Part shown: in pieces, positions 1 through 64,000 of the stretch
Layout of the letters: the number at the start of each line of letters is the position of its first letter
Position numbering within the stretch: position 1 is the stretch's first letter
Assembly: GCF_037201915.1 (NCBI RefSeq)
Contig: NZ_CP147505.1
Coordinates: 1 to 64,000, forward strand
Length of the DNA: 64,000 nt
Source of the DNA: Haloplanus sp. CK5-1
Lineage (GTDB): Archaea > Halobacteriota > Halobacteria > Halobacteriales > Haloferacaceae
Reading direction: 5' to 3'
Notes under the pieces: model-generated
The model's input: the letters and a program-made list of their open reading frames with translations, nothing else
The model's database searches: none
Told to the model about the DNA's origin: nothing
Made by a program: the position numbers and the translations under genes

Positions 1-55
1 CCGCAGGACGGCGCGCGGTCGGAAGGCATCTCCGTCCGGCCGGCGTAGCGGGCGT

Positions 56-1066
56 ATGCGAGACACCAACCGAGCGTGGTACTTCGCGGCGCGTCCAGAC
101 GGCGAGCCGACGATGGACAGTTTCGAGTTCCGGGAGGGAGACCGGCCGGACCCGGAGGACGGCGACCTCCTCGTCCGCGTCCGATATCTCTCCGTCGACC
201 CGTACATGCGCGGCCGGATGCGCGACTCGGCGTCGTACGCGGAGCCGTGGGCGGTCGGCGACGCGCTACAGGGGAGGGTCGTCGGCGAAGTGGTCGAGAG
301 CGAGAGCGAGGCGTACGAATCCGGCGACCTCGTCACCGGCAACGGGACGTGGGCCGACTACGCCGTCCTCGACGCCGACGACGCCGCACCCGTCGATCCC
401 GCGGTCGCGCCCCCACCGGCGTATCTCGGCGTCCTCGGGATGCCTGGCCGGACGGCGTATTTCGGCCTGCTCGACGTCGCCGAACCCCGCCCGGGTGACA
501 CGGTCGTCGTCTCGGGGGCGGCGGGGGCGGTCGGGTCGACGGTCGGGCAGATCGCGAAACTGAACGGCTGTCGGGTCGTCGGCTTCGCCGGGACCGACGA
601 GAAGGCCGACTGGCTCACCGGAGACCTCGGATTCGACGCCGCGATCAACTACGAGACGACCGACGACTACCGCGCGGCGCTCGACGACACGGCACCGGAC
701 GGCGTCGACGTCTACTTCGACAACGTCGGTGGCCCGATCACGGACGCGGTCTTCACGCGACTGAACGTAGACGCGCGCGTCGCCGTCTGTGGCCAGATCG
801 CCCACTACAACGCCGAGACGACGCCGACCGGCCCCCGGAAGCTGCCGTCTCTCATCGCGCCGCGGGCGCGGGTGGAGGGACTCCTAGTCACCGACTACGC
901 GCCGCGGTTCGACGCCGCGACCGAGCGACTGTCGGAGTGGGTCGCGGCCGGCGACCTCTCCCACCGCGAGACGGTCGTCGAGGGGCTGGAGAACGCACCC
1001 GACGCCTTCCTCGGCCTCTTCTCGGGGGAGAACGTCGGAAAGCAGGTGGTGAAGGTCTCGGAGTAG
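56..1066 (+). CDS. NADP-dependent medium-chain oxidoreductase (CurA/leukotriene B4 dehydrogenase-like)
   Basis: The 336-aa protein is a zinc-independent medium-chain dehydrogenase/reductase that would reduce activated double bonds of enones or quinones with NADPH in the cytoplasm. The N-terminal GroES-like half has the family's SVDPYMRGRM segment. A Rossmann dinucleotide-binding motif, GAAGAVGSTVGQ, lies near residues 152-164, followed by YFDNVGG. No structural-zinc cysteine cluster is visible, as expected for this subfamily. Length matches the family. The natural substrate cannot be told from sequence. The gene stands alone, followed in the same direction by a stress-protein gene. Confidence 0.88.
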   Translation: MRDTNRAWYFAARPDGEPTMDSFEFREGDRPDPEDGDLLVRVRYLSVDPYMRGRMRDSASYAEPWAVGDALQGRVVGEVVESESEAYESGDLVTGNGTWADYAVLDADDAAPVDPAVAPPPAYLGVLGMPGRTAYFGLLDVAEPRPGDTVVVSGAAGAVGSTVGQIAKLNGCRVVGFAGTDEKADWLTGDLGFDAAINYETTDDYRAALDDTAPDGVDVYFDNVGGPITDAVFTRLNVDARVAVCGQIAHYNAETTPTGPRKLPSLIAPRARVEGLLVTDYAPRFDAATERLSEWVAAGDLSHRETVVEGLENAPDAFLGLFSGENVGKQVVKVSE

Positions 1067-1122
1067 GATGAGAGGCGGGAGCGACCGAAGGAGTGATTTT
1101 CGACAGCGGCGTGAGAGGGAGT

Positions 1123-1614
1123 ATGACGCTGGTCGTCCCGTTCGACGGGTCCGAACTGTCGGAGGTGGCGCTCGTCCGCGCCGCGCAGTTCGAGAGCGTG
1201 CTGAACGAGCGAGTCCTTGCAGTGAGCGTGATTCCGACGGGCAACGCCGAGTACGCCAGAGCGCGGGGTTGGCTCCGGACGGGCGAGCCGTTCGACGCGG
1301 AGCGGATCGTCGATACCCTCCGGGCGTCGGTCGCCGAGATTCACCCCGACGCCGAGTACCACCACACCGTGGTGGACCGCCGCGCCCCCCGGGGAACCAT
1401 CGCGAAGGCGCTGTGTCGGTTCGCCCGCGACCACGAGGCGAGCATCGTGTTCCTCGGGAGCGAGAACGCGGGGCGGGTCGTGAGCGGGTTCACCGTCGGC
1501 CGATCCGTCGCCGCCGACGACGCCTACGACACGATGATCGTCTCGGCCGTGCGGCCGTCGAACAGCAGGAGACTCGAGGCGGCGAAACCGACCACGGAAG
1601 TCCTCAAGGAGTGA
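1123..1614 (+). CDS. Universal stress protein (UspA family)
   Basis: The 163-aa single-domain Usp-type protein begins LVVPFDGSELSEVALVRAA, the usual first strand and helix. The C-terminal part has an FLGSENAG...VGRSVA segment where ATP-binding Usp proteins carry G-x2-G-x9-GS. I chose the ATG at 1123 rather than the upstream in-frame GTG at 1093 because the domain starts exactly there. Its role in stress survival is inferred only from the family. It converges with the methyltransferase gene downstream. Confidence 0.8.
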   Translation: MTLVVPFDGSELSEVALVRAAQFESVLNERVLAVSVIPTGNAEYARARGWLRTGEPFDAERIVDTLRASVAEIHPDAEYHHTVVDRRAPRGTIAKALCRFARDHEASIVFLGSENAGRVVSGFTVGRSVAADDAYDTMIVSAVRPSNSRRLEAAKPTTEVLKE

Positions 1615-1626
1615 GCCGGGTCGGGA

Positions 1627-2307
1627 TCAGGGCGCGACGCCGACGGTGAGGAGCGTCCCCCACGTCCGGTAGCGATCGACCATCGCCTCGCGGGAGTCCC
1701 AGTCCTCGGTGGGGAACGCCTCGGCCGGTGGAATCTCCACTTCGCGGTCCGGGATCGTGTCCTGTTCGGCGACGCGGAGACCGGCCTCGCGGAACGCCTC
1801 GCGGTACCGGTCGCGGTCCCACAACCGCATCTCGACGCCAACCTGCTCCTGCCACTCGTGGGTGTGGGCACTCTCCTCGAAGAAGTTGACCGCGCAGAAG
1901 AACGTCCCGCCGGGGCGGAGGATGCGTCGAATCTCCCGGAGAACCGTCGGGGGGTCGGTGGCGTAGTAGAACGCCTCCATCGACCAGACGTGGTCGAAAC
2001 TCTCGTCGGCGAAGGGAAGATGCTGGAAGTCGCCGGTCAGGAAGTCGATCGACTCGTCGTCGGTGTACCCGCGGGCGTTCCGAACCATCCGCGTCGAGGC
2101 GTCGATCCCGACGCCGTGGCCCGCGTCCCGCGTCTCGCGGAGCGCCCGCAGCGCGTAGCCCGATCCGGTTCCGAGATCGAGGATCCGGTCGCCGGCCTCG
2201 ACGGGCATCCGCGCGAGAGCGTGTTTCGCCGTGTGCCAGTGGCGCTCTTCCATCCCCTTGTCTTTCCCCTCGGCGGCCCACGCGTCGAACTCGGTCTGGA
2301 CGCTCAT
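1627..2307 (-). CDS. SAM-dependent class I methyltransferase
   Basis: The 226-aa cytoplasmic protein has a Rossmann methyltransferase fold. Motif I is ILDLGTGSGYALRAL near residues 41-55, the acidic end of strand 2 is GIDAS, and a later segment reads LTGDFQHLPFADESFDHVWSMEAFYY, typical of methyltransferase domain 11/25 proteins acting on small molecules. The start at MSVQTEFDAW is preferred over an upstream in-frame ATG because the family begins there. The substrate is unknown. Confidence 0.82.
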   Translation of the reverse strand: MSVQTEFDAWAAEGKDKGMEERHWHTAKHALARMPVEAGDRILDLGTGSGYALRALRETRDAGHGVGIDASTRMVRNARGYTDDESIDFLTGDFQHLPFADESFDHVWSMEAFYYATDPPTVLREIRRILRPGGTFFCAVNFFEESAHTHEWQEQVGVEMRLWDRDRYREAFREAGLRVAEQDTIPDREVEIPPAEAFPTEDWDSREAMVDRYRTWGTLLTVGVAP

Positions 2308-2377
2308 CGGGTACGGACGACGGTGTCGGCGCACAAACCTCTGCTGATCGGGGCGCGGGACGCGCCACCCGGTGTCG

Positions 2378-2911
2378 TTACAGCAGGCCCTTGACCGCGT
2401 TGACGACGGTCCAGGTCGCCTGCTTGACCGGTTTGCCGTCCTCGCCGTTGATCACGATACCGCGGACGGTCCGCTCGCCGTCCCGACGGACGAACTCGCC
2501 GTTCTGTGTCGCCGAAACGAACGGTGGGACGGGGTTGTCGGCAGTAGCGAGGTCCTCGGCGGTGTCGCGGGTCATCCGCATCTTCAGGTCCGCGTCGTCG
2601 CGGCGGGACTGCCGGAGGTCGGTGATCCGCCCGTCGGAGCGCATCCGGAAGGAGTAGACGACGTCGGTGCCGACGAGGTAGACGTTGACGACGTTGCCCG
2701 TGATCCGGTTGTACACCTGTCGCTGGGCGAAGTTCATGTCGGCGTCACCGACGTTCTCGTTGTATCGCGGCTGCATCTCCTCCAAGTCGCCGAACAGGTC
2801 GTCGGCCCACGCCGGCTGATCCGACGACTGTGCGGCGACGGGGGTCGACGTGGCGACCAACGAGAGCACGACGAGGAGTGCGACGACGATGCGTCCGATC
2901 GGCGGGTTCAT
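2378..2911 (-). CDS. Conserved exported or membrane-anchored haloarchaeal protein
   Basis: The 177-aa protein starts MNPPIGRIV and has a clear signal peptide: a hydrophobic stretch at residues 7-22 ending at a TPVAAQ cleavage-like site near residue 27. The mature part is soluble. Its DADLKMRMTRDTAEDLATADNP segment resembles the lipid-carrier (SCP2-like) pattern seen in other haloarchaeal secreted proteins. No catalytic motif is recognisable. Function is unknown; export to the cell surface is the only supported statement. Confidence 0.6.
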   Translation of the reverse strand: MNPPIGRIVVALLVVLSLVATSTPVAAQSSDQPAWADDLFGDLEEMQPRYNENVGDADMNFAQRQVYNRITGNVVNVYLVGTDVVYSFRMRSDGRITDLRQSRRDDADLKMRMTRDTAEDLATADNPVPPFVSATQNGEFVRRDGERTVRGIVINGEDGKPVKQATWTVVNAVKGLL

Positions 2912-2971
2912 ATCCGGAGGATTGCGCCGAGCGTATATGTGGGTTTGGGCCACAACGCCGGTCGTGTTCGA

Positions 2972-3130
2972 TTGACATCCTCCTCCGCCTGAAGGCGGGG
3001 GAATCCCACGGCACCGCGCCGCTGGATTGGGATATTACGGTTTGCAGTCTACCACTTGTTCCTGCGGTTGGAATCCGCTGGACAAGTCATGAAGGTAGAC
3101 TCCGGGCTGTGCCAACCAGCCGGTACTCCT
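2972..3130 (-). ncRNA. Candidate omega RNA (reRNA) of TnpB
   Basis: TnpB proteins act with an RNA transcribed from the 3' end of tnpB through the right end of the element. The guide is the host sequence just outside that end. Here the right-end hairpin lies at about 2982-3001 on the minus strand and the element stops at 2972. The guide would be the minus-strand sequence below 2972, starting TCGAACACGACCGGCG. The 5' boundary is a guess. The assignment rests on family knowledge plus the visible hairpin. Confidence 0.4.
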
Positions 3131-4354
3131 ATCCCCACCCAAAACGGGTGCGGACTCGGAGTTACTTTGATTGATGTCGAGACGGATGTTCTCTGCCCCA
3201 TTCACGTCAGCGTTGAACGCCGCATCACACGTCTCACAAACGTAGAGGCCACGGTCGACACGCTGGCTATCGTCTTCTCTACCGCAGACGCAACACGTCT
3301 TGCTCGTGTCGCGCTCTGAGACCTCTACGACTTCGATTCCCTCGACTTTCGCCTTGTATTCGAGGATGTTCGAGAACCGGTCGAACGCCCACCCGTGTAG
3401 GTCGAGGTTGCCGTGCCGACCCCAGTTCTTCGACTCGCCGTTCTCATCCTCACGAACACCAGCGAGTTTCCCAACGTTGATGCGGCCAACTTCCTGCTCG
3501 ACACACCGTTCTACGATGTGCTTCGCTAAGGAGTGAAAGAAGTGGCTTCGGCGCTCCGCCCACTTCGCGTGGAGACGAGTGGCCCGTTCGCCCCCCGAAT
3601 CATCGCACTTGGCGATTTCCTTTGGGAAGTAGTACCCGTCCTGTTTCAGGCGATTGCCGGGGTACAGGTCGGCTTCCTCCGTACTGTACGCGACCGCCGC
3701 GAAGTTACAGATGCCGAGGTCAACACCCGCTGTTTCGTTGCCGGGTGCGTTGGGCGTCTCGATTTCGTCTTTGCAGACGAAGTGCAGTTCCCAGCGTCCT
3801 TTCGCCTTGTCGTAGACGGCACGGACTTGTTGTAGGTTTTCGACGGTGACACCGGGGCGTGTCTCGTATTCGACAAGGATGTATTCCCACGCCTTGGGGT
3901 GTCCCTTGTGATTCGCGCCTTTGGACAGACGAACACGATTGTTTTTCGAGTCGTGTTTGATGCCGTTTTGCTTCCACGTCACCGTTGACCGAGGGTGTTC
4001 TTCGTGGACGCGATGGCCTTCTGAGTCGTAGTAGTTTTTCTTCCGGTAGCCGGGGGGATTCGCTCGACTGTCGGACTTCCTCTTGCCGTACCACGAGTTG
4101 AAGGCTTCAGCGAGTTCCTCCAGAACGCGCTGACTGGACTGCGAGTGCAATCCCTTGTATTTTGAGTGACCTTTCAACTCGTCTTTGAGGTCGCCGTGGT
4201 CGGGAATTTCGCCCGTTTTCTCCCACACTTTGCGGGAGTGGTAGTTTGCAACGTTCCAGAGTTTGCTGGCCGACCACCCATGCCGGTCGAGCGATTCCTC
4301 TACCTGACCGTGGTTGAGGATTTTCGCTCGGTAGGTGCGGTGGACTTCTAGCAT
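3035..4354 (-). CDS. tnpB: TnpB, RNA-guided nuclease of the IS200/IS605 superfamily
   Basis: The 439-aa protein has the N-terminal helical domain (YRAKILNHGQVEESLDRHGW), a RuvC-I motif GVDLGICNFAAVA, a C-terminal zinc finger (CCVCG and CETC pairs) and the RuvC-III aspartate in AFNADVNGAENI. The RuvC-II region reads RINVGKLAGVRED, where the usual IEDL or haloarchaeal VGDL acidic residue is replaced, so full nuclease activity is uncertain. I start at MLEVHRTYRAKI; another in-frame ATG lies seven codons upstream. TnpB cuts DNA at guide-matched sites and helps retain the element. Confidence 0.9.
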   Translation of the reverse strand: MLEVHRTYRAKILNHGQVEESLDRHGWSASKLWNVANYHSRKVWEKTGEIPDHGDLKDELKGHSKYKGLHSQSSQRVLEELAEAFNSWYGKRKSDSRANPPGYRKKNYYDSEGHRVHEEHPRSTVTWKQNGIKHDSKNNRVRLSKGANHKGHPKAWEYILVEYETRPGVTVENLQQVRAVYDKAKGRWELHFVCKDEIETPNAPGNETAGVDLGICNFAAVAYSTEEADLYPGNRLKQDGYYFPKEIAKCDDSGGERATRLHAKWAERRSHFFHSLAKHIVERCVEQEVGRINVGKLAGVREDENGESKNWGRHGNLDLHGWAFDRFSNILEYKAKVEGIEVVEVSERDTSKTCCVCGREDDSQRVDRGLYVCETCDAAFNADVNGAENIRLDINQSNSESAPVLGGDRSTGWLAQPGVYLHDLSSGFQPQEQVVDCKP

Positions 4355-4468
4355 TCTGAACGTCTGTATAACCACTTATACTCGATTCTCTTGTGAATTT
4401 GGTTTGAGAACGGTTGAATATCCGGCCCTGTCATCGACGGTGAGTTGTGGAAGAGTTGTCGGATTCAT

Positions 4469-4488
4469 CCCGCGCCTAAAGGCGCGGG
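4469..4488. repeat. Left-end hairpin of the tnpB element
   Basis: A perfect 8-bp stem, CCCGCGCC / GGCGCGGG, with a TAAA loop lies about 115 bp upstream of tnpB. This subterminal hairpin is typical of the left end of haloarchaeal IS1341-type elements and would be the strand-specific transposase recognition site. Confidence 0.7.
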
Positions 4489-4629
4489 TATTCTCCTCGA
4501 ATTTCTATAAGCCGCCGAAATTGAGACCACCTCGAAAGCCCGCTAATCTGAACAGTACCTCGTACTATCAAACTCGATTTTGATATCGGGACGCCAGAAA
4601 TTAGATCGGATCGTCTGAATCGGTGAGTA

Positions 4630-5385
4630 ATGGACCTCCAGAAGACGATCGGATTCGTCAGAACGCTCGAAAAGGAGTTGGCACTGTTCAATGTCGACCC
4701 ATCCGATCCGATAGTGGAGGAACTCACGGCGTTTTTCGAGACCCAAAACGTTCGTATCACGGGAAACCGGACGCCCCCGGGAACACCGTCCGAAATCGCC
4801 GTCCTCGGCGCTCGATCGGAGGTGCATACGATCGTGGATCTCGCCCTCCTGCGCGAACTCATCACCCACTCACCGGTGAGTCCCGATGAGGTCGGGGTCG
4901 TGGATACGGAGTACGAAGCGGTACTCGGGCACCTCAAGGAGACGACGTTCACGTCCTACGATCACGAACGGATGTTTTACGCCTCCCGCGAAATCGAGAA
5001 TCGAGCCCATCGAGTCGGCTACGGCACGATCCACGCGGGGTTCCAGCGGTGTTCGATCATGAATCGCCAGCAGCCGACTTACAGAGCCCTCGCTCAACGG
5101 GGGCTAGACGTTCACGTGTATGGTGTTCCCGACGCCACACCACCGGATATCGACCGAGGACAGGTTCATACCAGCGAGACGACCGAAATCGCCGCGACGT
5201 GGTTCGTCGTCTTCGACGGTGCCGGGGACGACACGCAAAAAAGCGCCCTCGTTGCCGAAGAGCAAGCCGAGGACAACTTCTACGGGGTCTGGACTTACGA
5301 CCCGGTCATCGTCGATAGGGCACTCGACCATCTCGAACGGACGTACGTCGTGACGGGAGACACGCGGTCGTGTTCCGGAGCCTGA
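4630..5385 (+). CDS. DICT-domain sensory protein
   Basis: The 251-aa cytoplasmic protein matches the haloarchaeal DICT family, which in other proteins is fused to two-component or diguanylate-cyclase modules. The recognisable core runs from MFYASREIENRAHRVGYGTIHAGFQRCSIM through the YRALAQRGLDVHVYGVPD segment to the C-terminal FDGAGDDTQKSALVAEEQAEDNFYGVWTYDP. There is no output domain, so it probably signals by interaction. The nearest downstream gene is the broken taxis transducer, which may be a partner. It follows directly after the tnpB element. Confidence 0.78.
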   Translation: MDLQKTIGFVRTLEKELALFNVDPSDPIVEELTAFFETQNVRITGNRTPPGTPSEIAVLGARSEVHTIVDLALLRELITHSPVSPDEVGVVDTEYEAVLGHLKETTFTSYDHERMFYASREIENRAHRVGYGTIHAGFQRCSIMNRQQPTYRALAQRGLDVHVYGVPDATPPDIDRGQVHTSETTEIAATWFVVFDGAGDDTQKSALVAEEQAEDNFYGVWTYDPVIVDRALDHLERTYVVTGDTRSCSGA

Positions 5386-5529
5386 AAGTTGAATACGTGG
5401 TCGGTCACCCCATCGTCGTTCCCCCTGCACCGAATATGATCGGCAGAAATTACTTATGGTAAATTTTCTGAAAATCGTCGGCGATAATTGCTCGAATACA
5501 CCTAAATAGCTGGTTTTCAAAGTTCTGGT

Positions 5530-7345
5530 ATGAGTGAGCAACGGGAGCAAACCAATCAGTCAAACGGGAAGGATGAGGCTGTCGAATACGAAGACATCTC
5601 GGAGAAAGCGGACGGGATCCTTGATCGATTCCTCGGAGGAGATACTGGGCCCACCACGAACCGGTCTGCATCCAACGCACGAGATACGTCGGTCAGCCAG
5701 GGGAACGAAGAAGAAGACCGCTCGGACGAGGCACAGGCGCTCGTTCGGAGTATCCTCGACGGCCTCGAAGAACCGACGATCGTAGTCGATACCGACGGAC
5801 ACGTCACACACGCCAACTCGCAGGCACTGGAGTTATACGACTGTTCCGAGGCGGAGGCAGTCGGGGCCAGTCCACACGAACTGCAGGCCCCTGAGAGTCC
5901 AGCTATAGTAGCGTTTGTAACTGTCCGCACACCTGATCGAACGCTGTCATGCGATCAGGTATGTGATGACTTACAAAGGCTACTATAGCGACATCGTGTC
6001 TGAGGCAATGCGGCGTGAGACTGATATCCAGCAGCGTGAGGAGGCAGTGCTCGTCGCCAACGGGGAGACGCCCCTCGAACGGACAGTGGCGCTGCTGTAC
6101 GACGACGACGGCACATTCGCCGGCGCGATGCTCGTCGAGAAGGACGTGACCGAACGCAATCGGCAACGCAAAAAGAAGCGGTTCCTCGAACAGTACCAGC
6201 AGGAAGTCTTAGACGACCTGCAGGACAAAGTTGCCCGACTCGCGGAGGGTGACCTCACGATCGATCCGACCGTCGACGAGCCCGACGAGGACTACGACGA
6301 AGCCGTGGAGGTTTACGAGGAATTCACGCTCCTGAACGACAACCTCAACGCGGCTGCGGACAACTTCCGTGAGATCGTCGAAGACCTCACCCAAGACGCG
6401 GAAGACCTGAGTGAGACGGGGGAGACGCTCAGCGCAAGCAGTGAAGAAGTGACAGCCTCCATCCAGCAGATCGACGCCGCCTCGACGGAGATGGCACAGG
6501 GGGCCGACGACCTCGCCACCGAGACCCAGCGAGCCAGCGAGAACGTCGACGACCTTTCGGCGTCGATCGAAGAGATCATCGCGACCGTTCAGCGGATCGA
6601 TTCGCAGTCGGAGGAAGTGGCGGACATCGCTTCCGAGGGTGTGGCGGAAGCGACGGAGTCGGTGGAGCAGATCCGAAACGCAACCGACGCGACGTCGACG
6701 GTCGCGGAACGCATCGAATCCCTCGAACGGAGTATGGAGGAAGTTGGCGAGATCATCGACATCATCGCGGACATCGCGGACCAGACGAACTTGCTGGCAC
6801 TGAACGCCAACATCGAGGCGGCCCGCGCCGACGCGGGAGGCGACGGGTTCGCCGTCGTGGCGGACGAAGTCAAGAATCTGGCCGAAGAGTCACAGGAGTC
6901 GGCCGACAACATCGCCACGATCATCGAGAACGTCCAGAGTCAGACGGCGGACCTCGTCGAGAGCATCAACGACGCGACGGAGGAGGTGTCGGACGGTGCC
7001 AACGAAGTGGAATCCCTCGTCGACCGGCTCGAATCGATCGACGAACGGGCGAACCAGACGAGTGCCGGACTGGACGAAATCACGGATGCGGTGGAGTCAC
7101 AGGCCGACAACTCGGAGGCGGTCAGCAGTGTCATCGAAGATGCAGCGGGGATGAGCGAGGAAATTACGGCGTCGATCCAACAGATTTCGAGCGGCGTAGA
7201 CGAACAGGCGGAAGCGATGGAAGAGGTGGCGGCCAACGCACAGCAACTCAGTGCCATGAGCGACGACCTATACACGCGGGTCGGCGTGTTCAAACTCGCA
7301 AGCGACGAAAACGCGAACTTGGATGCAAAAACGGCTACACGGTGA
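5530..7345 (+). pseudogene. Soluble taxis transducer (PAS plus methyl-accepting signalling domain), split by a MITE
   Basis: The 5' part encodes an acidic N-terminus and the first half of a PAS domain (LDGLEEPTIVVDTDGHVTHANSQALELYDCS). It runs into a stop inside the 80-bp MITE at 5906-5985. The 3' part encodes the rest of the PAS domain, a HAMP-like linker and a full methyl-accepting domain with the hairpin tip [20 protein letters not shown]. Removing the MITE and one TA target copy gives an uninterrupted 577-aa frame ([13 protein letters not shown]). There are no membrane segments, so it was a cytoplasmic sensor signalling to CheA/CheW. The 3' part could still be made from an internal start near 5963, but it would lack half the PAS domain. 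Confidence 0.88.
5906..5985. mobile_element. 80-bp MITE with TA target duplication (IS630/Tc1-mariner type)
   Basis: The terminal inverted repeats are 15 bp with one mismatch: TAGTAGCGTTTGTAA at the left, and TTACAAAGGCTACTA at the right. A second internal inverted repeat (ACCTGATCG 5931-5939, CGATCAGGT 5952-5960) means almost the whole unit can fold. It is flanked by TA at 5904-5905 and 5986-5987, and removing it with one TA restores the transducer frame exactly, which fixes the boundaries. It has no coding capacity and would be moved in trans by an IS630-like transposase, none of which is in this window. Confidence 0.85.
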
Positions 7346-7406
7346 TCCGACTGGCAGAGTAATCAGTGACGGCGTCAGTGATACGATGGCAGCCCACCTG
7401 CAAGAG

Positions 7407-7625
7407 TTAGTATCCCCGGCCGTCCTCGAAACAACGACCGCACTTTTCGGCGTCTAACTCCTCGGTGGCTCGCTCGACCTGCATCGTCCGGAGTTGCCCG
7501 CGGTCGAGGTGGTACGTCTGTCCACACAGCGTTTGGAATTTCTCTGCCCCCATCGCGTGCTTGTGGATCGTCATGCTCGTCTCGTTCAGGATTCCCCTCA
7601 CGTCTTCCCGTAGGGTCTTGCTCAT
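7407..7625 (-). CDS. Small zinc-finger-like haloarchaeal protein
   Basis: The 72-aa protein MSKTLREDVRGILNETSM... has candidate metal ligands H21, H23, C34 and H39 in the middle and a C-terminal CGRC pair near residues 62-65. Small proteins with paired CxxC motifs are abundant in haloarchaea and mostly uncharacterised. It is a separate unit between the broken transducer and a gene-poor stretch. No function can be assigned. Confidence 0.6.
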   Translation of the reverse strand: MSKTLREDVRGILNETSMTIHKHAMGAEKFQTLCGQTYHLDRGQLRTMQVERATEELDAEKCGRCFEDGRGY

Positions 7626-8029
7626 AGTACGTGAGCCATTTTTGATCGGACCTCTTCACTCACCGTCATTTTCACACAGAGGCGAGTTTTGATCATCTGA
7701 AAGATCTGAAACCAAAGATAGAATCATAGTATAATAAGATTTCCAGAACGAGGGGTTGCGCTATCTCTGCTTACCCGCTCAATTGTGCTGACTGCATCCT
7801 CTTTATCTCGCACAGCCTTTTTGACAGTATTTCGATAGTTCTCTCAGACGCTGCTGAATATGGGTGCATATCGGTCGCTGATCTTTGCGCAACTCGTGTA
7901 GGGACGAGTCGGTAGAGAGTAGTGGGACTTCAGTTGTGAAGTTCTAAATATTCGTGTTACTGTGTCTCCCGGGCGTAGCCAACAGTTCAGCAGACGAACA
8001 GCACTGTTTTTCGCGTGCGAACCGAACAC
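7626..8029. other. Gene-poor stretch upstream of the broken phosphate permease
   Basis: About 400 bp without a convincing gene. It is AT-richer than its surroundings and contains TTGTGCTGACTGCATCC at 7783-7799, a near-copy of which (TGTGCTGACTACATCC) lies at 10477-10492 on the other side of the permease module. The short reading frame on the minus strand here has no coding character. The permease promoter should lie in the last 60 bp. Confidence 0.5.
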
Positions 8030-9052
8030 ATGCACGTGGTAGAATTACTGATTCTCGTGGGAGTGCTGGTGGCAGTGTTCGTCGGGTACAATATCGGCGG
8101 GTCATCTACTGGTGTTGCCTTCGGTCCGGCAGTCGGCAGCCGGGCCGTCAGAAAAGTCACCGCCGGAGCCCTGTTTACCGTGTTCGCATTCCTCGGAGCG
8201 TGGACGATTGGGCGGAAGGTCATCACGACGATGAGTACCGAAATCGTCGATGCTGCAGCCTTTACACCCGCAGCGAGCGTTGGCGTCCTCTTTTTCACCG
8301 GGCTCGCACTCCTGATCTCGAACCTCTACGGTGTCCCGGCGTCAACCTCGATGACGGCCGTCGCAGCAATCGTCGGCCTCGGATTGGCAACGGGGACGCT
8401 CAACACTGCGCTGATGTTTACCATCCTGTCGGCATGGATCGTTTCCCCACTGGTCGCCGTCTTCACAGGTGCGTTTATCGGCAGATATCTGTACCCGCAC
8501 CTCGACGCCAAATTCGAATTTGGTCGCCTTACGAACCCGTTGATCGCAATCGATACCCAGGAGCGGCTCCCACGGCTATCGGTCAACGACACCGTCTCGC
8601 CTCGGGATCTGATCGGGTCGGCACTTGTGGTGGTAATTGCCTGCTATATGGCGTTCAGTGCCGGAGCCTCGAACGCGGCGAACGCAATCGCCCCGCTTGT
8701 CGGTAACGGGTCCCTCAACCCCAGCCCGGCGATTCTCCTCGCAATCGGGGCCATCAGCGTGGGCGGCTTCACGATTGCCCGGCGGACGCTGGCGACCGTT
8801 GGCAACGACATCACGGAGATGCCGATTCTGGCCGCGCTCGTCGTTTCAACCGTGGGAGCGACGATTATCACCGTCCTCTCGTGGCTCGGAATTCCAGCCA
8901 GTCTCGCCGTGAGTACGACCAGTTGTATCATTGGGCTCGGGTGGGGCCGTGCAAGCCGAGCGCGGACGCTCGCAGAAATAGTCACACAGTCCCCTGCCGA
9001 AGAATCCGCTCCCAAGTTTACGACTGGTGCACTCAAACTGTACCCAGTTGAA

Positions 9053-10121
9053 GAGGGTGTCATAGAACTCTTCTCACACCGTGATGATTGTGCTTCCCGG
9101 ATTGTCTCCGCGTTCGTAGTTGGTGATTGCGACGACGAGGCGCAGACACAACGCGAGGAACACCTGCGCTCGTGCATGGACGCGGCCTCGGGCGTGCGTT
9201 CGCCCGAGGCCGCAGCCCTTGACTGATTCGTTGGTTCGTTCGACGCCACTCCGGCGGTTGTACGTCTCGTCTAGCGTTGATTGCTTCAGCTGAACGTCGT
9301 TGCTGTGTTTTTCAATGCGGTCTTCTACCCTGTACTCGATATCTTTCGGGTCGTCGGTGTTTCGTGGATTGTACGGAGCGACTGGCACGACCCCTGCGGC
9401 CAGCAGGTGGTCGTGCCAGTCGAGCGTGTCGTAGGCACTGTCTCCAAGCATCCACATCGGTTTCCCGACGGCGAGCGCGTCACGCGTGACGCGCATCGCC
9501 GTCTCTTCTGGTGCTTGTTTGCTCTCGGTGAACTCGGCTGCAATCGGGATCTTTTGCCCGGTTGAGACGATCGTGCAGCCGTAGCCGTAGTAGTACTCGT
9601 CATCGGTTGGATCATAGCACTTCGATGCGTCTGGATCGGCGGGCATCGCTCTCACGTCGGTTGAATCGATAGAATACGTCAAGTCGAGCAGGCCCCGCAA
9701 GGCGGCCTGCTCGACGAGATGGTCGAAGACCCGGTCAACAACGTGCTCAAGATCAGTGAGGAATCGATCGACCGCGTCTCTCGACGGCGGTCGATCGAAG
9801 CTACAGCTGAGCCAGACAACGGTGTTGTTCAGTTCTCGTGCAACCGGACGGATACCGTAGATGTTCTTGTAATAGCAATGGAGAAAGCCACGCATCATCT
9901 CGGGCGGCTCAAGATCTCGTGTTCGCCCCGTCTCCGCCGGGGCGAACACGTCGAACCCTTCAAGAAACTCGAAGGAGAGGTGCTCGAACAACGCCAACGT
10001 CTCCGTTTCCACGGCATTGAAGAACGATTCTACCGAAGGATCATCTTGCAGGGTCGCTGAACTCATTCCACCTCAGCGTTCACCCTGCTCTTTGGTATGC
10101 GAACTGTTCTATGACACCCTC
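9053..10121 (-). mobile_element. ISH11-like insertion sequence
   Basis: The ends are perfect 16-bp inverted repeats, GAGGGTGTCATAGAAC at 9053-9068 and its complement at 10106-10121. A 7-bp target duplication AGTTGAA lies at 9046-9052 and 10122-10128. The direct match can be stretched to 9 bp, because the outermost repeat bases coincide with the flank. The length of about 1069 bp, near-15-bp repeats and 7-bp duplication agree with what I recall of ISH11 from Halobacterium. It sits inside the phosphate permease gene on the opposite strand. Confidence 0.85.
9074..10066 (-). CDS. DDE transposase of the ISH11-like element
   Basis: The 330-aa transposase has an RNase-H-like DDE core. The first aspartate is in YSIDSTDVRAMP, the second in MLGDSAYDTLDW, and the glutamate is in the YNRRSGVERTNESVKGCGL block, which follows the Y-(2)-R-(3)-E spacing of IS4/IS5-type enzymes. 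The frame is intact and fills the element, so the copy could be active. The family label IS5/ISH11 is inferred from element size and ends as well as from the protein. Confidence 0.85.
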   Translation of the reverse strand: MSSATLQDDPSVESFFNAVETETLALFEHLSFEFLEGFDVFAPAETGRTRDLEPPEMMRGFLHCYYKNIYGIRPVARELNNTVVWLSCSFDRPPSRDAVDRFLTDLEHVVDRVFDHLVEQAALRGLLDLTYSIDSTDVRAMPADPDASKCYDPTDDEYYYGYGCTIVSTGQKIPIAAEFTESKQAPEETAMRVTRDALAVGKPMWMLGDSAYDTLDWHDHLLAAGVVPVAPYNPRNTDDPKDIEYRVEDRIEKHSNDVQLKQSTLDETYNRRSGVERTNESVKGCGLGRTHARGRVHARAQVFLALCLRLVVAITNYERGDNPGSTIITV

Positions 10122-10583
10122 AGTTGAAGGCAAAAAGGGGGTCGCTTCGGGCCCGACTGTGGGCGAACTCGCTGAAGGCGAGACTCCTCACCCAGACAGG
10201 CAGCACACATCCGGTGATCGTGTGTCTAGTATTGGCGAAAAAGATCCAGAGGAACTATCCGCCGAAGGCCTGTTCCACCACGCAGCGGCAGCTCGCGTCG
10301 TGACACTCTGGGTTATCACACCGATGATGTCGCTCGTGGGGTCCTATACCTTGTTTTCACTCCTCGGCTAAGAGAACTCGCTGTCTGTCCGTCGACCTCA
10401 GTCGTGGTCAGAGGTGCCACCTATCTACAGGACTCGTGCGCGGGTGGTAGATTGGCATCTTTGATATCGAGACCCCTGTGCTGACTACATCCGCTGAATC
10501 GGTTACTCCAGTTCCGTCAGGTGTTGGTACGATCCACTCGCTGACCAAGGATTGAACTCGCAAGAGGAGGGTTGAAGCACCAC

Positions 10584-11705
10584 TCAGTCGGCCGTCGCGT
10601 CCCGAATCTCCTCGACGTCGGCGTCGGTCTTGAACGTCGTCCCCCCGTAGTGTGCGCGGGAGGCGTCGAAGCCGGCCGCCCGGAGGTCGTCGAGGAAGTC
10701 GTCCATCGCGGGCGCCGAGCGGGTCCACTCCTTACAGAGGCGGTGCTGGTCGTAGTGGGTCGGTTCGTCGAGTTCGGCTTCGAGCGTCCGCAACGTGCGG
10801 TCGGCACGGGTCGCCTCGCCCATGTCGCCGGACAGGTTCCGACGGACGGCGGCGACGAAGTCGCGGTCGCGGATCGCCCCCAACCACAGGGGGCCGGCGG
10901 TGACGAGGCGGTCGCTCCCGCAGGCCGGGCAGTCCGCGGGCGGGTCGGCGATCAGGCCGAACTCGCCCTCGCGGGCGAGGCAGTCCTCGCAGTGGTGGAC
11001 GTAGCCGAGTTCGTCGATGCAGTCGTCGGCACGGGTCGCCCGCCCGTCGAGTTCGAGGTACGTCCGGGCGTAGTGTCTGGAGACGTGTGAACAGATCGGG
11101 CGGGCGGCGGTGTCGTAGCGGGCGGCGGTCCGCACCATCGCCGAGAGCAAGATTCTGAGTCCCATCTCGGGGTGGTAGTCGGTGTTCCGGGGGACCGCGG
11201 CGTACGAGCGGACGCCACTCTCGAAGTGTGCGCCACAGAGGGGCGCGGTGTCGGTCGCGGTGACACAGACCAGGTCGCGGGCGTTGGCGAAGGCGGCGTC
11301 GGCGAAGGGGACCGGCGTGCCGAAGGGGTCGATGTCGACCACGTCGAACACGGTCGTCGACTCGTGCATCAGCGCGTTCGCGTCGCGTTCGACGGCAGTA
11401 ACGTCCAGATCGTTGTGGGCGGCGTTCTCGCGGACGAGGGCGACGGCGTCGGCGTCGGTGTCAGCGGCGGTGGCGTCCCAGCCCTCGGCGGCGGCCCGGA
11501 GCGCCCGCACTCCAGTCGCGGTCATCGCGTCGAGATACGTCTCGGCTCGGGGTTCGCGGTCCGCGTACGCCCGGAGGACGGCGACGGTCACGTCGCGGTT
11601 CAGTTCCTGTGTGGGGTTGTAGAAGACGTCGTCGCCGCGCCCCTCGCTCGCGCCGTCGCGGGCGTCGGGCGCGTCGAACTCCACTCGGCCCTCGGTGACG
11701 CGCAT
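10584..11705 (-). CDS. trm1: tRNA (guanine26-N2)-dimethyltransferase
   Basis: The 373-aa Trm1 methylates G26 of tRNA with SAM. It opens with the family sequence [11 protein letters not shown]...[15 protein letters not shown], carries the SAM fold ([14 protein letters not shown]), the catalytic DIDPFGTP motif near residue 125, and a C-terminal four-cysteine zinc site (CEDC, CPAC) near residues 245-270. Length is normal for archaeal Trm1. The start at 11705 is fixed by the conserved N-terminus; the same open frame continues upstream without meaning. It is divergent from the SWIM-finger gene, with a 132-bp shared promoter region. Confidence 0.95.
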
Positions 11706-11837
11706 GGGGTTGGTGGGCGGGGGAGGCCGAAAAGCGGCGCGGTTCGGGGCGGATCGGTGCCGCCGCGTCCGACGCCCGGCGTGCGGTCGTCGGACCGACC
11801 GAACCCCTTTAGACGGCGAAGCCCGACGGTTCGGGTC

Positions 11838-12185
11838 GTGAGCGAGGACGAGGGGTGGCGAACGACGCTCTCGGCGGCCGGAGAGCTCTCCGGACCGATA
11901 GTCGACGCCATCCTCTCGGCCCACGGCGACCGCGGGCAGCGAGCCATCGAAGCCGTCTCCGAGGAACGGATCAAACAGTACCGCGATTTCACCGTCGTCG
12001 TCGGCCACGACGACGAGTACATCGTCGAGGACGGCGGCTGTACCTGCAAGGACGCGGAGTACAACCTCGACACGGCGGATCCGACACAGCGGTGTTGGCA
12101 CGCCCTCGCCGTCGAGGTGGCCGAACGCGTCGACGCGGTCGACCACCACGACATGTGGTACTCCGAGGTTCGGGAGTTCCTCTGA
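11838..12185 (+). CDS. SWIM zinc-finger protein
   Basis: The 115-aa protein contains a SWIM motif CTCKDAEYN...RCWHALAV (CxC...CxH) at about residues 75-101, preceded by a YIVEDGGC strand. SWIM fingers bind nucleic acid or protein; stand-alone versions are common and uncharacterised in haloarchaea. The GTG start at 11838 is chosen because the frame upstream reads as low-complexity antisense of trm1. Its function is unknown; divergent pairing with trm1 suggests nothing firm. Confidence 0.75.
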
Positions 12186-12224
12186 GGGGCGAAGGGCTTT
12201 CACCGACCGCTTCGGAGCGAGCGT

Positions 12225-13382
12225 ATGCTCGACTACGTCGACCTGGAGGCCGACCTCGGGGAGGAAGAACGGTTGGTCCGCGACACCGCCCGCGAGTTCG
12301 TCGAACGCGAGGTGCGTCCCGACATCGGCGACCACTTCTTGGAGGGGACGTTCCCGACCGATCTGATCCCGGAGATGGGCGAACTGGGCTTCTACGCGCC
12401 GAACCTCGACGGCTACGGCCTGCCGAACGTGAGCGAGCGGGCGTACGGCCTCCTGATGCAGGAACTGGAGGCCGGCGACTCGGCGGTCCGGTCGATGGCC
12501 AGCGTGCAGGGGGCGCTGGTGATGTATCCGATCCACGCCTTCGGCACCGACGCCCAGAGGGAGCGGTGGCTCCCCGCCCTCGGCCGTGGCGAGGCGGTCG
12601 GCTGTTTCGGCCTGACCGAACCCGAACACGGGTCGGATCCGGCGTCGATGGCGACGTACGCCGAACGCGACGGCGACGGCTACCGGCTCACGGGGTCGAA
12701 AACTTGGATCACCAACGCGCCCATCGCCGACGTGGCGGTCGTGTGGGCGCGGGATCGCTCGGCCGACGGCACGGTCACTGGCTTCCTCGTCGAGGTCGAC
12801 CGCGACGGCGTGACGGTCGACGAGATTCCGGAGAAACTGTCGCTCCGGGCGTCGATCACGGGTGAACTCTCCCTCTCGGAGGCGTGGGTGCCCGACGAAG
12901 ACGTCCTGGACGTCGAGGGGATGGGGGGACCACTCTCCTGTCTCACGCAGGCCAGATACGGCATCGCGTGGGGAGCGGTCGGAGCCGCCCGGGACTGCTT
13001 CGAGACGGCCCGCGAGTACGCCACCGACCGCGAGCAGTTCGGCAAGCCCATCGGCGGCTTCCAGTTACAGCAGGAGAAACTCGCCGAAACCGCGACCCGA
13101 ATCACGACGGCCCAACTGCTGGCCCACCGCCTCGCGGACCTGAAAGAGTGCGGCGAGTTGCGCCCCCAACAGGTGTCGATGGCCAAGCGCAACAACGTCC
13201 GGATGGCCCGCGAGGAGTCGCGTCGCACCCGCGAGATGCTCGGCGGCAACGGCATCACGGCAGACTACCCGCCGATGCGCCACCTGGCCAACATGGAGAC
13301 GGTGTACACCTACGAGGGCACCCACGACGTCCACTCGCTGATCCTCGGCGAGGACCTCACCGGGCTCTCGGCGTTCGAGTGA
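12225..13382 (+). CDS. Acyl-CoA dehydrogenase (glutaryl-CoA dehydrogenase-like)
   Basis: The 385-aa FAD enzyme oxidises an acyl-CoA at C2-C3. Visible signatures are [16 protein letters not shown] and [16 protein letters not shown] (flavin and substrate side), [27 protein letters not shown], and the C-terminal [15 protein letters not shown], whose glutamate is the catalytic base in the glutaryl-CoA dehydrogenase branch. The substrate could be glutaryl-CoA or another short acyl-CoA. The Fe-S membrane protein at 14292-16364 nearby could accept its electrons through an electron-transfer flavoprotein. Confidence 0.9.
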
Positions 13383-13465
13383 CGGGCGTGGTCGTGTGCC
13401 TCGGACACACGGGCCACGTAGCCATAAGAGACTCGTAGGCGTACCGTCGAACCGAGGGAACGAAC

Positions 13466-13765
13466 ATGTCCCCGACCACCCGCCACGGTCCCGACGGCGT
13501 CGACTGCTCCCGCGAGGAGGCGTGGGTGCTCCACGCCGCGATACTCGACCACGTCCGACGCGTCGTCGCCGCCGACCGCTCGCCGGATCGGGCTATGGGC
13601 GTGCTCGAACGGGTGGAGGCGAGCGATCCGCTCGATCACGCCGACCGGAGCCTCGTCCGTGATGCGCTGGTCGCGTACCTCGACGGCGACGCTCCGGAGC
13701 GTGACCGGGCGCCGGGGCGGGCGATCCTCGCCACGCTCGCGAGTCAGCCCTCGTCGAGCCAGTAG
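13466..13765 (+). CDS. Conserved haloarchaeal protein of unknown function
   Basis: A 99-aa all-helical, acidic protein (WVLHAAILDHVRRVVAADRSPDRAMGVLERVE...). No catalytic motif. It reads as a compact helical bundle and is the kind of short orphan conserved among haloarchaea. Its 3' end overlaps the end of the convergent cupin gene by 22 bp. Confidence 0.6.
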   Translation: MSPTTRHGPDGVDCSREEAWVLHAAILDHVRRVVAADRSPDRAMGVLERVEASDPLDHADRSLVRDALVAYLDGDAPERDRAPGRAILATLASQPSSSQ

Positions 13766-14229
13766 TCGACGTCGTCGTCGCGGCGGTAGTAGCCCGAAAC
13801 GGTCCGCGGGTCGTCGCTCCCGGGTGGCGACCCCGCGTAGATGCCGATCTTCCCCGAGTCCGGGTAGACGGTCACGTCCGGGTCGGCCATCGTCGACAGC
13901 GCGAGATAGCGCAGCGTATCGTCGCCGTCGTTGATCACGCGGTGAGCGCCCTCGTCGCCGGCCGGGAACGCGGCGTAGTCGCCGGGGACGAGCGATCCGG
14001 TCCCCTCGGGGGTCCGGAGGCGTCCCGTGCCCGCGAGGACGTATATCGCCTCCTCGTTGCCGGTGTGGTAGTGGAACGGCCAGGACTTGGTCCCCGGCGG
14101 GAGTTCGTAGAGCGAACAGCCGAGGCGGTCGCCGCCGGCCGCGGCGGCGAGTTTCTTCCGGCGGAACGCGGTGTCGGCGTCGTCGCGTTCGACGGTCGAC
14201 CAGTCGAGGTCCGTCTCGTTGACACGCAT
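13744..14229 (-). CDS. Cupin-domain protein
   Basis: The 161-aa single cupin has the two conserved motifs: first PFHYHTGNEEAIYVLAGTG with metal ligands HxH and E, then VPGDYAAFPAGDEGAHRVIN with the final histidine. The family (cupin 2, mannose-6-phosphate-isomerase-like) covers many small-molecule binding proteins and dioxygenases, so the reaction is not predictable. The start at 14229 is the first methionine of the conserved N-terminus. Confidence 0.82.
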   Translation of the reverse strand: MRVNETDLDWSTVERDDADTAFRRKKLAAAAGGDRLGCSLYELPPGTKSWPFHYHTGNEEAIYVLAGTGRLRTPEGTGSLVPGDYAAFPAGDEGAHRVINDGDDTLRYLALSTMADPDVTVYPDSGKIGIYAGSPPGSDDPRTVSGYYRRDDDVDYWLDEG

Positions 14230-14291
14230 GGCGGCCGTTGGACGGCCGGGCGCAAAACGTTCGGGGCGGACCGTTCGGAGGGAGCGGACGG

Positions 14292-16364
14292 TCAGCCGTC
14301 CGCTTGGGCATCCATCGCCGCGACCAGTAACTCCGTCAGGTCGAGGATATCCAAGTCGTCCTCGTAGCCACCGGTCTTGCGGCCGTCCTCGAACATCGTC
14401 GTACACATCGGACAGGCGACGACGAACGTCTCGACGGCGGGTCCGGTGTCCTCGACGGCCTCGCGGAGACGCTCCTCGCTCGGCTTCACGTCCTCCTCGA
14501 CGTCGGTCCAGACGCCGCCGCCACCCCCGCCACAGCAGAACGCGTCGGCCCGGTTGCGCGGCATCTCCACGAGCGTCGCCCCCGTCGCACGGATCAGGGC
14601 GCGTGGCGCGTCGTACACGTCGTTCATGCGCCCGAGGTGACAGGGGTCGTGGTACGTGACGGAACGGTCGAGGGTCCGCGGTATCGAGAGACGCCCCTCG
14701 TCGACCAGTCGTTCCACCACTTCGGTGTAGTGGGAGACGGGAGCGTCGAAGTCGTCGAGGGTCTCGGGGTACTCGTGGGCGAACGTGTTGTAACTGTGCG
14801 GGTCGGTGCAGACGAGTTCGTCGAACTCGCAGGCCTCGAAGGCGGCGGCGTTGTCCTCGGCGAGGGTCTCGTAGAGACCCTCCTCGCCGACGCGGCGCAC
14901 GTCGTTGCCGTCGTTCACCTCGTCCTCGTGGAGGATGCCGTAGGAGACACCCGCCGCCTCGAAGATGCGGGCGAGCGAGCGTGCGACGCGGCGGTTGCGC
15001 TCGCCGTAGGAGGGGTAGTCGCCGACGTACCACAGCAGATCGACCGACTCCTCGCGGGCGTCGGGCACCTCGAAGTCCAGGTCGTCGGTCCAGTCGGGGC
15101 GCGTGCGAGCGGGGTCGCCGAAGACGTTGCCCTGCTGGAAGGCGTTCATCATCGCGTCTTGGACGTTCCGGTCCATCTCCCCCGACTCCGTGAGCCGCCG
15201 GTTCATCCCCGTGAACTGCTTGACGTGTTCGATGTCGACCGGGCAGGCGTCCATGCAGGCCGTACAGGAGAGACAGGCGGTCATCGACTCGGCGGCGATC
15301 ACGCTCTCGCCGCCGTCGGCGACGATGGGGAGGTCGTCCTCGCCCGCCGCCCGCGACTCGCGGTACGCCTGCAAGTCAAGGATCACGTCTCGGGGGTCGA
15401 GGTCCCGGCCGACCGCCGTCGCGGGACAGACCGAGGAACACCGTCCGCAGTTGGTGCAAGCGTCCTGGTCGAGCAGTTCGCGCCACGTGAAGTCCTCGAC
15501 CGAGGCCGTGCCGATGTCCTCGGGCGCGGCGTCCTCGGGGACGCCCGGCAGCCGATTTCCGGCCTTCGGATCGCGAGTCACCACGTTCGCGAGCGACGTG
15601 AGCATGTGGACCGGCTTGGCGTAGGGGAGGAGGGCGACGAAGCCGAGTGCGAGCAGGGCGTGGGACCACCACGCGACGGCGTAGACCGACTCGGCCGTCG
15701 CGGGCGTGATGCCCGCGGTTCGGCCCGCGAGCGCCAGCGCGTAGCCGACGAAACTCACCGTCTCGAACGACGGGAACCCGGTACCGAGGATGCGCAGCGC
15801 CTCGACGAGATAGCCGCCGACGCCGAGGGCGAGGAGAGTGAGGACGAAGGCGTCGTCCGCCAGATCCGTGTGTGTCCCCCACAGGCGCGGGTCGCGGACA
15901 CCGTAGCGCCGCCAGCACGCCATGCCGACGCCGACGACGAAGAGGAGGCCGAAGGCGTCGAGGACCAGCGAGTACGACAGGTAGAAATCGCCGACGAAAA
16001 ACGAGTCCCGACCCAGCAGGAGAGTCCAGAGCTCCATGTCGACGGCGAGGATAGTCGTCCCGATGAGCAGGACGAGAAAACCCCACACGACGAACGTGTG
16101 CATCACGCCGGCGTAGACGTCGCGGTCGAACTGCGCCTCGTTCGTGAGCAACAGGCGGGTCGCGCGGGCGACGCGACCGGGAAGGTCGTCGAGGCGGGCG
16201 ACGGGGTCGGCCGGCGCGTCGGCGTAGCGCGCGACCCGCTCGTAGACGCCGTACACGAAGACGAGGATGGCGACCGCCGAGAGGTAGTAGAAGGCGGCCT
16301 CGCCGACGTGACCGATCGTCCAGAACGTCTCTCGGGTGACGGCCCCGGACTGGAGGACGGGCAT
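14292..16364 (-). CDS. Heterodisulfide-reductase-like Fe-S membrane protein
   Basis: The 690-aa protein fuses an N-terminal membrane part with several helices (NarI/HdrE-like cytochrome b region, about residues 10-260) to a ferredoxin pair (CTNCGRCSSVCPATA, CLSCTACMDACPVD) and two HdrD-type cysteine-rich CCG regions (PCHLGRMN, FCCGGGGGGVW, CPMCTTMF). It probably transfers electrons between an electron-transfer flavoprotein or thiol donor and the quinone pool. It is a plausible electron outlet for the acyl-CoA dehydrogenase encoded nearby. The start at MPVLQSG is preferred; 13 more codons are open upstream. Confidence 0.85.
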   Translation of the reverse strand: MPVLQSGAVTRETFWTIGHVGEAAFYYLSAVAILVFVYGVYERVARYADAPADPVARLDDLPGRVARATRLLLTNEAQFDRDVYAGVMHTFVVWGFLVLLIGTTILAVDMELWTLLLGRDSFFVGDFYLSYSLVLDAFGLLFVVGVGMACWRRYGVRDPRLWGTHTDLADDAFVLTLLALGVGGYLVEALRILGTGFPSFETVSFVGYALALAGRTAGITPATAESVYAVAWWSHALLALGFVALLPYAKPVHMLTSLANVVTRDPKAGNRLPGVPEDAAPEDIGTASVEDFTWRELLDQDACTNCGRCSSVCPATAVGRDLDPRDVILDLQAYRESRAAGEDDLPIVADGGESVIAAESMTACLSCTACMDACPVDIEHVKQFTGMNRRLTESGEMDRNVQDAMMNAFQQGNVFGDPARTRPDWTDDLDFEVPDAREESVDLLWYVGDYPSYGERNRRVARSLARIFEAAGVSYGILHEDEVNDGNDVRRVGEEGLYETLAEDNAAAFEACEFDELVCTDPHSYNTFAHEYPETLDDFDAPVSHYTEVVERLVDEGRLSIPRTLDRSVTYHDPCHLGRMNDVYDAPRALIRATGATLVEMPRNRADAFCCGGGGGGVWTDVEEDVKPSEERLREAVEDTGPAVETFVVACPMCTTMFEDGRKTGGYEDDLDILDLTELLVAAMDAQADG

Positions 16365-16409
16365 AGGTAGTTGGCGACCCACGCGGGGGTTAAAGGTTGC
16401 CACGAGGGA

Positions 16410-17114
16410 TCAAACGACGGCCCAGACGAGGAGCGCGACGCCGGCGACGACGGCCGGGACGTCCCGCCACGTCGGATCGAGACGGGGGAGCGTCGGGTTC
16501 CAAGCGAAACACCGGGCCCGGAGCGCGAGGGCGAAGCGGTCGGCGCGGGCGAACACCCGCCGGAGACCGGTGACGCCGATCAGACGGATCCGCTCGTAGA
16601 GCGACCGCTCGGAGCCCAGCCGGGCGTCCATCGCCGCCCGGATCGTCGCGAGGTCGTGGCGGAGCAAGGGGAGAAATCGGAGGACGAACCCCACCCCGGC
16701 CCCGAGGACGACGCCCGCGCGGCCGGGGAGGAGACGCTGGACCGCGGCTCGGGACTCGCGGACGCGCGTCGTGCGGAGGTACGCCGTCGAGACGAGGAGG
16801 AGGAGGAGGACCCGATAGCTCGCCAGCGTGGGCGTGACGGCGTCGGCCGGGACGAACCACGGCGGACCGAGCGTCACCCCCTCGACCAGCGGGCCGGCGA
16901 GGAGGAATGGGAGGAAGGCACGATACGCGCGCAGGCTCCGGACGACGGGGGTCGCGGACAGCCAGCAGATCCCGAGGACGATAGTCGAGAGGGCGGCCAG
17001 TCCGCGGGGCGTGGTGTGGGCGAAGGCCGCGACGGCGAGGGCGGCCTGGGCGAACAGTTTGGTCCGTGGGTCGAGGCGGTGGACGGGCGTGTCGCCCTCG
17101 GCGTAGCCGATCAT
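16410..17114 (-). CDS. bioN: ECF transporter T component, probably for biotin
   Basis: The 234-aa membrane protein is EcfT/CbiQ-like: it starts HRLDPRTKLFAQ, the classic N-terminus, has four to five membrane helices, and shows the coupling-helix motifs AAMDARLGS and ALALRARCF that dock to the ATPase. It is the last gene of the operon bioY-ATPase-EcfT and overlaps the ATPase gene by 4 bp. Its role with BioY is inferred from the neighbours. Confidence 0.88.
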   Translation of the reverse strand: MIGYAEGDTPVHRLDPRTKLFAQAALAVAAFAHTTPRGLAALSTIVLGICWLSATPVVRSLRAYRAFLPFLLAGPLVEGVTLGPPWFVPADAVTPTLASYRVLLLLLVSTAYLRTTRVRESRAAVQRLLPGRAGVVLGAGVGFVLRFLPLLRHDLATIRAAMDARLGSERSLYERIRLIGVTGLRRVFARADRFALALRARCFAWNPTLPRLDPTWRDVPAVVAGVALLVWAVV

Positions 17115-17827
17115 GGGGGGCGGACGCCGAGGTCGGTCAGGGCCGCGGGCGGCGGGTCGGTCGCGTCGAGCGCGACGCGACCGTCGGCCAGTGCGACCGT
17201 CCGATCGGCGAGGGCGGCGAGATCCCGGAGGTCGTGGGTGACGACGACGACGCTCACCCCCCGATCCCGGAGGTCGGCGAGACGGTCGAGGGTCGACCGT
17301 CGGGCGTCCCAGTCGAGGCCGGTAAAGGGTTCGTCGAGGACGAGGTGGTCCGGCTCCATCGCCAGCGCCCCGGCGATGGCGACGCGTTCGCGCTCGCCGC
17401 CGGAGAGTTCGTCGATGCGGTCGGTCGCCCGACCGTCCATGCGGACGGCGGCGAGGGCGTCGTCGACCCGGCGGTCGATCTCGTCGTGGGCGAGGCCGAG
17501 GTTCTCGGGACCGAAGGCCACGTCCGCACCGACGGTGGCCGCGACGAAGCCGTCGCGGGGGTCCTGAAACACCATCCCGACGTTCGATCGGGCTGCGACG
17601 GGGTCGGCGTCGACGGGGGTGTCGTTGACGCGTACCTCGCCGGAATCGGGTGTCAACAGCCCGTTGCACAGGCGGACGAGCGTGGTCTTTCCCGACCCGT
17701 TTGGGCCGGCGAGGACGAGGAACTCGCCGTCGTCGACGGCGAGAGAGACGCCGTCGACGGCGACGGTCGCGGCGTCGGCGTCACCCTCGCCGTAGCGGTA
17801 GGTGACGTCCGCGACCGTGATCGTCAT
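17111..17827 (-). CDS. bioM: ECF transporter ATPase, probably for biotin
   Basis: The 238-aa ABC ATPase has Walker A GPNGSGKTT near residue 41, the Q-loop MVFQDPRDGF, the signature LSGGERERVAIAGAL, Walker B HLVLDEPFTGLDW and the switch histidine in VTHDLRD. It powers vitamin uptake with EcfT and BioY. The gene overlaps both neighbours by 4 bp, so translation is coupled. Confidence 0.9.
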   Translation of the reverse strand: MTITVADVTYRYGEGDADAATVAVDGVSLAVDDGEFLVLAGPNGSGKTTLVRLCNGLLTPDSGEVRVNDTPVDADPVAARSNVGMVFQDPRDGFVAATVGADVAFGPENLGLAHDEIDRRVDDALAAVRMDGRATDRIDELSGGERERVAIAGALAMEPDHLVLDEPFTGLDWDARRSTLDRLADLRDRGVSVVVVTHDLRDLAALADRTVALADGRVALDATDPPPAALTDLGVRPP

Positions 17828-18408
17828 CGGGCGACCAGGGCGTCGCTCCGGACGATGGCGACCGTCGCGGCGACCTTCAGGCCCGCCACGGGGAGGAAGG
17901 GGAGGACGACGGTCGAGACGGCGGCGACGAGGCCGACGGCTTGGACCAGCGAGTAGCCGACCGCGCCGGCTGCGTAGATGACGACGGTCCCGGCGAGGAG
18001 CGCGACCACGAGCCGCGGAACGGGGATGTCGTCCGGCGCGGTCAGCCCGTCGGCCCCGTGGGCGACGGTCCCGACCGTCACCGCGGCGAGCGGGAAGCCG
18101 ACGAGGAAGCCGCCGGTGGGACCGAGCAACACGCCGAGGCCGGCGTTGCCGCCGGCGAACACCGGGAGGCCGAGGAGGCCGGCGAGCAGGTAGAGGGCGA
18201 ACGCGACGCCGGCCCAGACCGGTCCGAGGACGACACCGGCGAGATACACCCAGAGCGTCTGGAGCGTGATCGGGACGTTGGGGGCGAGCGGGTGGACCAT
18301 ATCCACGGGGGCTGTGGCGCTGGTCGCCGCCGCGAACAGCACCGCGCGAGCGACGTTGCCGGTCGCCTCGTCGCCGACAAGTTCGACCGAGTCCGTTGGG
18401 GTCGACAT
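17824..18408 (-). CDS. bioY: Biotin transporter substrate-binding subunit BioY
   Basis: The 194-aa membrane protein has the BioY pattern: PNVPITLQTLWVYLAGVVLGP in the first half, then GLPVFAGGNAGLGVLLGPTGGFLVGFPLA, the biotin-pocket signature, across about six helices. It is first in the bioYMN-type operon. A BirA-like operator lies 16 bp upstream of the start. I start at MSTPTDSVE; eight codons upstream are open but poorly conserved. Confidence 0.92.
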   Translation of the reverse strand: MSTPTDSVELVGDEATGNVARAVLFAAATSATAPVDMVHPLAPNVPITLQTLWVYLAGVVLGPVWAGVAFALYLLAGLLGLPVFAGGNAGLGVLLGPTGGFLVGFPLAAVTVGTVAHGADGLTAPDDIPVPRLVVALLAGTVVIYAAGAVGYSLVQAVGLVAAVSTVVLPFLPVAGLKVAATVAIVRSDALVAR

Positions 18409-18423
18409 ACCACCCCGTCGTCC

Positions 18424-18451
18424 GTAAACCACTTAGAACCTCTTGGTTGAC
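18424..18451. promoter_or_regulatory. Candidate BirA biotin operator upstream of bioY
   Basis: The half-sites GTAAACC (18424-18430) and GGTTGAC (18445-18451) are an imperfect inverted repeat with a 14-bp spacer. The known bacterial BirA consensus is TTGTAAACC, spacer of 14-16, GGTTTACAA. One base differs from GGTTTAC. The position, just upstream of bioY, fits repression by a biotin-protein ligase with an HTH domain. This is inferred; no BirA gene is in the window. Confidence 0.5.
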
Positions 18452-18498
18452 GAGCCGGTCGGCGACGGGTTTTTGCGTCCGAGCGCGGATCGTGTAAT

Positions 18499-19098
18499 AT
18501 GGACGAAAAGACCTCGGAACTACGGGACATCTTCGTCGACGCGACGGGGACGGAGACCGTTACGGAGCGGCAGGCCGAGCGCCGTGGGTCGATAACCGAA
18601 CGCGAGGCGCCCGAAGAGGTCGCGGCGGAGGTGGACGACCTCGTCGCGACGATGCGCGAGCGCTACGATTTCCGGACGGACCTCGACGCCGAGGCGTACC
18701 GTCGGCTGGTCCGAGGCTTCCACGACGACGCGGACGACGCGGCCCTCGCCGAGGCGCTCGACATCCCCGTCGAAACGGTCGTCGACGCGCGCTTGGACCT
18801 CCACCTCGTGCGCGACGCCGACCGGGACGTGCCGAACTTCGAGGCGATAAGGGATCGGATCGTCGACGGCGCTGACGACGACGCCATCGCCGACGACCTG
18901 GGGGACGCCGAGACGCTGGCACACGTCCGACGGGTCGTCGAGAGCGAACGGGAGGCGACCCGCGCGAACGGCCGGTTCCGGGACGCCTTCGCCGAACTCC
19001 TGACGGACGCCGACCTCACCGGGCGGTTGGCGAGCGACTCCCGGGAGGACGGACTGGAGGAGGCGACCGAGGACATCGAGACGGACGTCTCGCTTTAG
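18499..19098 (+). CDS. Haloarchaeal regulatory-type protein (conditioned medium-induced protein 4-like)
   Basis: The 199-aa acidic cytoplasmic protein begins MDEKTSELRDIFVDATG and contains two HTH-like segments (DDAALAEALDIPVETVVDARLDLHLV, then DDAIADDLGDAETLAHVRRVV). I recall this N-terminus from haloarchaeal proteins annotated as conditioned medium-induced protein 4, but the name rests on memory. A helix-turn-helix role is inferred. It lies between bioY, which diverges from it, and mcm, which it precedes by 37 bp and may be co-transcribed with. Confidence 0.6.
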   Translation: MDEKTSELRDIFVDATGTETVTERQAERRGSITEREAPEEVAAEVDDLVATMRERYDFRTDLDAEAYRRLVRGFHDDADDAALAEALDIPVETVVDARLDLHLVRDADRDVPNFEAIRDRIVDGADDDAIADDLGDAETLAHVRRVVESEREATRANGRFRDAFAELLTDADLTGRLASDSREDGLEEATEDIETDVSL

Positions 19099-19135
19099 CG
19101 AAGACTCTTAGGGTATCGGGAACGAGCGACTGGCA

Positions 19136-22100
19136 ATGGCGTCGTCCCCCACCGACGACCTGGTAGACCGATTCACCCAGTTCTACCGTAACTACTACCG
19201 CGACGAGATCGGCCGCCTCGCACAGCGCTACCCCAGCGAACAACGCTCGCTCCACGTCGACTACGACGACCTCTACCAGTTCGACCCCGACCTCGCGGAG
19301 GACTTCCTCGCCCAGCCCGACCAACTCGGCGAGTTCGCGGAGGAGGCCCTGCGGGTGTACGACCTCCCCGCGGACGTGTCGCTCGGCCAGGCCCACGTCC
19401 GCCTGCGCAACCTCCCTGACACCGTCGACATCCGGTCGATCCGGGTCCACGACAACCACGTCGGCCGCCTGATCGCCGTCTCGGGCATCATCCGCAAGGC
19501 CACCGACGTGCGCCCGAAGATCGTCGAGGCCGCCTTCGAGTGCCAGCGCTGTGGCACGATGACGTACATCCCCCAGACCGAGGGTGGCTTCCAGGAACCC
19601 CACGAGTGCCAAGGCTGTGAGCGACAGGGTCCCTTCCGAGTCAACTACGACCAGAGCGAGTTCGTCGACTCCCAGAAACTCCGGGTCCAGGAGTCACCCG
19701 AGGGACTCCGGGGCGGCGAGACCCCCCAGAGCATCGACGTCGACATCGAGGACGACATCACGGGCGAGGTGACCGCCGGCGACCACGTCACCGTCACGGG
19801 CGTCCTCCACATCGACCAGGTGACCGACGGCAACGAGAAGTCCCAACTGTTCGACCTCTACATGGACGGCGTGAGCGTCGAGATCGAGGACGAACAGTTC
19901 GAGGACATGGAGATCACGGAGGCCGACAAGCGCGAGATCGTCGAACTGTCCAACCACCCCGACATCTACGAGGAGATGGTCGCCTCCGTCGCGCCCTCCA
20001 TCTACGGCTACGACGAGGAGAAACTCGCGATGATCCTCCAGTTGTTCGCGGGGGTGACGAAAGATCTGCCCGACGGCTCGCGGATTCGGGGGGATCTGCA
20101 CATGCTGTTGATAGGGGATCCCGGTACTGGAAAGTGTCTGAAAGGTGATACGAAGGTGGCACTCGAGGACGGGCGTGAGGTGCCGATTCGCGATCTCGTA
20201 GAACGGAACCTCGACGATCCGACGCCCGTGGATGATGGCGTCTACGACGAGACCGACATCGGTCTGGTCTCGGTCACGGAGGACGGGACGGTAACGACAC
20301 GGCAAGCGACGAGAGTGTGGAAACGGGAGGCACCCGAGCGACTGTATCGGATTCGGACGGCCAGCGGCCGGGAAATCGAGACGACGCCGTCGCATCCGCT
20401 GTTCGTACAGGCCAGTGGGCACCTCGAAGCGACCAGAGCCGACGAACTCGCGGTCGGTGATCCGATCGCAGTCCGGCCCAGCGACGCGACTGCCGGCACG
20501 AACCGAGAATCAGTTGGGCGAACAGCCGTCGTCCCGGACGGTGGCCCGGCGACCACCGACGGAGCAATCACGCACGGAACGAACGACGTAATCCGGGACC
20601 GGATCGAATCCATCGAGGCAGTCGAACCGGACGACGACTGGGTGTACGACCTCGAAGTCGCTGGCACGCACACGTACCTCGCGAACGGGATCGTCTCACA
20701 CAACTCGCAGTTGCTGTCCTACATCCGCAACATCGCCCCCCGCTCCGTCTACACGTCGGGGAAGGGATCCAGTTCGGCCGGCCTGACCGCTGCGGCGGTT
20801 CGCGACGACTTCGGCGAGGGCCAACAGTGGAGCCTCGAAGCCGGGGCCTTGGTGTTGGCCGATCAGGGGATCGCTGCAGTCGACGAACTCGACAAGATGC
20901 GGTGTGTGACCGGCGACACGCTCGTTCATCTCGCCGACGGCACGGTCCAGCGTATCGAGGAGCTCACGCAGGACGCCGCTGCCACGGGAACGATCGAAGA
21001 ACTCGACACCGGACGGACGATCAGGGACGTCGATCTCGACGCGTGGACGATGACCGACGACGGCCGGATCGTCTCCCGTCCCGTGACGGCTATCCACGAG
21101 TACGAGGCACCGGAGCAACTCACCGACGTGCGACTGGAGACGGGCGAACGGCTCACTTCGACGGCGGATCATCCCTTCTTCGTCTTCGAGGACGGGGAAC
21201 GGGTCGAGCGGGGGGCCGCAGATCTGAAGGAAGGTGACCGGGTGTACGTGCCTCGAGACCTTCCACAACCGATGACTGACGGGGGAGCTAACGCCTTCGA
21301 GACTGAGAACAGCGTGTTTCGGACGGACGCGGCGAGCGAACTACCAGATGAATACGCGGATTCAGAGGACGTGATCCTGCGTCGGGTCACGTCCGTAGAA
21401 ATCATCGATGCAGGTGAGCAGGGGACCGTCTACGACCTCACCGTCGAGGGAACCCACAATTTCGTCGCCAACGGGATGGTGGTGCATAATTCCGAAGATC
21501 GATCTGCAATGCATCAAGCATTGGAACAGCAAGAAATTAGTATAAGTAAGGCTGGAATAAACGCCACCCTCAAATCCCGGTGTTCCCTGCTGGGCGCGGC
21601 CAACCCCAAGTACGGCCGGTTCGACCAGTACGAACCCATCGGCGAGCAGATCGACCTCGAACCCGCCCTCATCTCGCGGTTCGACCTGATCTTCACCGTC
21701 ACGGACCAGCCCGATCCCGAGGAGGACGCCGCCCTCGCGGATCACATCCTCCGCACCAACTACGCGGGCGAGTTGAACACCCAGCGGGCGGAGGTGGCGA
21801 ACTCGAATCACAGTCAGGCGGAGGTCGAGGAAGTGACTGACACGGTCGAACCGGCCATCGAGCCCGACCTCCTGCGGAAGTACATCGCGTACTCGAAGCG
21901 CACCTGCTACCCGACGATGTCCGACGAGGCGAAGGCGGCCATCCGCGAGTTCTACGTCGACCTGCGGGCGAAGGGGGCCGACGAGGACGCCCCCGTCCCG
22001 GTCACCGCCCGGAAACTCGAGGCGCTGGTCCGCCTCGCGGAGGCGAGCGCGCGGGTCCGCCTCTCGGATACCGTCGCCCGGGAGGACGCCGACCGCGTGA

Positions 22101-22402
22101 TCGACATCGTCCGCTCCTGTCTGCAGGATATCGGCGTCGATCCCGAGACCGGCGAATTCGACGCCGACGTGATCGAGACGGGCACCTCAAAGAGCCAACG
22201 CGACCGCATCAAGAGCATCAAGGACGTGATCGAGACGGTCGACGCCGAGTACGAGGGCGAGGCGGGCGCGCCGATCGACGCCATCGTCGAACGCGCCGAG
22301 GCCGAGGGGATCGAGGAGGAGAAGGTGATGGACCAGATCGAGGGGTTGCGGCGGAAAGGCGACGTGTACAGTCCGAGCACGGATCAGTACAAGGTGGTGT
22401 GA
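19136..22402 (+). CDS. mcm: MCM replicative helicase with two inteins
   Basis: The 1088-aa precursor becomes about 702 aa after removal of two inteins, the normal size. MCM forms the hexameric replication helicase. The N-terminal domain has a zinc site (CQRC, CQGC) near residues 140-165. The AAA+ part has Walker A GDPGTGK (interrupted after K333), then VYTSGKGSSSAGLTAA. Walker B DELDKMR is interrupted after R589, and the arginine finger is SRFDLIF. The C-terminus ends in a winged helix (EEEKVMDQIEGLRRKGDVY). Both inteins lie in catalytic motifs, so splicing is essential for activity. Confidence 0.96.
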   Translation: MASSPTDDLVDRFTQFYRNYYRDEIGRLAQRYPSEQRSLHVDYDDLYQFDPDLAEDFLAQPDQLGEFAEEALRVYDLPADVSLGQAHVRLRNLPDTVDIRSIRVHDNHVGRLIAVSGIIRKATDVRPKIVEAAFECQRCGTMTYIPQTEGGFQEPHECQGCERQGPFRVNYDQSEFVDSQKLRVQESPEGLRGGETPQSIDVDIEDDITGEVTAGDHVTVTGVLHIDQVTDGNEKSQLFDLYMDGVSVEIEDEQFEDMEITEADKREIVELSNHPDIYEEMVASVAPSIYGYDEEKLAMILQLFAGVTKDLPDGSRIRGDLHMLLIGDPGTGKCLKGDTKVALEDGREVPIRDLVERNLDDPTPVDDGVYDETDIGLVSVTEDGTVTTRQATRVWKREAPERLYRIRTASGREIETTPSHPLFVQASGHLEATRADELAVGDPIAVRPSDATAGTNRESVGRTAVVPDGGPATTDGAITHGTNDVIRDRIESIEAVEPDDDWVYDLEVAGTHTYLANGIVSHNSQLLSYIRNIAPRSVYTSGKGSSSAGLTAAAVRDDFGEGQQWSLEAGALVLADQGIAAVDELDKMRCVTGDTLVHLADGTVQRIEELTQDAAATGTIEELDTGRTIRDVDLDAWTMTDDGRIVSRPVTAIHEYEAPEQLTDVRLETGERLTSTADHPFFVFEDGERVERGAADLKEGDRVYVPRDLPQPMTDGGANAFETENSVFRTDAASELPDEYADSEDVILRRVTSVEIIDAGEQGTVYDLTVEGTHNFVANGMVVHNSEDRSAMHQALEQQEISISKAGINATLKSRCSLLGAANPKYGRFDQYEPIGEQIDLEPALISRFDLIFTVTDQPDPEEDAALADHILRTNYAGELNTQRAEVANSNHSQAEVEEVTDTVEPAIEPDLLRKYIAYSKRTCYPTMSDEAKAAIREFYVDLRAKGADEDAPVPVTARKLEALVRLAEASARVRLSDTVAREDADRVIDIVRSCLQDIGVDPETGEFDADVIETGTSKSQRDRIKSIKDVIETVDAEYEGEAGAPIDAIVERAEAEGIEEEKVMDQIEGLRRKGDVYSPSTDQYKVV
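20135..20704 (+). other. Intein 1 of MCM (Walker A site)
   Basis: The 190-residue mini-intein runs from C334 to N523 of the precursor. Block A begins CLKGDTKVALEDG, block B has the TPSHPLFV histidine, and the C-terminal blocks are VYDLEVAGTHTYLANGIVSHN, followed by Ser as the first extein residue. No LAGLIDADG homing-endonuclease blocks fit in this length, so it is a splicing-only relic or endonuclease-deleted form. It interrupts GDPGTGK-S. Confidence 0.95.
20903..21490 (+). other. Intein 2 of MCM (Walker B site)
   Basis: The 196-residue mini-intein runs from C590 to N785. Block A is CVTGDTLVHLADG, block B TSTADHPFFVFEDG, and the C-terminal block VYDLTVEGTHNFVANGMVVHN, followed by Ser. No endonuclease domain is present. 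It interrupts DELDKMR-SEDRSAMH. The extein just after it (21491 to about 21570) is clearly AT-richer than the rest of mcm. Confidence 0.95.
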
Positions 22403-22683
22403 TGGACCGCATCTCCGCGATCCGGAACGTCGAGGAGGCGCTCCGGTCGTTCGAGGAGGGGGAGGCGGACCTCGCGACGACCGAAGAGCGGGTGCTCGCG
22501 GCGCTCCGGACCTACGCCACCGAGTTCGGCGACGAGACGGAGCGTGCGGCGTACGTGGGGCGGGGAGCCGACGCCGTCGACGGTGTGGTCGTGGTCGCGT
22601 CGTCGCGCACCGAGGCGCGGGAACGGATCCGCGACCACGCCGCCGACGCGCCCGGAACGTTCGAGGTCGAGCCCATCGGTTGA
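22402..22683 (+). CDS. Conserved haloarchaeal protein downstream of mcm
   Basis: A 93-aa protein (DRISAIRNVEEALRSFEEGEADLATTEERVLAALRTYATEF...). Its ATG overlaps the mcm stop codon (TGATG), so translation is coupled to the helicase. The second half carries a VVVVASSRTEARERIRDHA alpha/beta segment. No known domain is recognised. The tight link to mcm suggests a replication or chromosome-related role, but that is only context. Confidence 0.65.
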   Translation: MDRISAIRNVEEALRSFEEGEADLATTEERVLAALRTYATEFGDETERAAYVGRGADAVDGVVVVASSRTEARERIRDHAADAPGTFEVEPIG

Positions 22684-22733
22684 GACTGCCGGATCCGACA
22701 GTATTAGGTGTACAGTGACGGCACGCCTCCGCC

Positions 22734-23072
22734 GTGTTGCTCGTCGTCATCTACTCGCGGGACGCACGAACCACGCTCCGCAACGTCTGCCGGAGCCACG
22801 AGTCGACGGTCGTCCGGCAACTGGGGCGGGCTGCGCTGTTCGAGGAGACGGAACTCGGCGCGTTCCTCGCCCTGCGGCTCCGGGCGAAACACGGCGGCGA
22901 CGTACAGATCGAGCGCACCAGCCCGCTCAACGAGTTCGAATCCGTCCCCGAATCGGTTCGGGAGGCCGCGACCGCCTACGAGGACCGCGAGGCCGCGACG
23001 ACGCCGTACGACAAGTTCGCGACGGGGACCGATCATCCACAACCGGACGCCATGCGTGACGCCGACCTGTAG
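22734..23072 (+). CDS. Conserved haloarchaeal protein of unknown function
   Basis: A 112-aa protein (LLVVIYSRDARTTLRNVCRSHESTVVRQLGRAALFEETELGAFLALRLR...). GTG start at 22734. The pattern is a short alpha/beta N-terminus and a helical middle, with a C-terminal tail. It belongs to the same-direction run from mcm to the MinD-like gene. No motif allows a function. Confidence 0.6.
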   Translation: MLLVVIYSRDARTTLRNVCRSHESTVVRQLGRAALFEETELGAFLALRLRAKHGGDVQIERTSPLNEFESVPESVREAATAYEDREAATTPYDKFATGTDHPQPDAMRDADL

Positions 23073-23081
23073 GTGCCGAGT

Positions 23082-23906
23082 ATGCACGTGCGTATCGACG
23101 GCGAGTGCCACGAGGGCGTCGCCATCAAGGTGACGGACGTGGACGGGCGGGAACTCGTGCGGGCCATCAGGGGCGAGGAGGCGTCGCCGAGTGTCGACTG
23201 TCCCGCGCCCGGCCCCGTCCACGGACACGTGGCGATTCTGCCTCCGAGGGCGTTCGACCGACGGGGGGCACTCGCAGCGACGGCCCGTGCGCTCGGCCAC
23301 GAGTCGGCCACGCGAGCGGCGTTGGAGGACGCTCGGGCGGAACTGGCGTCGCTGTCGATGCCGGCGGTCGACGTGCGGGCGGCGCGGCGACGGGTCGCCG
23401 AGACCGGGTCCGAGGAGGAGCGTCTACGTGAGCGTGTCGCCGAACTTCGGGGGCGGCTACGGGCACGACACGAGACGGGCGCAGACACTACGGCCGTCGA
23501 AGCGCAACTGGACGAGGCGACGCGCCGCCTCTCGGAGGCCGAGACCGAACGGATCGCGGCCGAGCAAGCGCTGGACCGCGCGGAACGAGCGGCCCGGGAG
23601 GCCCGTGACCGGCGGGAGCGTCGCCTCGAACTCGAAGACCGGATCGCCAACCGCGAACGGGAGGTGCGCTACGACCTGGCGGCGGCGGTGTGGGAGCAGT
23701 TCCGATCGGCGGTCCACGCCGTACCCGGGAGCGCGACCGTCGGCCCGACGCCGGGCGAGTTCGACGGCGATCCGGCGACGGCGGCGCTCGCCGTAGCCCG
23801 CCTCGCACCGCTGGAGGCGCCGGTCGTCGTCGACGGCCTCGATCGGGTATCGGGGGCGGACGCGGCGGCGACGCTGCTGGACGCGCCGGTCATTTATACG
23901 CGGTGA
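23082..23906 (+). CDS. Coiled-coil protein of unknown function
   Basis: A 274-aa protein. The N-terminal 70 residues (MHVRIDGECHEGVAIKVTDVDGRELVRAIRGEE...) look beta-rich. Residues 75-205 are a long charged coiled coil (EEERLRERVAELRGRLRARH, ERIAAEQALDRAERAAREARDRRER). The C-terminus has a PVVVDGLDRVSGADAAATLL strand-loop. The start at MHVRIDG is taken over an ATG three codons earlier. Together with the following genes it suggests a structural or chromosome-associated assembly, by context only. Confidence 0.6.
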   Translation: MHVRIDGECHEGVAIKVTDVDGRELVRAIRGEEASPSVDCPAPGPVHGHVAILPPRAFDRRGALAATARALGHESATRAALEDARAELASLSMPAVDVRAARRRVAETGSEEERLRERVAELRGRLRARHETGADTTAVEAQLDEATRRLSEAETERIAAEQALDRAERAAREARDRRERRLELEDRIANREREVRYDLAAAVWEQFRSAVHAVPGSATVGPTPGEFDGDPATAALAVARLAPLEAPVVVDGLDRVSGADAAATLLDAPVIYTR

Positions 23907-23923
23907 CGCGGCCACCCCGGAGC

Positions 23924-24607
23924 ATGGACGCCGACTGGTCCGTCACCGGCCTCGACGGCCGCGACGACGTGCGCCTCGTGACGGTCGAACTGCGGAACCC
24001 GGACCCGGTGGACCGCCGTGTCCGGGTCGACAACCGACTCGACGGCCCCGTCCTCCCGCCCCGTCGGGCCGGCGTTCCCGATCCGGGGTGGGACCGTGAC
24101 GGGTTCACCGGCGTCGTGCCCGCAGGCGAGCGACGTCCGCTCGGGTACGCCTGTCCCGCACCGCCGAGTCGACCGCCGGTGTCGGTCGTCGACGAGGGGC
24201 GGGCGACCGGAGGATCGGCCGACGACGACGCCGAGGTCGCAGTCCGGGAACTCGCCGACCCGCGGCCGCCGGCGGACGCTGTCCCGGACGCGTCGCCGGG
24301 AGGCGGGAGCGGAAGCGACCCGGAGAGGAACGCGCGGGGCGACGGGCCCCCGACTCCCGTCGCGTCGTGGCTGGCGACGGTCGAGCGTCGCATCGAACGG
24401 GGCGAGGGGATGACCGGCGCGTCGGTCGCGGCCACGGTCGAAGGGCTGGGGGCGGTCGAGGACGGCGGCCACGACGTCGCCACGCTCGACGCGCGGCTGT
24501 CGACCGACGCGACGACGCTGCGGACGGTCGCGGAGCGAGCGTCGACGCTGGCCGACCGGGCGGAAGCGGTCGACATCCCGGTCGAGGCGCTCCGGAGGCT
24601 GGCGTGA
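23924..24607 (+). CDS. Conserved haloarchaeal protein of unknown function
   Basis: A 227-aa protein with a beta-sandwich-like N-terminus (DVRLVTVELRNPDPVDRRVRVDNRLDGPVLPPRRAGVPDPGW), a disordered Pro/Gly/Asp linker at about residues 95-145 and a helical C-terminus (LDARLSTDATTLRTVAERASTLADRAEAV). The gene overlaps the MinD-like gene by 4 bp (GTGA), so the two are translationally coupled and probably act together. The longer open frame upstream is antisense-like and not coding. Confidence 0.6.
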   Translation: MDADWSVTGLDGRDDVRLVTVELRNPDPVDRRVRVDNRLDGPVLPPRRAGVPDPGWDRDGFTGVVPAGERRPLGYACPAPPSRPPVSVVDEGRATGGSADDDAEVAVRELADPRPPADAVPDASPGGGSGSDPERNARGDGPPTPVASWLATVERRIERGEGMTGASVAATVEGLGAVEDGGHDVATLDARLSTDATTLRTVAERASTLADRAEAVDIPVEALRRLA

Positions 24608-25272
24608 TCGTCGCCGTCGCCGGTGGGAAGGGCGGTGTCGGCAAGACGACCGTCGCGTACAACCTCGGGGCGGCCCTCGACGCAGTCGTCGTCGACGCCG
24701 ACCTGGGCATGGCGGACCTTCCCGATGGACGTGGACCCGACCTCCACGACGTCCTCGCGGGGCGGGCGACGGTGACGGAGGCAGTCCGCGGCGGGAGGGT
24801 GTCTATCCTCCCCTGTGGTCGCTCGCTCGCCGGAGCGCGTGCCGCCGACGTGCGCCGACTGGCGGACGCTCTGCGGGCGGTCGCGAGCGAGTACGGCGAC
24901 GTGGTCGTGGACTGTCCGGCGGGCCTCCGCGCCGACGTGGGGGTCCCGCTCGCGGTTGCGGACGCCTGCATCGTCGTGGCGTCGCCACGCAGGTTCGCCC
25001 TCGCGGACGCGACACGGACGCGAGAACTGGCGCGCGAACTCGACGCCGGACTCGTCGGTGTCGCGCTCAACCGGACGACCGACGCCGACGACCCACCGGA
25101 GGGTGTCCTCCGACGGACCCTCGGCGCGCCGGTGTCGACGGTGCCGGCCGATCCCCGCGTGGGACGATCCGTCGACGACGAGCGACCGGTGGTCGAGGAC
25201 GCGCCGTCGTCGGTCGCCGCCGACGCGTTCCGATCGCTCGCGACGGGGGTTCAGTCCTGTAGCAGTCGATAG
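24604..25272 (+). CDS. MinD/ParA-family ATPase
   Basis: The 222-aa cytoplasmic P-loop ATPase has the deviant Walker A GGKGGVGKTT at residues 7-16, the second signature DADLGMADL, and VVDCPAGL as Walker B. Proteins of this class position or partition cell components or DNA. It lacks an obvious amphipathic membrane-targeting C-terminus. It starts at a GTG overlapping the previous stop and ends 22 bp inside the convergent TFB gene. Confidence 0.8.
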   Translation: MIVAVAGGKGGVGKTTVAYNLGAALDAVVVDADLGMADLPDGRGPDLHDVLAGRATVTEAVRGGRVSILPCGRSLAGARAADVRRLADALRAVASEYGDVVVDCPAGLRADVGVPLAVADACIVVASPRRFALADATRTRELARELDAGLVGVALNRTTDADDPPEGVLRRTLGAPVSTVPADPRVGRSVDDERPVVEDAPSSVAADAFRSLATGVQSCSSR

Positions 25273-26114
25273 GTGTTCCGGACGGTGACGGGCGTGACGT
25301 CGGCCACCTCAGCCGCGGCCGCCTGCGTGAGCGACGCGTCGGCCTCGCGTGCGGCCGTGTAGAGACACGCGGCCGCGACGCCACTCGGGTTCCGGCCGGC
25401 GGCGTCACCGGACTCGCGCAGACGCCGCGCGTACGACTCGGCGCGACGTCGGACCGACGCGTCGACGTCGAGTTCGCTGGCGTATCGTGGGACGTACTCG
25501 ACCGGATGGATCGGGCCGGTCGCCACGTCGAGTTCGCGGTTGAGTGCGCGGTAGGCCGCCCGGTGTTCGTCTTCGGTCGCCTTCGCAGCCTCCACCACCT
25601 CTTCGACGGTCCGGGAGACGGAGCAGACCCGGCAGGTGGCGTACACCGTCGCGGAGGCGAACCCTTCGAGCGACCGCCCGCGGAGGAGGTCGGCGTCCTG
25701 TGCCGACCGGAACAGCGAACACGCCGACTCGCGAACGTGTTTGGGAAGTTCGAGCGCCCCGACGAGTCGGCGGACCTCCGTAAACGCGTACACCTGGTTG
25801 CGCTCGCGCTTCGTCGAGATCTGCGCGCGGTTGTGCTGGGTCCGCATCCGGGAGAGCCGCCGTCGCTTTCGCCCCTTGACTCGGGTCGACCGCCCGATGT
25901 CCGTCGAGAGCCCACGGTCGTGACGGGACTGGGTCAGGGGTGCGCCCGTCCGTTCCGGTTGGCCCTCGTCGTCGGCGAAAGATCGCCACTCCGGACCGTG
26001 GTCGATGCGGTACTCGTCGACGACCAGTCCGCACTCCCCACAGATCGTCTCCGTGCCGTCGGCGTTCAGTCGCCCGCTACACTCCGGACACTCCGCCTCG
26101 CGTGCCTGGCTCAT
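25251..26114 (-). CDS. tfb: Transcription initiation factor IIB (TFB)
   Basis: The 287-aa general transcription factor has an N-terminal zinc ribbon (CPEC...CGEC) followed by the B-reader-like EWRSFADDEGQPERTGAPLTQSRHDRGLSTDIG. Two cyclin repeats follow, the second containing NPSGVAAACLYTAAREAD and ending in an HTH (ADVTPVTVRNTYRLL). It is slightly short for the family. Haloarchaea carry many TFBs with different promoter preferences, so this is probably one of several paralogues. The second of two adjacent methionines is used as start. Confidence 0.9.
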   Translation of the reverse strand: MSQAREAECPECSGRLNADGTETICGECGLVVDEYRIDHGPEWRSFADDEGQPERTGAPLTQSRHDRGLSTDIGRSTRVKGRKRRRLSRMRTQHNRAQISTKRERNQVYAFTEVRRLVGALELPKHVRESACSLFRSAQDADLLRGRSLEGFASATVYATCRVCSVSRTVEEVVEAAKATEDEHRAAYRALNRELDVATGPIHPVEYVPRYASELDVDASVRRRAESYARRLRESGDAAGRNPSGVAAACLYTAAREADASLTQAAAAEVADVTPVTVRNTYRLLQD

Positions 26115-26276
26115 CACAGTCGAAAGTTGGTCCCGATGGTGTATTTAAACGGGGGCGAGCGCCGGGGCGAACGGCGGCCACCACGAGCAAGAGCATACCG
26201 GTTACCGGTATGTTCGTGGGGCGACACCCCGCTCCGGCGGTGGGTTTTACACGGAGGGGGACACCAGACTCCCTCG

Positions 26277-26792
26277 ATGGCGCTGTCGGACATCGCCGCG
26301 GGGATCGAGGTTCGGGAGGGTCAGCGCGACCGGGGCGTCACGACGGTCGACGCGACCGAGGACGGACTGGCCGCTCGGCTCGACGATCACGCGGAGCGAC
26401 TGCCGTGTACGCCCGAGGCGGCCGCGAACGTCCTGGAGACCTACGCCGCGGGAACGAGCGTCGGCGACTGTGCCCGAGAGGCCGGTATCGCCCCGATGAC
26501 CGCCGCCAAACTCCTCCACCGGTGTGGCGTCACGGGGGTGTCTCCGCTCGCCCCGACTGCGACACGGATTCTGCGCGATTGGCTGGACGGCGACCTCTCC
26601 CGATCGGAGGCAGTCGATCTCACCGGCGTCGACGAGGCGACGTTCGCGCTGGCGACGTTCGTGGAGACCCACGATCCGATCCCCGAGTTGACCGACGCCG
26701 TCGAGGGCGTCCTCGAACCGGACGCGACGGCGACGGTCGCCAAACGCGACGCGTTGGCCGAGACGATGAGTTCGGTCGACGACCTTCGGTAA
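26277..26792 (+). CDS. Putative HTH protein of unknown function
   Basis: A 171-aa protein with an HTH-like core (NVLETYAAGTSVGDCAREAGIAPMTAAKLLHRCG, about residues 50-85) and a second possible one (LSRSEAVDLTGVDEATFALATF). The start at MALSDIAAGIEV is chosen over a long, non-coding upstream frame. It diverges from tfb. DNA binding is plausible but not shown. Confidence 0.6.
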   Translation: MALSDIAAGIEVREGQRDRGVTTVDATEDGLAARLDDHAERLPCTPEAAANVLETYAAGTSVGDCAREAGIAPMTAAKLLHRCGVTGVSPLAPTATRILRDWLDGDLSRSEAVDLTGVDEATFALATFVETHDPIPELTDAVEGVLEPDATATVAKRDALAETMSSVDDLR

Positions 26793-26858
26793 CCGTCCGC
26801 GGTCGACGACCGGAGCGCGGCGAACGCGTTATCCACCTTCGTCCCCCATCCGGAGTCG

Positions 26859-27311
26859 ATGCTCGAACCCGGCGATCCCGCACCGGACGTGACGGCGCAC
26901 AACCAAGACGGCGAGTCGGAGACACCCGACTTCGGCGGGCCGACGGTCGTCTACTTCTACCCGAAGGACTTCACCGGCGGATGCACCGTCGAGGCGAACG
27001 GGTTCCAAGCCACGCTCGCGGAGTTCGAGGAGCTCGACGTCGACATCTACGGCGTCTCGATGGACGACGTCGAGACGCACGCCGACTTCGCCGACGAGGA
27101 GGGCCTGCTGTTCGACCTACTCGCCGATCCGGACGGATCGGTCGCGGCCGCGTTCGGCGTGTCGACTGACGGTGGCCACACCGACCGGGTGACGTTCCTC
27201 CTCGGGGACGACGAGGTGGTCGAGCGGTACGAGCCGGAACTGGCGGAGCCGACGGGGCACGCCCGCGCCGTCCTAGAGGACGCCCGACGCGAGTTCGTCG
27301 TCGGCGGATAG
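26859..27311 (+). CDS. bcp: Peroxiredoxin, Bcp/PrxQ family, 1-Cys form
   Basis: The 150-aa thioredoxin-fold peroxidase reduces hydrogen peroxide and organic peroxides. The peroxidatic cysteine is C42 in FYPKDFTGGCTVEA. In classical Bcp a resolving cysteine follows five residues later; here that position is asparagine and C42 is the only cysteine in the protein. It must therefore be reduced by an external thiol or protein partner. The catalytic Pro/Thr context (P35, T39) is intact. Confidence 0.88.
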   Translation: MLEPGDPAPDVTAHNQDGESETPDFGGPTVVYFYPKDFTGGCTVEANGFQATLAEFEELDVDIYGVSMDDVETHADFADEEGLLFDLLADPDGSVAAAFGVSTDGGHTDRVTFLLGDDEVVERYEPELAEPTGHARAVLEDARREFVVGG

Positions 27312-27351
27312 GCCGCTCGTCGGGGCGTGAAAGCCGACGGCGGCCGAACGA

Positions 27352-28098
27352 CTACCGCGGGACGTACTCGCCGACGGAGTCCAGCAGTCCGTACCCCGAT
27401 CCGGCCGACGGATCGGCGTCGAAGACGAGACCCGCAACGTCGGCGACGCCGGTCGCCACGGACCGCTCCGACAGGCAGGTCGGTGCGGCCGCCGCGCCAG
27501 CCGTGGTTTCGGGGACGGTCGCGTCCGCCACGGAGAGGTCGCCGCGGACCGACACGACCCCGTCGAGGTCGACACCCACGTCTTCGAGGCGGCCGCGCAT
27601 ACGCTGGACCGCATCGCGACCACGGGCCGTCGCCGGCGTCACCACGACCGTCCGGTCGGCGGCGGTCACGGCCGCGACCGACTGGTTCGCCGCCACCGGC
27701 GGCGTGTCGACGAGGACGTGATCGAACGTCTCGGTCGCCGCGGCGATGCGTGACTCGAGGACCCGAGCGGCGTCGGGGGACTTCGCGCGGGCGAGCCGTT
27801 CGAACGGCGCGGCGGCCGGACAGCACACCAGCCGGCCGTCGGTGTCGTCGAGCGGGAACTCGACCAACCCGTCGGCGAGTGGGGCGTCGCGGTCGTCGGT
27901 CAGGAGCGTCGTCAGGTCCGGATCGATCCGCCCCGAGAGGTAGTCGGAGAGACCCTGCGTGGCGAAGGCGGCGTCGAGGATGGCCACCTCGCGGCCGTCG
28001 CTGGCCAAGAGCGCGCCGAGTTCGACCGCGAGTCGGGTGGTCCCGGCACCGCCGGTCGCCCCGACCAACGCCGCCGACGACGCGGGTGAATCTACCAT
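27352..28098 (-). CDS. MinD/ParA-like protein with degenerate P-loop
   Basis: A 248-aa ParA-superfamily protein. The Walker A reads GATGGAGTTR, lacking the lysine before TT and the usual signature lysine, so ATP hydrolysis may be lost. Other features are intact: VAILDAAFATQGLSDYL and HVLVDTPPVAANQSVAAV. It probably acts as a regulatory or structural relative of MinD. It converges with bcp and lies about 2 kb from another MinD-like gene (24604-25272). Confidence 0.72.
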   Translation of the reverse strand: MVDSPASSAALVGATGGAGTTRLAVELGALLASDGREVAILDAAFATQGLSDYLSGRIDPDLTTLLTDDRDAPLADGLVEFPLDDTDGRLVCCPAAAPFERLARAKSPDAARVLESRIAAATETFDHVLVDTPPVAANQSVAAVTAADRTVVVTPATARGRDAVQRMRGRLEDVGVDLDGVVSVRGDLSVADATVPETTAGAAAAPTCLSERSVATGVADVAGLVFDADPSAGSGYGLLDSVGEYVPR

Positions 28099-28141
28099 GC
28101 GGCGACGTGTGGCGGCTTCGGGTAAAAGAATGGGGACGATC

Positions 28142-28351
28142 CTACGGCTCGGGATCCAGCGTCGGCAACCGCTCCCGCGCCGAGAAGTAGTACAGGATCA
28201 CGACGAACCCGGCGGCGGGGACGACGATGCCGAGCCAGTACATCTCCGGATTCCGGAGGTTGCGGTGGCGCGCGTCGAGCGCCACCCAGACCGCGATCGG
28301 GAACTGGGCGAGGAGCGCGCCGACGAGCAGCGCCGGGACCGCGTCGGGCAT
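28142..28351 (-). CDS. Small two-helix membrane protein
   Basis: A 69-aa protein with two predicted membrane helices, VPALLVGALLAQFPIAVWVAL and MYWLGIVVPAAGFVVILYYF, separated by a short basic loop (DARHRNLRNPE). The C-terminus is charged. No known family is recognised. It follows the HTH gene at 28361 with a 9-bp gap and is probably co-transcribed with it. Confidence 0.65.
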   Translation of the reverse strand: MPDAVPALLVGALLAQFPIAVWVALDARHRNLRNPEMYWLGIVVPAAGFVVILYYFSARERLPTLDPEP

Positions 28352-28360
28352 GGGACGGCC

Positions 28361-28759
28361 TCAGTCCCGGGCGTCGGTGGTGTTGAGCCGGTAGTACGTC
28401 GTCGTCCCGTTGCCGGTGTCGACGTCCTGCTCGGCGACCATCCCCTCGGCGACGAGTTCGTCGAGGGCGTCGTCGACGTCGTCGACGAGCATCCCGCTCG
28501 CCACGACGTCACCCGCGAGGTCGACCAGTTCGTCCTGAATCTCGGTCAGCACCTCGCGGATCGTCTCCGGGCGGGCGTCGTTCCCGAAGTCGACGCCACG
28601 GACGATTTCGCGTCTGGTGTAGGCGTTGTCGACGTTGTCGGAGAGGAAGGCGACGATCAACTCCTTCTCGTCCTCGTACTCGCCGACCGGCGTCGTGTCG
28701 GCGGCATCGGCGTCGGCTTGGAGGGCACCACGGTCCCATTCGTCGTCTGAGATGGGCAT
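28361..28759 (-). CDS. Winged-helix-like haloarchaeal protein
   Basis: A 132-aa acidic protein with a winged-helix pattern: EKELIVAFLSDNVDNAYTRREIVRGVDFG, then a second helical part and a C-terminal wing LVAEGMVAEQDVDTGNGTTTYYRLN. It probably binds DNA or regulates the downstream membrane-protein gene. The start at MPISDDEW is the only reasonable one. Confidence 0.65.
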   Translation of the reverse strand: MPISDDEWDRGALQADADAADTTPVGEYEDEKELIVAFLSDNVDNAYTRREIVRGVDFGNDARPETIREVLTEIQDELVDLAGDVVASGMLVDDVDDALDELVAEGMVAEQDVDTGNGTTTYYRLNTTDARD

Positions 28760-28819
28760 ACGATGCGATGGACACCGTCGGGTATGAACGTTCGGCCGGC
28801 GGCAGGGGGTGCCGACGGC

Positions 28820-29275
28820 TCAGAACAGCGAGTCGGCCGTCGCCGCGCCGACGACGCTGAACACGGAGCCGACGCTGACGGCCTTGAGCGTCACCTCGGC
28901 TGCGCGGAGGTCGACACCGACACCAGCGACGTCGACGAGTGGCCCGCCGGTCTCGCCGACGAACGTCGCGGGCGCGCCGAACGCCACGGCGAGGGCGAAC
29001 ACCGACCCGTAGGAGACGGCCACGAGGGAGAGAAACCGGACGGGAATCCCACCCACTTCGGTCTCGGCGTCTGGGTCGCGGTCGTCGGCCTTGTAGAGCG
29101 CGCCGTACCCGATCGCGAGGACGATCCCGACGGTTGCGGCGGTCTGCAGCCACGACATGCCGGCGGCGAGGACCCACACCTCCTCGGTCACGACGAACGG
29201 ACCGGCGAGGAGGAAGCCCCCGACGATCTGCTGTGCGCTGTCGGCCAACTTGTACCGCCGCCGCGCTCCGACCAT
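28820..29275 (-). CDS. DUF2391-type integral membrane protein
   Basis: A 151-aa membrane protein with four likely helices. Recognisable family sequence includes QQIVGGFLLAGPFVVTEEVWVLA and the C-terminal LKAVSVGSVFSVVGAATADSLF. Function unknown. The start at MVGARRRYKLADS is used; the very long open frame upstream is antisense of the next gene. Confidence 0.68.
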   Translation of the reverse strand: MVGARRRYKLADSAQQIVGGFLLAGPFVVTEEVWVLAAGMSWLQTAATVGIVLAIGYGALYKADDRDPDAETEVGGIPVRFLSLVAVSYGSVFALAVAFGAPATFVGETGGPLVDVAGVGVDLRAAEVTLKAVSVGSVFSVVGAATADSLF

Positions 29276-29359
29276 ACACCGGGAGACACACGCAATGAGT
29301 AAAGCAGCGGTGGTTCCGGGCGGGAAACGGTTTTCTCCCCACCGACCGCACGTACCGGC

Positions 29360-30361
29360 GTGACGCTCGAACGTCGGCACGTCCTCGGTGCGGTGTTCGT
29401 GCTCGCGGTCGTCGGGACCGCCGTCCTCGTCGCAGACGTGTTGGCGACGGTGTTCTTCGCCGTGACGGTCGCCTATCTGCTCGTGCCGCTCCACGAGGAA
29501 CTGACCAGCCGGGGGCTCTCCACGTGGTGGGCGAGCATCGCCGCGACGGCGGCGGCGGCGCTCGCGGTCGTCGCCCTCGCAGTCCCGCTCCTGTTGGTCG
29601 TGGTCGGCCGCCTCGACGAGATCCTCGCGATCCTCTCGTCGCTCCCGCCGACGCTGACGGTCGACCTCTACGGCTTCTCGGCGACGGTGACCCTCTCGGA
29701 GGCCAGGGCGATGGTCCTGGGATACGGGCGGAGCCTCGCCCGGTCGGTCGCCGTCGTCGGTCCCGTCCTGGCGCTCAAACTGACCGTGTTCGTGATGCTC
29801 GTGTTCGCCCTGCTCTCGAGGACCGCCGACGCCGACCGTGCGGCAATCGCCCTCGTCCCACAGGGGTACCGCGACCTGGCCCGGGGACTGGGGCGGCGGA
29901 CCCGCGCGACCCTCTTCGGCATCTACGTCCTCCAGGCGGCGACCGCAGCCGGCACCTTCGTCATCGCGGCGGTCTTCTTTTTCCTGCTTGGCTACCCGTA
30001 CGTCCTCACGCTGGCCGTCGTCGCCGCGATCCTCCAGTTCGTCCCGGTGATCGGTCCGTCGGTGTTGCTCGTCGTCCTCGCTGCCGGTCACGTGATCGCC
30101 GGCGACCTCGTGCAGGCGTCGATGGTCCTCGTCCCCGGACTCGTCCTGATCGCGTGGCTGCCGGACGTGTTGATCCGACCACGGCTCGCCCGCGAGACGG
30201 CCGACCTCCCGGGGAGTCTCTACTTCGTCGGGTTCGTCGGCGGTCTCCTGACGCTGGGACCCGTCGGAGTCATCGCCGGGCCGCTGGCCGTCGCGCTCGC
30301 CGTCGAGAGCGCCGAGCGCCTCTCGGCGGAGCTCAACGACGTCTCCGTCGCGGAGGATTGA
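29360..30361 (+). CDS. AI-2E family transporter (PerM-like)
   Basis: The 333-aa membrane protein has about seven to eight helices and the family's arrangement: a pair of helices at the N-terminus, a periplasm-like loop, and the C-terminal motif QFVPVIGPSVLLVVLAAGHVIAGDLVQA followed by PDVLIRPRLARETADL. Members have been linked to autoinducer-2 export or sodium/proton exchange, so the substrate is open. GTG start at 29360. Confidence 0.85.
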   Translation: MTLERRHVLGAVFVLAVVGTAVLVADVLATVFFAVTVAYLLVPLHEELTSRGLSTWWASIAATAAAALAVVALAVPLLLVVVGRLDEILAILSSLPPTLTVDLYGFSATVTLSEARAMVLGYGRSLARSVAVVGPVLALKLTVFVMLVFALLSRTADADRAAIALVPQGYRDLARGLGRRTRATLFGIYVLQAATAAGTFVIAAVFFFLLGYPYVLTLAVVAAILQFVPVIGPSVLLVVLAAGHVIAGDLVQASMVLVPGLVLIAWLPDVLIRPRLARETADLPGSLYFVGFVGGLLTLGPVGVIAGPLAVALAVESAERLSAELNDVSVAED

Positions 30362-30388
30362 GGGACACTCGATTCGAGGCCTCGTTCC

Positions 30389-30496
30389 CGTCGGTCACTC
30401 GGCCTCGCCCGTTTCGCGGCTCCCTACCGCTCCGCTTCGAGGGATCGGTCCCTTCGGTCCCTGCGCCCTCGCAACGCTCGCCGCTCCACTACGACG
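30389..30496. repeat. 108-bp inverted repeat, copy 1
   Basis: The sequence CGTCGGTCACTCGG...CACTACGACG recurs in reverse complement at 32469-32576 with 104 of 108 positions identical by my count. The pair brackets the two divergently transcribed rhodanese genes. It is GC-rich, has no coding character, and resembles dispersed intergenic repeats of haloarchaea. Further short matches continue on the inner side up to about 30590. Confidence 0.8.
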
Positions 30497-30571
30497 CCGC
30501 GTTCGCTCCGCTCACTTGGCGTCGCCCTTCTCCGCGGTTCGCTCCCGCTCACCGCTCCGTATCGAGGCCGA

Positions 30572-31441
30572 CTAGTCGTCGGCCTCGCCCTTCTCGACGG
30601 GCGCGCCGACGAGGTTGCCCCACTCGGTCCAGGAGCCGTCGTAGTTGATCGTGTCCTCGTAGCCGAGCAGTTCGTGGAGCGCGAACCAGGCGACCGACGA
30701 GCGCTCGCCGATGCGGCAGTAGGCGACGGTCGTCCCCTCGCCGTCGATGCCTTCCTCGGCGTAGAGGTCGGCGATCTCGTCGCGGGTCTTGAACGTGCCG
30801 TCGTCGTTCGTGACGGCGGCCCACGAGATGTTCTTCGCGCCGGGGACGTGGCCGCCGCGCTGGGCGGTCTCCTGCAGTCCCGGGGGCGCGAGGATCTCGC
30901 CCGTGAACTCCTCGGGCGAGCGGACGTCAACCAGCGGCAGGCCGCGCTCGATCGCGTTCTCGACGTCCTCGCGGTAGGCACGGATGCTCTCCCGGGGACC
31001 CGAGGCCTCGTAGTCGACGGCCGAGAACTCGGGGACCTCGTCGGTCAGCGGATAGTCGTTCTCGAGCCAGTAGTCGCGCCCGCCGTCCATCAGGCGCACG
31101 TCGTCGTGGCCGTAGTACTTGAACTGCCAGTAGGTGTAGGCTGCGAACCAGTTGGAGTTGTCACCGTACAGCACGACGGTGGAGTCGTCGGAGATGCCGT
31201 GACTCCCCAGGAGGTCCTCGAAGTCCTCCTTCGAGAGGATGTCGCGCGTGGTCTGGTCTTGCAGTTGGGTCTCCCAGTTGAAGCCGATGGCACCGGGGGC
31301 GTGGCCCTCGTCGTAGGCTTCGGTGTCCACGTCGACTTCCACGAGTCGGTGGTTCGAGTCGTCACTCTGGAAGTCGTCGAGGTGGTCTTCCACCCAGTCC
31401 GCCGACACCAGAACGTCTTTCGCGTACGCTGAGTCTGACAT
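30572..31441 (-). CDS. Sulfurtransferase (tandem rhodanese)
   Basis: The 289-aa two-domain thiosulfate or 3-mercaptopyruvate sulfurtransferase is cytoplasmic. The C-terminal domain has the active loop YCRIGERSS with the catalytic cysteine near residue 242; CRxGxRS-type loops fit thiosulfate sulfurtransferases. The N-terminal domain (VEVDVDTEAYDEGHAPGAIGFNWE) lacks the cysteine, as usual. It diverges from a second rhodanese gene across a 229-bp spacer. Start at MSDSAYAKD. Confidence 0.9.
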   Translation of the reverse strand: MSDSAYAKDVLVSADWVEDHLDDFQSDDSNHRLVEVDVDTEAYDEGHAPGAIGFNWETQLQDQTTRDILSKEDFEDLLGSHGISDDSTVVLYGDNSNWFAAYTYWQFKYYGHDDVRLMDGGRDYWLENDYPLTDEVPEFSAVDYEASGPRESIRAYREDVENAIERGLPLVDVRSPEEFTGEILAPPGLQETAQRGGHVPGAKNISWAAVTNDDGTFKTRDEIADLYAEEGIDGEGTTVAYCRIGERSSVAWFALHELLGYEDTINYDGSWTEWGNLVGAPVEKGEADD

Positions 31442-31670
31442 AGCGATAGACCCTACGGCACCCTCCCGTATAATCCCCACACTGACGGCAGAGGCGGCCA
31501 ATCCTCCACCGAACCGGAAAATGTTGCTACTACCTGGCCGGCCGAACGGTTCAGGACGCCGACTGTCCCGACTGACGACCGCCGGGCCGGGAAACAGGCG
31601 GCAAATATTGTCTCGGTGTGGGACGCGCCGAAGCGTCGTTTCTAAACCCGGCGGGGATGTACGGGTGGGT

Positions 31671-32453
31671 ATGGACGAGAACATCGTCGTCTCCGTCGAC
31701 TGGCTCGCGGCCAACCGCGACGCGGTGCGGGTGGTCGACGTGCGCGACGCGTGGGAGTTCGACGGTATCGGGCACGTCCCGGGCGCGGTCAATGTCCCGT
31801 TCGACCAGTTCCGGAGCGAAGCGGGCGACGAGGGGATGCTCCCCGGGCGGGAGCGGTGGTCGGAACTGATGGCGGAGGCCGGTATCGGGACCGACGACCC
31901 CATCGTCGCGTACGACGACGAACACGGGGTGTTCGCCGCTCGGTTTCTGGTCACGGCGATGCTGTACGGCCACCGCGACCTGCACTTGCTGGACGGAGAC
32001 TATAGCGCGTGGAGTCGGGCCGAGGAGACGACGACCGAGACGCCCGACCCCTCGCCCGCGACCTACGAGGTCCGGGAGCCGGCGTCGTCGCCGCTGGTCG
32101 ACTTCGAGACGGTCGAGGCCGCACTCGACACCGACGCGCTGATCGTCGATACCCGCGAGGCGTGGGAGTACGAAGAGGCTCACCTCCCGGGTGCGATCCA
32201 ACTCGACTGGCGCGAACTCGTCGACGAGGACACCCGCGGGCTGAAACCCCGCGACGAACTGGAGGCGTTGCTGGCCGGCCGGGGAATCACCCCCGACCGC
32301 CGGATCGTCCTCTACTGCAACACCGCCCGGCGGATCAGCCACACGTACGTCGTCCTCCGGCATCTCGGCTACGAAACCGTCGACTTCTACGAGGGGAGTC
32401 TCACGGAGTGGACCGAGCGCGGGGGGCCGTTGGTGGAGGGCGACGCGCAGTGA
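31671..32453 (+). CDS. Sulfurtransferase (tandem rhodanese)
   Basis: A 260-aa paralogue of the divergent neighbour. The first domain (VVDVRDAWEFDGIGHVPGAVNVPFDQF) is inactive; the second has the loop LYCNTARRIS with the catalytic cysteine near residue 215. The loop differs strongly from the CRIGERS loop next door, so the sulfur donor or acceptor probably differs. The start at MDENIVVSVDW follows a purine-rich stretch. Confidence 0.87.
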   Translation: MDENIVVSVDWLAANRDAVRVVDVRDAWEFDGIGHVPGAVNVPFDQFRSEAGDEGMLPGRERWSELMAEAGIGTDDPIVAYDDEHGVFAARFLVTAMLYGHRDLHLLDGDYSAWSRAEETTTETPDPSPATYEVREPASSPLVDFETVEAALDTDALIVDTREAWEYEEAHLPGAIQLDWRELVDEDTRGLKPRDELEALLAGRGITPDRRIVLYCNTARRISHTYVVLRHLGYETVDFYEGSLTEWTERGGPLVEGDAQ

Positions 32454-32468
32454 CCGCAGGGAACTGCG

Positions 32469-32576
32469 CGTCGTAGTGGAGCGGCGAGCGTTGCGAGGGC
32501 GCAGGGATCAAAGGGACCGAGCCCTCGAAGCGGAGCGGTAGGGAGCCGCGAAACAGGCGAGGCCGAGTGACCGACG
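32469..32576. repeat. 108-bp inverted repeat, copy 2
   Basis: Reverse complement of 30389-30496 with four mismatches. It begins 16 bp after the stop codon of the second rhodanese gene. A further shared segment (CTTCTCCGCGG-like module) lies at about 32600-32640. Recombination between the two copies would invert the 2-kb rhodanese segment. Confidence 0.8.
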
Positions 32577-32793
32577 AAAACGGAGCCCCGAACCGGAGTG
32601 GCGAGCGGGAGCGAGCCGCGGAGAACGGCGACGACTAGTCGGCCTCGTAGCGACCGCCGAACGGTAGCGGACCGCGCACCATCCACACGTTCTTCCGGCG
32701 ACCGGGCGGCCAGCAACGGCTCCGGGACACCGGCGTGTGACCCGGCGAGTCGCTGGCGATGCATACAAACGACGGGCCGTCGTAGCGCCGGCC

Positions 32794-33402
32794 ATGGACG
32801 GCACGACGCTCGTCGATAGGCTGACCGACGACCTGGAAACCGAACTCTCTCGACTCGGCTCCTCGAAGTGGCTGTACGCACTGACCGCCGGCGAGATGAA
32901 CGGGGACGCGGTCCTGTCCGCGGCGGCGACGGACGCGGCGGCCGCGGCCGAGCGGTTCGAGGCGTGGGCAGACGACGGCGACGACGCGGTCCTGTTCGAA
33001 ACGCTCGCGACGACCGCGGCCGACCGCGCCGAAACCGTCGCCGCCGACTCGGACGACGACCCCGCCGCCGAACGGACGTACGCGGCGCTCGCCGGGTTCG
33101 ACGACCCCGTGGAGCGACTGGGCGGCGCGCTCGGCCACTCGCTCGTCCTCGACCGGACAGTCGGGCAGATGGTCGGCTTCTTCGTCGGCGACGCCGACCC
33201 CTCGACCGCCGGCACCTTCCGCGACCTCCGCGACGGGATCGACGCCGACCGCGACCGGATCGTCGACGCCCTCGACGAGAACTGCGACGGCGACGACTGG
33301 GACCGTGCGGAGACCGCCGCCCGGACGGTTATCGACGCGGCGTACGACGACTACGTCGAGATCCTCGAGTCGATGGGGATCAAGCCGAAGAACGTCTGCT
33401 GA
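32794..33402 (+). CDS. Helical (ferritin-like) haloarchaeal protein
   Basis: A 202-aa all-helical acidic protein (LTDDLETELSRLGSSKWLYALTAGEMNGDAV...). The pattern of long helices with a LGSSKxLYALT start is a conserved haloarchaeal family whose fold looks rubrerythrin or ferritin-like. A complete iron-binding ExxH pair is not evident, so I do not assign redox activity. The start at MDGTTLVDRL is used rather than the ATG 19 codons upstream. Confidence 0.62.
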   Translation: MDGTTLVDRLTDDLETELSRLGSSKWLYALTAGEMNGDAVLSAAATDAAAAAERFEAWADDGDDAVLFETLATTAADRAETVAADSDDDPAAERTYAALAGFDDPVERLGGALGHSLVLDRTVGQMVGFFVGDADPSTAGTFRDLRDGIDADRDRIVDALDENCDGDDWDRAETAARTVIDAAYDDYVEILESMGIKPKNVC

Positions 33403-33483
33403 GGGGAGTCGCTCGGCCGCGCGGATCGGCCGGCGTAATCTCCACCGGAAATGGAGGGGTTCGAGAGGCGTTCACACGGGACG

Positions 33484-33747
33484 TCAGACGCCTTCGATGG
33501 TCTCGCGGTAGGCGGTGATCGAATCCATCGCGGCGTCGATCCGCGCGGCCACGTCGTCGCCCGCGTCCGCCTCGAGCTCGCGGAGGGTGTTCTCGTGGCG
33601 GGCGAGGCGGCCGTGGTCCGCGCCGGTCTCGGCCAACTCCGCCAAGTGGTCGGCCTGCGTCGCCAGTCGCTCGCTGGCGTCACCGTCTGCCAGTTCTGCT
33701 GCGGCGTCCAGTTCGTCACTGGCTCGTTCGAGTTCGGATACCGTCAT
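33484..33747 (-). CDS. Small helical haloarchaeal protein
   Basis: An 87-aa helical protein (SELERASDELDAAAELADGDASERLATQADHLAELAE...) containing a repeated heptad-like pattern; it probably forms a helical hairpin or coiled coil. Conserved-looking but of unknown function. It starts at 33747; the longer frame upstream is antisense to the hydrolase gene. Confidence 0.6.
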   Translation of the reverse strand: MTVSELERASDELDAAAELADGDASERLATQADHLAELAETGADHGRLARHENTLRELEADAGDDVAARIDAAMDSITAYRETIEGV

Positions 33748-33873
33748 CGGCGGCCCTACGACTGCCACCCCAAAGTTCCTGTCCCCGTCTCCGTTCGTCT
33801 GGGAACGAGGCTCGTCCACGTCACACGCCAGCGGGCGGTACCGCTTTCCGGCAGCCAGTCGTAGAACGGGACC

Positions 33874-34710
33874 ATGCCGACGTATCAGGAGTGGACCGAC
33901 GCACAGGAGACGGCGAGCGTCGTCGTCGACGGCCACGACCTCGACGTTGCGTACCGCGACGAAGGGAGCGGTGATCCGGTCGTCTTCCTCCACGGTATTC
34001 CGACGAACTCGTACCTGTGGCGGGACGTGATCCCGCCCATCGAAGCCGAACGTCGGGTCGTCGTCCCCGACATGTTGGGGTACGGCAACTCGGCGATGCA
34101 GGACGGGTTCGACCGCTCGCTCCGCGCTCAGGAGAGGATGATCGACGGCTTGCTGGCCCAACTGGGCGTCGGGACCGTCTCGCTCGTGGGACACGACCTG
34201 GGCGGCGGGGTGTTCCTGCGCTACGCGGCGCACAACCCGGACGCGGTCGAGCAACTCGTCCTGTCGAACGCAGTCGCGTACGATTCGTGGCCGATCCAAC
34301 GCATCACCGACCTCGGCCTCCCCGAGACGGCCCGCGAGACGACCCCCGAGGAACTCGGGGCACTCCTCGACGACCTGTTCCGCGAGACGCTCTACGAGGA
34401 CGGCGCGAGCGAGGAGTTCCTCGAAGGCATGACGGAGCCGTGGAACTCCGAGACGGGCGTCACCTCGCTCGTGCGGAACGCGAGCGCGACGAACACGAAC
34501 CACACGACCGAGGTCGATCCGACCGCGATCACCGCGGAGACGCTCCTCCTGTGGGGTGCGAACGACGAGTTCCAGGCGATCGAGTGGGCCGAGCGACTCT
34601 ACGAGGATATCGACGGCTCCGAACTGATGGGGGTGGACGAGGCCAGCCACTGGGTGATGGCGGACCGACCCGAGGCCTACCGCGACCGACTGACCGAGTT
34701 CCTGTGTTGA
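33874..34710 (+). CDS. Alpha/beta hydrolase (haloalkane dehalogenase/epoxide hydrolase-like)
   Basis: The 278-aa hydrolase has the oxyanion motif HGIPTNSYLWRDV, the nucleophile elbow GHDLGGG with Asp (D108) rather than Ser, and the C-terminal catalytic histidine in DEASHWVMADRPEAYR (about H260). An aspartate nucleophile is typical of haloalkane dehalogenases and epoxide hydrolases, not esterases. The true substrate is not predictable. Normal length; start at MPTYQEW. Confidence 0.85.
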   Translation: MPTYQEWTDAQETASVVVDGHDLDVAYRDEGSGDPVVFLHGIPTNSYLWRDVIPPIEAERRVVVPDMLGYGNSAMQDGFDRSLRAQERMIDGLLAQLGVGTVSLVGHDLGGGVFLRYAAHNPDAVEQLVLSNAVAYDSWPIQRITDLGLPETARETTPEELGALLDDLFRETLYEDGASEEFLEGMTEPWNSETGVTSLVRNASATNTNHTTEVDPTAITAETLLLWGANDEFQAIEWAERLYEDIDGSELMGVDEASHWVMADRPEAYRDRLTEFLC

Positions 34711-34845
34711 AGCGGGCGGGCCGAACGGGGGCCCGTCGACGTCGGCGACGGGCCACGCTGCGTGACGACCGATTCGCGAGGGACGTCGGTGGCTGGCTCC
34801 GAACGTCGCCGGAGGTCGAGGGAACGTCGACCACGTCGCACGCCC

Positions 34846-35586
34846 TTATTCGGGGGAGTTCTCGTCGTCCGGAACCGATTCACGCTGCGCCACGAGGACC
34901 GGACCGAGAAACCGATCCGCGACCTGGTCGGCCGGCATCCCGAACACGAACGTCGCCAGCGACGGATCCGATTCACCCATGACGACCACATCGAACGCGT
35001 CGGCCGCGTCCACGATCGCGTCGAGGACGTCGTCACCGCGGTCGACCCGTGTCTCGATGGCCGAGGCGTCCGTGCCGAGATCCGCCAATCGGTCCACCAG
35101 TCCACCGAGGAGCGTCTCGATATCGTCGTCCGTCGTGTCCGCATCGGCGACGTGGTACAGCGTCACCGACGCGTCGGTCTCCCCGAACAGGCCCGCGACG
35201 ACACGGGCGAGGCGGTCGACCCCAACGGCACCGCGAACGGCGACGAGGACGTCTTCCACCGGTCCGGTCGCGTTCGGGACGAGCGCGGCCAAACAGCCGT
35301 GTTCGGTCGTGATACGGTCGATGGTCTTCTGTCCGTCGTGGGTGAACACGAGTCGCCGCTCGACGGTCGCCCCTGCCTCCTCGAACATCGTCTCGTACTC
35401 GTCGAGGCGTTCCGTGGCTCGGTCCTCGAACTGCATCTGTGCCTGTCCGGTCGCCGTCTGTTCGGGGATGGCGTGGTATCCCAGCAGAACGACGTGGGCG
35501 TTCGCGAGGAGGTCGGGCACGCCCTCGGGGACGGATTCCCCTTCGAGGACGCGAATCGGGACGAGGATCGATGGTCGGTCCGTCAT
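34846..35586 (-). CDS. Tandem universal stress protein next to amino-acid permease
   Basis: A 246-aa protein with two Usp-like halves: SILVPIRVLEGE...HDGQKTIDRITTEHGCLAALVPNATGPVEDVLV and DRLARVVAGLFGE...DAADAFDVVVMGESDPSLATFVFG. The start lies two bases beyond the stop of the permease gene, so they form an operon. In haloarchaea Usp proteins are commonly paired with transporters and may regulate them. ATP-binding glycines are only partly kept. Confidence 0.78.
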   Translation of the reverse strand: MTDRPSILVPIRVLEGESVPEGVPDLLANAHVVLLGYHAIPEQTATGQAQMQFEDRATERLDEYETMFEEAGATVERRLVFTHDGQKTIDRITTEHGCLAALVPNATGPVEDVLVAVRGAVGVDRLARVVAGLFGETDASVTLYHVADADTTDDDIETLLGGLVDRLADLGTDASAIETRVDRGDDVLDAIVDAADAFDVVVMGESDPSLATFVFGMPADQVADRFLGPVLVAQRESVPDDENSPE

Positions 35587-35588
35587 GG

Positions 35589-37019
35589 TCAGACGTCTCC
35601 TTTGAGTGTGACGGTCCCAGCGTAATAACGGTACCAGAGGTACGAGGCGATCATGACGACGACGCCGATACCGATCGATGCGGGTTGCATGAAGACGATC
35701 AGTCCGAAACTGGCGAGGGCACCGACGGCCGGAACCACCGGATAGCCGGGCACCCGGTAGCTGGGCGCGTACCACTCGGGGTTCCGCCGTCGCAACACGA
35801 TCAGGGCGACACACATCAGCCCGTACATGATCAGGTGGAGAAACGAGGCGACCTCCGCGAGGAGTTCGACCCGTCCGGTCGCGACGAGGATCAGGATCGG
35901 GCCACCGGCGGCGAGGAGGGCGACGTGTGGCGTGCCGTACCGGAGGTTGACCTCGCTCGCTTTCCGGGGGAGCAGGGCGTCACGGCTCAGCGCGTACACC
36001 GCCCGCGAGGCGCTGAGGATCGACGCGTTCGCGCTCGAGAACGTCGCCAACAGCCCGGCGCCCAGGATCGCGACCGCACCGGGCAACCCGAGGAAGTCAC
36101 GGGCGACTTCGACCATGGCCGTCTCCCCGAACTGTCCCAGCCGATCGGCCCCGAACGCGCTGGTCGCGACGAAGATCGTCACGACGTAGAAGACGGTGAC
36201 GACGAGTACCGAGCCGACCATCGCCAGCGGGAGGTTCCGGCCCGGTTGTTTGATCTCGCCGGCGACGGTCGCGACCTGGGCGAACCCCAGATACGACGTG
36301 AACACGAGCGCCGCGGTCGTCAACACCGGAAAGTATCCCCTCGAGAAGAACTGCTCCGGAACGGTCCCGCGGCCGAACACGCCCACGGCGTCGAGGACAC
36401 CGTACGAGAGAAACCCCGTGAGCACCACGAGGAGGATTCCCACGACGACGTTCTGAATCTTCGCGGTGTTCTCCGTCCCGCCGATACTCAACGCGGTCAG
36501 CGCTGCGCCGAACAGCAGTCCGATCCCGATGACGGGACTGAAGGGGAGTTCGACACCGAGTTCGGTGAAGACGGCGCTCGCGTAGTGACCGAGTCCGACC
36601 AGATAGAACGCGGAGGCGAACATCAGCCCCAGCCACAGCCCGAGGCCGACGATCGCACCGTAGGCCGTCCCCATCCCCCGGGAGATGAAGTAGTAGCCGC
36701 CACCGCTCCGGGGCATCGCCGTGGCGAGTTCGGAGGTCGGGAGCGCCACGAGCAACGCGATCAGTCCGCCGATCGCAAACGAGAGGGTGGCCGCGAGACC
36801 GGCGTTGTTCGCCGCCAACCCCGGGAAGACGAAGATGCCGGCCCCGATCATGGTTCCGATCCCGATCGCCAGTCCACCGACGAGCCCGATGGTCCGTTCG
36901 AGTTCGACGCCGTCGTCGTGGATCGTCGTGTCGGCGGTGACGGCCGCCGGCTCCGCCACGGGGACCTCACCGGCGACGTTCTCGCCCGTGCCCTCACCGT
37001 CGACAGGCTGTTCGGTCAC
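35589..37019 (-). CDS. APC-family amino-acid permease
   Basis: The 476-aa permease has twelve likely helices. The first helix carries the substrate-binding motif [19 protein letters not shown], typical of the amino acid-polyamine-organocation family, and the loop [14 protein letters not shown] follows helix 2. A 38-residue acidic cytoplasmic N-terminus precedes helix 1. It is first in an operon with the tandem Usp gene. The substrate, perhaps a cationic or neutral amino acid, is unknown. Confidence 0.88.
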
Positions 37020-37146
37020 ACGGGACCGATAGTTTCAGCCGTCGGATAAATCCGCCGACCGGTCGTACGGCCCGGTTGTAAGCAGCCGGCGAGAGGGAGA
37101 CGGACCCGGAGTCGTTCCGAGCACAGCTCGAGCGTGTGGACCGTCC

Positions 37147-37196
37147 GTGTCCGAAAGCACCACGGATGAACACGCCAATACGTCTGTGTCCGAAAG
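37147..37196 (+). promoter_or_regulatory. Pair of 11-bp direct repeats upstream of pitA
   Basis: GTGTCCGAAAG occurs at 37147-37157 and again at 37186-37196, 39 bp apart, just upstream of the intact phosphate permease. Two equally spaced identical sites suggest binding by a regulator on the same helix face, roughly four turns apart. It could be a phosphate-responsive site. No such repeats precede the broken paralogue at 8030. Confidence 0.35.
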
Positions 37197-37211
37197 GATG
37201 GTCACTATACC

Positions 37212-38465
37212 ATGGTGTCACTACTCGTCGTTGGTGGCCTGGTCGTCGCCGCGTTCGTCGGATTCAACATCGGAGGATCGTCGACTGGCGTCGCGTTCGG
37301 GCCTGCCGTCGGGAGTCGGCTCGTCAGGAAGGTGACGGCGGCAGCACTCTTCAGCGTGTTCGCGTTCGTCGGGGCGTGGACGGTCGGACGCAACGTCATC
37401 GTAACGATGAGCGAGGGCATCGTACCGGCCGCACAGTTCACCCCCGTGGCCGGTGTCGGCGTCCTGTTTTTCACCGGGCTCTCGCTGCTCGTCTCGAACC
37501 TCTATGGCGTCCCCGCATCGACATCGATGACGGCTGTCGGGGCCATCGTGGGGCTCGGGCTCGCGACGGGATCGCTCAACGAGACGCTGATGTTCACGAT
37601 CGTCTCCGCGTGGATCGTCGCACCGCTCATCGGACTCGGAGTCGGGGCGGTCATCGGCCGGTACGTCTACCCGCAACTCGAAGCGAGGCTGTCGTTTACG
37701 CGCCTCGAACGACAGTTGGTGCAGATCGATCGGTCGGGGCGGGTTCCCCGCCTCCGATTCAACAGGAACGCGTCACCCCGTGACCTCGTTGGATCGGCAC
37801 TAGTGCTTGCCATCGCCTGTTACATGGGCTTCAGCGCGGGCGCGTCGAACGCCGCGAACGCGGTCGCGCCGCTCGTCGGCAACGGCGCGGTCAGCATCGA
37901 TCAAGGCGTGTTGCTGGCCGTCGGTGCCATCAGCCTCGGAGGGTTCACGATCGCCAGGCGTACGCTCGCGACGGTCGGTGACGGGATCACGGATCTCCCC
38001 ATTCTGGCGGCACTCATCGTCTCCACCGTAGGTGCGACGATCATCACCGTCCTGTCGTACTACGGCATTCCGGCGAGCCTCGCAGTGAGTACGACCTGCT
38101 GTATCATCGGTCTCGGCTGGGGTCGAGCGAGCCGAGCCGCCACGCTCGCGGAACTCGCGACGCCGCCGTCCAAGGCCCAACCGGGGCCGAATCTCACGAC
38201 CGGCGCCCTCGCCGCCCCGTCGGCCGAGGAGGCCGAACCGGCCGGACCGACCGTCGGTGACCTCGCGGCCGGCGAGGGGTCCGACACCGAGAGTCGACAA
38301 GACGATCCCCCGTCGATCCCACCGATCGGCGAGGAAGACATCGACGAACTGGCGGCCGAGAGTCTGTTCGACCCAGCGGCGACGAGTCGAATCGTCGTCC
38401 TCTGGATCCTCACGCCGTCACTCTCGATCGTCGGCTCGTACCTCCTCTTCGTTTTCCTGCTGTGA
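37212..38465 (+). CDS. pitA: Inorganic phosphate transporter (PitA family), intact copy
   Basis: The 417-aa membrane protein has the two Pit repeats: NIGGSSTGVAFGPAVGSRLVRK near the N-terminus and FSAGASNAANAVAPLVGNGAV in the middle, with [23 protein letters not shown] between. A cytoplasmic acidic loop precedes the last helix (WILTPSLSIVGSYLLFVFLL). It imports phosphate with a cation. It is the closest relative of the IS-split gene at 8030-10371. The next gene, 159 bp downstream, is a more distant Pit-family member. Confidence 0.92.
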   Translation: MVSLLVVGGLVVAAFVGFNIGGSSTGVAFGPAVGSRLVRKVTAAALFSVFAFVGAWTVGRNVIVTMSEGIVPAAQFTPVAGVGVLFFTGLSLLVSNLYGVPASTSMTAVGAIVGLGLATGSLNETLMFTIVSAWIVAPLIGLGVGAVIGRYVYPQLEARLSFTRLERQLVQIDRSGRVPRLRFNRNASPRDLVGSALVLAIACYMGFSAGASNAANAVAPLVGNGAVSIDQGVLLAVGAISLGGFTIARRTLATVGDGITDLPILAALIVSTVGATIITVLSYYGIPASLAVSTTCCIIGLGWGRASRAATLAELATPPSKAQPGPNLTTGALAAPSAEEAEPAGPTVGDLAAGEGSDTESRQDDPPSIPPIGEEDIDELAAESLFDPAATSRIVVLWILTPSLSIVGSYLLFVFLL

Positions 38466-38624
38466 ACCGGTCCGTGGTGTCGATACCCTCTCGAGGCGTG
38501 TCCGGCGGCGAACCGGCGACAAACGCGGGTGCTCAGCGATCCGATTCGCCGGACGAACTTTAATATCCGCGTCGGTCGAAGTGCGCGACATGGTTCACAC
38601 CGCCGTCCGTGGAGGTCCCTGAAC

Positions 38625-39830
38625 GTGGTGGGAGTCGGCTTCTGGGCGCTGGTCGGACTGGCGACACTCACCAGTCTCGCCACGGCGTGGACGCTCGGTG
38701 CCAACAGCAACTCGCCACCGTTCGCGCCGGCGATCGGTGCCAACGCCATCTCGACGATGCGGGCGGCCTTCCTGATCGGCATCCTCGCCGCACTCGGCGC
38801 ACTCACCCAGGGCGGGGCGATCTCCGCGACCATCGGGGCGGGGCTCGTCGACGGCGTCCAGATCACGTCGCTGGCGGCGACTGCGGGCCTGCTGACCGCG
38901 ACCGGGTTCATGGCCTTCGGCGTCTACACCGGCTATCCGGTCCCGGCGGCGTTCGCAACGACCGGGGCGATGGTCGGCGTCGGCCTCTCGCTCGGCGGCG
39001 ACCCCGCCATCGACACCTACCGTCGCATCGCGCTCTTCTGGATACTCGTGCCTCCAGTTTCGGGGGGACTCGCCTACCTCACCGCCACCCTGCTCCGACG
39101 CGACGACGTCCCGGAGACGGTCGGCGTCCCGTTGCTCGCGGCGGTCGTCAGCGGCATCGTCGCCAACGTCCAACTGGGGGTCATCCCCTCGCCGCCCGAC
39201 GCGACCCAGAGTTCCATCGCGGGGTTCGTCGCGAGGGGGGTCGAGACACCGACCGTCGGCGGGATCGACCCGCTGGCGGTGTTCGTGACACTTTCGGCCG
39301 CCGCGGTGGGGTTCCAGTTCGTTCGCCGGCGGACGCAGGCATCGGTCGAGGACGGCATCCGAACTTTTCTCGTCCTCCTCGGGAGCGTCGTCGCCTTCTC
39401 CAGTGGTGGCAGTCAGGTCGGGCTGGCGACCGGACCGCTCGAGAACCTCTACGGGACCGAACTCGGGTTGCCCGGCATCGTCCTGCTGGCGCTCGGCGCG
39501 GTCGGCATCCTCGCGGGCGCGTGGATGGGTGCGCCGAAACTGCTTCAGGCGACCTCCCGCGAGTACGCACAGTTGGGAGCCAGACGCTCCATCGCCGCGT
39601 TGGTTCCCGGGTTCATCATCGCGCAACTGGCCATCGCGCTGGGGATCCCCATCTCGTTCAACAACATCATCATCTCCGGCGTCATCGGCGGCGGACTCGC
39701 CGGTGGCTCGGCGGGCGTCTCTCGCCGAAAGATCGGCGTGACTCTCGCGTTTTGGCTCATCACTCTGGTCACCTCCATCGCGATCGGGTTCGGGCTCTAC
39801 AGGGCCTTCGCCGCGGTGCTCGGCGGGTGA
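38625..39830 (+). CDS. Divergent Pit-family anion permease
   Basis: The 401-aa membrane protein has about ten helices and two degenerate Pit repeats: ATAWTLGANSNSPPFAPAIGANAISTMRAA and AFSSGGSQVGLATGPLENLYG. The classic GANDVANA-type asparagines are partly replaced, so it may carry another oxyanion or act as a partner. A strong ribosome site GGAGGT (38611-38616) sits eight bases before the GTG at 38625, which decides the start against an upstream frame. Confidence 0.8.
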   Translation: MVGVGFWALVGLATLTSLATAWTLGANSNSPPFAPAIGANAISTMRAAFLIGILAALGALTQGGAISATIGAGLVDGVQITSLAATAGLLTATGFMAFGVYTGYPVPAAFATTGAMVGVGLSLGGDPAIDTYRRIALFWILVPPVSGGLAYLTATLLRRDDVPETVGVPLLAAVVSGIVANVQLGVIPSPPDATQSSIAGFVARGVETPTVGGIDPLAVFVTLSAAAVGFQFVRRRTQASVEDGIRTFLVLLGSVVAFSSGGSQVGLATGPLENLYGTELGLPGIVLLALGAVGILAGAWMGAPKLLQATSREYAQLGARRSIAALVPGFIIAQLAIALGIPISFNNIIISGVIGGGLAGGSAGVSRRKIGVTLAFWLITLVTSIAIGFGLYRAFAAVLGG

Positions 39831-39836
39831 GGCCGG

Positions 39837-40268
39837 TTAGCGGACGACGGTCACCGTCACGGGGGCCTCGCCGACGACGCTCGTCGCCACGGTTCCGAGC
39901 AGCCGACGAGCGATATCACTCCGCTGACCGCCGTGGCCACCCATCACGACGTGATCGACGTCGTTGGCGTCGACGTAGTCGAGGATGGCCTCGGCCGGAT
40001 CACCGGTCTCCACCGCCGTCTCGACCGTCCGGTCGAGGTCGGTGGCCCGCGCTCGCGCCCGATCGACGATGCGGTCGCCCCGGTCACGTGCGCTCTCGCA
40101 CCGGTCCTCGCCGGGTTCGAGGATACCACCCTCGCTCATCGCCCCGTCGATCGGCGTCACCACGTTCAGGACGGTCACCCGACAGTCGAAGAGTTCGAGC
40201 GCCCGTTCGAGTGCCTCGTCCGCCAGCGGCGATCCGTCGAGCGGGACGAGGACGTGCGATGGCGCCAT
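39837..40268 (-). CDS. Universal stress protein (UspA family)
   Basis: The 143-aa single-domain Usp begins SHVLVPLDGSPLADEALERAL and ends with the ATP-binding signature VVMGGHGGQRSDIARRLLGTVATSVVGEAPVTVTVV, matching G-x2-G-x9-G. It converges with the Pit-like permease gene (6-bp gap) and could modulate it. Start at MAPSHVLVPL. Confidence 0.88.
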   Translation of the reverse strand: MAPSHVLVPLDGSPLADEALERALELFDCRVTVLNVVTPIDGAMSEGGILEPGEDRCESARDRGDRIVDRARARATDLDRTVETAVETGDPAEAILDYVDANDVDHVVMGGHGGQRSDIARRLLGTVATSVVGEAPVTVTVVR

Positions 40269-40395
40269 GGGTGGTCTTGGGCCTACGCATACATATCGAC
40301 GGTGGTCGTGGACCCGCCCCCGCCACGCGCGGGTGGGACCGTGACGGCCCCGCCCAAGCGAACCCGTCAAGTGCGCCGAGCACCCACCGGTAGCC

Positions 40396-40734
40396 GTGAG
40401 CGACGCGAATTCGGGTCCACTGTCGCCGGACCGTCCCGACGCCGAACGTCCGTTTCGGGTCGACGCCCCGTTCGATCCCGCGGGCGACCAGCCGGACGCC
40501 ATCGAGGAACTCGTGTCCGGCTACGACTCCGGGACGGAGCGCCAGACCCTCCTCGGAGTCACCGGGTCGGGCAAGACCAACACCGTCTCGTGGGTGATCG
40601 AGGAGATTCAGCAGCCGACGCTGGTGATCGCCCACAACAAGACGCTGGCCGCGCAACTCTACGAGGAGTTCCGGAGCCTGTTTCCCGACAACGCCGTCGA
40701 GTACTTCGTCTCCTACTACGATTTCCAGTCCTAA
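40396..40734 (+). pseudogene. uvrB: UvrB, 5' fragment truncated by the integrated element
   Basis: The 112-aa remnant matches the N-terminus of excinuclease subunit Uvr[22 protein letters not shown], Walker [18 protein letters not shown], then [35 protein letters not shown]. In UvrB the next residues are YYQPEAYVP; here the frame changes to FQS and stops. GTG start at 40396. The product keeps Walker A but lacks all remaining helicase motifs and the UvrC-binding part, so it is not functional. The rest of uvrB must lie beyond the element's other end, or be lost. Confidence 0.92.
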
Positions 40735-40735
40735 A
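40718..40735 (+). other. Left attachment site (attL) in uvrB
   Basis: The uvrB reading runs normally to Tyr-Tyr-Asp (TACTACGAT) and then departs to TTCCAGTCCTAA. The crossover core should therefore lie in or just before TCCTACTACGA. The exact core needs the right junction, which is outside the window. Confidence 0.55.
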
Positions 40736-40779
40736 CTATATTATCCTACCGCTACATAGACTAAACGTGGCGATTCGGA

Positions 40780-42027
40780 ATGGTATCTAAATCACACGAC
40801 GAGTGGTCTGTTATCGCAAACGAACACTCTCGGCTGGAAGAGGAAGTTGAATCGGGCGATATTGTGAAAGAAGACGCCCAAGCAATTGAAGATTTCATTG
40901 AACACGACCAAGGTAAGAATAAACTTACTACTGTCCGTGGTCACTTCACTGTTCTCCGAACAGCGGCGCGACGGGCTACAGTTCCACTTGTCGAAAGTGA
41001 CGAGAACAACCTATCTTCGCTTCTGTCTTCCATGCGCTCCGGAGCGCACCCTGACGTGAAAGACGAAGGTATTGGTGTCTCGAATTACCAGAAGGCTTTC
41101 CGAGTGTTCTATCGCTACCATCCCGAACTCGGAGTTGACCCTACGGCGATTGAGATTGACGAGGAACGGGGTCGGCAGGTAGGGGCTGACGACCTACTGT
41201 TTCAGGAAGACGTGGACGCTCTTCTAAAAAACTGCTACACTCTCCGTGACCGTGCCTTACTCGCTATGGGATTGGCTACGGGACAACGAATCGACGCACT
41301 TCGGACTCTCCGGAACAAGCACGTCACGATACGAGGCCAAACGATGGACATTACGCTTAATGAGGAAGAAGGAACTCTGAAAGGCGCGAGCGGATCCAAG
41401 CCTCTGCTGTGGGCCAAACATTACGTGAAGGCGTGGTACAGAAACCATCCATATAAGGACGACCCTGAAGCGGCGCTCTTCTGCCCGACTCCGGACGCGC
41501 CTCTTCCCGACGATAGAAATCCCCGTGGGCCGATCCACTACCAGACTGTTCGTGACAAACTCCACCGAATTGGAGAGAAGGCTGGCATAGAACCTGAAAA
41601 ACCGGTCTATCCACACCTTCTAAGGCACACTGCGATTACTCGTATGGTGCTTGAGGGGCTGAACGAACAAAAAATCAAGAAAATCGCTGGTTGGTCGGCT
41701 GACTCGTCACAGTTCGAGATATACGTGTCCATGTCTGACGAATTGTCCAACGATTCTATCCGTGAGGACTTGGGACTGCCAACCTCTGGTGAGGTACCTG
41801 TCCTTGGCCGTCCGACGCTTCAGGAATGTCCCGAGTGCCATGACCGCCTACCTGAAGACCCCGACCACTGCCCAACCTGTCAAGTCCCACTGACCACCTA
41901 CGAAGCAATCGCGGGGGAATACGAAACCGAAATACCGTCACCAGACCCGACGAATTTGGTCGAAGATATGAGCCAAGAAGAGATGTTGAAAACAGTCAAA
42001 GCGATAGAAGAAAAACTATCCGAATAA
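40780..42027 (+). CDS. int: Tyrosine recombinase (integrase) with C-terminal zinc ribbon
   Basis: The 415-aa recombinase catalyses integration and excision. It has an N-terminal SAM-like core-binding domain and a catalytic domain with the first arginine in GLATGQRIDALR (about residue 170), H-x-x-R in HLLRHTAITRM (about 280) and the tyrosine in SSQFEIYVSMS (about 315). After the catalytic domain comes a zinc ribbon, CPECHDRL...CPTCQVPL (about 348-370), a common haloarchaeal addition. It reads away from attL into the element. Confidence 0.92.
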   Translation: MVSKSHDEWSVIANEHSRLEEEVESGDIVKEDAQAIEDFIEHDQGKNKLTTVRGHFTVLRTAARRATVPLVESDENNLSSLLSSMRSGAHPDVKDEGIGVSNYQKAFRVFYRYHPELGVDPTAIEIDEERGRQVGADDLLFQEDVDALLKNCYTLRDRALLAMGLATGQRIDALRTLRNKHVTIRGQTMDITLNEEEGTLKGASGSKPLLWAKHYVKAWYRNHPYKDDPEAALFCPTPDAPLPDDRNPRGPIHYQTVRDKLHRIGEKAGIEPEKPVYPHLLRHTAITRMVLEGLNEQKIKKIAGWSADSSQFEIYVSMSDELSNDSIREDLGLPTSGEVPVLGRPTLQECPECHDRLPEDPDHCPTCQVPLTTYEAIAGEYETEIPSPDPTNLVEDMSQEEMLKTVKAIEEKLSE

Positions 42028-42034
42028 TCGGGTA

Positions 42035-42199
42035 CTACTGTTCGTCACTCACCTTCTGTTCCAGTGCTTGCCGGGTACCACACAGAACGCAGTGAGACTC
42101 TCGCAGTTCTGACCGTGGACGGGCTTCAGGGCCGATAGCACTTCCACACTCCTTGCATTTGTCGGGCGCTTCTTCCGCTGAATTTGGCGATTTTTCCAT
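42035..42199 (-). CDS. Small zinc-ribbon protein
   Basis: A 54-aa protein (MEKSPNSAEEAPDKCKECGS...) with two CxxC pairs, CKEC near residues 15-18 and CVLC near 37-40, a compact zinc ribbon. It converges with the integrase gene 7 bp downstream. Many haloarchaeal elements carry such mini zinc proteins near the integrase; a regulatory or DNA-binding role is likely but unproven. Confidence 0.6.
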   Translation of the reverse strand: MEKSPNSAEEAPDKCKECGSAIGPEARPRSELRESHCVLCGTRQALEQKVSDEQ

Positions 42200-42378
42200 C
42201 AATCATTGTTTGTACAATTCTATCCAGCAGTTCATCGCTTACGCGAGATTCTATACGTATAAACTTAGGACTCGCCGCATAAAAGAATATCTCCGGAAAT
42301 CCTGCATACAGGCCGTCTATACCACATCTGTTGGGAATAATCAATTAATCTAAGAGGATTTTTGCTGGCGTCTGAACT

Positions 42379-42492
42379 ATGCGTATGACTAACCAAAATC
42401 CTGATGTTAAAATTCCACAGGAACCTGACGACGCTGTGGCGATGGTCGAAGAGGAAATGGACGGCGGCGAAGAGTTAGACGGGACGTTGTAG
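42379..42492 (+). CDS. Possible 37-aa acidic protein
   Basis: A short frame, MRMTNQNPDVKIPQEPDD..., with a strongly acidic C-terminal half (MVEEEMDGGEELDGTL). Typical haloarchaeal composition supports coding, but length gives little statistical support. Its end overlaps the end of a convergent short frame by 18 bp. Confidence 0.35.
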   Translation: MRMTNQNPDVKIPQEPDDAVAMVEEEMDGGEELDGTL

Positions 42493-42597
42493 CGCCCGAG
42501 TAGTCGGAGACAACAGAACCAAGTGTTCCTCTTCGCACGCCTGATTCAGATAATCTAACCCGCCAACGTTCGTGCCGCAAATGGTACAGTCTATCAT
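42475..42597 (-). CDS. Possible 40-aa CxxC protein
   Basis: A short frame, MIDCTICGTNVGGLDYLNQACEEEHL..., with one CxxC pair and a further Cys/His (C21, H25) that could complete a zinc site. It resembles other mini zinc-finger proteins of haloarchaeal elements. It overlaps the convergent 37-aa frame, so at most one may be real. Confidence 0.4.
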   Translation of the reverse strand: MIDCTICGTNVGGLDYLNQACEEEHLVLLSPTTRALQRPV

Positions 42598-42942
42598 TTG
42601 TCCAGCGTGTCATAGAAACAGTCACACCCGATTTACTGCGGTTCGACCGGCAGTAGAAATGTTGAGACGACTATAGTTATAGAAGGCAGTGCGAGATATA
42701 GAGGATATAGTCAGCACTGCCTATCGTAGGGTCATCAGCGTCGGGATCTGTAGTAAGCTACGACGTTCGCCGGATGCCGTGACACACCTCGAAGGGGGGA
42801 TACATTACAGTACGTCAGACAAAGCGCCGGTCATCGAATTAATGTTAATACCGTGTTCCCACTCCTCCCGGAAAGTGTTGATAGAGTGTTCTTGAACACT
42901 ACCCCAACACTTATGTCCTTGTCTGTAAACAATTGAAACGCA
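42598..42942. other. Gene-free stretch with two inverted repeats
   Basis: 345 bp without a convincing gene. It contains a 9-bp stem, AGGCAGTGC (42684-42692) and GCACTGCCT (42714-42722), with a 21-nt loop holding an imperfect internal repeat. It also contains an operator-like palindrome at 42885-42900. It probably holds the promoter of the gene at 42943 and possibly a small structured RNA. Confidence 0.45.
42885..42900. promoter_or_regulatory. Operator-like palindrome AGTGTTC-TT-GAACACT
   Basis: A perfect 7-bp inverted repeat with a 2-bp spacer, ending 42 bp before the start of the gene at 42943. The size and position fit a dimeric HTH repressor site at the promoter; the element encodes several HTH proteins. 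Confidence 0.45.
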
Positions 42943-43530
42943 ATGGCGAACCAAAATACGATGCAAGTAGAGTGCCCGCACTGTAACGAACCATTCGTCG
43001 TCGTACAGGAGAGGTCAGAGCAGACTCACAACCAGCAGTCAGAAGAGCAGGAGGAGCCGATGAACGCTGAGCTATTGAGTTACGAGGAAATTGAAGGGAG
43101 CCAACCATACAGCGGACGTGATGAGGAAATTCCCGTCGAACAGTGTGTGCGAGCTAAGATTAACATCGACGGGAAGGTCCGCCGGTTCACTTTCTGGTAT
43201 ACTCCTGAGCGTGAGGGTTACAAATATATCGTCCGCGGGGAGTTCGATTCAGGTTCAAAAATGAAGACGGTCTATTCGGGAGACGGTTCTCCGTTTTACA
43301 CCGACCGCGGAGTGCCGAAGAACACGGACAAAAAGTGGACCTACCTCGATGAGAAAGAATGCCGTCGTCGTGCGAAAATCGCGGGATTAGGAGAGGTGCG
43401 AGAATCTGCGGAGAATCCTGACCGATACCAAATCCCAATTGGTGAGTCGAAGGAGGGGCTTGTTGAAAACGAAAATCTCCTGCTCAAACTCTCAAAGGGG
43501 CTGTTAGTGTTCCAAACAGACAGTTACTAA
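42943..43530 (+). CDS. Hypothetical protein with N-terminal zinc-finger half
   Basis: A 195-aa protein. The N-terminus has a single CPHC pair (MQVECPHCNEPFVVV), then a Gln/Glu-rich linker (about residues 28-45), then a beta-rich domain (VRAKINIDGKVRRFTFWYTPEREGYKYIVRGEFD). No known catalytic motif. It is followed 29 bp later by the two-wHTH protein gene, with which it is probably co-transcribed. Confidence 0.6.
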   Translation: MANQNTMQVECPHCNEPFVVVQERSEQTHNQQSEEQEEPMNAELLSYEEIEGSQPYSGRDEEIPVEQCVRAKINIDGKVRRFTFWYTPEREGYKYIVRGEFDSGSKMKTVYSGDGSPFYTDRGVPKNTDKKWTYLDEKECRRRAKIAGLGEVRESAENPDRYQIPIGESKEGLVENENLLLKLSKGLLVFQTDSY

Positions 43531-43559
43531 TTGGACGCAGGCTTTGAACTCAATTAACT

Positions 43560-44612
43560 ATGACACGAGGACCAGAACGTGATGTAAAGCGGAAAGACGT
43601 ATTGGCGACGATAGAGCCGGGTATTCCGGTGACAGCGACTACGATACAGGATAATCACTTCGACTGCCACCCCGATACGGTGATGAATCGATTGAAGGAG
43701 CTACACAAACTTGGCGAGATTGAAACGAAAAGCCTGGGCGAACGCGCCCGAGTGTGGTGGGTTCCGGCCCCGGATACGGCGGTAGACAAGTCGCTTGTTA
43801 ACGACGAGATGTTCCGTTCAGCAAAAGATCCCGGTATCCTTCGTGTGATGGCGGACTATCTGAACAACGATACCGAGCCGGTTACATCCGGTGAGATTGC
43901 GGAGCGCGTCGATGATTCACCGGATATCATCTACAATCGCCTCCGCAAGTTGGACGAGAGGGGGTGGATTGAGAGTCTGAAGGTCGGGTCTACCGCTAAG
44001 GTATGGTGGCTGAATAAAGACAAACTCAAAAGTGAGTCTGATACTGGTTCCGAGGATGATGTCGATTCTACCGTTGGAGTAAATACTGAGCCTAACGCCG
44101 AACCTGGAGATTACAACAACCCTCCCTCCGGAAGCGGATCAGATAACCACATAGCAGTGAAGGAATTAACAGACCATTTTGATGAACTTGTTAAAAAAGA
44201 TGACAGTGAACATGTAGACAACGTTCAGACACTCCTAAACGCACTCCTCAATATCACAAAGAATCTATCTGATGAGGAGCAGTCACAGACTAGTCTGACC
44301 CTGTCGGAGGCTCTGAAAGACCATATTCGGGAGGTTGCAGGGAAGACCGAAGCTGAAGGCGTAGAAGGCATTCAGACCCTCGAAGAGGCACTTATACATA
44401 TCTTAGACAACCCTTACGACGAGAAAAAATCGCTGACCGGATATGAAAAAACTCTCGAAGAACCAATAAAAGTGAGTAGGAAAACACTCCAAAAGCTATC
44501 GGGCCTACGTGACTGGACGGGGGCACGAGATCTTGAGGAGGCAATCCGCGAGCGAGCGAACATCGAGAGACGAGACGTGGGAGAAAGACCAGTAGACGTA
44601 AGCGACTGGTAG
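43560..44612 (+). CDS. Double winged-helix transcription regulator
   Basis: A 350-aa protein with two similar winged-helix units. The first is VTATTIQDNHFDCHPDTVMNRLKELHKLGEIETKSLGERARVWW, residues about 24-67. The second is VTSGEIAERVDDSPDIIYNRLRKLDERGWIESLKVGSTAKVWW, about 106-149. Both end in the same RVWW/KVWW wing. A disordered acidic linker follows and then a helical C-terminal half. It likely binds DNA as an element regulator. Confidence 0.72.
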   Translation: MTRGPERDVKRKDVLATIEPGIPVTATTIQDNHFDCHPDTVMNRLKELHKLGEIETKSLGERARVWWVPAPDTAVDKSLVNDEMFRSAKDPGILRVMADYLNNDTEPVTSGEIAERVDDSPDIIYNRLRKLDERGWIESLKVGSTAKVWWLNKDKLKSESDTGSEDDVDSTVGVNTEPNAEPGDYNNPPSGSGSDNHIAVKELTDHFDELVKKDDSEHVDNVQTLLNALLNITKNLSDEEQSQTSLTLSEALKDHIREVAGKTEAEGVEGIQTLEEALIHILDNPYDEKKSLTGYEKTLEEPIKVSRKTLQKLSGLRDWTGARDLEEAIRERANIERRDVGERPVDVSDW

Positions 44613-44741
44613 GGTAGGCTCCTCTGTGCCTCAATGCTCGTCCACCCCTCGTTATAGCGATTATCATTCATTTCAGAGCCCTGTCGTGGGAAACCGTGAG
44701 AGAGGTAATCAATCGATGGAAGCAAATTATGGCTTTGATCA

Positions 44742-44876
44742 CTAATCCCCACAGTTCGGGCTTGAGACGTTGAAGCCCTCGCGGTAGCACGGCCAACACG
44801 AGTACTCGGCGGCGTACCAACAGTCGCAGTCAGGTGTAAGATACGCGCCCTGTATCTTGCACGCGAGTCTTGACAA
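44742..44876 (-). CDS. Possible cysteine-rich mini protein
   Basis: A short frame ending PDCDCWYAAEYSCWPCYREG...PNCGD, with six cysteines in about 25 residues. No ATG is in frame; a TTG at 44876 is the only start inside the open stretch. The cysteine pattern is striking, but coding status is weakly supported. Confidence 0.28.
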   Translation of the reverse strand: MSRLACKIQGAYLTPDCDCWYAAEYSCWPCYREGFNVSSPNCGD

Positions 44877-44964
44877 GACTTGGATAGGCAGAACGTGCGA
44901 ATCTTTCTATGACACGCTCATTTGTCTGTTTGGAACGGTCGGTTTGGTTCTACTCCCGTCTATC

Positions 44965-45183
44965 TCAAACAGTCACACCGTTGATTTCCACTCCTTCGGG
45001 AAGGTCGTCTTCCGCAATCCCGTGATACCAGATAAACTCTTCATTCCCCTCTTCGTCGGTTGTCCGGAACACCATCGTATCTCCTTGGCCCATAACGAAT
45101 GATTCGTATTCGTGATTTCGACGCTTCCACGCTTGCCATGCCGACATGAACGAGCCGTCTGACCCCGCGAACACTTTGGACAT
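44965..45183 (-). CDS. Hypothetical small protein
   Basis: A 72-aa acidic protein (MSKVFAGSDGSFMSAWQAWKRRNHEYESFVMGQGDTMVFR...) with a beta-rich second half ending EGVEINGVTV. No known family is recognised. It diverges from the HTH gene at 45273 across a 90-bp AT-rich spacer that must hold both promoters. Confidence 0.5.
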   Translation of the reverse strand: MSKVFAGSDGSFMSAWQAWKRRNHEYESFVMGQGDTMVFRTTDEEGNEEFIWYHGIAEDDLPEGVEINGVTV

Positions 45184-45272
45184 TTTTCTCTTGCCCTAAT
45201 ATTGCAGGGCATTATTGAACTATATTTCTATAACTATGAAGCATTAATTGTGTGCGGCACGTATACTCGGAT

Positions 45273-45659
45273 ATGGCAATTTGGATTCCTGAAGACCAGA
45301 TCCCCAACGAAGAACCGTGGGCTGACAGAGAATTTCTCGAACAGGCGTACCGAGAGCGCGGGCTATCACCTCGCATGATTGCCTATGAACTCGGTGTCTC
45401 GAAGAGCTACGTCACGGTGTACTTGGAACGATATGGTATGACCCGAAAGCACCGCCATGAACCGACACTTCGTCGCCTACATATCGAGCAAGGACTGTCA
45501 GCGGACGAGATAGCGGCGCTTGAAGAGTTCGATTGCTCGCCAGTTACAGTTGAACGGTACTTGGCGAAGTACGAATTGAGCGACGACGACCCCGACGACG
45601 TGTCCTACGGCAGACTTGACGACCTCGGTAACACGGAATCAGAACGGGCAGAAGTGTAG
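45273..45659 (+). CDS. HTH DNA-binding protein
   Basis: A 128-aa protein with two HTH units of the resolvase/Hin type: REFLEQAYRERGLSPRMIAYELGVSKSYVTVYLERYGM, and LRRLHIEQGLSADEIAALEEFDCSPVTVERYLAKYEL. Such proteins are frequent in haloarchaeal viruses and elements as small regulators. The start at MAIWIPED is used over one seven codons earlier. Confidence 0.7.
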   Translation: MAIWIPEDQIPNEEPWADREFLEQAYRERGLSPRMIAYELGVSKSYVTVYLERYGMTRKHRHEPTLRRLHIEQGLSADEIAALEEFDCSPVTVERYLAKYELSDDDPDDVSYGRLDDLGNTESERAEV

Positions 45660-45672
45660 GGGTTCGATTTAA

Positions 45673-45960
45673 TCACTCGATTTCTAACTGACCGCTCCCA
45701 CTGCCCCCCTCGTTGCCGTTCTCGTCCCATTCGAGTTCAAATTCGATACTCAATTCACCGGGGCTGTCCGTCGGCCCCTCGCGTTCGGCTTTGACCTCAA
45801 ACGTCGGTCGTGCTGGCGGCTCCATCGTCACGGACTCGGAACCAGATTTAAGCGTGACCGCTTCACCTTGTTCGAGTTTGTCAGCGACACTACGAAGATA
45901 TGACGCGATTTCTTCTCGGCTCTGGTCGCTCTCTGATTTGAACAGGACTTCTTCGGGCAT
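45673..45960 (-). CDS. Amphi-Trp domain protein
   Basis: A 95-aa protein nearly all of which is one amphi-Trp domain: PEEVLFKSESDQSREEIASYLRSVADKLEQGEAVTLKSG, followed by FEVKAEREGPTDSPGELSIEFELEWDE. The family is common in haloarchaea and its role is unknown. A Gly/Ser/Asn-rich tail follows the domain. It converges with the HTH gene. Confidence 0.85.
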   Translation of the reverse strand: MPEEVLFKSESDQSREEIASYLRSVADKLEQGEAVTLKSGSESVTMEPPARPTFEVKAEREGPTDSPGELSIEFELEWDENGNEGGSGSGQLEIE

Positions 45961-46687
45961 ACAGGAACAATACACCGTCTGCACCGATAAGTCCACCCAC
46001 TGCGTTGACGGCTTGAATAAATATCCACACGACCACCTACGTCAGTCTGTAGCGCCAAGCCACTGTTCGATTGAATGAACTCGGTGGTGAGTCGCCCGTG
46101 TCGACGGCTTAAGAATACTAAAGAGCCATACCCCGACGACACCACTACGAGCGCACCCTGACGACGACCATCACTGGCCGTTCTCGCCCCCCAGTCTGTC
46201 CCTCTCGGTGTTGAAGCCCGACGCCGACGAGTGGCCCATGCCGTCGAAGGCGACCGTCACGACCGGCCTGAATGGCCTGTATGGGCCACGAACGGTCGGC
46301 AGATTTCTGCTAAATAGGACTGTCAAAGAGGGAGCCTCGGCACTCTGAACAAATCGCCCCCGACGACCCCCGCTCATGCCGGGCTGGCCCCCGGTGGCCT
46401 GACTACCAGTCCCGGCGGCCCCAACGGTCGTCCCCCGGTACCCGGTGGGTATGTGAGATGGTGTCACGCGCTCTCTCGCCTGTGTCGACGACGCTCGTCA
46501 GTAGGGGTACTGTGACAGGGCCAGTCTCCCCAATTCTCTGTCGCGTAGAGGCGGTCTACGGGTTTCTCTTATCGTCTAAAACGGCTTTAGAGGGGTTTAG
46601 AAAAGGTTTTGCCCATATATTATTTCCTTGTCACTTTTAAAACGCTTTTCAGAGCCGACGACCTGTGAAATACTCTTTCACCCCCTT

Positions 46688-46837
46688 CATCCCGATATAG
46701 GGAACGAACAAGGAGACGCCCCAGTAGGTTCTCTGAAACACCCCCGGGTGTCGATTCGAGAGCGACCGGGTAGGAGTCCCATAGTATCACCACAGAATCG
46801 GTTTCTGCCAACCGACCATCCCGAAATAAGGAACGAA
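46688..46837 (+). repeat. Pair of iteron-like direct repeats
   Basis: A 21-bp unit starting CATCCCGA and ending GGAACGAA occurs at 46688-46708 and 46817-46837 with two mismatches, 129 bp apart. Both copies point the same way. Such iterons near a Rep-like gene often bind the initiator. Confidence 0.5.
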
Positions 46838-46864
46838 GTTCGAGATAACAGGGTAGTGAGTGTA

Positions 46865-46904
46865 AAATGCCTCTTACAGTAATAGACCACTGTAAGAGAC
46901 ATTT
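46865..46904. repeat. Long palindrome (16-bp arms, 8-nt loop)
   Basis: The arms are AAATGCCTCTTACAGT (46865-46880) and ACTGTAAGAGACATTT (46889-46904), with one mismatch, separated by AATAGACC. It begins 16 bp after the stop of the Rep-like gene on the minus strand. It may be a terminator, a cruciform, or an initiator binding site. No U-tract follows on the minus strand, so a terminator role is less convincing. Confidence 0.65.
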
Positions 46905-46919
46905 AACATAAGAGATGAC

Positions 46920-48785
46920 TTACGAATCCCATTCGTACTCGGTCGGCCTTTCAGAGTGGTACGCTGTAATCCAACCTTCGTCCTCGAAGTCGTCACGAGC
47001 GGTGTATATCGTTTGCCGTGAGACACCTGTTTCTGATTCGATTTCTCCGATTGTAGCCCTCTCACCTTCCTTCGCCTGCTGTCGAAGAAATCGTGCAACC
47101 TTCCGTTTTGCAGACGAGTTCTCGGTAAGAACGTCTGTCGGAGAGGCATAGGTGACCAGTCGGCTATCTTGAAGCAACTCGGGGACGGCAGTTGTGTTCA
47201 GAACGAGAGTAGCGTCCTTGCTGGTGAACCGAGTCGCCCACTTCCCTACACGGGATTCGCTGAACTGGTGTCGAACCTCGTCACCAACTCGTCCGAACGA
47301 CCCTTGCTGGTTCGGTGAACCGGGAACGGACTTACCGGCGAGCGCACCCCATAGTTGGAACTCTTCGTTTTGGGGACGCGGGGAGCCGTTAAGGATAACG
47401 AGCGGTGCGTCGTCGGTAATCACAGACTCGCCACGACGGTACTGAATCCCTCGCTCGGCGTCGTCTCGAAGTAGGGCAGGTTGCTTTGCGTCGTAGGCTC
47501 TAAAACCTTTGTTCGTACTGACAATATGTGGTCGCTTGCCGAACTCACCAGTTGCCCACACGGCGATACTCGCGTCTCGTCCCGGTGTGAAACTACGGTT
47601 CTGGTTGTGGTACGAACTGTCGTATGGTTTCCTTCTGGTCGCCGTCTGAATCACGGTCGTATCCATTTCTTGGTGAAGGAACTCGGCAGTCTCGTCGTCA
47701 GAGTAGACGCGCTGATGGTCGAAATCTGCACCGTAGTAGAGGTTCCACATCCACGAAGTTGGTGCAATATCGAACGCGACGACGTTCTTGGCTTTGGAAT
47801 AGTTTGGCACCTTGAGAACGTATAGAGTGTCGTCTTCGGGTGTTTCACCCGGCTCTCGAACTACCCGGTGTCGCTGGTAATCAAGGCCGACGACCTCGAA
47901 GGGATTCGGGCCTTGATTCACCTGATGGGTTGGCGTCGGACTCCCCAAATTGGACTCACGTCGGTGGTACGATGTTTCCCATCCATTCGGGAGTTTTTCG
48001 GAGTGAAGCAAGCCGAATACCGCAAGGGGTGCTAAATGGTGTCCGTCCTTGTCAATATCATAGCCGAACTCTTTGTCAGGGTCAGACGGCTCAAACGAAT
48101 TAAACGGATAATCGGATAGGAACGGCGCGAATGGCGGACAGTTCATGTCTCTGTTCCGCATGAAATCGCGGTAGTCAATGAAGTCGGTATTTGTGTCAAT
48201 ATAAGAATTAAGTTTTTTCGGTGGATTGTCAAGTTCAGTGATGTACGCGTCTCCGCGGAGGGAGCAAGTGAAGATATGACGGTCTTCGAGAATCCTGTCC
48301 ATGTAGATGTGCTTCGGATGTGCGAGAATGACCTGTTCAGTGAACGGTGGGGGATTTCGTCCACCGAAGGGACAGCCCGGTTGGCATGGTAATTTCCTGT
48401 CTTCGTGAAGGTTGCCCAAGGTTGCTCCGCGCTCAATGTGGTCTTTCACCCGTTCTTCAATGTCATTGTTATGTGCGCCGCTATAGGAACCGCACAGGTC
48501 GTACTGTGACCTAACTCGTTGAGTTGTGACGCCGTTATTGTTGAACCGTTGCTCTATTCGGGCCAACTGCCGTTTCGTCGGGGCGGTGTAGACCGCACAT
48601 AGGTCGTGAGCAGCAACGAGTTTAGGAACGAGTTTTTCGGGATGGATAGTCGGTGGTGGTTGAACAAGAACTTCCTCGTCATTCTTCAGCCCATGAAGAA
48701 GGAGACGCTTCGTTTCGTCACGGGCGTACCCACGTTTGAACGTGCTATGCGATGGATTGTTAGGGGTCTGGTGCGTACCTGACAT
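46920..48785 (-). CDS. Replication-protein/helicase-like protein with C-terminal winged helix
   Basis: A 621-aa protein. Around residues 35-80 it looks like the start of a superfamily 2 helicase (EEVLVQPPPTIHPEKLVPKLVAAHDLCAVYTAPTKRQLARIEQRF), but the P-loop GKT is absent. Cysteines (LPCQPGCPFGG) follow. Later segments (VIQTATRR, LVILNGSPRPQNEEFQLW, ATLVLNTTAVPELL) resemble the second helicase lobe. Residues 560-612 are a winged helix (IGEIESETGVSRQTIYTARDDFEDEGWITAY). It may be a plasmid-type initiator that has lost ATPase activity. The assignment is tentative. Confidence 0.5.
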   Translation of the reverse strand: MSGTHQTPNNPSHSTFKRGYARDETKRLLLHGLKNDEEVLVQPPPTIHPEKLVPKLVAAHDLCAVYTAPTKRQLARIEQRFNNNGVTTQRVRSQYDLCGSYSGAHNNDIEERVKDHIERGATLGNLHEDRKLPCQPGCPFGGRNPPPFTEQVILAHPKHIYMDRILEDRHIFTCSLRGDAYITELDNPPKKLNSYIDTNTDFIDYRDFMRNRDMNCPPFAPFLSDYPFNSFEPSDPDKEFGYDIDKDGHHLAPLAVFGLLHSEKLPNGWETSYHRRESNLGSPTPTHQVNQGPNPFEVVGLDYQRHRVVREPGETPEDDTLYVLKVPNYSKAKNVVAFDIAPTSWMWNLYYGADFDHQRVYSDDETAEFLHQEMDTTVIQTATRRKPYDSSYHNQNRSFTPGRDASIAVWATGEFGKRPHIVSTNKGFRAYDAKQPALLRDDAERGIQYRRGESVITDDAPLVILNGSPRPQNEEFQLWGALAGKSVPGSPNQQGSFGRVGDEVRHQFSESRVGKWATRFTSKDATLVLNTTAVPELLQDSRLVTYASPTDVLTENSSAKRKVARFLRQQAKEGERATIGEIESETGVSRQTIYTARDDFEDEGWITAYHSERPTEYEWDS

Positions 48786-48867
48786 TGTAGTTCGTTGTTG
48801 ATGTACATGGGGCTATCGGGCCGGTTGGGCATGGACACTCCCCGGCTCGAATCGCGTCTTCCATTGT

Positions 48868-50379
48868 CGCTAGTTGTCCACTCTCTTGATGGCGGCGGCA
48901 ACAAGAGTCCGGTCTAACACGGTAAGGACGCTGATACGAGACGAAGTACACATCTGACGCCACGGAGAGTTGAGGAAGAGTCACAAATCTGGATTGTTTT
49001 GGCTGTAGTTGTCGTTCAGACTGATCTCCGAAGACAGCTGTCGCTGTTCGCCAGCCTCGCTTCGCCGAAGCGAGGCGGCTCAACCGAGTCCGTGTTCGTA
49101 TCCTGCTGGCAGTCCTTCTCCGTTAGTCCGGTACTTCTCTTTCCAGCCGAGTTCGTCGTCTAACACCCGTTCGATCCCGTGCAAAAACGCGTCACCAAAC
49201 GCGAATGTTTTCGGAAGTGCTCGCCCGCCCCGCCGTGGTCGGGCGAGCACGGCCCACTGTAACACGAGCCACAACTGCTCTAACAGAAACCCCACGCCCA
49301 CGTAGAACAGCCGGATTGTCGTCGATGGCGTTGTTGTCAGGGCACGCGCTTCTCGGAACTTCTCGTAGCTCTTCTCTATCCGTGAACGCTTGTTGTAGGT
49401 CGTAGCGACTTGCGCGGGCGTGCGGTCTTCCAGACCGTACGCCGCGTATCCTGTCGCTTTCACACCAGACTTTCCGCGGTCACCGTTCTGATAGGTAACG
49501 TTCACCGCCAGTGGATACGTCTGTTCGTGCTCTTTCCCTTCGCAAATCGTCTCTTCGGTCATGTGTGACGCGGCCTTGGAGAGTTTCTTCCGGAGCGAGT
49601 CTTTCCGGGTTATGACCGGAAAGACTGGCGGTGCTGTCTCCCGAAGAATACCGATTAACTCCCCGACAAAGGCGTCCCTGTCCATGAGGATCTGGTCGGT
49701 CTCGAATGGGTATGTTTCGACGCGGGCGAGCACGCGCTCGACCGCGTCGGCCTTGCTGTCCTCGCCGTCAACTGGTTCAACCGCCAGTGTGAGTGGCTTT
49801 CCCTGCGCGATGACGAACGCAGTACAGTACCGGTGACACTTCGTGGTTCCATCTCGTGCTTCCATTCTCCTGAACTCGTCCTCGTCGTCTGGATGACCGT
49901 GGAACGGATTGTCCATGAAGTCCAGACAGATGGTTCTCGACCCGCCGCGGTCGAGAACCGTCATCGCCACCAGTGCGAGGATATCGTTGACAGCATCAAG
50001 CATCGGCTCTTTCTCCAAGGTGTGCAACCAGTCCATCACTGGCTCGCGGTTTGGCGTGTCCTCAGTGTTCGTCGTGACACCGTTGACGGAGGTTGTGTCA
50101 ACAGCAGCTCGTAAGACGACTTCCATGATTTCCTCGGAATCGAGGCCGGAGCCCTCGATTCCTTCCATCGGTATCAGCTCAAGCAACTCCATGCTAAGAG
50201 ACTTCAACTGGCTGCTCGAAATGTACTCGTCCGGATCTGTGAGGATGCGTTTGAGTCTTGGGAACTCCATCACACACAGGAATCCGGGCAGCGGCTGAAT
50301 CAGGCGACTGATTCAGTCGCGTCATTCTAATCACTACGTGTCAGAAACTGGTCTCTTGAGCCAGAGTGGACAACTAGCG
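48868..50379 (-). mobile_element. ISH3-family insertion sequence, copy A
   Basis: 1512 bp bounded by 17-bp inverted repeats CGCTAGTTGTCCACTCT (48868-48884) and its complement (50363-50379). The target duplication ATTGT is present at 48863-48867 and 50380-50384. It holds one transposase gene. The insertion lies between the Rep-like gene and the 140-aa gene and breaks no recognisable gene. Confidence 0.92.
49080..50273 (-). CDS. ISH3-family transposase, copy A
   Basis: A 397-aa DDE transposase. It shows the ISH3 layout: VLRAAVDTTSVNGVTTNTEDTPNREPVMDWLHTL, the first aspartate in ICLDFMDNPFHGH, the second in ILMDRDAFVGELIG, the glutamate in RSRIEKSYEKFREAR, and the family's RPRRGGRAL near the C-terminus. 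The frame is intact. It differs at scattered residues from copy B, so the two copies are not recent duplicates of each other. Confidence 0.93.
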   Translation of the reverse strand: MMEFPRLKRILTDPDEYISSSQLKSLSMELLELIPMEGIEGSGLDSEEIMEVVLRAAVDTTSVNGVTTNTEDTPNREPVMDWLHTLEKEPMLDAVNDILALVAMTVLDRGGSRTICLDFMDNPFHGHPDDEDEFRRMEARDGTTKCHRYCTAFVIAQGKPLTLAVEPVDGEDSKADAVERVLARVETYPFETDQILMDRDAFVGELIGILRETAPPVFPVITRKDSLRKKLSKAASHMTEETICEGKEHEQTYPLAVNVTYQNGDRGKSGVKATGYAAYGLEDRTPAQVATTYNKRSRIEKSYEKFREARALTTTPSTTIRLFYVGVGFLLEQLWLVLQWAVLARPRRGGRALPKTFAFGDAFLHGIERVLDDELGWKEKYRTNGEGLPAGYEHGLG

Positions 50380-50394
50380 ATTGTTGAAATTTGA

Positions 50395-50820
50395 TTAGCG
50401 GATTGTCTCTTGTTTTGTGAGTAGGGATTGAGGCGTGGCTATGTCGCCCGCTTCAAAATCCGAAATTACTCCGATGGCAAATAGCGATTGTTTTGATTGT
50501 GTCTTATCTTTGAAACGAACACCCACACACGCTGACCGATGTGGATGTAGAATACACTGTTCGTGGAAAACAGTATTTGGAACCGCTGTACCATTCTCAA
50601 TAGCCCAGATACCTTCCAAATCAATTGCCGCATATGGGAAGTTATCGCTGACAACATGTTCCTTCGGTTGCCCGGCGAATTCACCGAGAAGGAGATATTC
50701 ATCTTCCGTATCGTATATTCCACCGGTGGTGCGAACCGCAATCGCATCATCCGCACTCAGGTCTTTGTTCACCAAGGTAACAATGCTCACTTGGTCGGTA
50801 TTGTGATTTAATCGGGTCAT
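50395..50820 (-). CDS. Hypothetical partner of an RHH-like protein
   Basis: A 140-aa protein, beta-rich (VSIVTLVNKDLSADDAIAVRTTGGIYDTEDEYLLLGEFAG...), reminiscent of small CcdB/PemK-like barrels in outline but without recognisable catalytic residues. It lies 21 bp downstream of the small RHH-like gene 50842-50985 in the same direction, the arrangement of an antitoxin-toxin pair. The toxin label is inference from layout only. Confidence 0.5.
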   Translation of the reverse strand: MTRLNHNTDQVSIVTLVNKDLSADDAIAVRTTGGIYDTEDEYLLLGEFAGQPKEHVVSDNFPYAAIDLEGIWAIENGTAVPNTVFHEQCILHPHRSACVGVRFKDKTQSKQSLFAIGVISDFEAGDIATPQSLLTKQETIR

Positions 50821-50841
50821 TTTGTACAATATGTTTACTGA

Positions 50842-50985
50842 CTACTCTCGATTAGCTGGTTCTTCTTCTTCGTATTCGTTTACGAGCCGCTGAAGTAGGT
50901 CGTCGTACCGCTCGCCACCACGCAGGTGAGATTTGATTCGCTCACGAGTGGACGGTTCAGCCGGTATGGTCACGTACTCAGGCAT
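50842..50985 (-). CDS. Small ribbon-helix-helix-like protein
   Basis: A 47-aa protein, MPEYVTIPAEPSTRERIKSH..., with the pattern of an RHH antitoxin-type DNA binder: a short strand, then two helices (RERIKSHLRGG, YDDLLQRLVNEYE). It closely resembles the protein at 53454-53606 (YVxIPxxPxTR...RGGxxYxxL). The start at MPEYVTIP is preferred over an ATG 17 codons upstream because similarity begins there. Confidence 0.65.
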   Translation of the reverse strand: MPEYVTIPAEPSTRERIKSHLRGGERYDDLLQRLVNEYEEEEPANRE

Positions 50986-51204
50986 TACATAATTTGTTAG
51001 GTTACGGAGTGTCTTTAATGGTCGTTTTTTATACATTTATAATATTATAATTGTGGGTAAATCTTAGAAAACCAGTGAACAGAGCGCCGTAGATAACTCT
51101 CAATATGGTATCAGAAAACAATGCACTCTTGATAGAATACTATTAATTAGTTATCTACAGGATGCTTTGGGTACTCTTCTACCACGTCTCGCTCGTCGGC
51201 GGCT

Positions 51205-51345
51205 ACGTTGCTTTTTTTGACGTCGCTTTTGCTGATGTTGCGCATACTGACGTTGCTTTTTTTGACGTTGCTCTTTCTGACGTTTCTTTTTCTGACGTTG
51301 CTTTCGCTGACGTTGCTCTTTCTGACGTTTTCTTTTTTCGCGTCG
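51205..51345. repeat. 15-bp tandem repeats encoding the basic tail
   Basis: About nine degenerate copies of a unit like GACGTTGCTTTTTCT in plus orientation. On the minus strand they read as (R/K)-Q-K-x-Q/R pentads. The unit is a multiple of three, so copy number can change without frameshift. Confidence 0.75.
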
Positions 51346-51405
51346 CTTTTTTCCCGCTTTTTGGAGATAATTTTGCATATCGGTAGAATTCGATATTTGC
51401 AAAGT

Positions 51406-52916
51406 CGCTAGTTGTCCACTCTGGCTCAAGAGACCAGTTGCTGACACGTAGTGATCAGAATGACGCGACTGAATCAGTCGCCTGATTCAGCCGCCGTCCG
51501 GATGGATGCGTGATGAGGCTACCAAAACTCAAACGCATCCTCACAGATCCGGACGAGTACATTTCGAACAGCCAGTTGAAGTCTCTTAGCATGGAGTTGC
51601 TTGAGCTGATACCGATGGAAGGAATCGAGGGCTCTGGCCTCGATTCCGAGGAGATCATGGAAGTCGTCTTACGAGCTGCTGTTGACACAACCTCAGTCAA
51701 CGGCGTCACAACGAATACTGAGGACACGCCAAACCGCGAGCCAGTGATGGACTGGTTGCACACCCTGGAGAAAGAGCCGATGCTCGATGCTGTCAACGAT
51801 ATCCTCGCACTGGTGGCAATGACGGTTCTCGACCGCGGCGGGTCGAGAACCATCTGTCTGGACTTCATGGACAATCCGTTCCACGGTCATCCAGACGACG
51901 AGGACGAGTTCAGGAGAATGGAAGCACGGGACGGAACCACGAAGTGTCACCGGTACTGTACTGCGTTCGTCATCGCGCAGGGAAAGCCACTAACACTGGC
52001 AGTTGAACCAGTTGATGGCGAGGACAGCAAGGCCGACGCGGTCGAGCGCGTGCTCGCCCGCGTCGAGACATATCCATTCGAGACCGACCAGATCCTCATG
52101 GACAGAGACGCCTTCGTCGGGGAGTTAATCGGTGTTCTTCGGGAGACAGCACCGCCAGTCTTTCCGGTCATAACCCGGAAAGACTCGCTCCGGGAGAAAC
52201 TTGCTGTCACTGCTTCGCATATGACAGAAGAGACGGTCTGTGAAGACAAAGAGTACGAACAGACGTATCCGCTGGCAGTGAACGTCACCTACCAGAACGG
52301 TGATCGTGGAAAATCAGGGCTCAAACAAACGGGCTACGCGGCGTACGGTCTGGAAGACCGCACGCCGCAGCAAGTGGCGCAGGTCTACAACCATCGGTCA
52401 CGGATCGAGAAGAGCTATGAGAAGTTCCGCGAAGCGCGTGCTTTGACAACGACGCCATCGACGATAATTCGGCTCTTCTACGTGGGTGTCGGGTTCCTGT
52501 TGGAGCAGTTGTGGCTCGTGTTGCAATGGGCAGTGCTCGCCCGGCCACGGCGTGGCGGGCGAGCACTCCCGACAGATTTCACGTTCAGTGATGGGTTTCT
52601 CCACGGGATCGAGCAGGTGTTAGACGATGAGCTCGGCTGGAAGCAAAAGCATCGGACAAACAGTGAAGGGTTACCACCAGGATACGAGCACGGACTCGGC
52701 TGAGCCGCCTCGCTTCGGCTGAAGCGAGGCTGGCGAACAGCGACAGCTATCTTTTGACGGTCGTCGAAATAACTGCCACAGCGGACAACAGCCAAGTATT
52801 TGATATTTTTCTAACTCGGTGCAGCGTCAGGAGTGGAATTCGTCTCGTTTCGGCCTTCTTATCGTGTTAAACCGGACTCTTGCCACCGGCGCTATCGATA
52901 GAGTGGACAACTAGCG
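51406..52916 (+). mobile_element. ISH3-family insertion sequence, copy B
   Basis: 1511 bp with the same 17-bp inverted repeats as copy A (51406-51422 and 52900-52916). The target duplication is AAAGT at 51401-51405 and 52917-52921. It is inverted relative to copy A and about 1 kb away. It lies inside the gene for the basic-tailed protein. Confidence 0.93.
51510..52703 (+). CDS. ISH3-family transposase, copy B
   Basis: An intact 397-aa DDE transposase with the same catalytic layout as copy A (LDFMDNPFHGH, ILMDRDAFVGE, RSRIEKSYEKFREAR). Differences from copy A are scattered, for example around SLREKLAVTASHMTEETVCEDKEYEQTY and in LPTDFTFSDGFLHGIEQ near the C-terminus. Confidence 0.93.
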   Translation: MMRLPKLKRILTDPDEYISNSQLKSLSMELLELIPMEGIEGSGLDSEEIMEVVLRAAVDTTSVNGVTTNTEDTPNREPVMDWLHTLEKEPMLDAVNDILALVAMTVLDRGGSRTICLDFMDNPFHGHPDDEDEFRRMEARDGTTKCHRYCTAFVIAQGKPLTLAVEPVDGEDSKADAVERVLARVETYPFETDQILMDRDAFVGELIGVLRETAPPVFPVITRKDSLREKLAVTASHMTEETVCEDKEYEQTYPLAVNVTYQNGDRGKSGLKQTGYAAYGLEDRTPQQVAQVYNHRSRIEKSYEKFREARALTTTPSTIIRLFYVGVGFLLEQLWLVLQWAVLARPRRGGRALPTDFTFSDGFLHGIEQVLDDELGWKQKHRTNSEGLPPGYEHGLG

Positions 52917-53453
52917 AAAGTACTCTTGCCGAATGGCCGTCCTGGTATCGAGGGTTCACCTACTGGGGTATGCAATTGAGGGCCACAAATTAGTGGAACG
53001 TCAGATGGAACAGTGTCTTGTAGCGGCGGTACATCGCTGATTTCGCTTTGTATTGGCAGAGTTTTAATTCGAGCAGTCCCACCAATATCAAGTTCTACTT
53101 CCTTATTGGGTTGATTGTACAGTGTCCATATGTCAAACCGACATTGTTCATCATAAGTGAACATTGGCCCATCAGCAACTTCCCATTCATGTTCCAAACA
53201 ACCTGCTTCAGTCAAATCTGAATCTATTCGTGATGCTCTTACGAAGATTAGAAATTGTTCGTGTAGGTGATTGAGTTCTTCTTTAAATTCAAATGGCTGA
53301 TAATGCATTGGGTCAATTAGAGAATCAGGCACTTCGTCTCTCTCATACCACATTTCGCTGTCAAATTCACCAATGATATACTGATACCAAGTAGGCGGCT
53401 CGTCAACCCACTCACGGGGGAATGTACGATATGGTAGGTTGTTTGGAATCATG

Positions 53454-53606
53454 TCACTCACCGTGTTCGGCAACCTCGTCGGGGTCAAATTGCAAAATCA
53501 TCTGTCGGATGAGTGACTCGTAGTCTTGCCCTCCGCGTTTTAATGCCCGCACTTCGTCCCGTGTTTCGGGATGAACTGGTATACTGACATATTGTGACTG
53601 TGCCAT
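53454..53606 (-). CDS. Small ribbon-helix-helix-like protein
   Basis: A 50-aa protein, MAQSQYVSIPVHPETRDEVR..., followed by a GGQDYESLIRQM helix. It is related to the 47-aa protein at 50842. Its stop codon is one base before the start of the basic-tailed gene, so the two are translationally coupled, as in antitoxin-toxin pairs. An alternative start 31 codons upstream is unlikely. Confidence 0.68.
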   Translation of the reverse strand: MAQSQYVSIPVHPETRDEVRALKRGGQDYESLIRQMILQFDPDEVAEHGE

Positions 53607-53840
53607 ACTTAGTAATTGTTGATAATACTTATAAAATCGAGCCCGTGGGTTCATCCTCAAAAACGCTATTAGAACGTTTGAGAGTGGAGATAATAGCATA
53701 TTAGTAATTCAGTAGGGCTACTGACCGAGCAGGATACCGGCTTGGTCATAGCACGTTCCTGAAGATCCGTATACTAGTGCCTATCCGATGGATACCGTGA
53801 TTCTCACGCTGTTTCTAATTGCGTTCAGTGAGAGTCACAG

Positions 53841-53917
53841 ATATATATTGATAAAATTTATTTCTATTATAACCATTACATCTATATGAGAGCCAAAGAG
53901 AATAGAGAGTAAAGCAC
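53841..53917 (+). promoter_or_regulatory. Promoter region of the QueF-TGT-PglZ operon
   Basis: The DNA before the first operon gene is very AT-rich. It contains ATATATAT at 53841-53848 and a TATA-like CTATAT at 53882-53887, about 31 bp upstream of the ATG at 53918. That distance fits leaderless transcription, usual in haloarchaea. No ribosome site is evident at 53918, which agrees. Confidence 0.45.
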
Positions 53918-54097
53918 ATGGATGACGAAACTACGATAACAGTCAAAAAGTCTGTACGTGACGAGCTTCGTCGGTACAAAGCTCAAGATGGCCTCACGTA
54001 CGATGAGGCAATTGCCCGTCTCCTTGAGGAAGCGGATTGGATTGACGACAAAACAGAACTGTTAGAGAAAATCGGGAAAACGGAGAACGACCAATGA
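53918..54097 (+). CDS. Small RHH-like protein, first gene of the operon
   Basis: A 59-aa protein, MDDETTITVKKSVRDELRRY..., then GLTYDEAIARLLEEADWIDDKTELLEKIG. The strand plus two helices match ribbon-helix-helix/VapB-type small proteins. The stop overlaps the start of the QueF-like gene (ATGA), so the two are coupled. A likely role is autoregulation of the operon or serving as an antitoxin-like safety factor; this is inference. Confidence 0.65.
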   Translation: MDDETTITVKKSVRDELRRYKAQDGLTYDEAIARLLEEADWIDDKTELLEKIGKTENDQ

Positions 54098-54519
54098 CAT
54101 CTGCTAACCCAAGCCTGCTGGAAGTAATCGAAAACGAGTACCCTGGACGAAACACGCGGCTCGAAATCACGTCACCGGAGTTCACGTGTCTCTGTCCAGA
54201 AAAGCCAGAACAACCGGACTTCGGGACGATCATTATTGAGTACGTCCCCGACGATCACATTATCGAACTGAAGTCGCTAAAACTCTATCTCGGATCATAT
54301 CGGGACGTAGAGATCTACCATGAGCCGGCGACCAATCAGATCCTCGACCACCTTGTCGAAGCCTGTGACCCTCGCTGGATGCGTATCACCGGGCAATTCA
54401 ACGTCCGTGGCGGTATCACCACCGACACGGCCGTAGAGTACGGAGAACTAACCGACGACATTCCCGAAACTCGCGCCAGTAGGGCAGATAACCTCTCCCG
54501 AACCCCATCTGAGCGATAA
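54094..54519 (+). CDS. queF: QueF-type 7-cyano-7-deazaguanine (preQ0) reductase
   Basis: A 141-aa T-fold enzyme. Family residues are clear: the catalytic cysteine C34 in FTCLCP, the acid/base D42 in QPDFGTI, the QueF signature ELKSLKLYL (residues 58-66), H76-E77 in YHE, and FNVRGGI near 102-108. QueF reduces preQ0 to preQ1 with NADPH. The ELKSLKLY block is the NADPH-type signature, which the archaeal amidinotransferase QueF-L is reported to lack, so reductase is preferred over archaeosine synthase. Haloarchaea normally stop at preQ0 and archaeosine, so a QueF here points to a special pathway with the TGT-like gene 2 bp downstream. Confidence 0.85.
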   Translation: MTSANPSLLEVIENEYPGRNTRLEITSPEFTCLCPEKPEQPDFGTIIIEYVPDDHIIELKSLKLYLGSYRDVEIYHEPATNQILDHLVEACDPRWMRITGQFNVRGGITTDTAVEYGELTDDIPETRASRADNLSRTPSER

Positions 54520-54521
54520 CA

Positions 54522-55556
54522 ATGGAGTTCTACGCTGCACTCAGCCTCTGTTCGAGTTCAATCCGGAAGACCTCTGCCAAGTTAGTTGACGGATATGGGT
54601 CACTCGAACCGCTGGAGAACGTGATGTTCACCCCGATTTCTCAGGGTGAAACGTCACATACGGCGATACGAAATCTCCAAGATCGATTCGATATTAATGT
54701 CATGTTCGATTCTGGCGGATACGAAGTCCAAGTAGGTAACAAAACGTTCGATGATCTCCAAGCCTACCTACACGACTTCTATGGCGACAACCACTGGGGT
54801 CATCGCTATGTCCTTCCAGACAACGTTCCTCTATCACAAGATTCACCGGAACTCGTTGAAAAGAAGGTGAAACAGACGGCTGATATTACCACGCTGTTCT
54901 ACCGTCAACTTCCAGATCATCTGCAGGAACGTGCACTTGCTGTCATTCAAGGTCACACACAGGATCAACTCCGCCAGTGTCTCAGTACCTACAAAGAACT
55001 TGACGGACTCCAACACATCGGATTCGGCAGTTTCGGTACCAGTGGTGTCAGCAACGGCGTAAATATGCTCACGACGGAAGCGTTCCACAACCTCGAATGG
55101 GCCGTCGAAAAGGCACATGACGCCGGAATGAGCGTTCACGCGTTCGGTGTTGGCGGCCCGACAAGCATCCCCCTGCTCTATGCAGCAGGGGTCGATAGCT
55201 TCGACACAACAAGTTGGATGCGGTCAAGTGGATACGGGAACGTGTTCTTCCCGTTCAAGAGCCGGTACAACGCGTCACACCGGACAAACCGGAGCGGGAA
55301 CCTACTCACGAAAGACGAGTTACCCCACCTCAAAGCAGAAACCGGTCATTCCTGTCCATTCTGTGAGTCAATGAAGCAACTCCGGAACAATCGGTGGGAT
55401 CGCATAATGCACAATCTCATCGTCATCCACGAGATGACGAATCGGGTTGAGCAGATGTCGTACGAGGAGATCCTCGCTGCTATGGACGAACAATCGACGT
55501 ATCGTCGTCGGTTAGAACAGGTCACGTCAGCGTCACGGCCGAAACAGGTGATCTGA
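54522..55556 (+). CDS. dpdA: TGT-like base-exchange enzyme (DpdA-like)
   Basis: A 344-aa protein of the tRNA-guanine transglycosylase superfamily. MFDSGGYEVQ (D63) matches the DSGGFQ acid/base motif. AVIQGH matches the IVQGG strand and IGFGSFG the GGLAVG loop. GVGGPTSIPLLYAAGVDSFDTTSWMR matches GVGTPEDL...GVDMFDCVxPTR, with D228 as nucleophile. The zinc site is H276-x-C278-x2-C281 with a later HNL histidine (H297); the first usual Cys is His. There is no PUA domain, unlike archaeal tRNA TGT. Its size and neighbours suggest exchange of guanine for preQ1 in DNA, as DpdA proteins do; an RNA or protein target is possible. Confidence 0.8.
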   Translation: MEFYAALSLCSSSIRKTSAKLVDGYGSLEPLENVMFTPISQGETSHTAIRNLQDRFDINVMFDSGGYEVQVGNKTFDDLQAYLHDFYGDNHWGHRYVLPDNVPLSQDSPELVEKKVKQTADITTLFYRQLPDHLQERALAVIQGHTQDQLRQCLSTYKELDGLQHIGFGSFGTSGVSNGVNMLTTEAFHNLEWAVEKAHDAGMSVHAFGVGGPTSIPLLYAAGVDSFDTTSWMRSSGYGNVFFPFKSRYNASHRTNRSGNLLTKDELPHLKAETGHSCPFCESMKQLRNNRWDRIMHNLIVIHEMTNRVEQMSYEEILAAMDEQSTYRRRLEQVTSASRPKQVI

Positions 55557-55559
55557 ACC

Positions 55560-56393
55560 ATGGCGAAACTTCATATCGAAGGTGCGAAGCACCGACCGGA
55601 AGCGATCAAGCATTATCTGGATTTCATTGACCAGCGTGACTACGACTCTGTTGAGGGTGTGATGGATGATGTCTATCGTGAAACTGGGTTAGATGTCGTT
55701 AATACGAAGAATATGCAGACGACGCTGGCTAAGTTAGGGTTAGTTGATGATTCTGATCGGCAGCAACTGACCGATTACGGCAGAGAGCTTGTTGAAGTCT
55801 TACTCTACAACGACCAACTATTCTATGAACTATTACACTTCACCTATGCAACTGCCTACTACCGTGACCCATCTTCAGATCGGGCGATTTCGTGGGCTTA
55901 TTACCAGATATGCGACGAATTTCGTCGCCGAGCACCGGTCGAATTCACCCAAGACACCAAACAGGAAATCGTTGAATCCGTAGATTTAACGGCAGAACGC
56001 AGTTCAGAGGAAGGATTGAGTGATTCCGGGCCACTCAGCACGACGAGCCTAAACAATTACGCGCGGTTCATCAAAGAACTGGATCCAGACGTTTACGACG
56101 ACAGTTCAGATGAGGTGACACTCCGGTCGTTCGCACCGACCGAACTAGTTCTAGCAACAGTCGATCATCTTTACCGCACTGATATTGATTCAAGGGCTCG
56201 TAACTACGGTGATCCAGTTGAATTGTCTGGAGACACGACTGAGATAATCTGTAATATTCTGCTGTTACAGGAAGAGCAACTGCCGGACGTAATTGAACAC
56301 GTCGCGTCGATGGACGCACGACTATCGATTAAAAGCGATTACCAGCTTAGGGTCAGGCTCAGCGACCCGGTGGAAATCAATGACCTCGCCTGA
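55560..56393 (+). CDS. Unknown operon protein with N-terminal winged-helix-like region
   Basis: A 277-aa soluble protein. Residues 30-80 read like a winged helix (GLDVVNTKNMQTTLAKLGLVDDSDRQQLTDYGREL). The middle (FYELLHFTYATAYYRDPSSDRAISWAYYQICDEF) recalls proteins such as DUF4007 that accompany BREX and Dnd systems, but I would not assign that family. It starts 3 bp after the TGT-like gene and overlaps the next gene by 14 bp. It could be a DNA-binding specificity or adaptor subunit. Confidence 0.6.
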   Translation: MAKLHIEGAKHRPEAIKHYLDFIDQRDYDSVEGVMDDVYRETGLDVVNTKNMQTTLAKLGLVDDSDRQQLTDYGRELVEVLLYNDQLFYELLHFTYATAYYRDPSSDRAISWAYYQICDEFRRRAPVEFTQDTKQEIVESVDLTAERSSEEGLSDSGPLSTTSLNNYARFIKELDPDVYDDSSDEVTLRSFAPTELVLATVDHLYRTDIDSRARNYGDPVELSGDTTEIICNILLLQEEQLPDVIEHVASMDARLSIKSDYQLRVRLSDPVEINDLA

Positions 56394-56856
56394 AGCACCA
56401 CTACTACGGCAGACGAACGTCCTGAAAGAGGCTGCTGACGAGTCGCTGCTGACTGATGCCCAGAAAGACGCCCGTGATGCCATACGTCAGCACCGTGAGG
56501 ATGGTGCTCGATTCATCAATCTTCACGGTCCACGGCACGCTGGGAAGACGTTCCTCTGTTGGGTGTTACACCTCTCAGAAGGCTGGGATTATTACCAGAC
56601 CGGTTCAAAGAGTGTAGATACGCCCACTGTCCTCTATGACCACGGGGAACCAGAACGACGCGAAACACGGAAACTCCGGAACCAGGCCAGCATCAACGGA
56701 CTTGCAACAATCGTGTACGTCACTGATCGGCCTGCCGACGAGTTGTACCCACGCGTCGAATTATGGCCAGAAGATGAACACTACCAACAAATAGCCAACA
56801 CATGGGACGACCTCGGACTTGACACCGAAAACGCACCTACACCAATCCAACAATGA
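56380..56856 (+). CDS. Small P-loop protein
   Basis: A 158-aa protein with a Walker A motif GPRHAGKT in FINLHGPRHAGKTFLCWVLH, about residues 49-56, and possible Walker B-like strands later (TPTVLYDHG, ATIVYVTD). It is too short for a complete AAA+ module with a lid, so it may be a nucleotide-binding cofactor of the large ATPase. It overlaps that gene by 4 bp (ATGA). The start at MTSPEAPLLR is used; the frame is open 29 codons upstream inside the previous gene. Confidence 0.65.
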   Translation: MTSPEAPLLRQTNVLKEAADESLLTDAQKDARDAIRQHREDGARFINLHGPRHAGKTFLCWVLHLSEGWDYYQTGSKSVDTPTVLYDHGEPERRETRKLRNQASINGLATIVYVTDRPADELYPRVELWPEDEHYQQIANTWDDLGLDTENAPTPIQQ

Positions 56857-59800
56857 GCACGCAAAAACCAACTGAGAACGTCGAAGAGTTATCTGACCTC
56901 GTTCGGAAGAGTGAAGGTATCATTTCGACCTTTGAGGCCCGGAGCCTCAAGGACGAACCAGAAACAGTCGAAGATGACTATCGACGGTACGCGCAGACAC
57001 ACGTCTCACTAGGCGACACTAGTGAGTTTGAAAACGAGATTTACGAAACCGTCATAGACGAAGATTCAGCGACGAAGGGGTACCTGTACGGCCCGTACGG
57101 GTACGGCAAGACAAGCACTTCCGTTAGTATTTGGCATACACTCAGTGACAACGATATTATTGCAGTTCCGCCGTTTACGATGGATTCGTTTGCTGCAGTG
57201 ATGCGTGCTACCTACGGGTGGCTTCGTTACGAGTTCCAGAACAAAGCCCCGGGATACGTCGACGATCTTGATGACATTCACGAGCGGTATCTGCAGCAAG
57301 AGCTGCAGTCGGTTGCGAAGCAGAAAGAAGGCCAGCACGACCTGGACTTCGACAAGCTCGTTGCGATGTTCGAGGAGATGGAACAGGAGAATGATCTCGA
57401 TCTCAGCATTAACGCTGATACGCTCATTGACTTTTTCGATGAGTGTACCGAAGTCGCGGTAGATGCTGGATTCGAGGCGCTCGTTATCATCGGTGACGAG
57501 CTCCAAGAGTACTTCAACAGCGCTGATAACGAAAAGGACGCTGAATCCCGGTTCCGACGGCTTGTCTTCGGCCTTCAGGCTGGGGCACAGATTCGTGACG
57601 AGTTTGGTCTCTTCATCTCGATGCCTGAGAAGACGAAGAGTATGCTGGACTCTCGGGCAGAAGATATTCTGAACCGCCTTCAGCGTGACAACCTAACGCT
57701 GAATCTCCAGAACGTGTACGGGCGGGAATTTCCTGCGGAACTATGGGATCGCTACGCGGATCAGTTCAACTTTGCAGACCAGAAGCACGAGATCATCTCT
57801 GAGTCCGCTCTGAAAGCCACAGGTGAAGTCTGTTCGCGGAATGACATCAGTAACGGGCCGCGAACCGTGATGGACATCTTCCGCCTCGCATTGTCCCAAT
57901 ACGAAGATCAGCAGGAAACCTTCACGGCCCTTGATTTGGCTGACTGCTTCTACCAGGGCGAGGTTCGATACCAGGGCTCCAGTACAAAAACCCAGACCGC
58001 TATCGGTGATGCCCTTGATCACTCAGCGGTTGATACTGAAGAGAAACAGAAGTTCCTGAAGTTGTGTGCGGTGTTCCCGGTCGAAGGGATTCCTGATGGT
58101 GTTGTTGAGGAATACGGACTCGGGCAAGCGGAGACAGAACTCTCAAAGAAATTCCATGGTGAAGTCATCAAGGTTGTCTCCGATGGGTACACGCTGGTAG
58201 ACCTGACTCGAACGGAAACAACTGACCCGATTCGGGAGTTGATTCGTGACTTCTGGCGTGAGTACGGTGTCGGTGAAGCTGCGGCTGCAGATGCCGTTGA
58301 GGCGCTCGCTAACAATCTCTTGGCTGGTGAAATTCTCGAACCCCAACGCGGAACACTAGATGGCTGGACGAACGGCGGTAAGGACTTCAATAAACTGGAC
58401 CACACCGCATTCAAAGACCAGTTTGAGGGGACGTTCGACACACGATTCCCCAAGCGCCGTATCAGCGTTGGAGTGTGTGATGACAGGAAGGAAGATGAGA
58501 TTATCAGTTCACACGAGTCGCTTGGTGAATTCTTCGGTGCACCTGACCTCGGTCTGAATTTCGTTCTCGCATGGCAGAAAGGCGGAGATGAGGTTCCCGG
58601 GTCACACATCCGTGAAGAGTCAGACCGCGAGTACACGTTCGTGCTTGATGCTCGGCAGTCATTTGATGAACTTCCGAAGGGACTAGACTTTCTCCGTGAC
58701 GCCATGGACCCGAAGGCAGTCACACCATTCCTGATGCTGGCGCTCGTACACTACCTGGACGACCCGCCAGCGGAATTAGACGCACAGCAGCAACAGCGTG
58801 TCGAGTCCTTCCAGCAGAGTCTTCTTGACCAGTCACTGAAGGCGCTCTTCGATGAGCAACTTATTACGAACGCGCCGTACGAGCTGCGGCGTGCTGGAAA
58901 GCGGGCTGTTGAAGGCCTCTTTACGAAGGCGATGGAGTCGCTGTACCCCAATTACCATACGGTGATTGCGAGCCCTCAGTACCGGGGTAAGATTGACAAT
59001 TACATTGATTTCTTGGAGTCGCTGGAAACGACCTCGAAGCGGAAAGGGACTAACACAGTTGTTGAAGAGACGACCAGTGAGAATAATTCAGGGAAGCACG
59101 CGATGGCCGCCCGATTCGGGCTCCGTCAGACTTCCTCGTTTGACAACAGCGTAAAGAAGCACTACGGTGACCTGTTGACGATCGTCGATGACGACGCAGA
59201 TCATTACGAGGTCAGAGCAGAACTCCACCCTCTGGAAGAAGAGATTCTTGCACAACTTGAAGCGGCAGACGATGACACGCTGGCGGTAACAGATGCCGAG
59301 GATCTCGCGTTGGAGAAGGGCTATCGTGATGAGGAGCTTGAGGTCATCGCTGAACTCATTCAGCGCCGCGGTCTCGCCGTCTACGACGAGTTAAATAATG
59401 CGCTCGTCCTGCAAGAGACGGATGTCACCATCGAGGACGTTGAACATGAAATCGAGGATTGCCGAGAGAAGATCGAGACTATTGAACAACTCGAACCGAA
59501 TCGCGTCCCGGATGGCGTTCCTGAGCGGATTGATGAGTTAGCTGAAGAGCTGGGACGGACGAATGCTGATGACGGTGAGAAACTGGAGAGACTGAAGGTC
59601 GATGCAGAGCACATTACTGTCAGGTTAGAAGAAGTCGGTGAGCTGCTTTACAACCACTACGAGTCCGAGTGTAGTGATGTACAGAGGGATGCTAAACGAA
59701 CACGTCGGGATTTCATCCCCAGTCACTTAGAGGATGACGTGGTTAGCGGTGTCGGGTTCGTCGGTGGATTGAACGATGCTCGAACCGAGTTGCTCGCTGA

Positions 59801-60848
59801 CTTCCGAGACCTCAATGGCGAGTTGTCCAGTGTGATTGAAGCGGTCGAAGATGCCCAGAAACGGTACGATTCACGGTCGTTGGAAGCTGCGTTGGAACTT
59901 CACTCCGAAGCGGAATCTGCACGCGACACGTTACGTGATATAGAAGAGCAGATTGACGAGTTAGAGGAATATGCTGATGAGTTGGAGCAGTGGCGAACAT
60001 TTGCAGATCGCGTTGGGAATGTCAAAGAAGACATTCAAGACTACTCTCGAACGTTCGACGAGTCCATTCGAGAAGAGACTGATATTGAGGAGTTCATCGG
60101 AGAAATTCACGAGCGGCTGGCGGAGAGCCCGATTGATGCGCTGACGAACAGAGAAGCGTTTGAAGAACGGCTTGATCAGATTGAAGAAGCCTACCAACAG
60201 CGCCGTGAAGAACGCCGTGAGGTGTTCAACGCTAAGCAGGAGACATTAAACGAGATTCTTGACGAGGCAACCGGTGGGAAGGCCGGTCGACTTCGGGTAA
60301 CATTCGACGTGAAACAGCCAGATGAGTCTCGTCGCCGGCTGTTCGAAGACTTTAAAGACGAATACCAAAGTCAAGTGCTGGACCAGGCTGAGAAGAAGCT
60401 CAACAATGCCGAGAATGAGGTCGAATACGCGCAGATCGTCGGGATTGAAGCAGAGACTGAAGCCGATCCAGACCACGTTGCAGAACAGATTGAACAGGCT
60501 GAAGCGACACTCCGGGGCCTTCGAGGAACACTGTCACGGTTTGAGCTCGCCGATATTGGTGATGAGACAGACCTCGGTAGCGAAGGGGCCACACTACTCA
60601 CAACGGCTGATGAGCTGCAACACGAGGCCAGGGGATTCCGGGCGCAGACCGATCCAGACGATGAGGAGCTTCAGGATCTGCTGGAGCGAATCAACGAGAA
60701 CCGTGGCCCCGACTTCAAGGAACTGCTGATGGAGTATCACGAGGATGGTGAGGACATCAGCGTCGATGAGTTGCTAACCCGAGTCGAGCAGCTCTTCAAA
60801 CTCAACCAAATTGACATCAAGATCACCGAACGACGCGGGCGGCGATAA
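56853..60848 (+). CDS. Large BrxC/PglY-like ATPase with coiled coil
   Basis: A 1331-aa protein. The N-terminal P-loop domain has Walker A GPYGYGKT (residues 80-87) and Walker B ALVIIGDELQEYF (209-221). ATPase and helical regions follow to about residue 840, and residues about 850-1300 are a long, very charged coiled coil (EDVEHEIEDCREKIETIEQL; ADELEQWRTFADRV). Size, N-terminal ATPase and position before pglZ match BrxC/PglY of BREX, though no sequence comparison could be run. It would be the motor or scaffold of the complex and act on DNA in the cytoplasm. Confidence 0.75.
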   Translation: MSTQKPTENVEELSDLVRKSEGIISTFEARSLKDEPETVEDDYRRYAQTHVSLGDTSEFENEIYETVIDEDSATKGYLYGPYGYGKTSTSVSIWHTLSDNDIIAVPPFTMDSFAAVMRATYGWLRYEFQNKAPGYVDDLDDIHERYLQQELQSVAKQKEGQHDLDFDKLVAMFEEMEQENDLDLSINADTLIDFFDECTEVAVDAGFEALVIIGDELQEYFNSADNEKDAESRFRRLVFGLQAGAQIRDEFGLFISMPEKTKSMLDSRAEDILNRLQRDNLTLNLQNVYGREFPAELWDRYADQFNFADQKHEIISESALKATGEVCSRNDISNGPRTVMDIFRLALSQYEDQQETFTALDLADCFYQGEVRYQGSSTKTQTAIGDALDHSAVDTEEKQKFLKLCAVFPVEGIPDGVVEEYGLGQAETELSKKFHGEVIKVVSDGYTLVDLTRTETTDPIRELIRDFWREYGVGEAAAADAVEALANNLLAGEILEPQRGTLDGWTNGGKDFNKLDHTAFKDQFEGTFDTRFPKRRISVGVCDDRKEDEIISSHESLGEFFGAPDLGLNFVLAWQKGGDEVPGSHIREESDREYTFVLDARQSFDELPKGLDFLRDAMDPKAVTPFLMLALVHYLDDPPAELDAQQQQRVESFQQSLLDQSLKALFDEQLITNAPYELRRAGKRAVEGLFTKAMESLYPNYHTVIASPQYRGKIDNYIDFLESLETTSKRKGTNTVVEETTSENNSGKHAMAARFGLRQTSSFDNSVKKHYGDLLTIVDDDADHYEVRAELHPLEEEILAQLEAADDDTLAVTDAEDLALEKGYRDEELEVIAELIQRRGLAVYDELNNALVLQETDVTIEDVEHEIEDCREKIETIEQLEPNRVPDGVPERIDELAEELGRTNADDGEKLERLKVDAEHITVRLEEVGELLYNHYESECSDVQRDAKRTRRDFIPSHLEDDVVSGVGFVGGLNDARTELLADFRDLNGELSSVIEAVEDAQKRYDSRSLEAALELHSEAESARDTLRDIEEQIDELEEYADELEQWRTFADRVGNVKEDIQDYSRTFDESIREETDIEEFIGEIHERLAESPIDALTNREAFEERLDQIEEAYQQRREERREVFNAKQETLNEILDEATGGKAGRLRVTFDVKQPDESRRRLFEDFKDEYQSQVLDQAEKKLNNAENEVEYAQIVGIEAETEADPDHVAEQIEQAEATLRGLRGTLSRFELADIGDETDLGSEGATLLTTADELQHEARGFRAQTDPDDEELQDLLERINENRGPDFKELLMEYHEDGEDISVDELLTRVEQLFKLNQIDIKITERRGRR

Positions 60849-60850
60849 TC

Positions 60851-61960
60851 ATGGCGTCGTTTGAAACACTCGCTGATCGTGCCAGCGAAGCACCAGTCAT
60901 CTCACCCCTTCCAGCCCTCGCTACGTTCTATTTGGATGGTCTCTCCATCTATCGATCTGTAGACACGTTTCACCGGGATCTCTACGACCCCGATTATCAG
61001 TTCGAACAGGACGTAGTGATTGATGATGATTCACGCTATCACGAATACCCGTACATCAACTGTACCACAGATCCGATAACCCCTGCACTAAATGACGTTG
61101 TAGACTGGGCAAACGAAGAACATCACGACCGGATTCGACAGGATCTTCTACAACAGTCAAAGCTGAAAAACCACATTTTAGACGCCATTACGGGCGAAGA
61201 TTTTGTTGCCCTCATCATTATTGACGGGCTCTCATACGATGCCCTTCGGACGGTTAGTAATGAAATTCTCCAGCCAGTGATTGTAGACGGGATTACAACG
61301 ACCGAGCCCGGATTCAGACGGATTATCTATGGTGGTGACCCAGCATCAATATACGCTTCTCTGACCGGAGAAGGATTCTACACCGGATATGGGTTCACAT
61401 ACTGGGAGCGCGGCCAGGAAGATCTCTCAACCGATCTCCATTCAGCGATGGGGCAGAATATCCACCGTATCCGTGATTTCGATGAGGTCATCTCAACACT
61501 CGAAGCCGATGCACCATTCACAGAGAAGACGTACGTACAAGTAACCAGAATGGGACTAGACCAAGATTCACACAACCGGAAAGAGAATCCGAATCGTAAT
61601 GTTGTACGTGACGAAATCTTATCCGACGTAAAATCGCTCGCAGAAACCGCCTCAACTATGTCTGATAACTTCCGCATCTTCATGACTGCTGACCATGGCA
61701 TCCTCTGGCGAGACCAACTCCCAGAAGACCCGCCGATCGTTCATGACGAATGGACGAACCACGCACGATTCCTAACCGGACAGCATAATCTAGAACATGG
61801 GATGGTTGTCAAGGATTCCACGGATCCAACTACCGGATTGGCGTACCCATACCTAACCCGGGAACTGAAAAATACTGAGTGGGGTGTCCACGGTGGCTTC
61901 TCATATCAGGAATCCATCGTCCCGCTCATCGAAGTTACATCACCAGGTGATCTCGAATGA
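60851..61960 (+). CDS. pglZ: PglZ-domain protein (alkaline phosphatase superfamily)
   Basis: A 369-aa protein with the PglZ metal-site pattern: ALIIIDGLSYDALR (D125, S128), MTADHGILW (D281, H282) and the C-terminal GVHGGFSYQESIVPLIEV (H347). PglZ is the shared component of BREX and related phage-defence systems and belongs to the phosphatase/nuclease-like alkaline phosphatase superfamily. It is much shorter than BREX PglZ (about 800 aa), consisting of little more than the core domain. It starts 2 bp after the large ATPase gene and overlaps the HerA-like gene by 4 bp. Confidence 0.85.
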   Translation: MASFETLADRASEAPVISPLPALATFYLDGLSIYRSVDTFHRDLYDPDYQFEQDVVIDDDSRYHEYPYINCTTDPITPALNDVVDWANEEHHDRIRQDLLQQSKLKNHILDAITGEDFVALIIIDGLSYDALRTVSNEILQPVIVDGITTTEPGFRRIIYGGDPASIYASLTGEGFYTGYGFTYWERGQEDLSTDLHSAMGQNIHRIRDFDEVISTLEADAPFTEKTYVQVTRMGLDQDSHNRKENPNRNVVRDEILSDVKSLAETASTMSDNFRIFMTADHGILWRDQLPEDPPIVHDEWTNHARFLTGQHNLEHGMVVKDSTDPTTGLAYPYLTRELKNTEWGVHGGFSYQESIVPLIEVTSPGDLE

Positions 61961-63126
61961 GACTGTTCATCGGAGAAGAACTCGAAAACGGCGAAGACAC
62001 GTACATAGATGCAACAAGCGCCAGGTCAATCCTTGCCTGCGGAAAACGCGGAACCGGGAAAAGCTATGCACTCGGTGACATTGTAGAGGAGATCCACACC
62101 GAAGGAATCGACGTTGTTCCTCTCGTGATTGACCCGATGGGGATTTACTGGACAATGGCGGAAGAAAATGAGGAACAACGGGACCTGCTTTGGGACTGGG
62201 GGCTAAACGAAGAAGGTTTTCCTGTGAATCTGCTCGTTCCCGGTGAACCTGAAGAGCGGTTCGACGAAGAAGTTCTGAGAGAGTTTGAACGCCGCGGAAT
62301 CGATATTAACCCGTTGCTGCTGAACCCGTCAGATATGTCTCCTGACGGGTGGTGTGACCTCTTTGACCTGAATATCAACAAGCCCATGGGGATTGCTCTG
62401 TACCGGGCAGTCCGAAAGCTGAACGACGAATATGAGGATGGAGATTTCTATCTCGATGACATCATAAAGAAGATCGAGATGGATGGTGACGCGAACGAGC
62501 GAACCCAAGAAGCCCTTCTAAACCGGTTAGAAATGGCTCATGACTGGGGGATTTTCGCTGATTCCTACCAGGACATCTTCCGGACTGTTGACGAAGATCG
62601 AATCAATATCCTGGATGTCAGTGTCATCGAACCTGGAAAATACGGACTCCGAAACCTCGTTGTCGAGGTACTCGGAAAGGAACTGTTCCGTCGTCGCCAG
62701 GCTGCTCGTCGGCGAGAAGAACTCCAGCTCGGTGTTGATATTCCGAAGGTGTGGCTGTTCATCGACGAAGCACACAACTTCGTGCCGAGCGGGAAATCAT
62801 CACTGGCAAAGGACACAATTATCCGGTGGGTGAAAGAAGGCCGCCAACCGGGCTTGTCAATCGTCGTTGCAACGCAGCAACCATCGGCAATTGACAGCAA
62901 TGTCCTGTCGCAATGCGACGTGATTCTGTGTCATAAGATCACGACGAGAGAGGACATTAAATCGCTCAACAAACTCAGTCAGGACTACATGAGTGGTGCG
63001 CTGAAGACCTACGTTCAGAACATCGATAATGTCGGAGAAGCGGTCTACGTGGACGACGAAGAAGAGACAGTGAAGATGGTACAGATTCGTCCGCGGAAAA
63101 GCAAGCATGGTGGTGGTGAAGCATGA
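61957..63126 (+). CDS. HerA-type hexameric ATPase
   Basis: A 389-aa HerA/FtsK-superfamily ATPase. Walker A is GKRGTGKS (residues 29-36), Walker B VWLFIDEAHNFVP (about 264-276), and the HerA segment VATQQPSAIDSNVLSQCDVILCHKI follows. Length and layout fit the DUF87/HerA group found in defence loci, where it pumps or unwinds DNA. No NurA nuclease gene is next to it; the PglZ or another subunit may take that place. Overlaps both neighbours by 4 bp. Confidence 0.85.
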   Translation: MRLFIGEELENGEDTYIDATSARSILACGKRGTGKSYALGDIVEEIHTEGIDVVPLVIDPMGIYWTMAEENEEQRDLLWDWGLNEEGFPVNLLVPGEPEERFDEEVLREFERRGIDINPLLLNPSDMSPDGWCDLFDLNINKPMGIALYRAVRKLNDEYEDGDFYLDDIIKKIEMDGDANERTQEALLNRLEMAHDWGIFADSYQDIFRTVDEDRINILDVSVIEPGKYGLRNLVVEVLGKELFRRRQAARRREELQLGVDIPKVWLFIDEAHNFVPSGKSSLAKDTIIRWVKEGRQPGLSIVVATQQPSAIDSNVLSQCDVILCHKITTREDIKSLNKLSQDYMSGALKTYVQNIDNVGEAVYVDDEEETVKMVQIRPRKSKHGGGEA

Positions 63127-63599
63127 CACAGCCAGCGAAATCAATTGCTGTTGAACAGGTCGTAGATGAGGATGATGTAGGTCGCGTCAACGACTTCTTT
63201 AATCTGCGACCGATCAAGCGGGATCTACACCAGTTCACGTATCGGGATACTCTCGATCGGGCATTCTGTCGAGATGATCGACGACTCTTCTACATTGAGA
63301 AGGACGCTACTATCATGGCTGCTCTGATGGTCTGGTGTGAATCACGGGTGCTGGATGACGATGAAGCGCAAATCCGACTAGTGGCGGTTAAACCAGAACA
63401 CCGTGGGCAGGGATTTGGCCGGGCTCTCTGTGAACGGGCTGAACAGTTCGCGTTTGAGTTCGGGGAGCAGAAGATGAGTGCTGATGTTATGGCGGAGTCG
63501 CAGGCTGTCGAGTTCTGGCAGTCACTTGGATATACGATTGAAGAGGAATGGACGACCGATAATGGCCGTTCAATGTATCGGGTTTCTAAGCCTATCTGA
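63123..63599 (+). CDS. GNAT-family N-acetyltransferase
   Basis: A 158-aa acetyltransferase with the acetyl-CoA motif VKPEHRGQGFGRALCERAEQFA (R/Q-x-x-G-x-G/A) at about residues 89-111, the AQIRLVAV strand before it and the ESQAVEFWQSLGYTIEEEW end. It overlaps the HerA-like gene by 4 bp and ends the operon. The primary amine of preQ1 would be a conceivable substrate, giving a hypermodified base, but protein acetylation is equally possible. Confidence 0.8.
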   Translation: MTQPAKSIAVEQVVDEDDVGRVNDFFNLRPIKRDLHQFTYRDTLDRAFCRDDRRLFYIEKDATIMAALMVWCESRVLDDDEAQIRLVAVKPEHRGQGFGRALCERAEQFAFEFGEQKMSADVMAESQAVEFWQSLGYTIEEEWTTDNGRSMYRVSKPI

Positions 63600-63771
63600 G
63601 TTTTTCGTGCGTTCGAACACTCGATCATAGGCCATCTATTTCTCCGATATAGAGTATTTGGCACCTGCGTGGTAGGGTAACTGCTCATAGTCAATTGAAT
63701 GACTTCTATAAGGCGACTACTTCGAGACGATCATAGAGAGATACGACGAGTTGGCTGAATCGGCTTCCTAA

Positions 63772-64000
63772 TCAGGAACGGCTTCGGTCAACTGTCTTGA
63801 CACCGACGAGTCGTCCGGACCAGTAGACCGCCTCAACGACCACCTCGTCCGCATCGTCAGTAGGTAATCCAATGGTCGTACTTCCACAGTCCGAACACCA
63901 CACGCGGCGAATGAGCCAGCCGTCGGCGTCGTAGTAGGTCGCGTAGACGACCGCCTTGTCACCCGTCCGAACCCGTCGGTTGCATCGGTCACAGATGTGG
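63772..64000 (-). CDS. Zinc-finger protein, partial (5' end outside the window)
   Basis: The 75 C-terminal residues visible read HICDRCNRRVRTGDKAVVYATYYDADGWLIRRVWCSDCG..., with CDRC and CSDC pairs forming a zinc ribbon, then a beta-strand-rich tail (EVVVEAVYWSGRLVGVKTVDRSRS). This resembles small zinc proteins common in haloarchaeal integrated elements. It converges with the GNAT gene across 172 bp. The start codon lies beyond 64000. Confidence 0.68.
   Translation of the reverse strand, partial: HICDRCNRRVRTGDKAVVYATYYDADGWLIRRVWCSDCGSTTIGLPTDDADEVVVEAVYWSGRLVGVKTVDRSRS

Follow-up and report, generated by a model that had tools for sequence, protein, structure and literature searches.

The 64,000-nucleotide stretch of Haloplanus sp. 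CK5-1 DNA analyzed here (contig NZ_CP147505.1; hereafter the window) carries an island that is a QueF-bearing variant of the recently described BRC ("BREX-related capture") system, and the pathway encoded by its genes predicts a specific new base. We consider it fairly probable, judging from the genes and their relatives, that the island is a haloarchaeal BRC defense system with a hypermodified 7-deazaguanine self mark, in which QueF, a guanine transglycosylase (TGT) and a GNAT would together produce N-acyl-dPreQ1; the role as a self mark is read from the gene content. A sequence-only reading of the window had proposed a free-standing QueF-TGT pair that places preQ1 in DNA. Both ORFs lie exactly where that reading had located them, 2 bp apart, but the pair is the start of an eight-gene, BREX-related defense operon (54094-63599), and the free-standing pair was dropped as a complete description on reading the operon and its relatives. 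The successive intergenic gaps from QueF to GNAT are 2, 3, -14, -4, 2, -4 and -4 bp, and the G+C content of the operon is 0.517, compared with 0.612 for the window. The genes, in order, are as follows:

53918-54097, + strand: 59-aa ribbon-helix-helix/antitoxin-like ORF (function assigned by eye), its last 4 bp shared with the start of QueF
54094-54519, + strand: QueF, unimodular preQ0 nitrile reductase of the QueF-II type (PF14489, 6.3e-33; TIGR03139 equivalog; match to B. subtilis QueF)
54522-55556, + strand: TGT-superfamily guanine transglycosylase without a PUA domain, predicted DNA preQ1 insertase (PF01702; weak DpdA models; fold search; D63/D228)
55560-56393, + strand: SspB/DUF4007 (BrxA-like) winged-helix protein (AlphaFold pLDDT 90.5; top PDB match SspB 6juf)
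56380-56856, + strand: small P-loop NTPase, putative counterpart of the BRC STAND NTPase (active BrxB), from its conserved Walker A GKT and operon position
56853-60848, + strand: BrxC-like AAA+ ATPase with a long coiled coil, putative counterpart of the BRC DUF6079 protein (PF10923 in relatives)
60851-61960, + strand: PglZ, short form, candidate nuclease effector (PADLOC PglZ, 6.7e-9; DG, DHG and HGG motifs conserved)
61957-63126, + strand: HerA/FtsK-type DNA translocase (PF01935, 5.5e-11; PADLOC mad8/HerA, 3e-23)
63123-63599, + strand: GNAT acyltransferase, predicted to acylate the preQ1 aminomethyl group (PF00583, 3.8e-14; CoA motif R94-GQGFG)

The 59-aa ORF is a possible regulator of the operon, and its membership is uncertain. 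Just upstream of the island, two transposase-like proteins (49080-50273, - strand; 51510-52703, + strand) lie in opposite orientation and are identical at 368 of 397 residues.

The 141-aa protein at the head of the operon was claimed to be an enzyme with the full QueF site, and all of the residues concerned (C34, D42, ELKSLKLY and H76-E77) are intact. It passed the NCBIfam QueF-II "preQ(1) synthase" equivalog TIGR03139 (145.8 bits; cut-off 86.9), and it matched B. subtilis QueF at 1.5e-27, as against 3.7e-5 for the QueF-L (archaeosine synthase) of P. calidifontis. Its identity as a QueF reductase is well supported from these comparisons, and the candidate identity as QueF-L, with dG+ as the product, was rejected on the same equivalog and PDB-sequence scores. 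The enzyme was also said to be abnormal for haloarchaea, which agrees with its occurrence over the cut-off in only 11 of 391 genomes. Where QueF lies at the 3' end (Haloplanus, L020), and in a second copy in L015, the His of the His-Glu pair is lost, and the activity of these copies may differ.

The 344-aa TGT scored 42.5 bits against the Pfam TGT model (cut-off 26.3) and has no PUA domain. D63 and D228 are invariant in an alignment of 13 sequences, as is the H276-x-C278-xx-C281...H297 set, in keeping with its earlier description as a PUA-less TGT-like protein that retains both catalytic aspartates. More specific models were not passed: the DpdA model NF041059 gave 23.4 bits (curated cut-off 200), the PADLOC DpdA match was weak (3.7e-5), and the arcTGT equivalog TIGR00432, although the top-scoring NCBIfam model, reached 33.2 of the 350 bits required. 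AlphaFold predicted a barrel with good confidence (pLDDT 89); in the PDB it was closest to TGTs, and DpdA 7ui4 (8.5e-9) matched about equally well. The structural comparison with known enzymes that had been suggested thus returned the TGT fold, with DpdA among the matches, but the fold does not separate DNA from RNA as the substrate, since the solved TGTs and DpdA match about equally. The operon context, with DNA-translocase, PglZ and BrxC-like proteins, bears out the assignment of the PUA-less TGT to a DNA-targeting system.

The remaining proteins were compared with the features of BRC, which was described from gene content in archaea and bacteria (NAR 2026 gkag035, PMC12839542). A Foldseek search with the model of the 55560-56393 protein returned SspB 6juf with a probability of 1.00 (E 9e-3), whereas the Pfam scan gave no match; the modeled SspB-like fold suggests that this protein is equivalent to the DUF4007 tripartite wHTH protein of BRC. 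The 158-aa NTPase matched no family in the scans. The window ATPase is tied to Pfam BrxC_BrxD (PF10923) through its relatives only, with matches in 4 of the 13 family members (best 2.3e-6) and none to DUF6079. PglZ scored 18.5 bits against a Pfam gathering threshold of 25 and was counted as the BRC PglZ by virtue of its PADLOC match. In addition, the operon contains the HerA/FtsK translocase and the TGT/GNAT subset that are features of BRC.

We found the window-type TGT in 8 of the 391 haloarchaeal genomes, and all eight loci carry the full eight-gene set, in the same order in seven of them; the exception has QueF immediately following GNAT on the opposite strand. GNAT follows HerA in every one of the eight. 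The QueF-TGT pairing is not a matter of chance, because both are conserved together in all of the haloarchaeal genomes with the TGT (8/8). An independent PglZ profile search of the 391 genomes returned exactly the same eight and no BRC lacking TGT; thus, no haloarchaeal BRC was found without QueF, TGT or GNAT. These eight genomes also account for 8 of the 11 with QueF over the cut-off (p=1.3e-14, for genomes that are not phylogenetically independent), so that BRC islands explain most of the rare haloarchaeal QueF genes. In the other three, QueF adjoins a DUF6610 protein in proviral surroundings (two genomes) or is a lone diverged copy (one genome). All nine archaeal BRC loci that contain TGT also have QueF. 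On a Haloplanus plasmid, queC-queE-queD directly adjoin BRC and QueF comes after GNAT.

Several additional features were seen around these loci. Several haloarchaeal BRC loci adjoin a gene of a conserved ~120-aa family with no Pfam match (L089:13247-13615, L019:3384-3761, L015:14712-15077 and L018:3473-3826), the copies being 66-77% identical to the Haloplanus copy. Halogeometricum limi CGMCC 1.8711 and Halorientalis regularis TNN28 are among the strains with the locus. In H. limi (L021:194-5619), two further genes come directly after the BRC GNAT, encoding another STAND-like NTPase and an AAA protein of 1328 aa. Nanohaloarchaeal and Aenigmarchaeotal contigs (L034-L056) carry HerA relatives of the window family, and other BRC genes were not detected in them.

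The source of preQ0 had been given as the host. De novo synthesis was looked for and not found, as QueC and QueE are absent from the assembled chromosome (one contig, 99.8% complete). Since this chromosome encodes a YhhQ/Vut_1-family transporter, preQ0 is probably imported, or else made by a pathway on an unassembled plasmid; imported preQ0 would require reduction by QueF to reach preQ1. The chromosome also has arcTGT and ArcS-like matches elsewhere, named from their position and score. In a genus-mate, the sole QueC and QueE adjoin BRC. The genomes of a genus-mate (G173) and of G246 resemble that of the window in having arcTGT, an ArcS-like protein and a YhhQ-family transporter with no QueC or QueE on the chromosome, implying preQ0 salvage.

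The partners that recur beside GNAT are enzymes that make and insert 7-deazaguanine. GNAT is fused to TGT on a plasmid of Oscillatoria PCC 7112 and in a viral contig (L098), and adjoins TGT in two viral contigs (L099/L100; L112) in which no BRC genes were seen; one phage contig with TGT-GNAT showed no QueF. A search of viral contigs with the bacterial-type GNAT yielded further contexts (L117, L118 and L120-L124). In four of them, GNAT is fused to a DUF6610-type domain (L117:5004-6038, L120:295-1542, L121:4818-6065 and L122:4821-6092), which suggests that DUF6610 may be a DNA transglycosylase handling acylated preQ1. GNAT adjoins QueF in L123, and L124 carries queC, queE, queD, folE, GNAT, QueF and DpdA; phage runs of the form DpdA-QueF-GNAT-QueC-FolE-QueD-QueE were also found, with the gene names assigned partly by eye from translations. 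Among 80 viral QueF loci, the bacterial/phage-type GNAT is present in 11 and directly beside QueF in 10, usually in DpdA-QueF-GNAT runs, where random placement among ~10 genes per locus would put ~2 of the 11 beside QueF (rough binomial 9e-7; 4e-4 de-replicated). Several of these loci are near-identical and they represent about six distinct sequences, so the counts are not independent. A primary amine is present in preQ1 and absent from preQ0, and acylation of preQ1 is therefore the economical reading of the GNAT. The haloarchaeal GNATs form a separate subfamily, ~19% identical to the phage/bacterial type, and the profile match between the two (probability 98%) could reflect generic GNAT similarity. 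No relatives of the haloarchaeal type were found in the viral contigs, and the transfer of the substrate assignment to haloarchaea rests on the shared operon position.

The bacterial/phage-type GNAT has other neighbors as well. In two contigs (L118:3215-5423 and L119:2090-4298), it adjoins ADDT (PF18724), an amino acid:DNA transferase involved in base hypermodification, and the GNAT there may acylate another aminomethyl base. In viral contig L112 (3195-5130), the gene just before GNAT and TGT encodes a SAVED-domain protein (8.1e-15), and the TGT frame is apparently broken near its end.

Outside haloarchaea, the genes from TGT to GNAT occur in the same order, with no local QueF, in the five Chloroflexi loci that are long enough to show it. 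QueF over the cut-off is present elsewhere in 2 of the 10 Chloroflexi BRC MAGs, and QueA, which requires preQ1-tRNA, is present in 6 of the 10, pointing to the use of preQ1 or Q in part of them. This implies that preQ1 would be available to at least some Chloroflexi BRC hosts; the expectation that every bacterial BRC host encodes a QueF of its own held only in part. A search for BRC without TGT in the Chloroflexota sample returned only the known locus. The annotated phage collection gave no match to the BRC-type TGT, and plasmids gave only two. A large gene lies upstream of TGT in five Chloroflexi loci (L023, L026, L027, L029 and L030). In L029 it matches sigma-70 regions 2 and 4, and in the others it was recognized by eye; this gene preceding the BRC operon is a possible dedicated regulator.

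We propose the following pathway. After preQ0 enters the cell, probably via the YhhQ-type transporter, QueF would reduce it to preQ1, thereby creating a primary aminomethyl group, and the PUA-less TGT would exchange guanine for preQ1 at chosen DNA sites. As its recurrent linkage and fusions suggest, GNAT would acylate the aminomethyl nitrogen, either before or after insertion, to give N-acyl-dPreQ1. By analogy with BRC and BREX, unmarked DNA would be recognized by an assembly of the SspB/BrxA-like, STAND and BrxC-like proteins; HerA would then draw it in, and PglZ would cut or nick it. The product predicted from the letters alone was dPreQ1; the QueF reductase stands, but dPreQ1 itself is probably an intermediate and N-acyl-dPreQ1 the final base, because GNAT closes the operon and phage GNATs lie directly beside QueF and DpdA. 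More tentatively, a GNAT family that acylates preQ1 in DNA might be common to phages, bacterial BRC and haloarchaeal BRC, with N-acyl-7-aminomethyl-7-deazaguanine serving both as phage armor and as the cell's self mark in a methylation-free, BREX-related defense.

The identity of the mark allows several other readings. QueF and TGT are adjacent and would suffice for dPreQ1 as the final mark, with GNAT regulating the system by acetylating a protein, and dPreQ1 has been proven to be the final base in HVTV-1 and in phage Dp-1 (PMC6884629). We regard this alternative as unlikely, given the many unrelated settings in which GNAT is fused to or immediately beside TGT, DUF6610 or QueF. The BRC paper suggested dPreQ0, perhaps as the sole base, with no mention of QueF and with the GNAT lacking a defined substrate (PMC12839542); preQ0 is also what Dpd systems and DpdA use. 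This would make QueF incidental, which is very improbable for a gene found in every archaeal BRC locus with TGT and nearly absent elsewhere in haloarchaea. Even less credible is a dG+ mark made by a QueF-L-type amidinotransferase: in phages, the sequence alone separates QueF from QueF-L poorly (PMC6884629), but the window protein passed the reductase equivalog, has ELKSLKLY and H-E intact, and matches B. subtilis QueF better by 22 orders of magnitude, and in HVTV-1 and Dp-1, where this ambiguity also arose, it was resolved to dPreQ1 (PMC6884629).

The target and the purpose of the modification can be weighed in the same way. That arcTGT is the best of the NCBIfam models for the TGT, albeit far below its cut-off, would fit modification of tRNA instead of DNA. 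The missing PUA, the arcTGT and ArcS-like matches already present elsewhere in the genome, the DNA-translocase, PglZ and BrxC-like partners, and the pairing of viral relatives with DNA-modification genes make this highly improbable. We attach equally little weight to the idea that the mark tags invading DNA for destruction instead of protecting self DNA: the gene content fits either alternative, but QueF, DpdA and GNAT also occur together in phages, presumably to serve the phage genomes, which fits protection or mimicry. Taken together, we favor N-acyl-dPreQ1 as the self mark of the island.

Known systems share individual elements with the island. In Dpd restriction-modification (DpdA-K), a TGT-superfamily enzyme inserts a 7-deazaguanine into DNA as a self mark, whereas the window TGT falls far below the DpdA cut-off and is accompanied by QueF and GNAT; no match to DpdB, DpdC or another Dpd component was found among the operon proteins scanned. 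Formylated and methylated preQ1 in phage DNA were reportedly described by Cui et al. in 2023, with transferases other than GNAT. Like the proposed mark, these bases are dPreQ1 in DNA with a substituent on the aminomethyl group, and they differ in belonging to phage DNA; acylated preQ1 is thus chemically plausible, and the chemistry, though not its use in cellular defense, is less novel. In the literature searched, neither GNAT-made acyl-dPreQ1 nor acyl-dPreQ1 as a cellular defense mark was found. Mom of phage Mu is also a GNAT-superfamily enzyme that modifies a DNA base (PMC7824862), but its target is adenine N6, not a transglycosylated deazaguanine. The halovirus HVTV-1 has QueF in a haloarchaeal context, and dPreQ1 was shown in its DNA (PMC6884629). 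It differs in being viral, with its own preQ0 pathway, in lacking an annotated GNAT within the listed half of its genome, and in its candidate inserter, the DUF6610 protein HVTV1_69, which is not a window-type TGT. HVTV1_69 (L096:33803-34963; DUF6610, 2.7e-56) is a relative of the proteins that adjoin QueF in two haloarchaeal proviruses and is a candidate for the missing inserter of this virus, which was reported without DpdA.

The closest relative is BRC, with PglZ, a BrxC/DUF6079-type ATPase, a STAND NTPase, a DUF4007/SspB-type protein, HerA, GNAT and TGT in one operon; the window differs in having QueF (some relatives also have queC/D/E) and in an ATPase that matches no DUF6079 model. With QueF as the source of the amine that was lacking and the likely GNAT substrate indicated by the phage operons, the list of BRC components would become a pathway that can be tested and whose product is named. 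If the proposal is true, an acylated deazaguanine would mark cellular DNA, a BREX relative would use a self/non-self signal other than methylation or phosphorothioation, and one chemistry would be common to host defense and phages.
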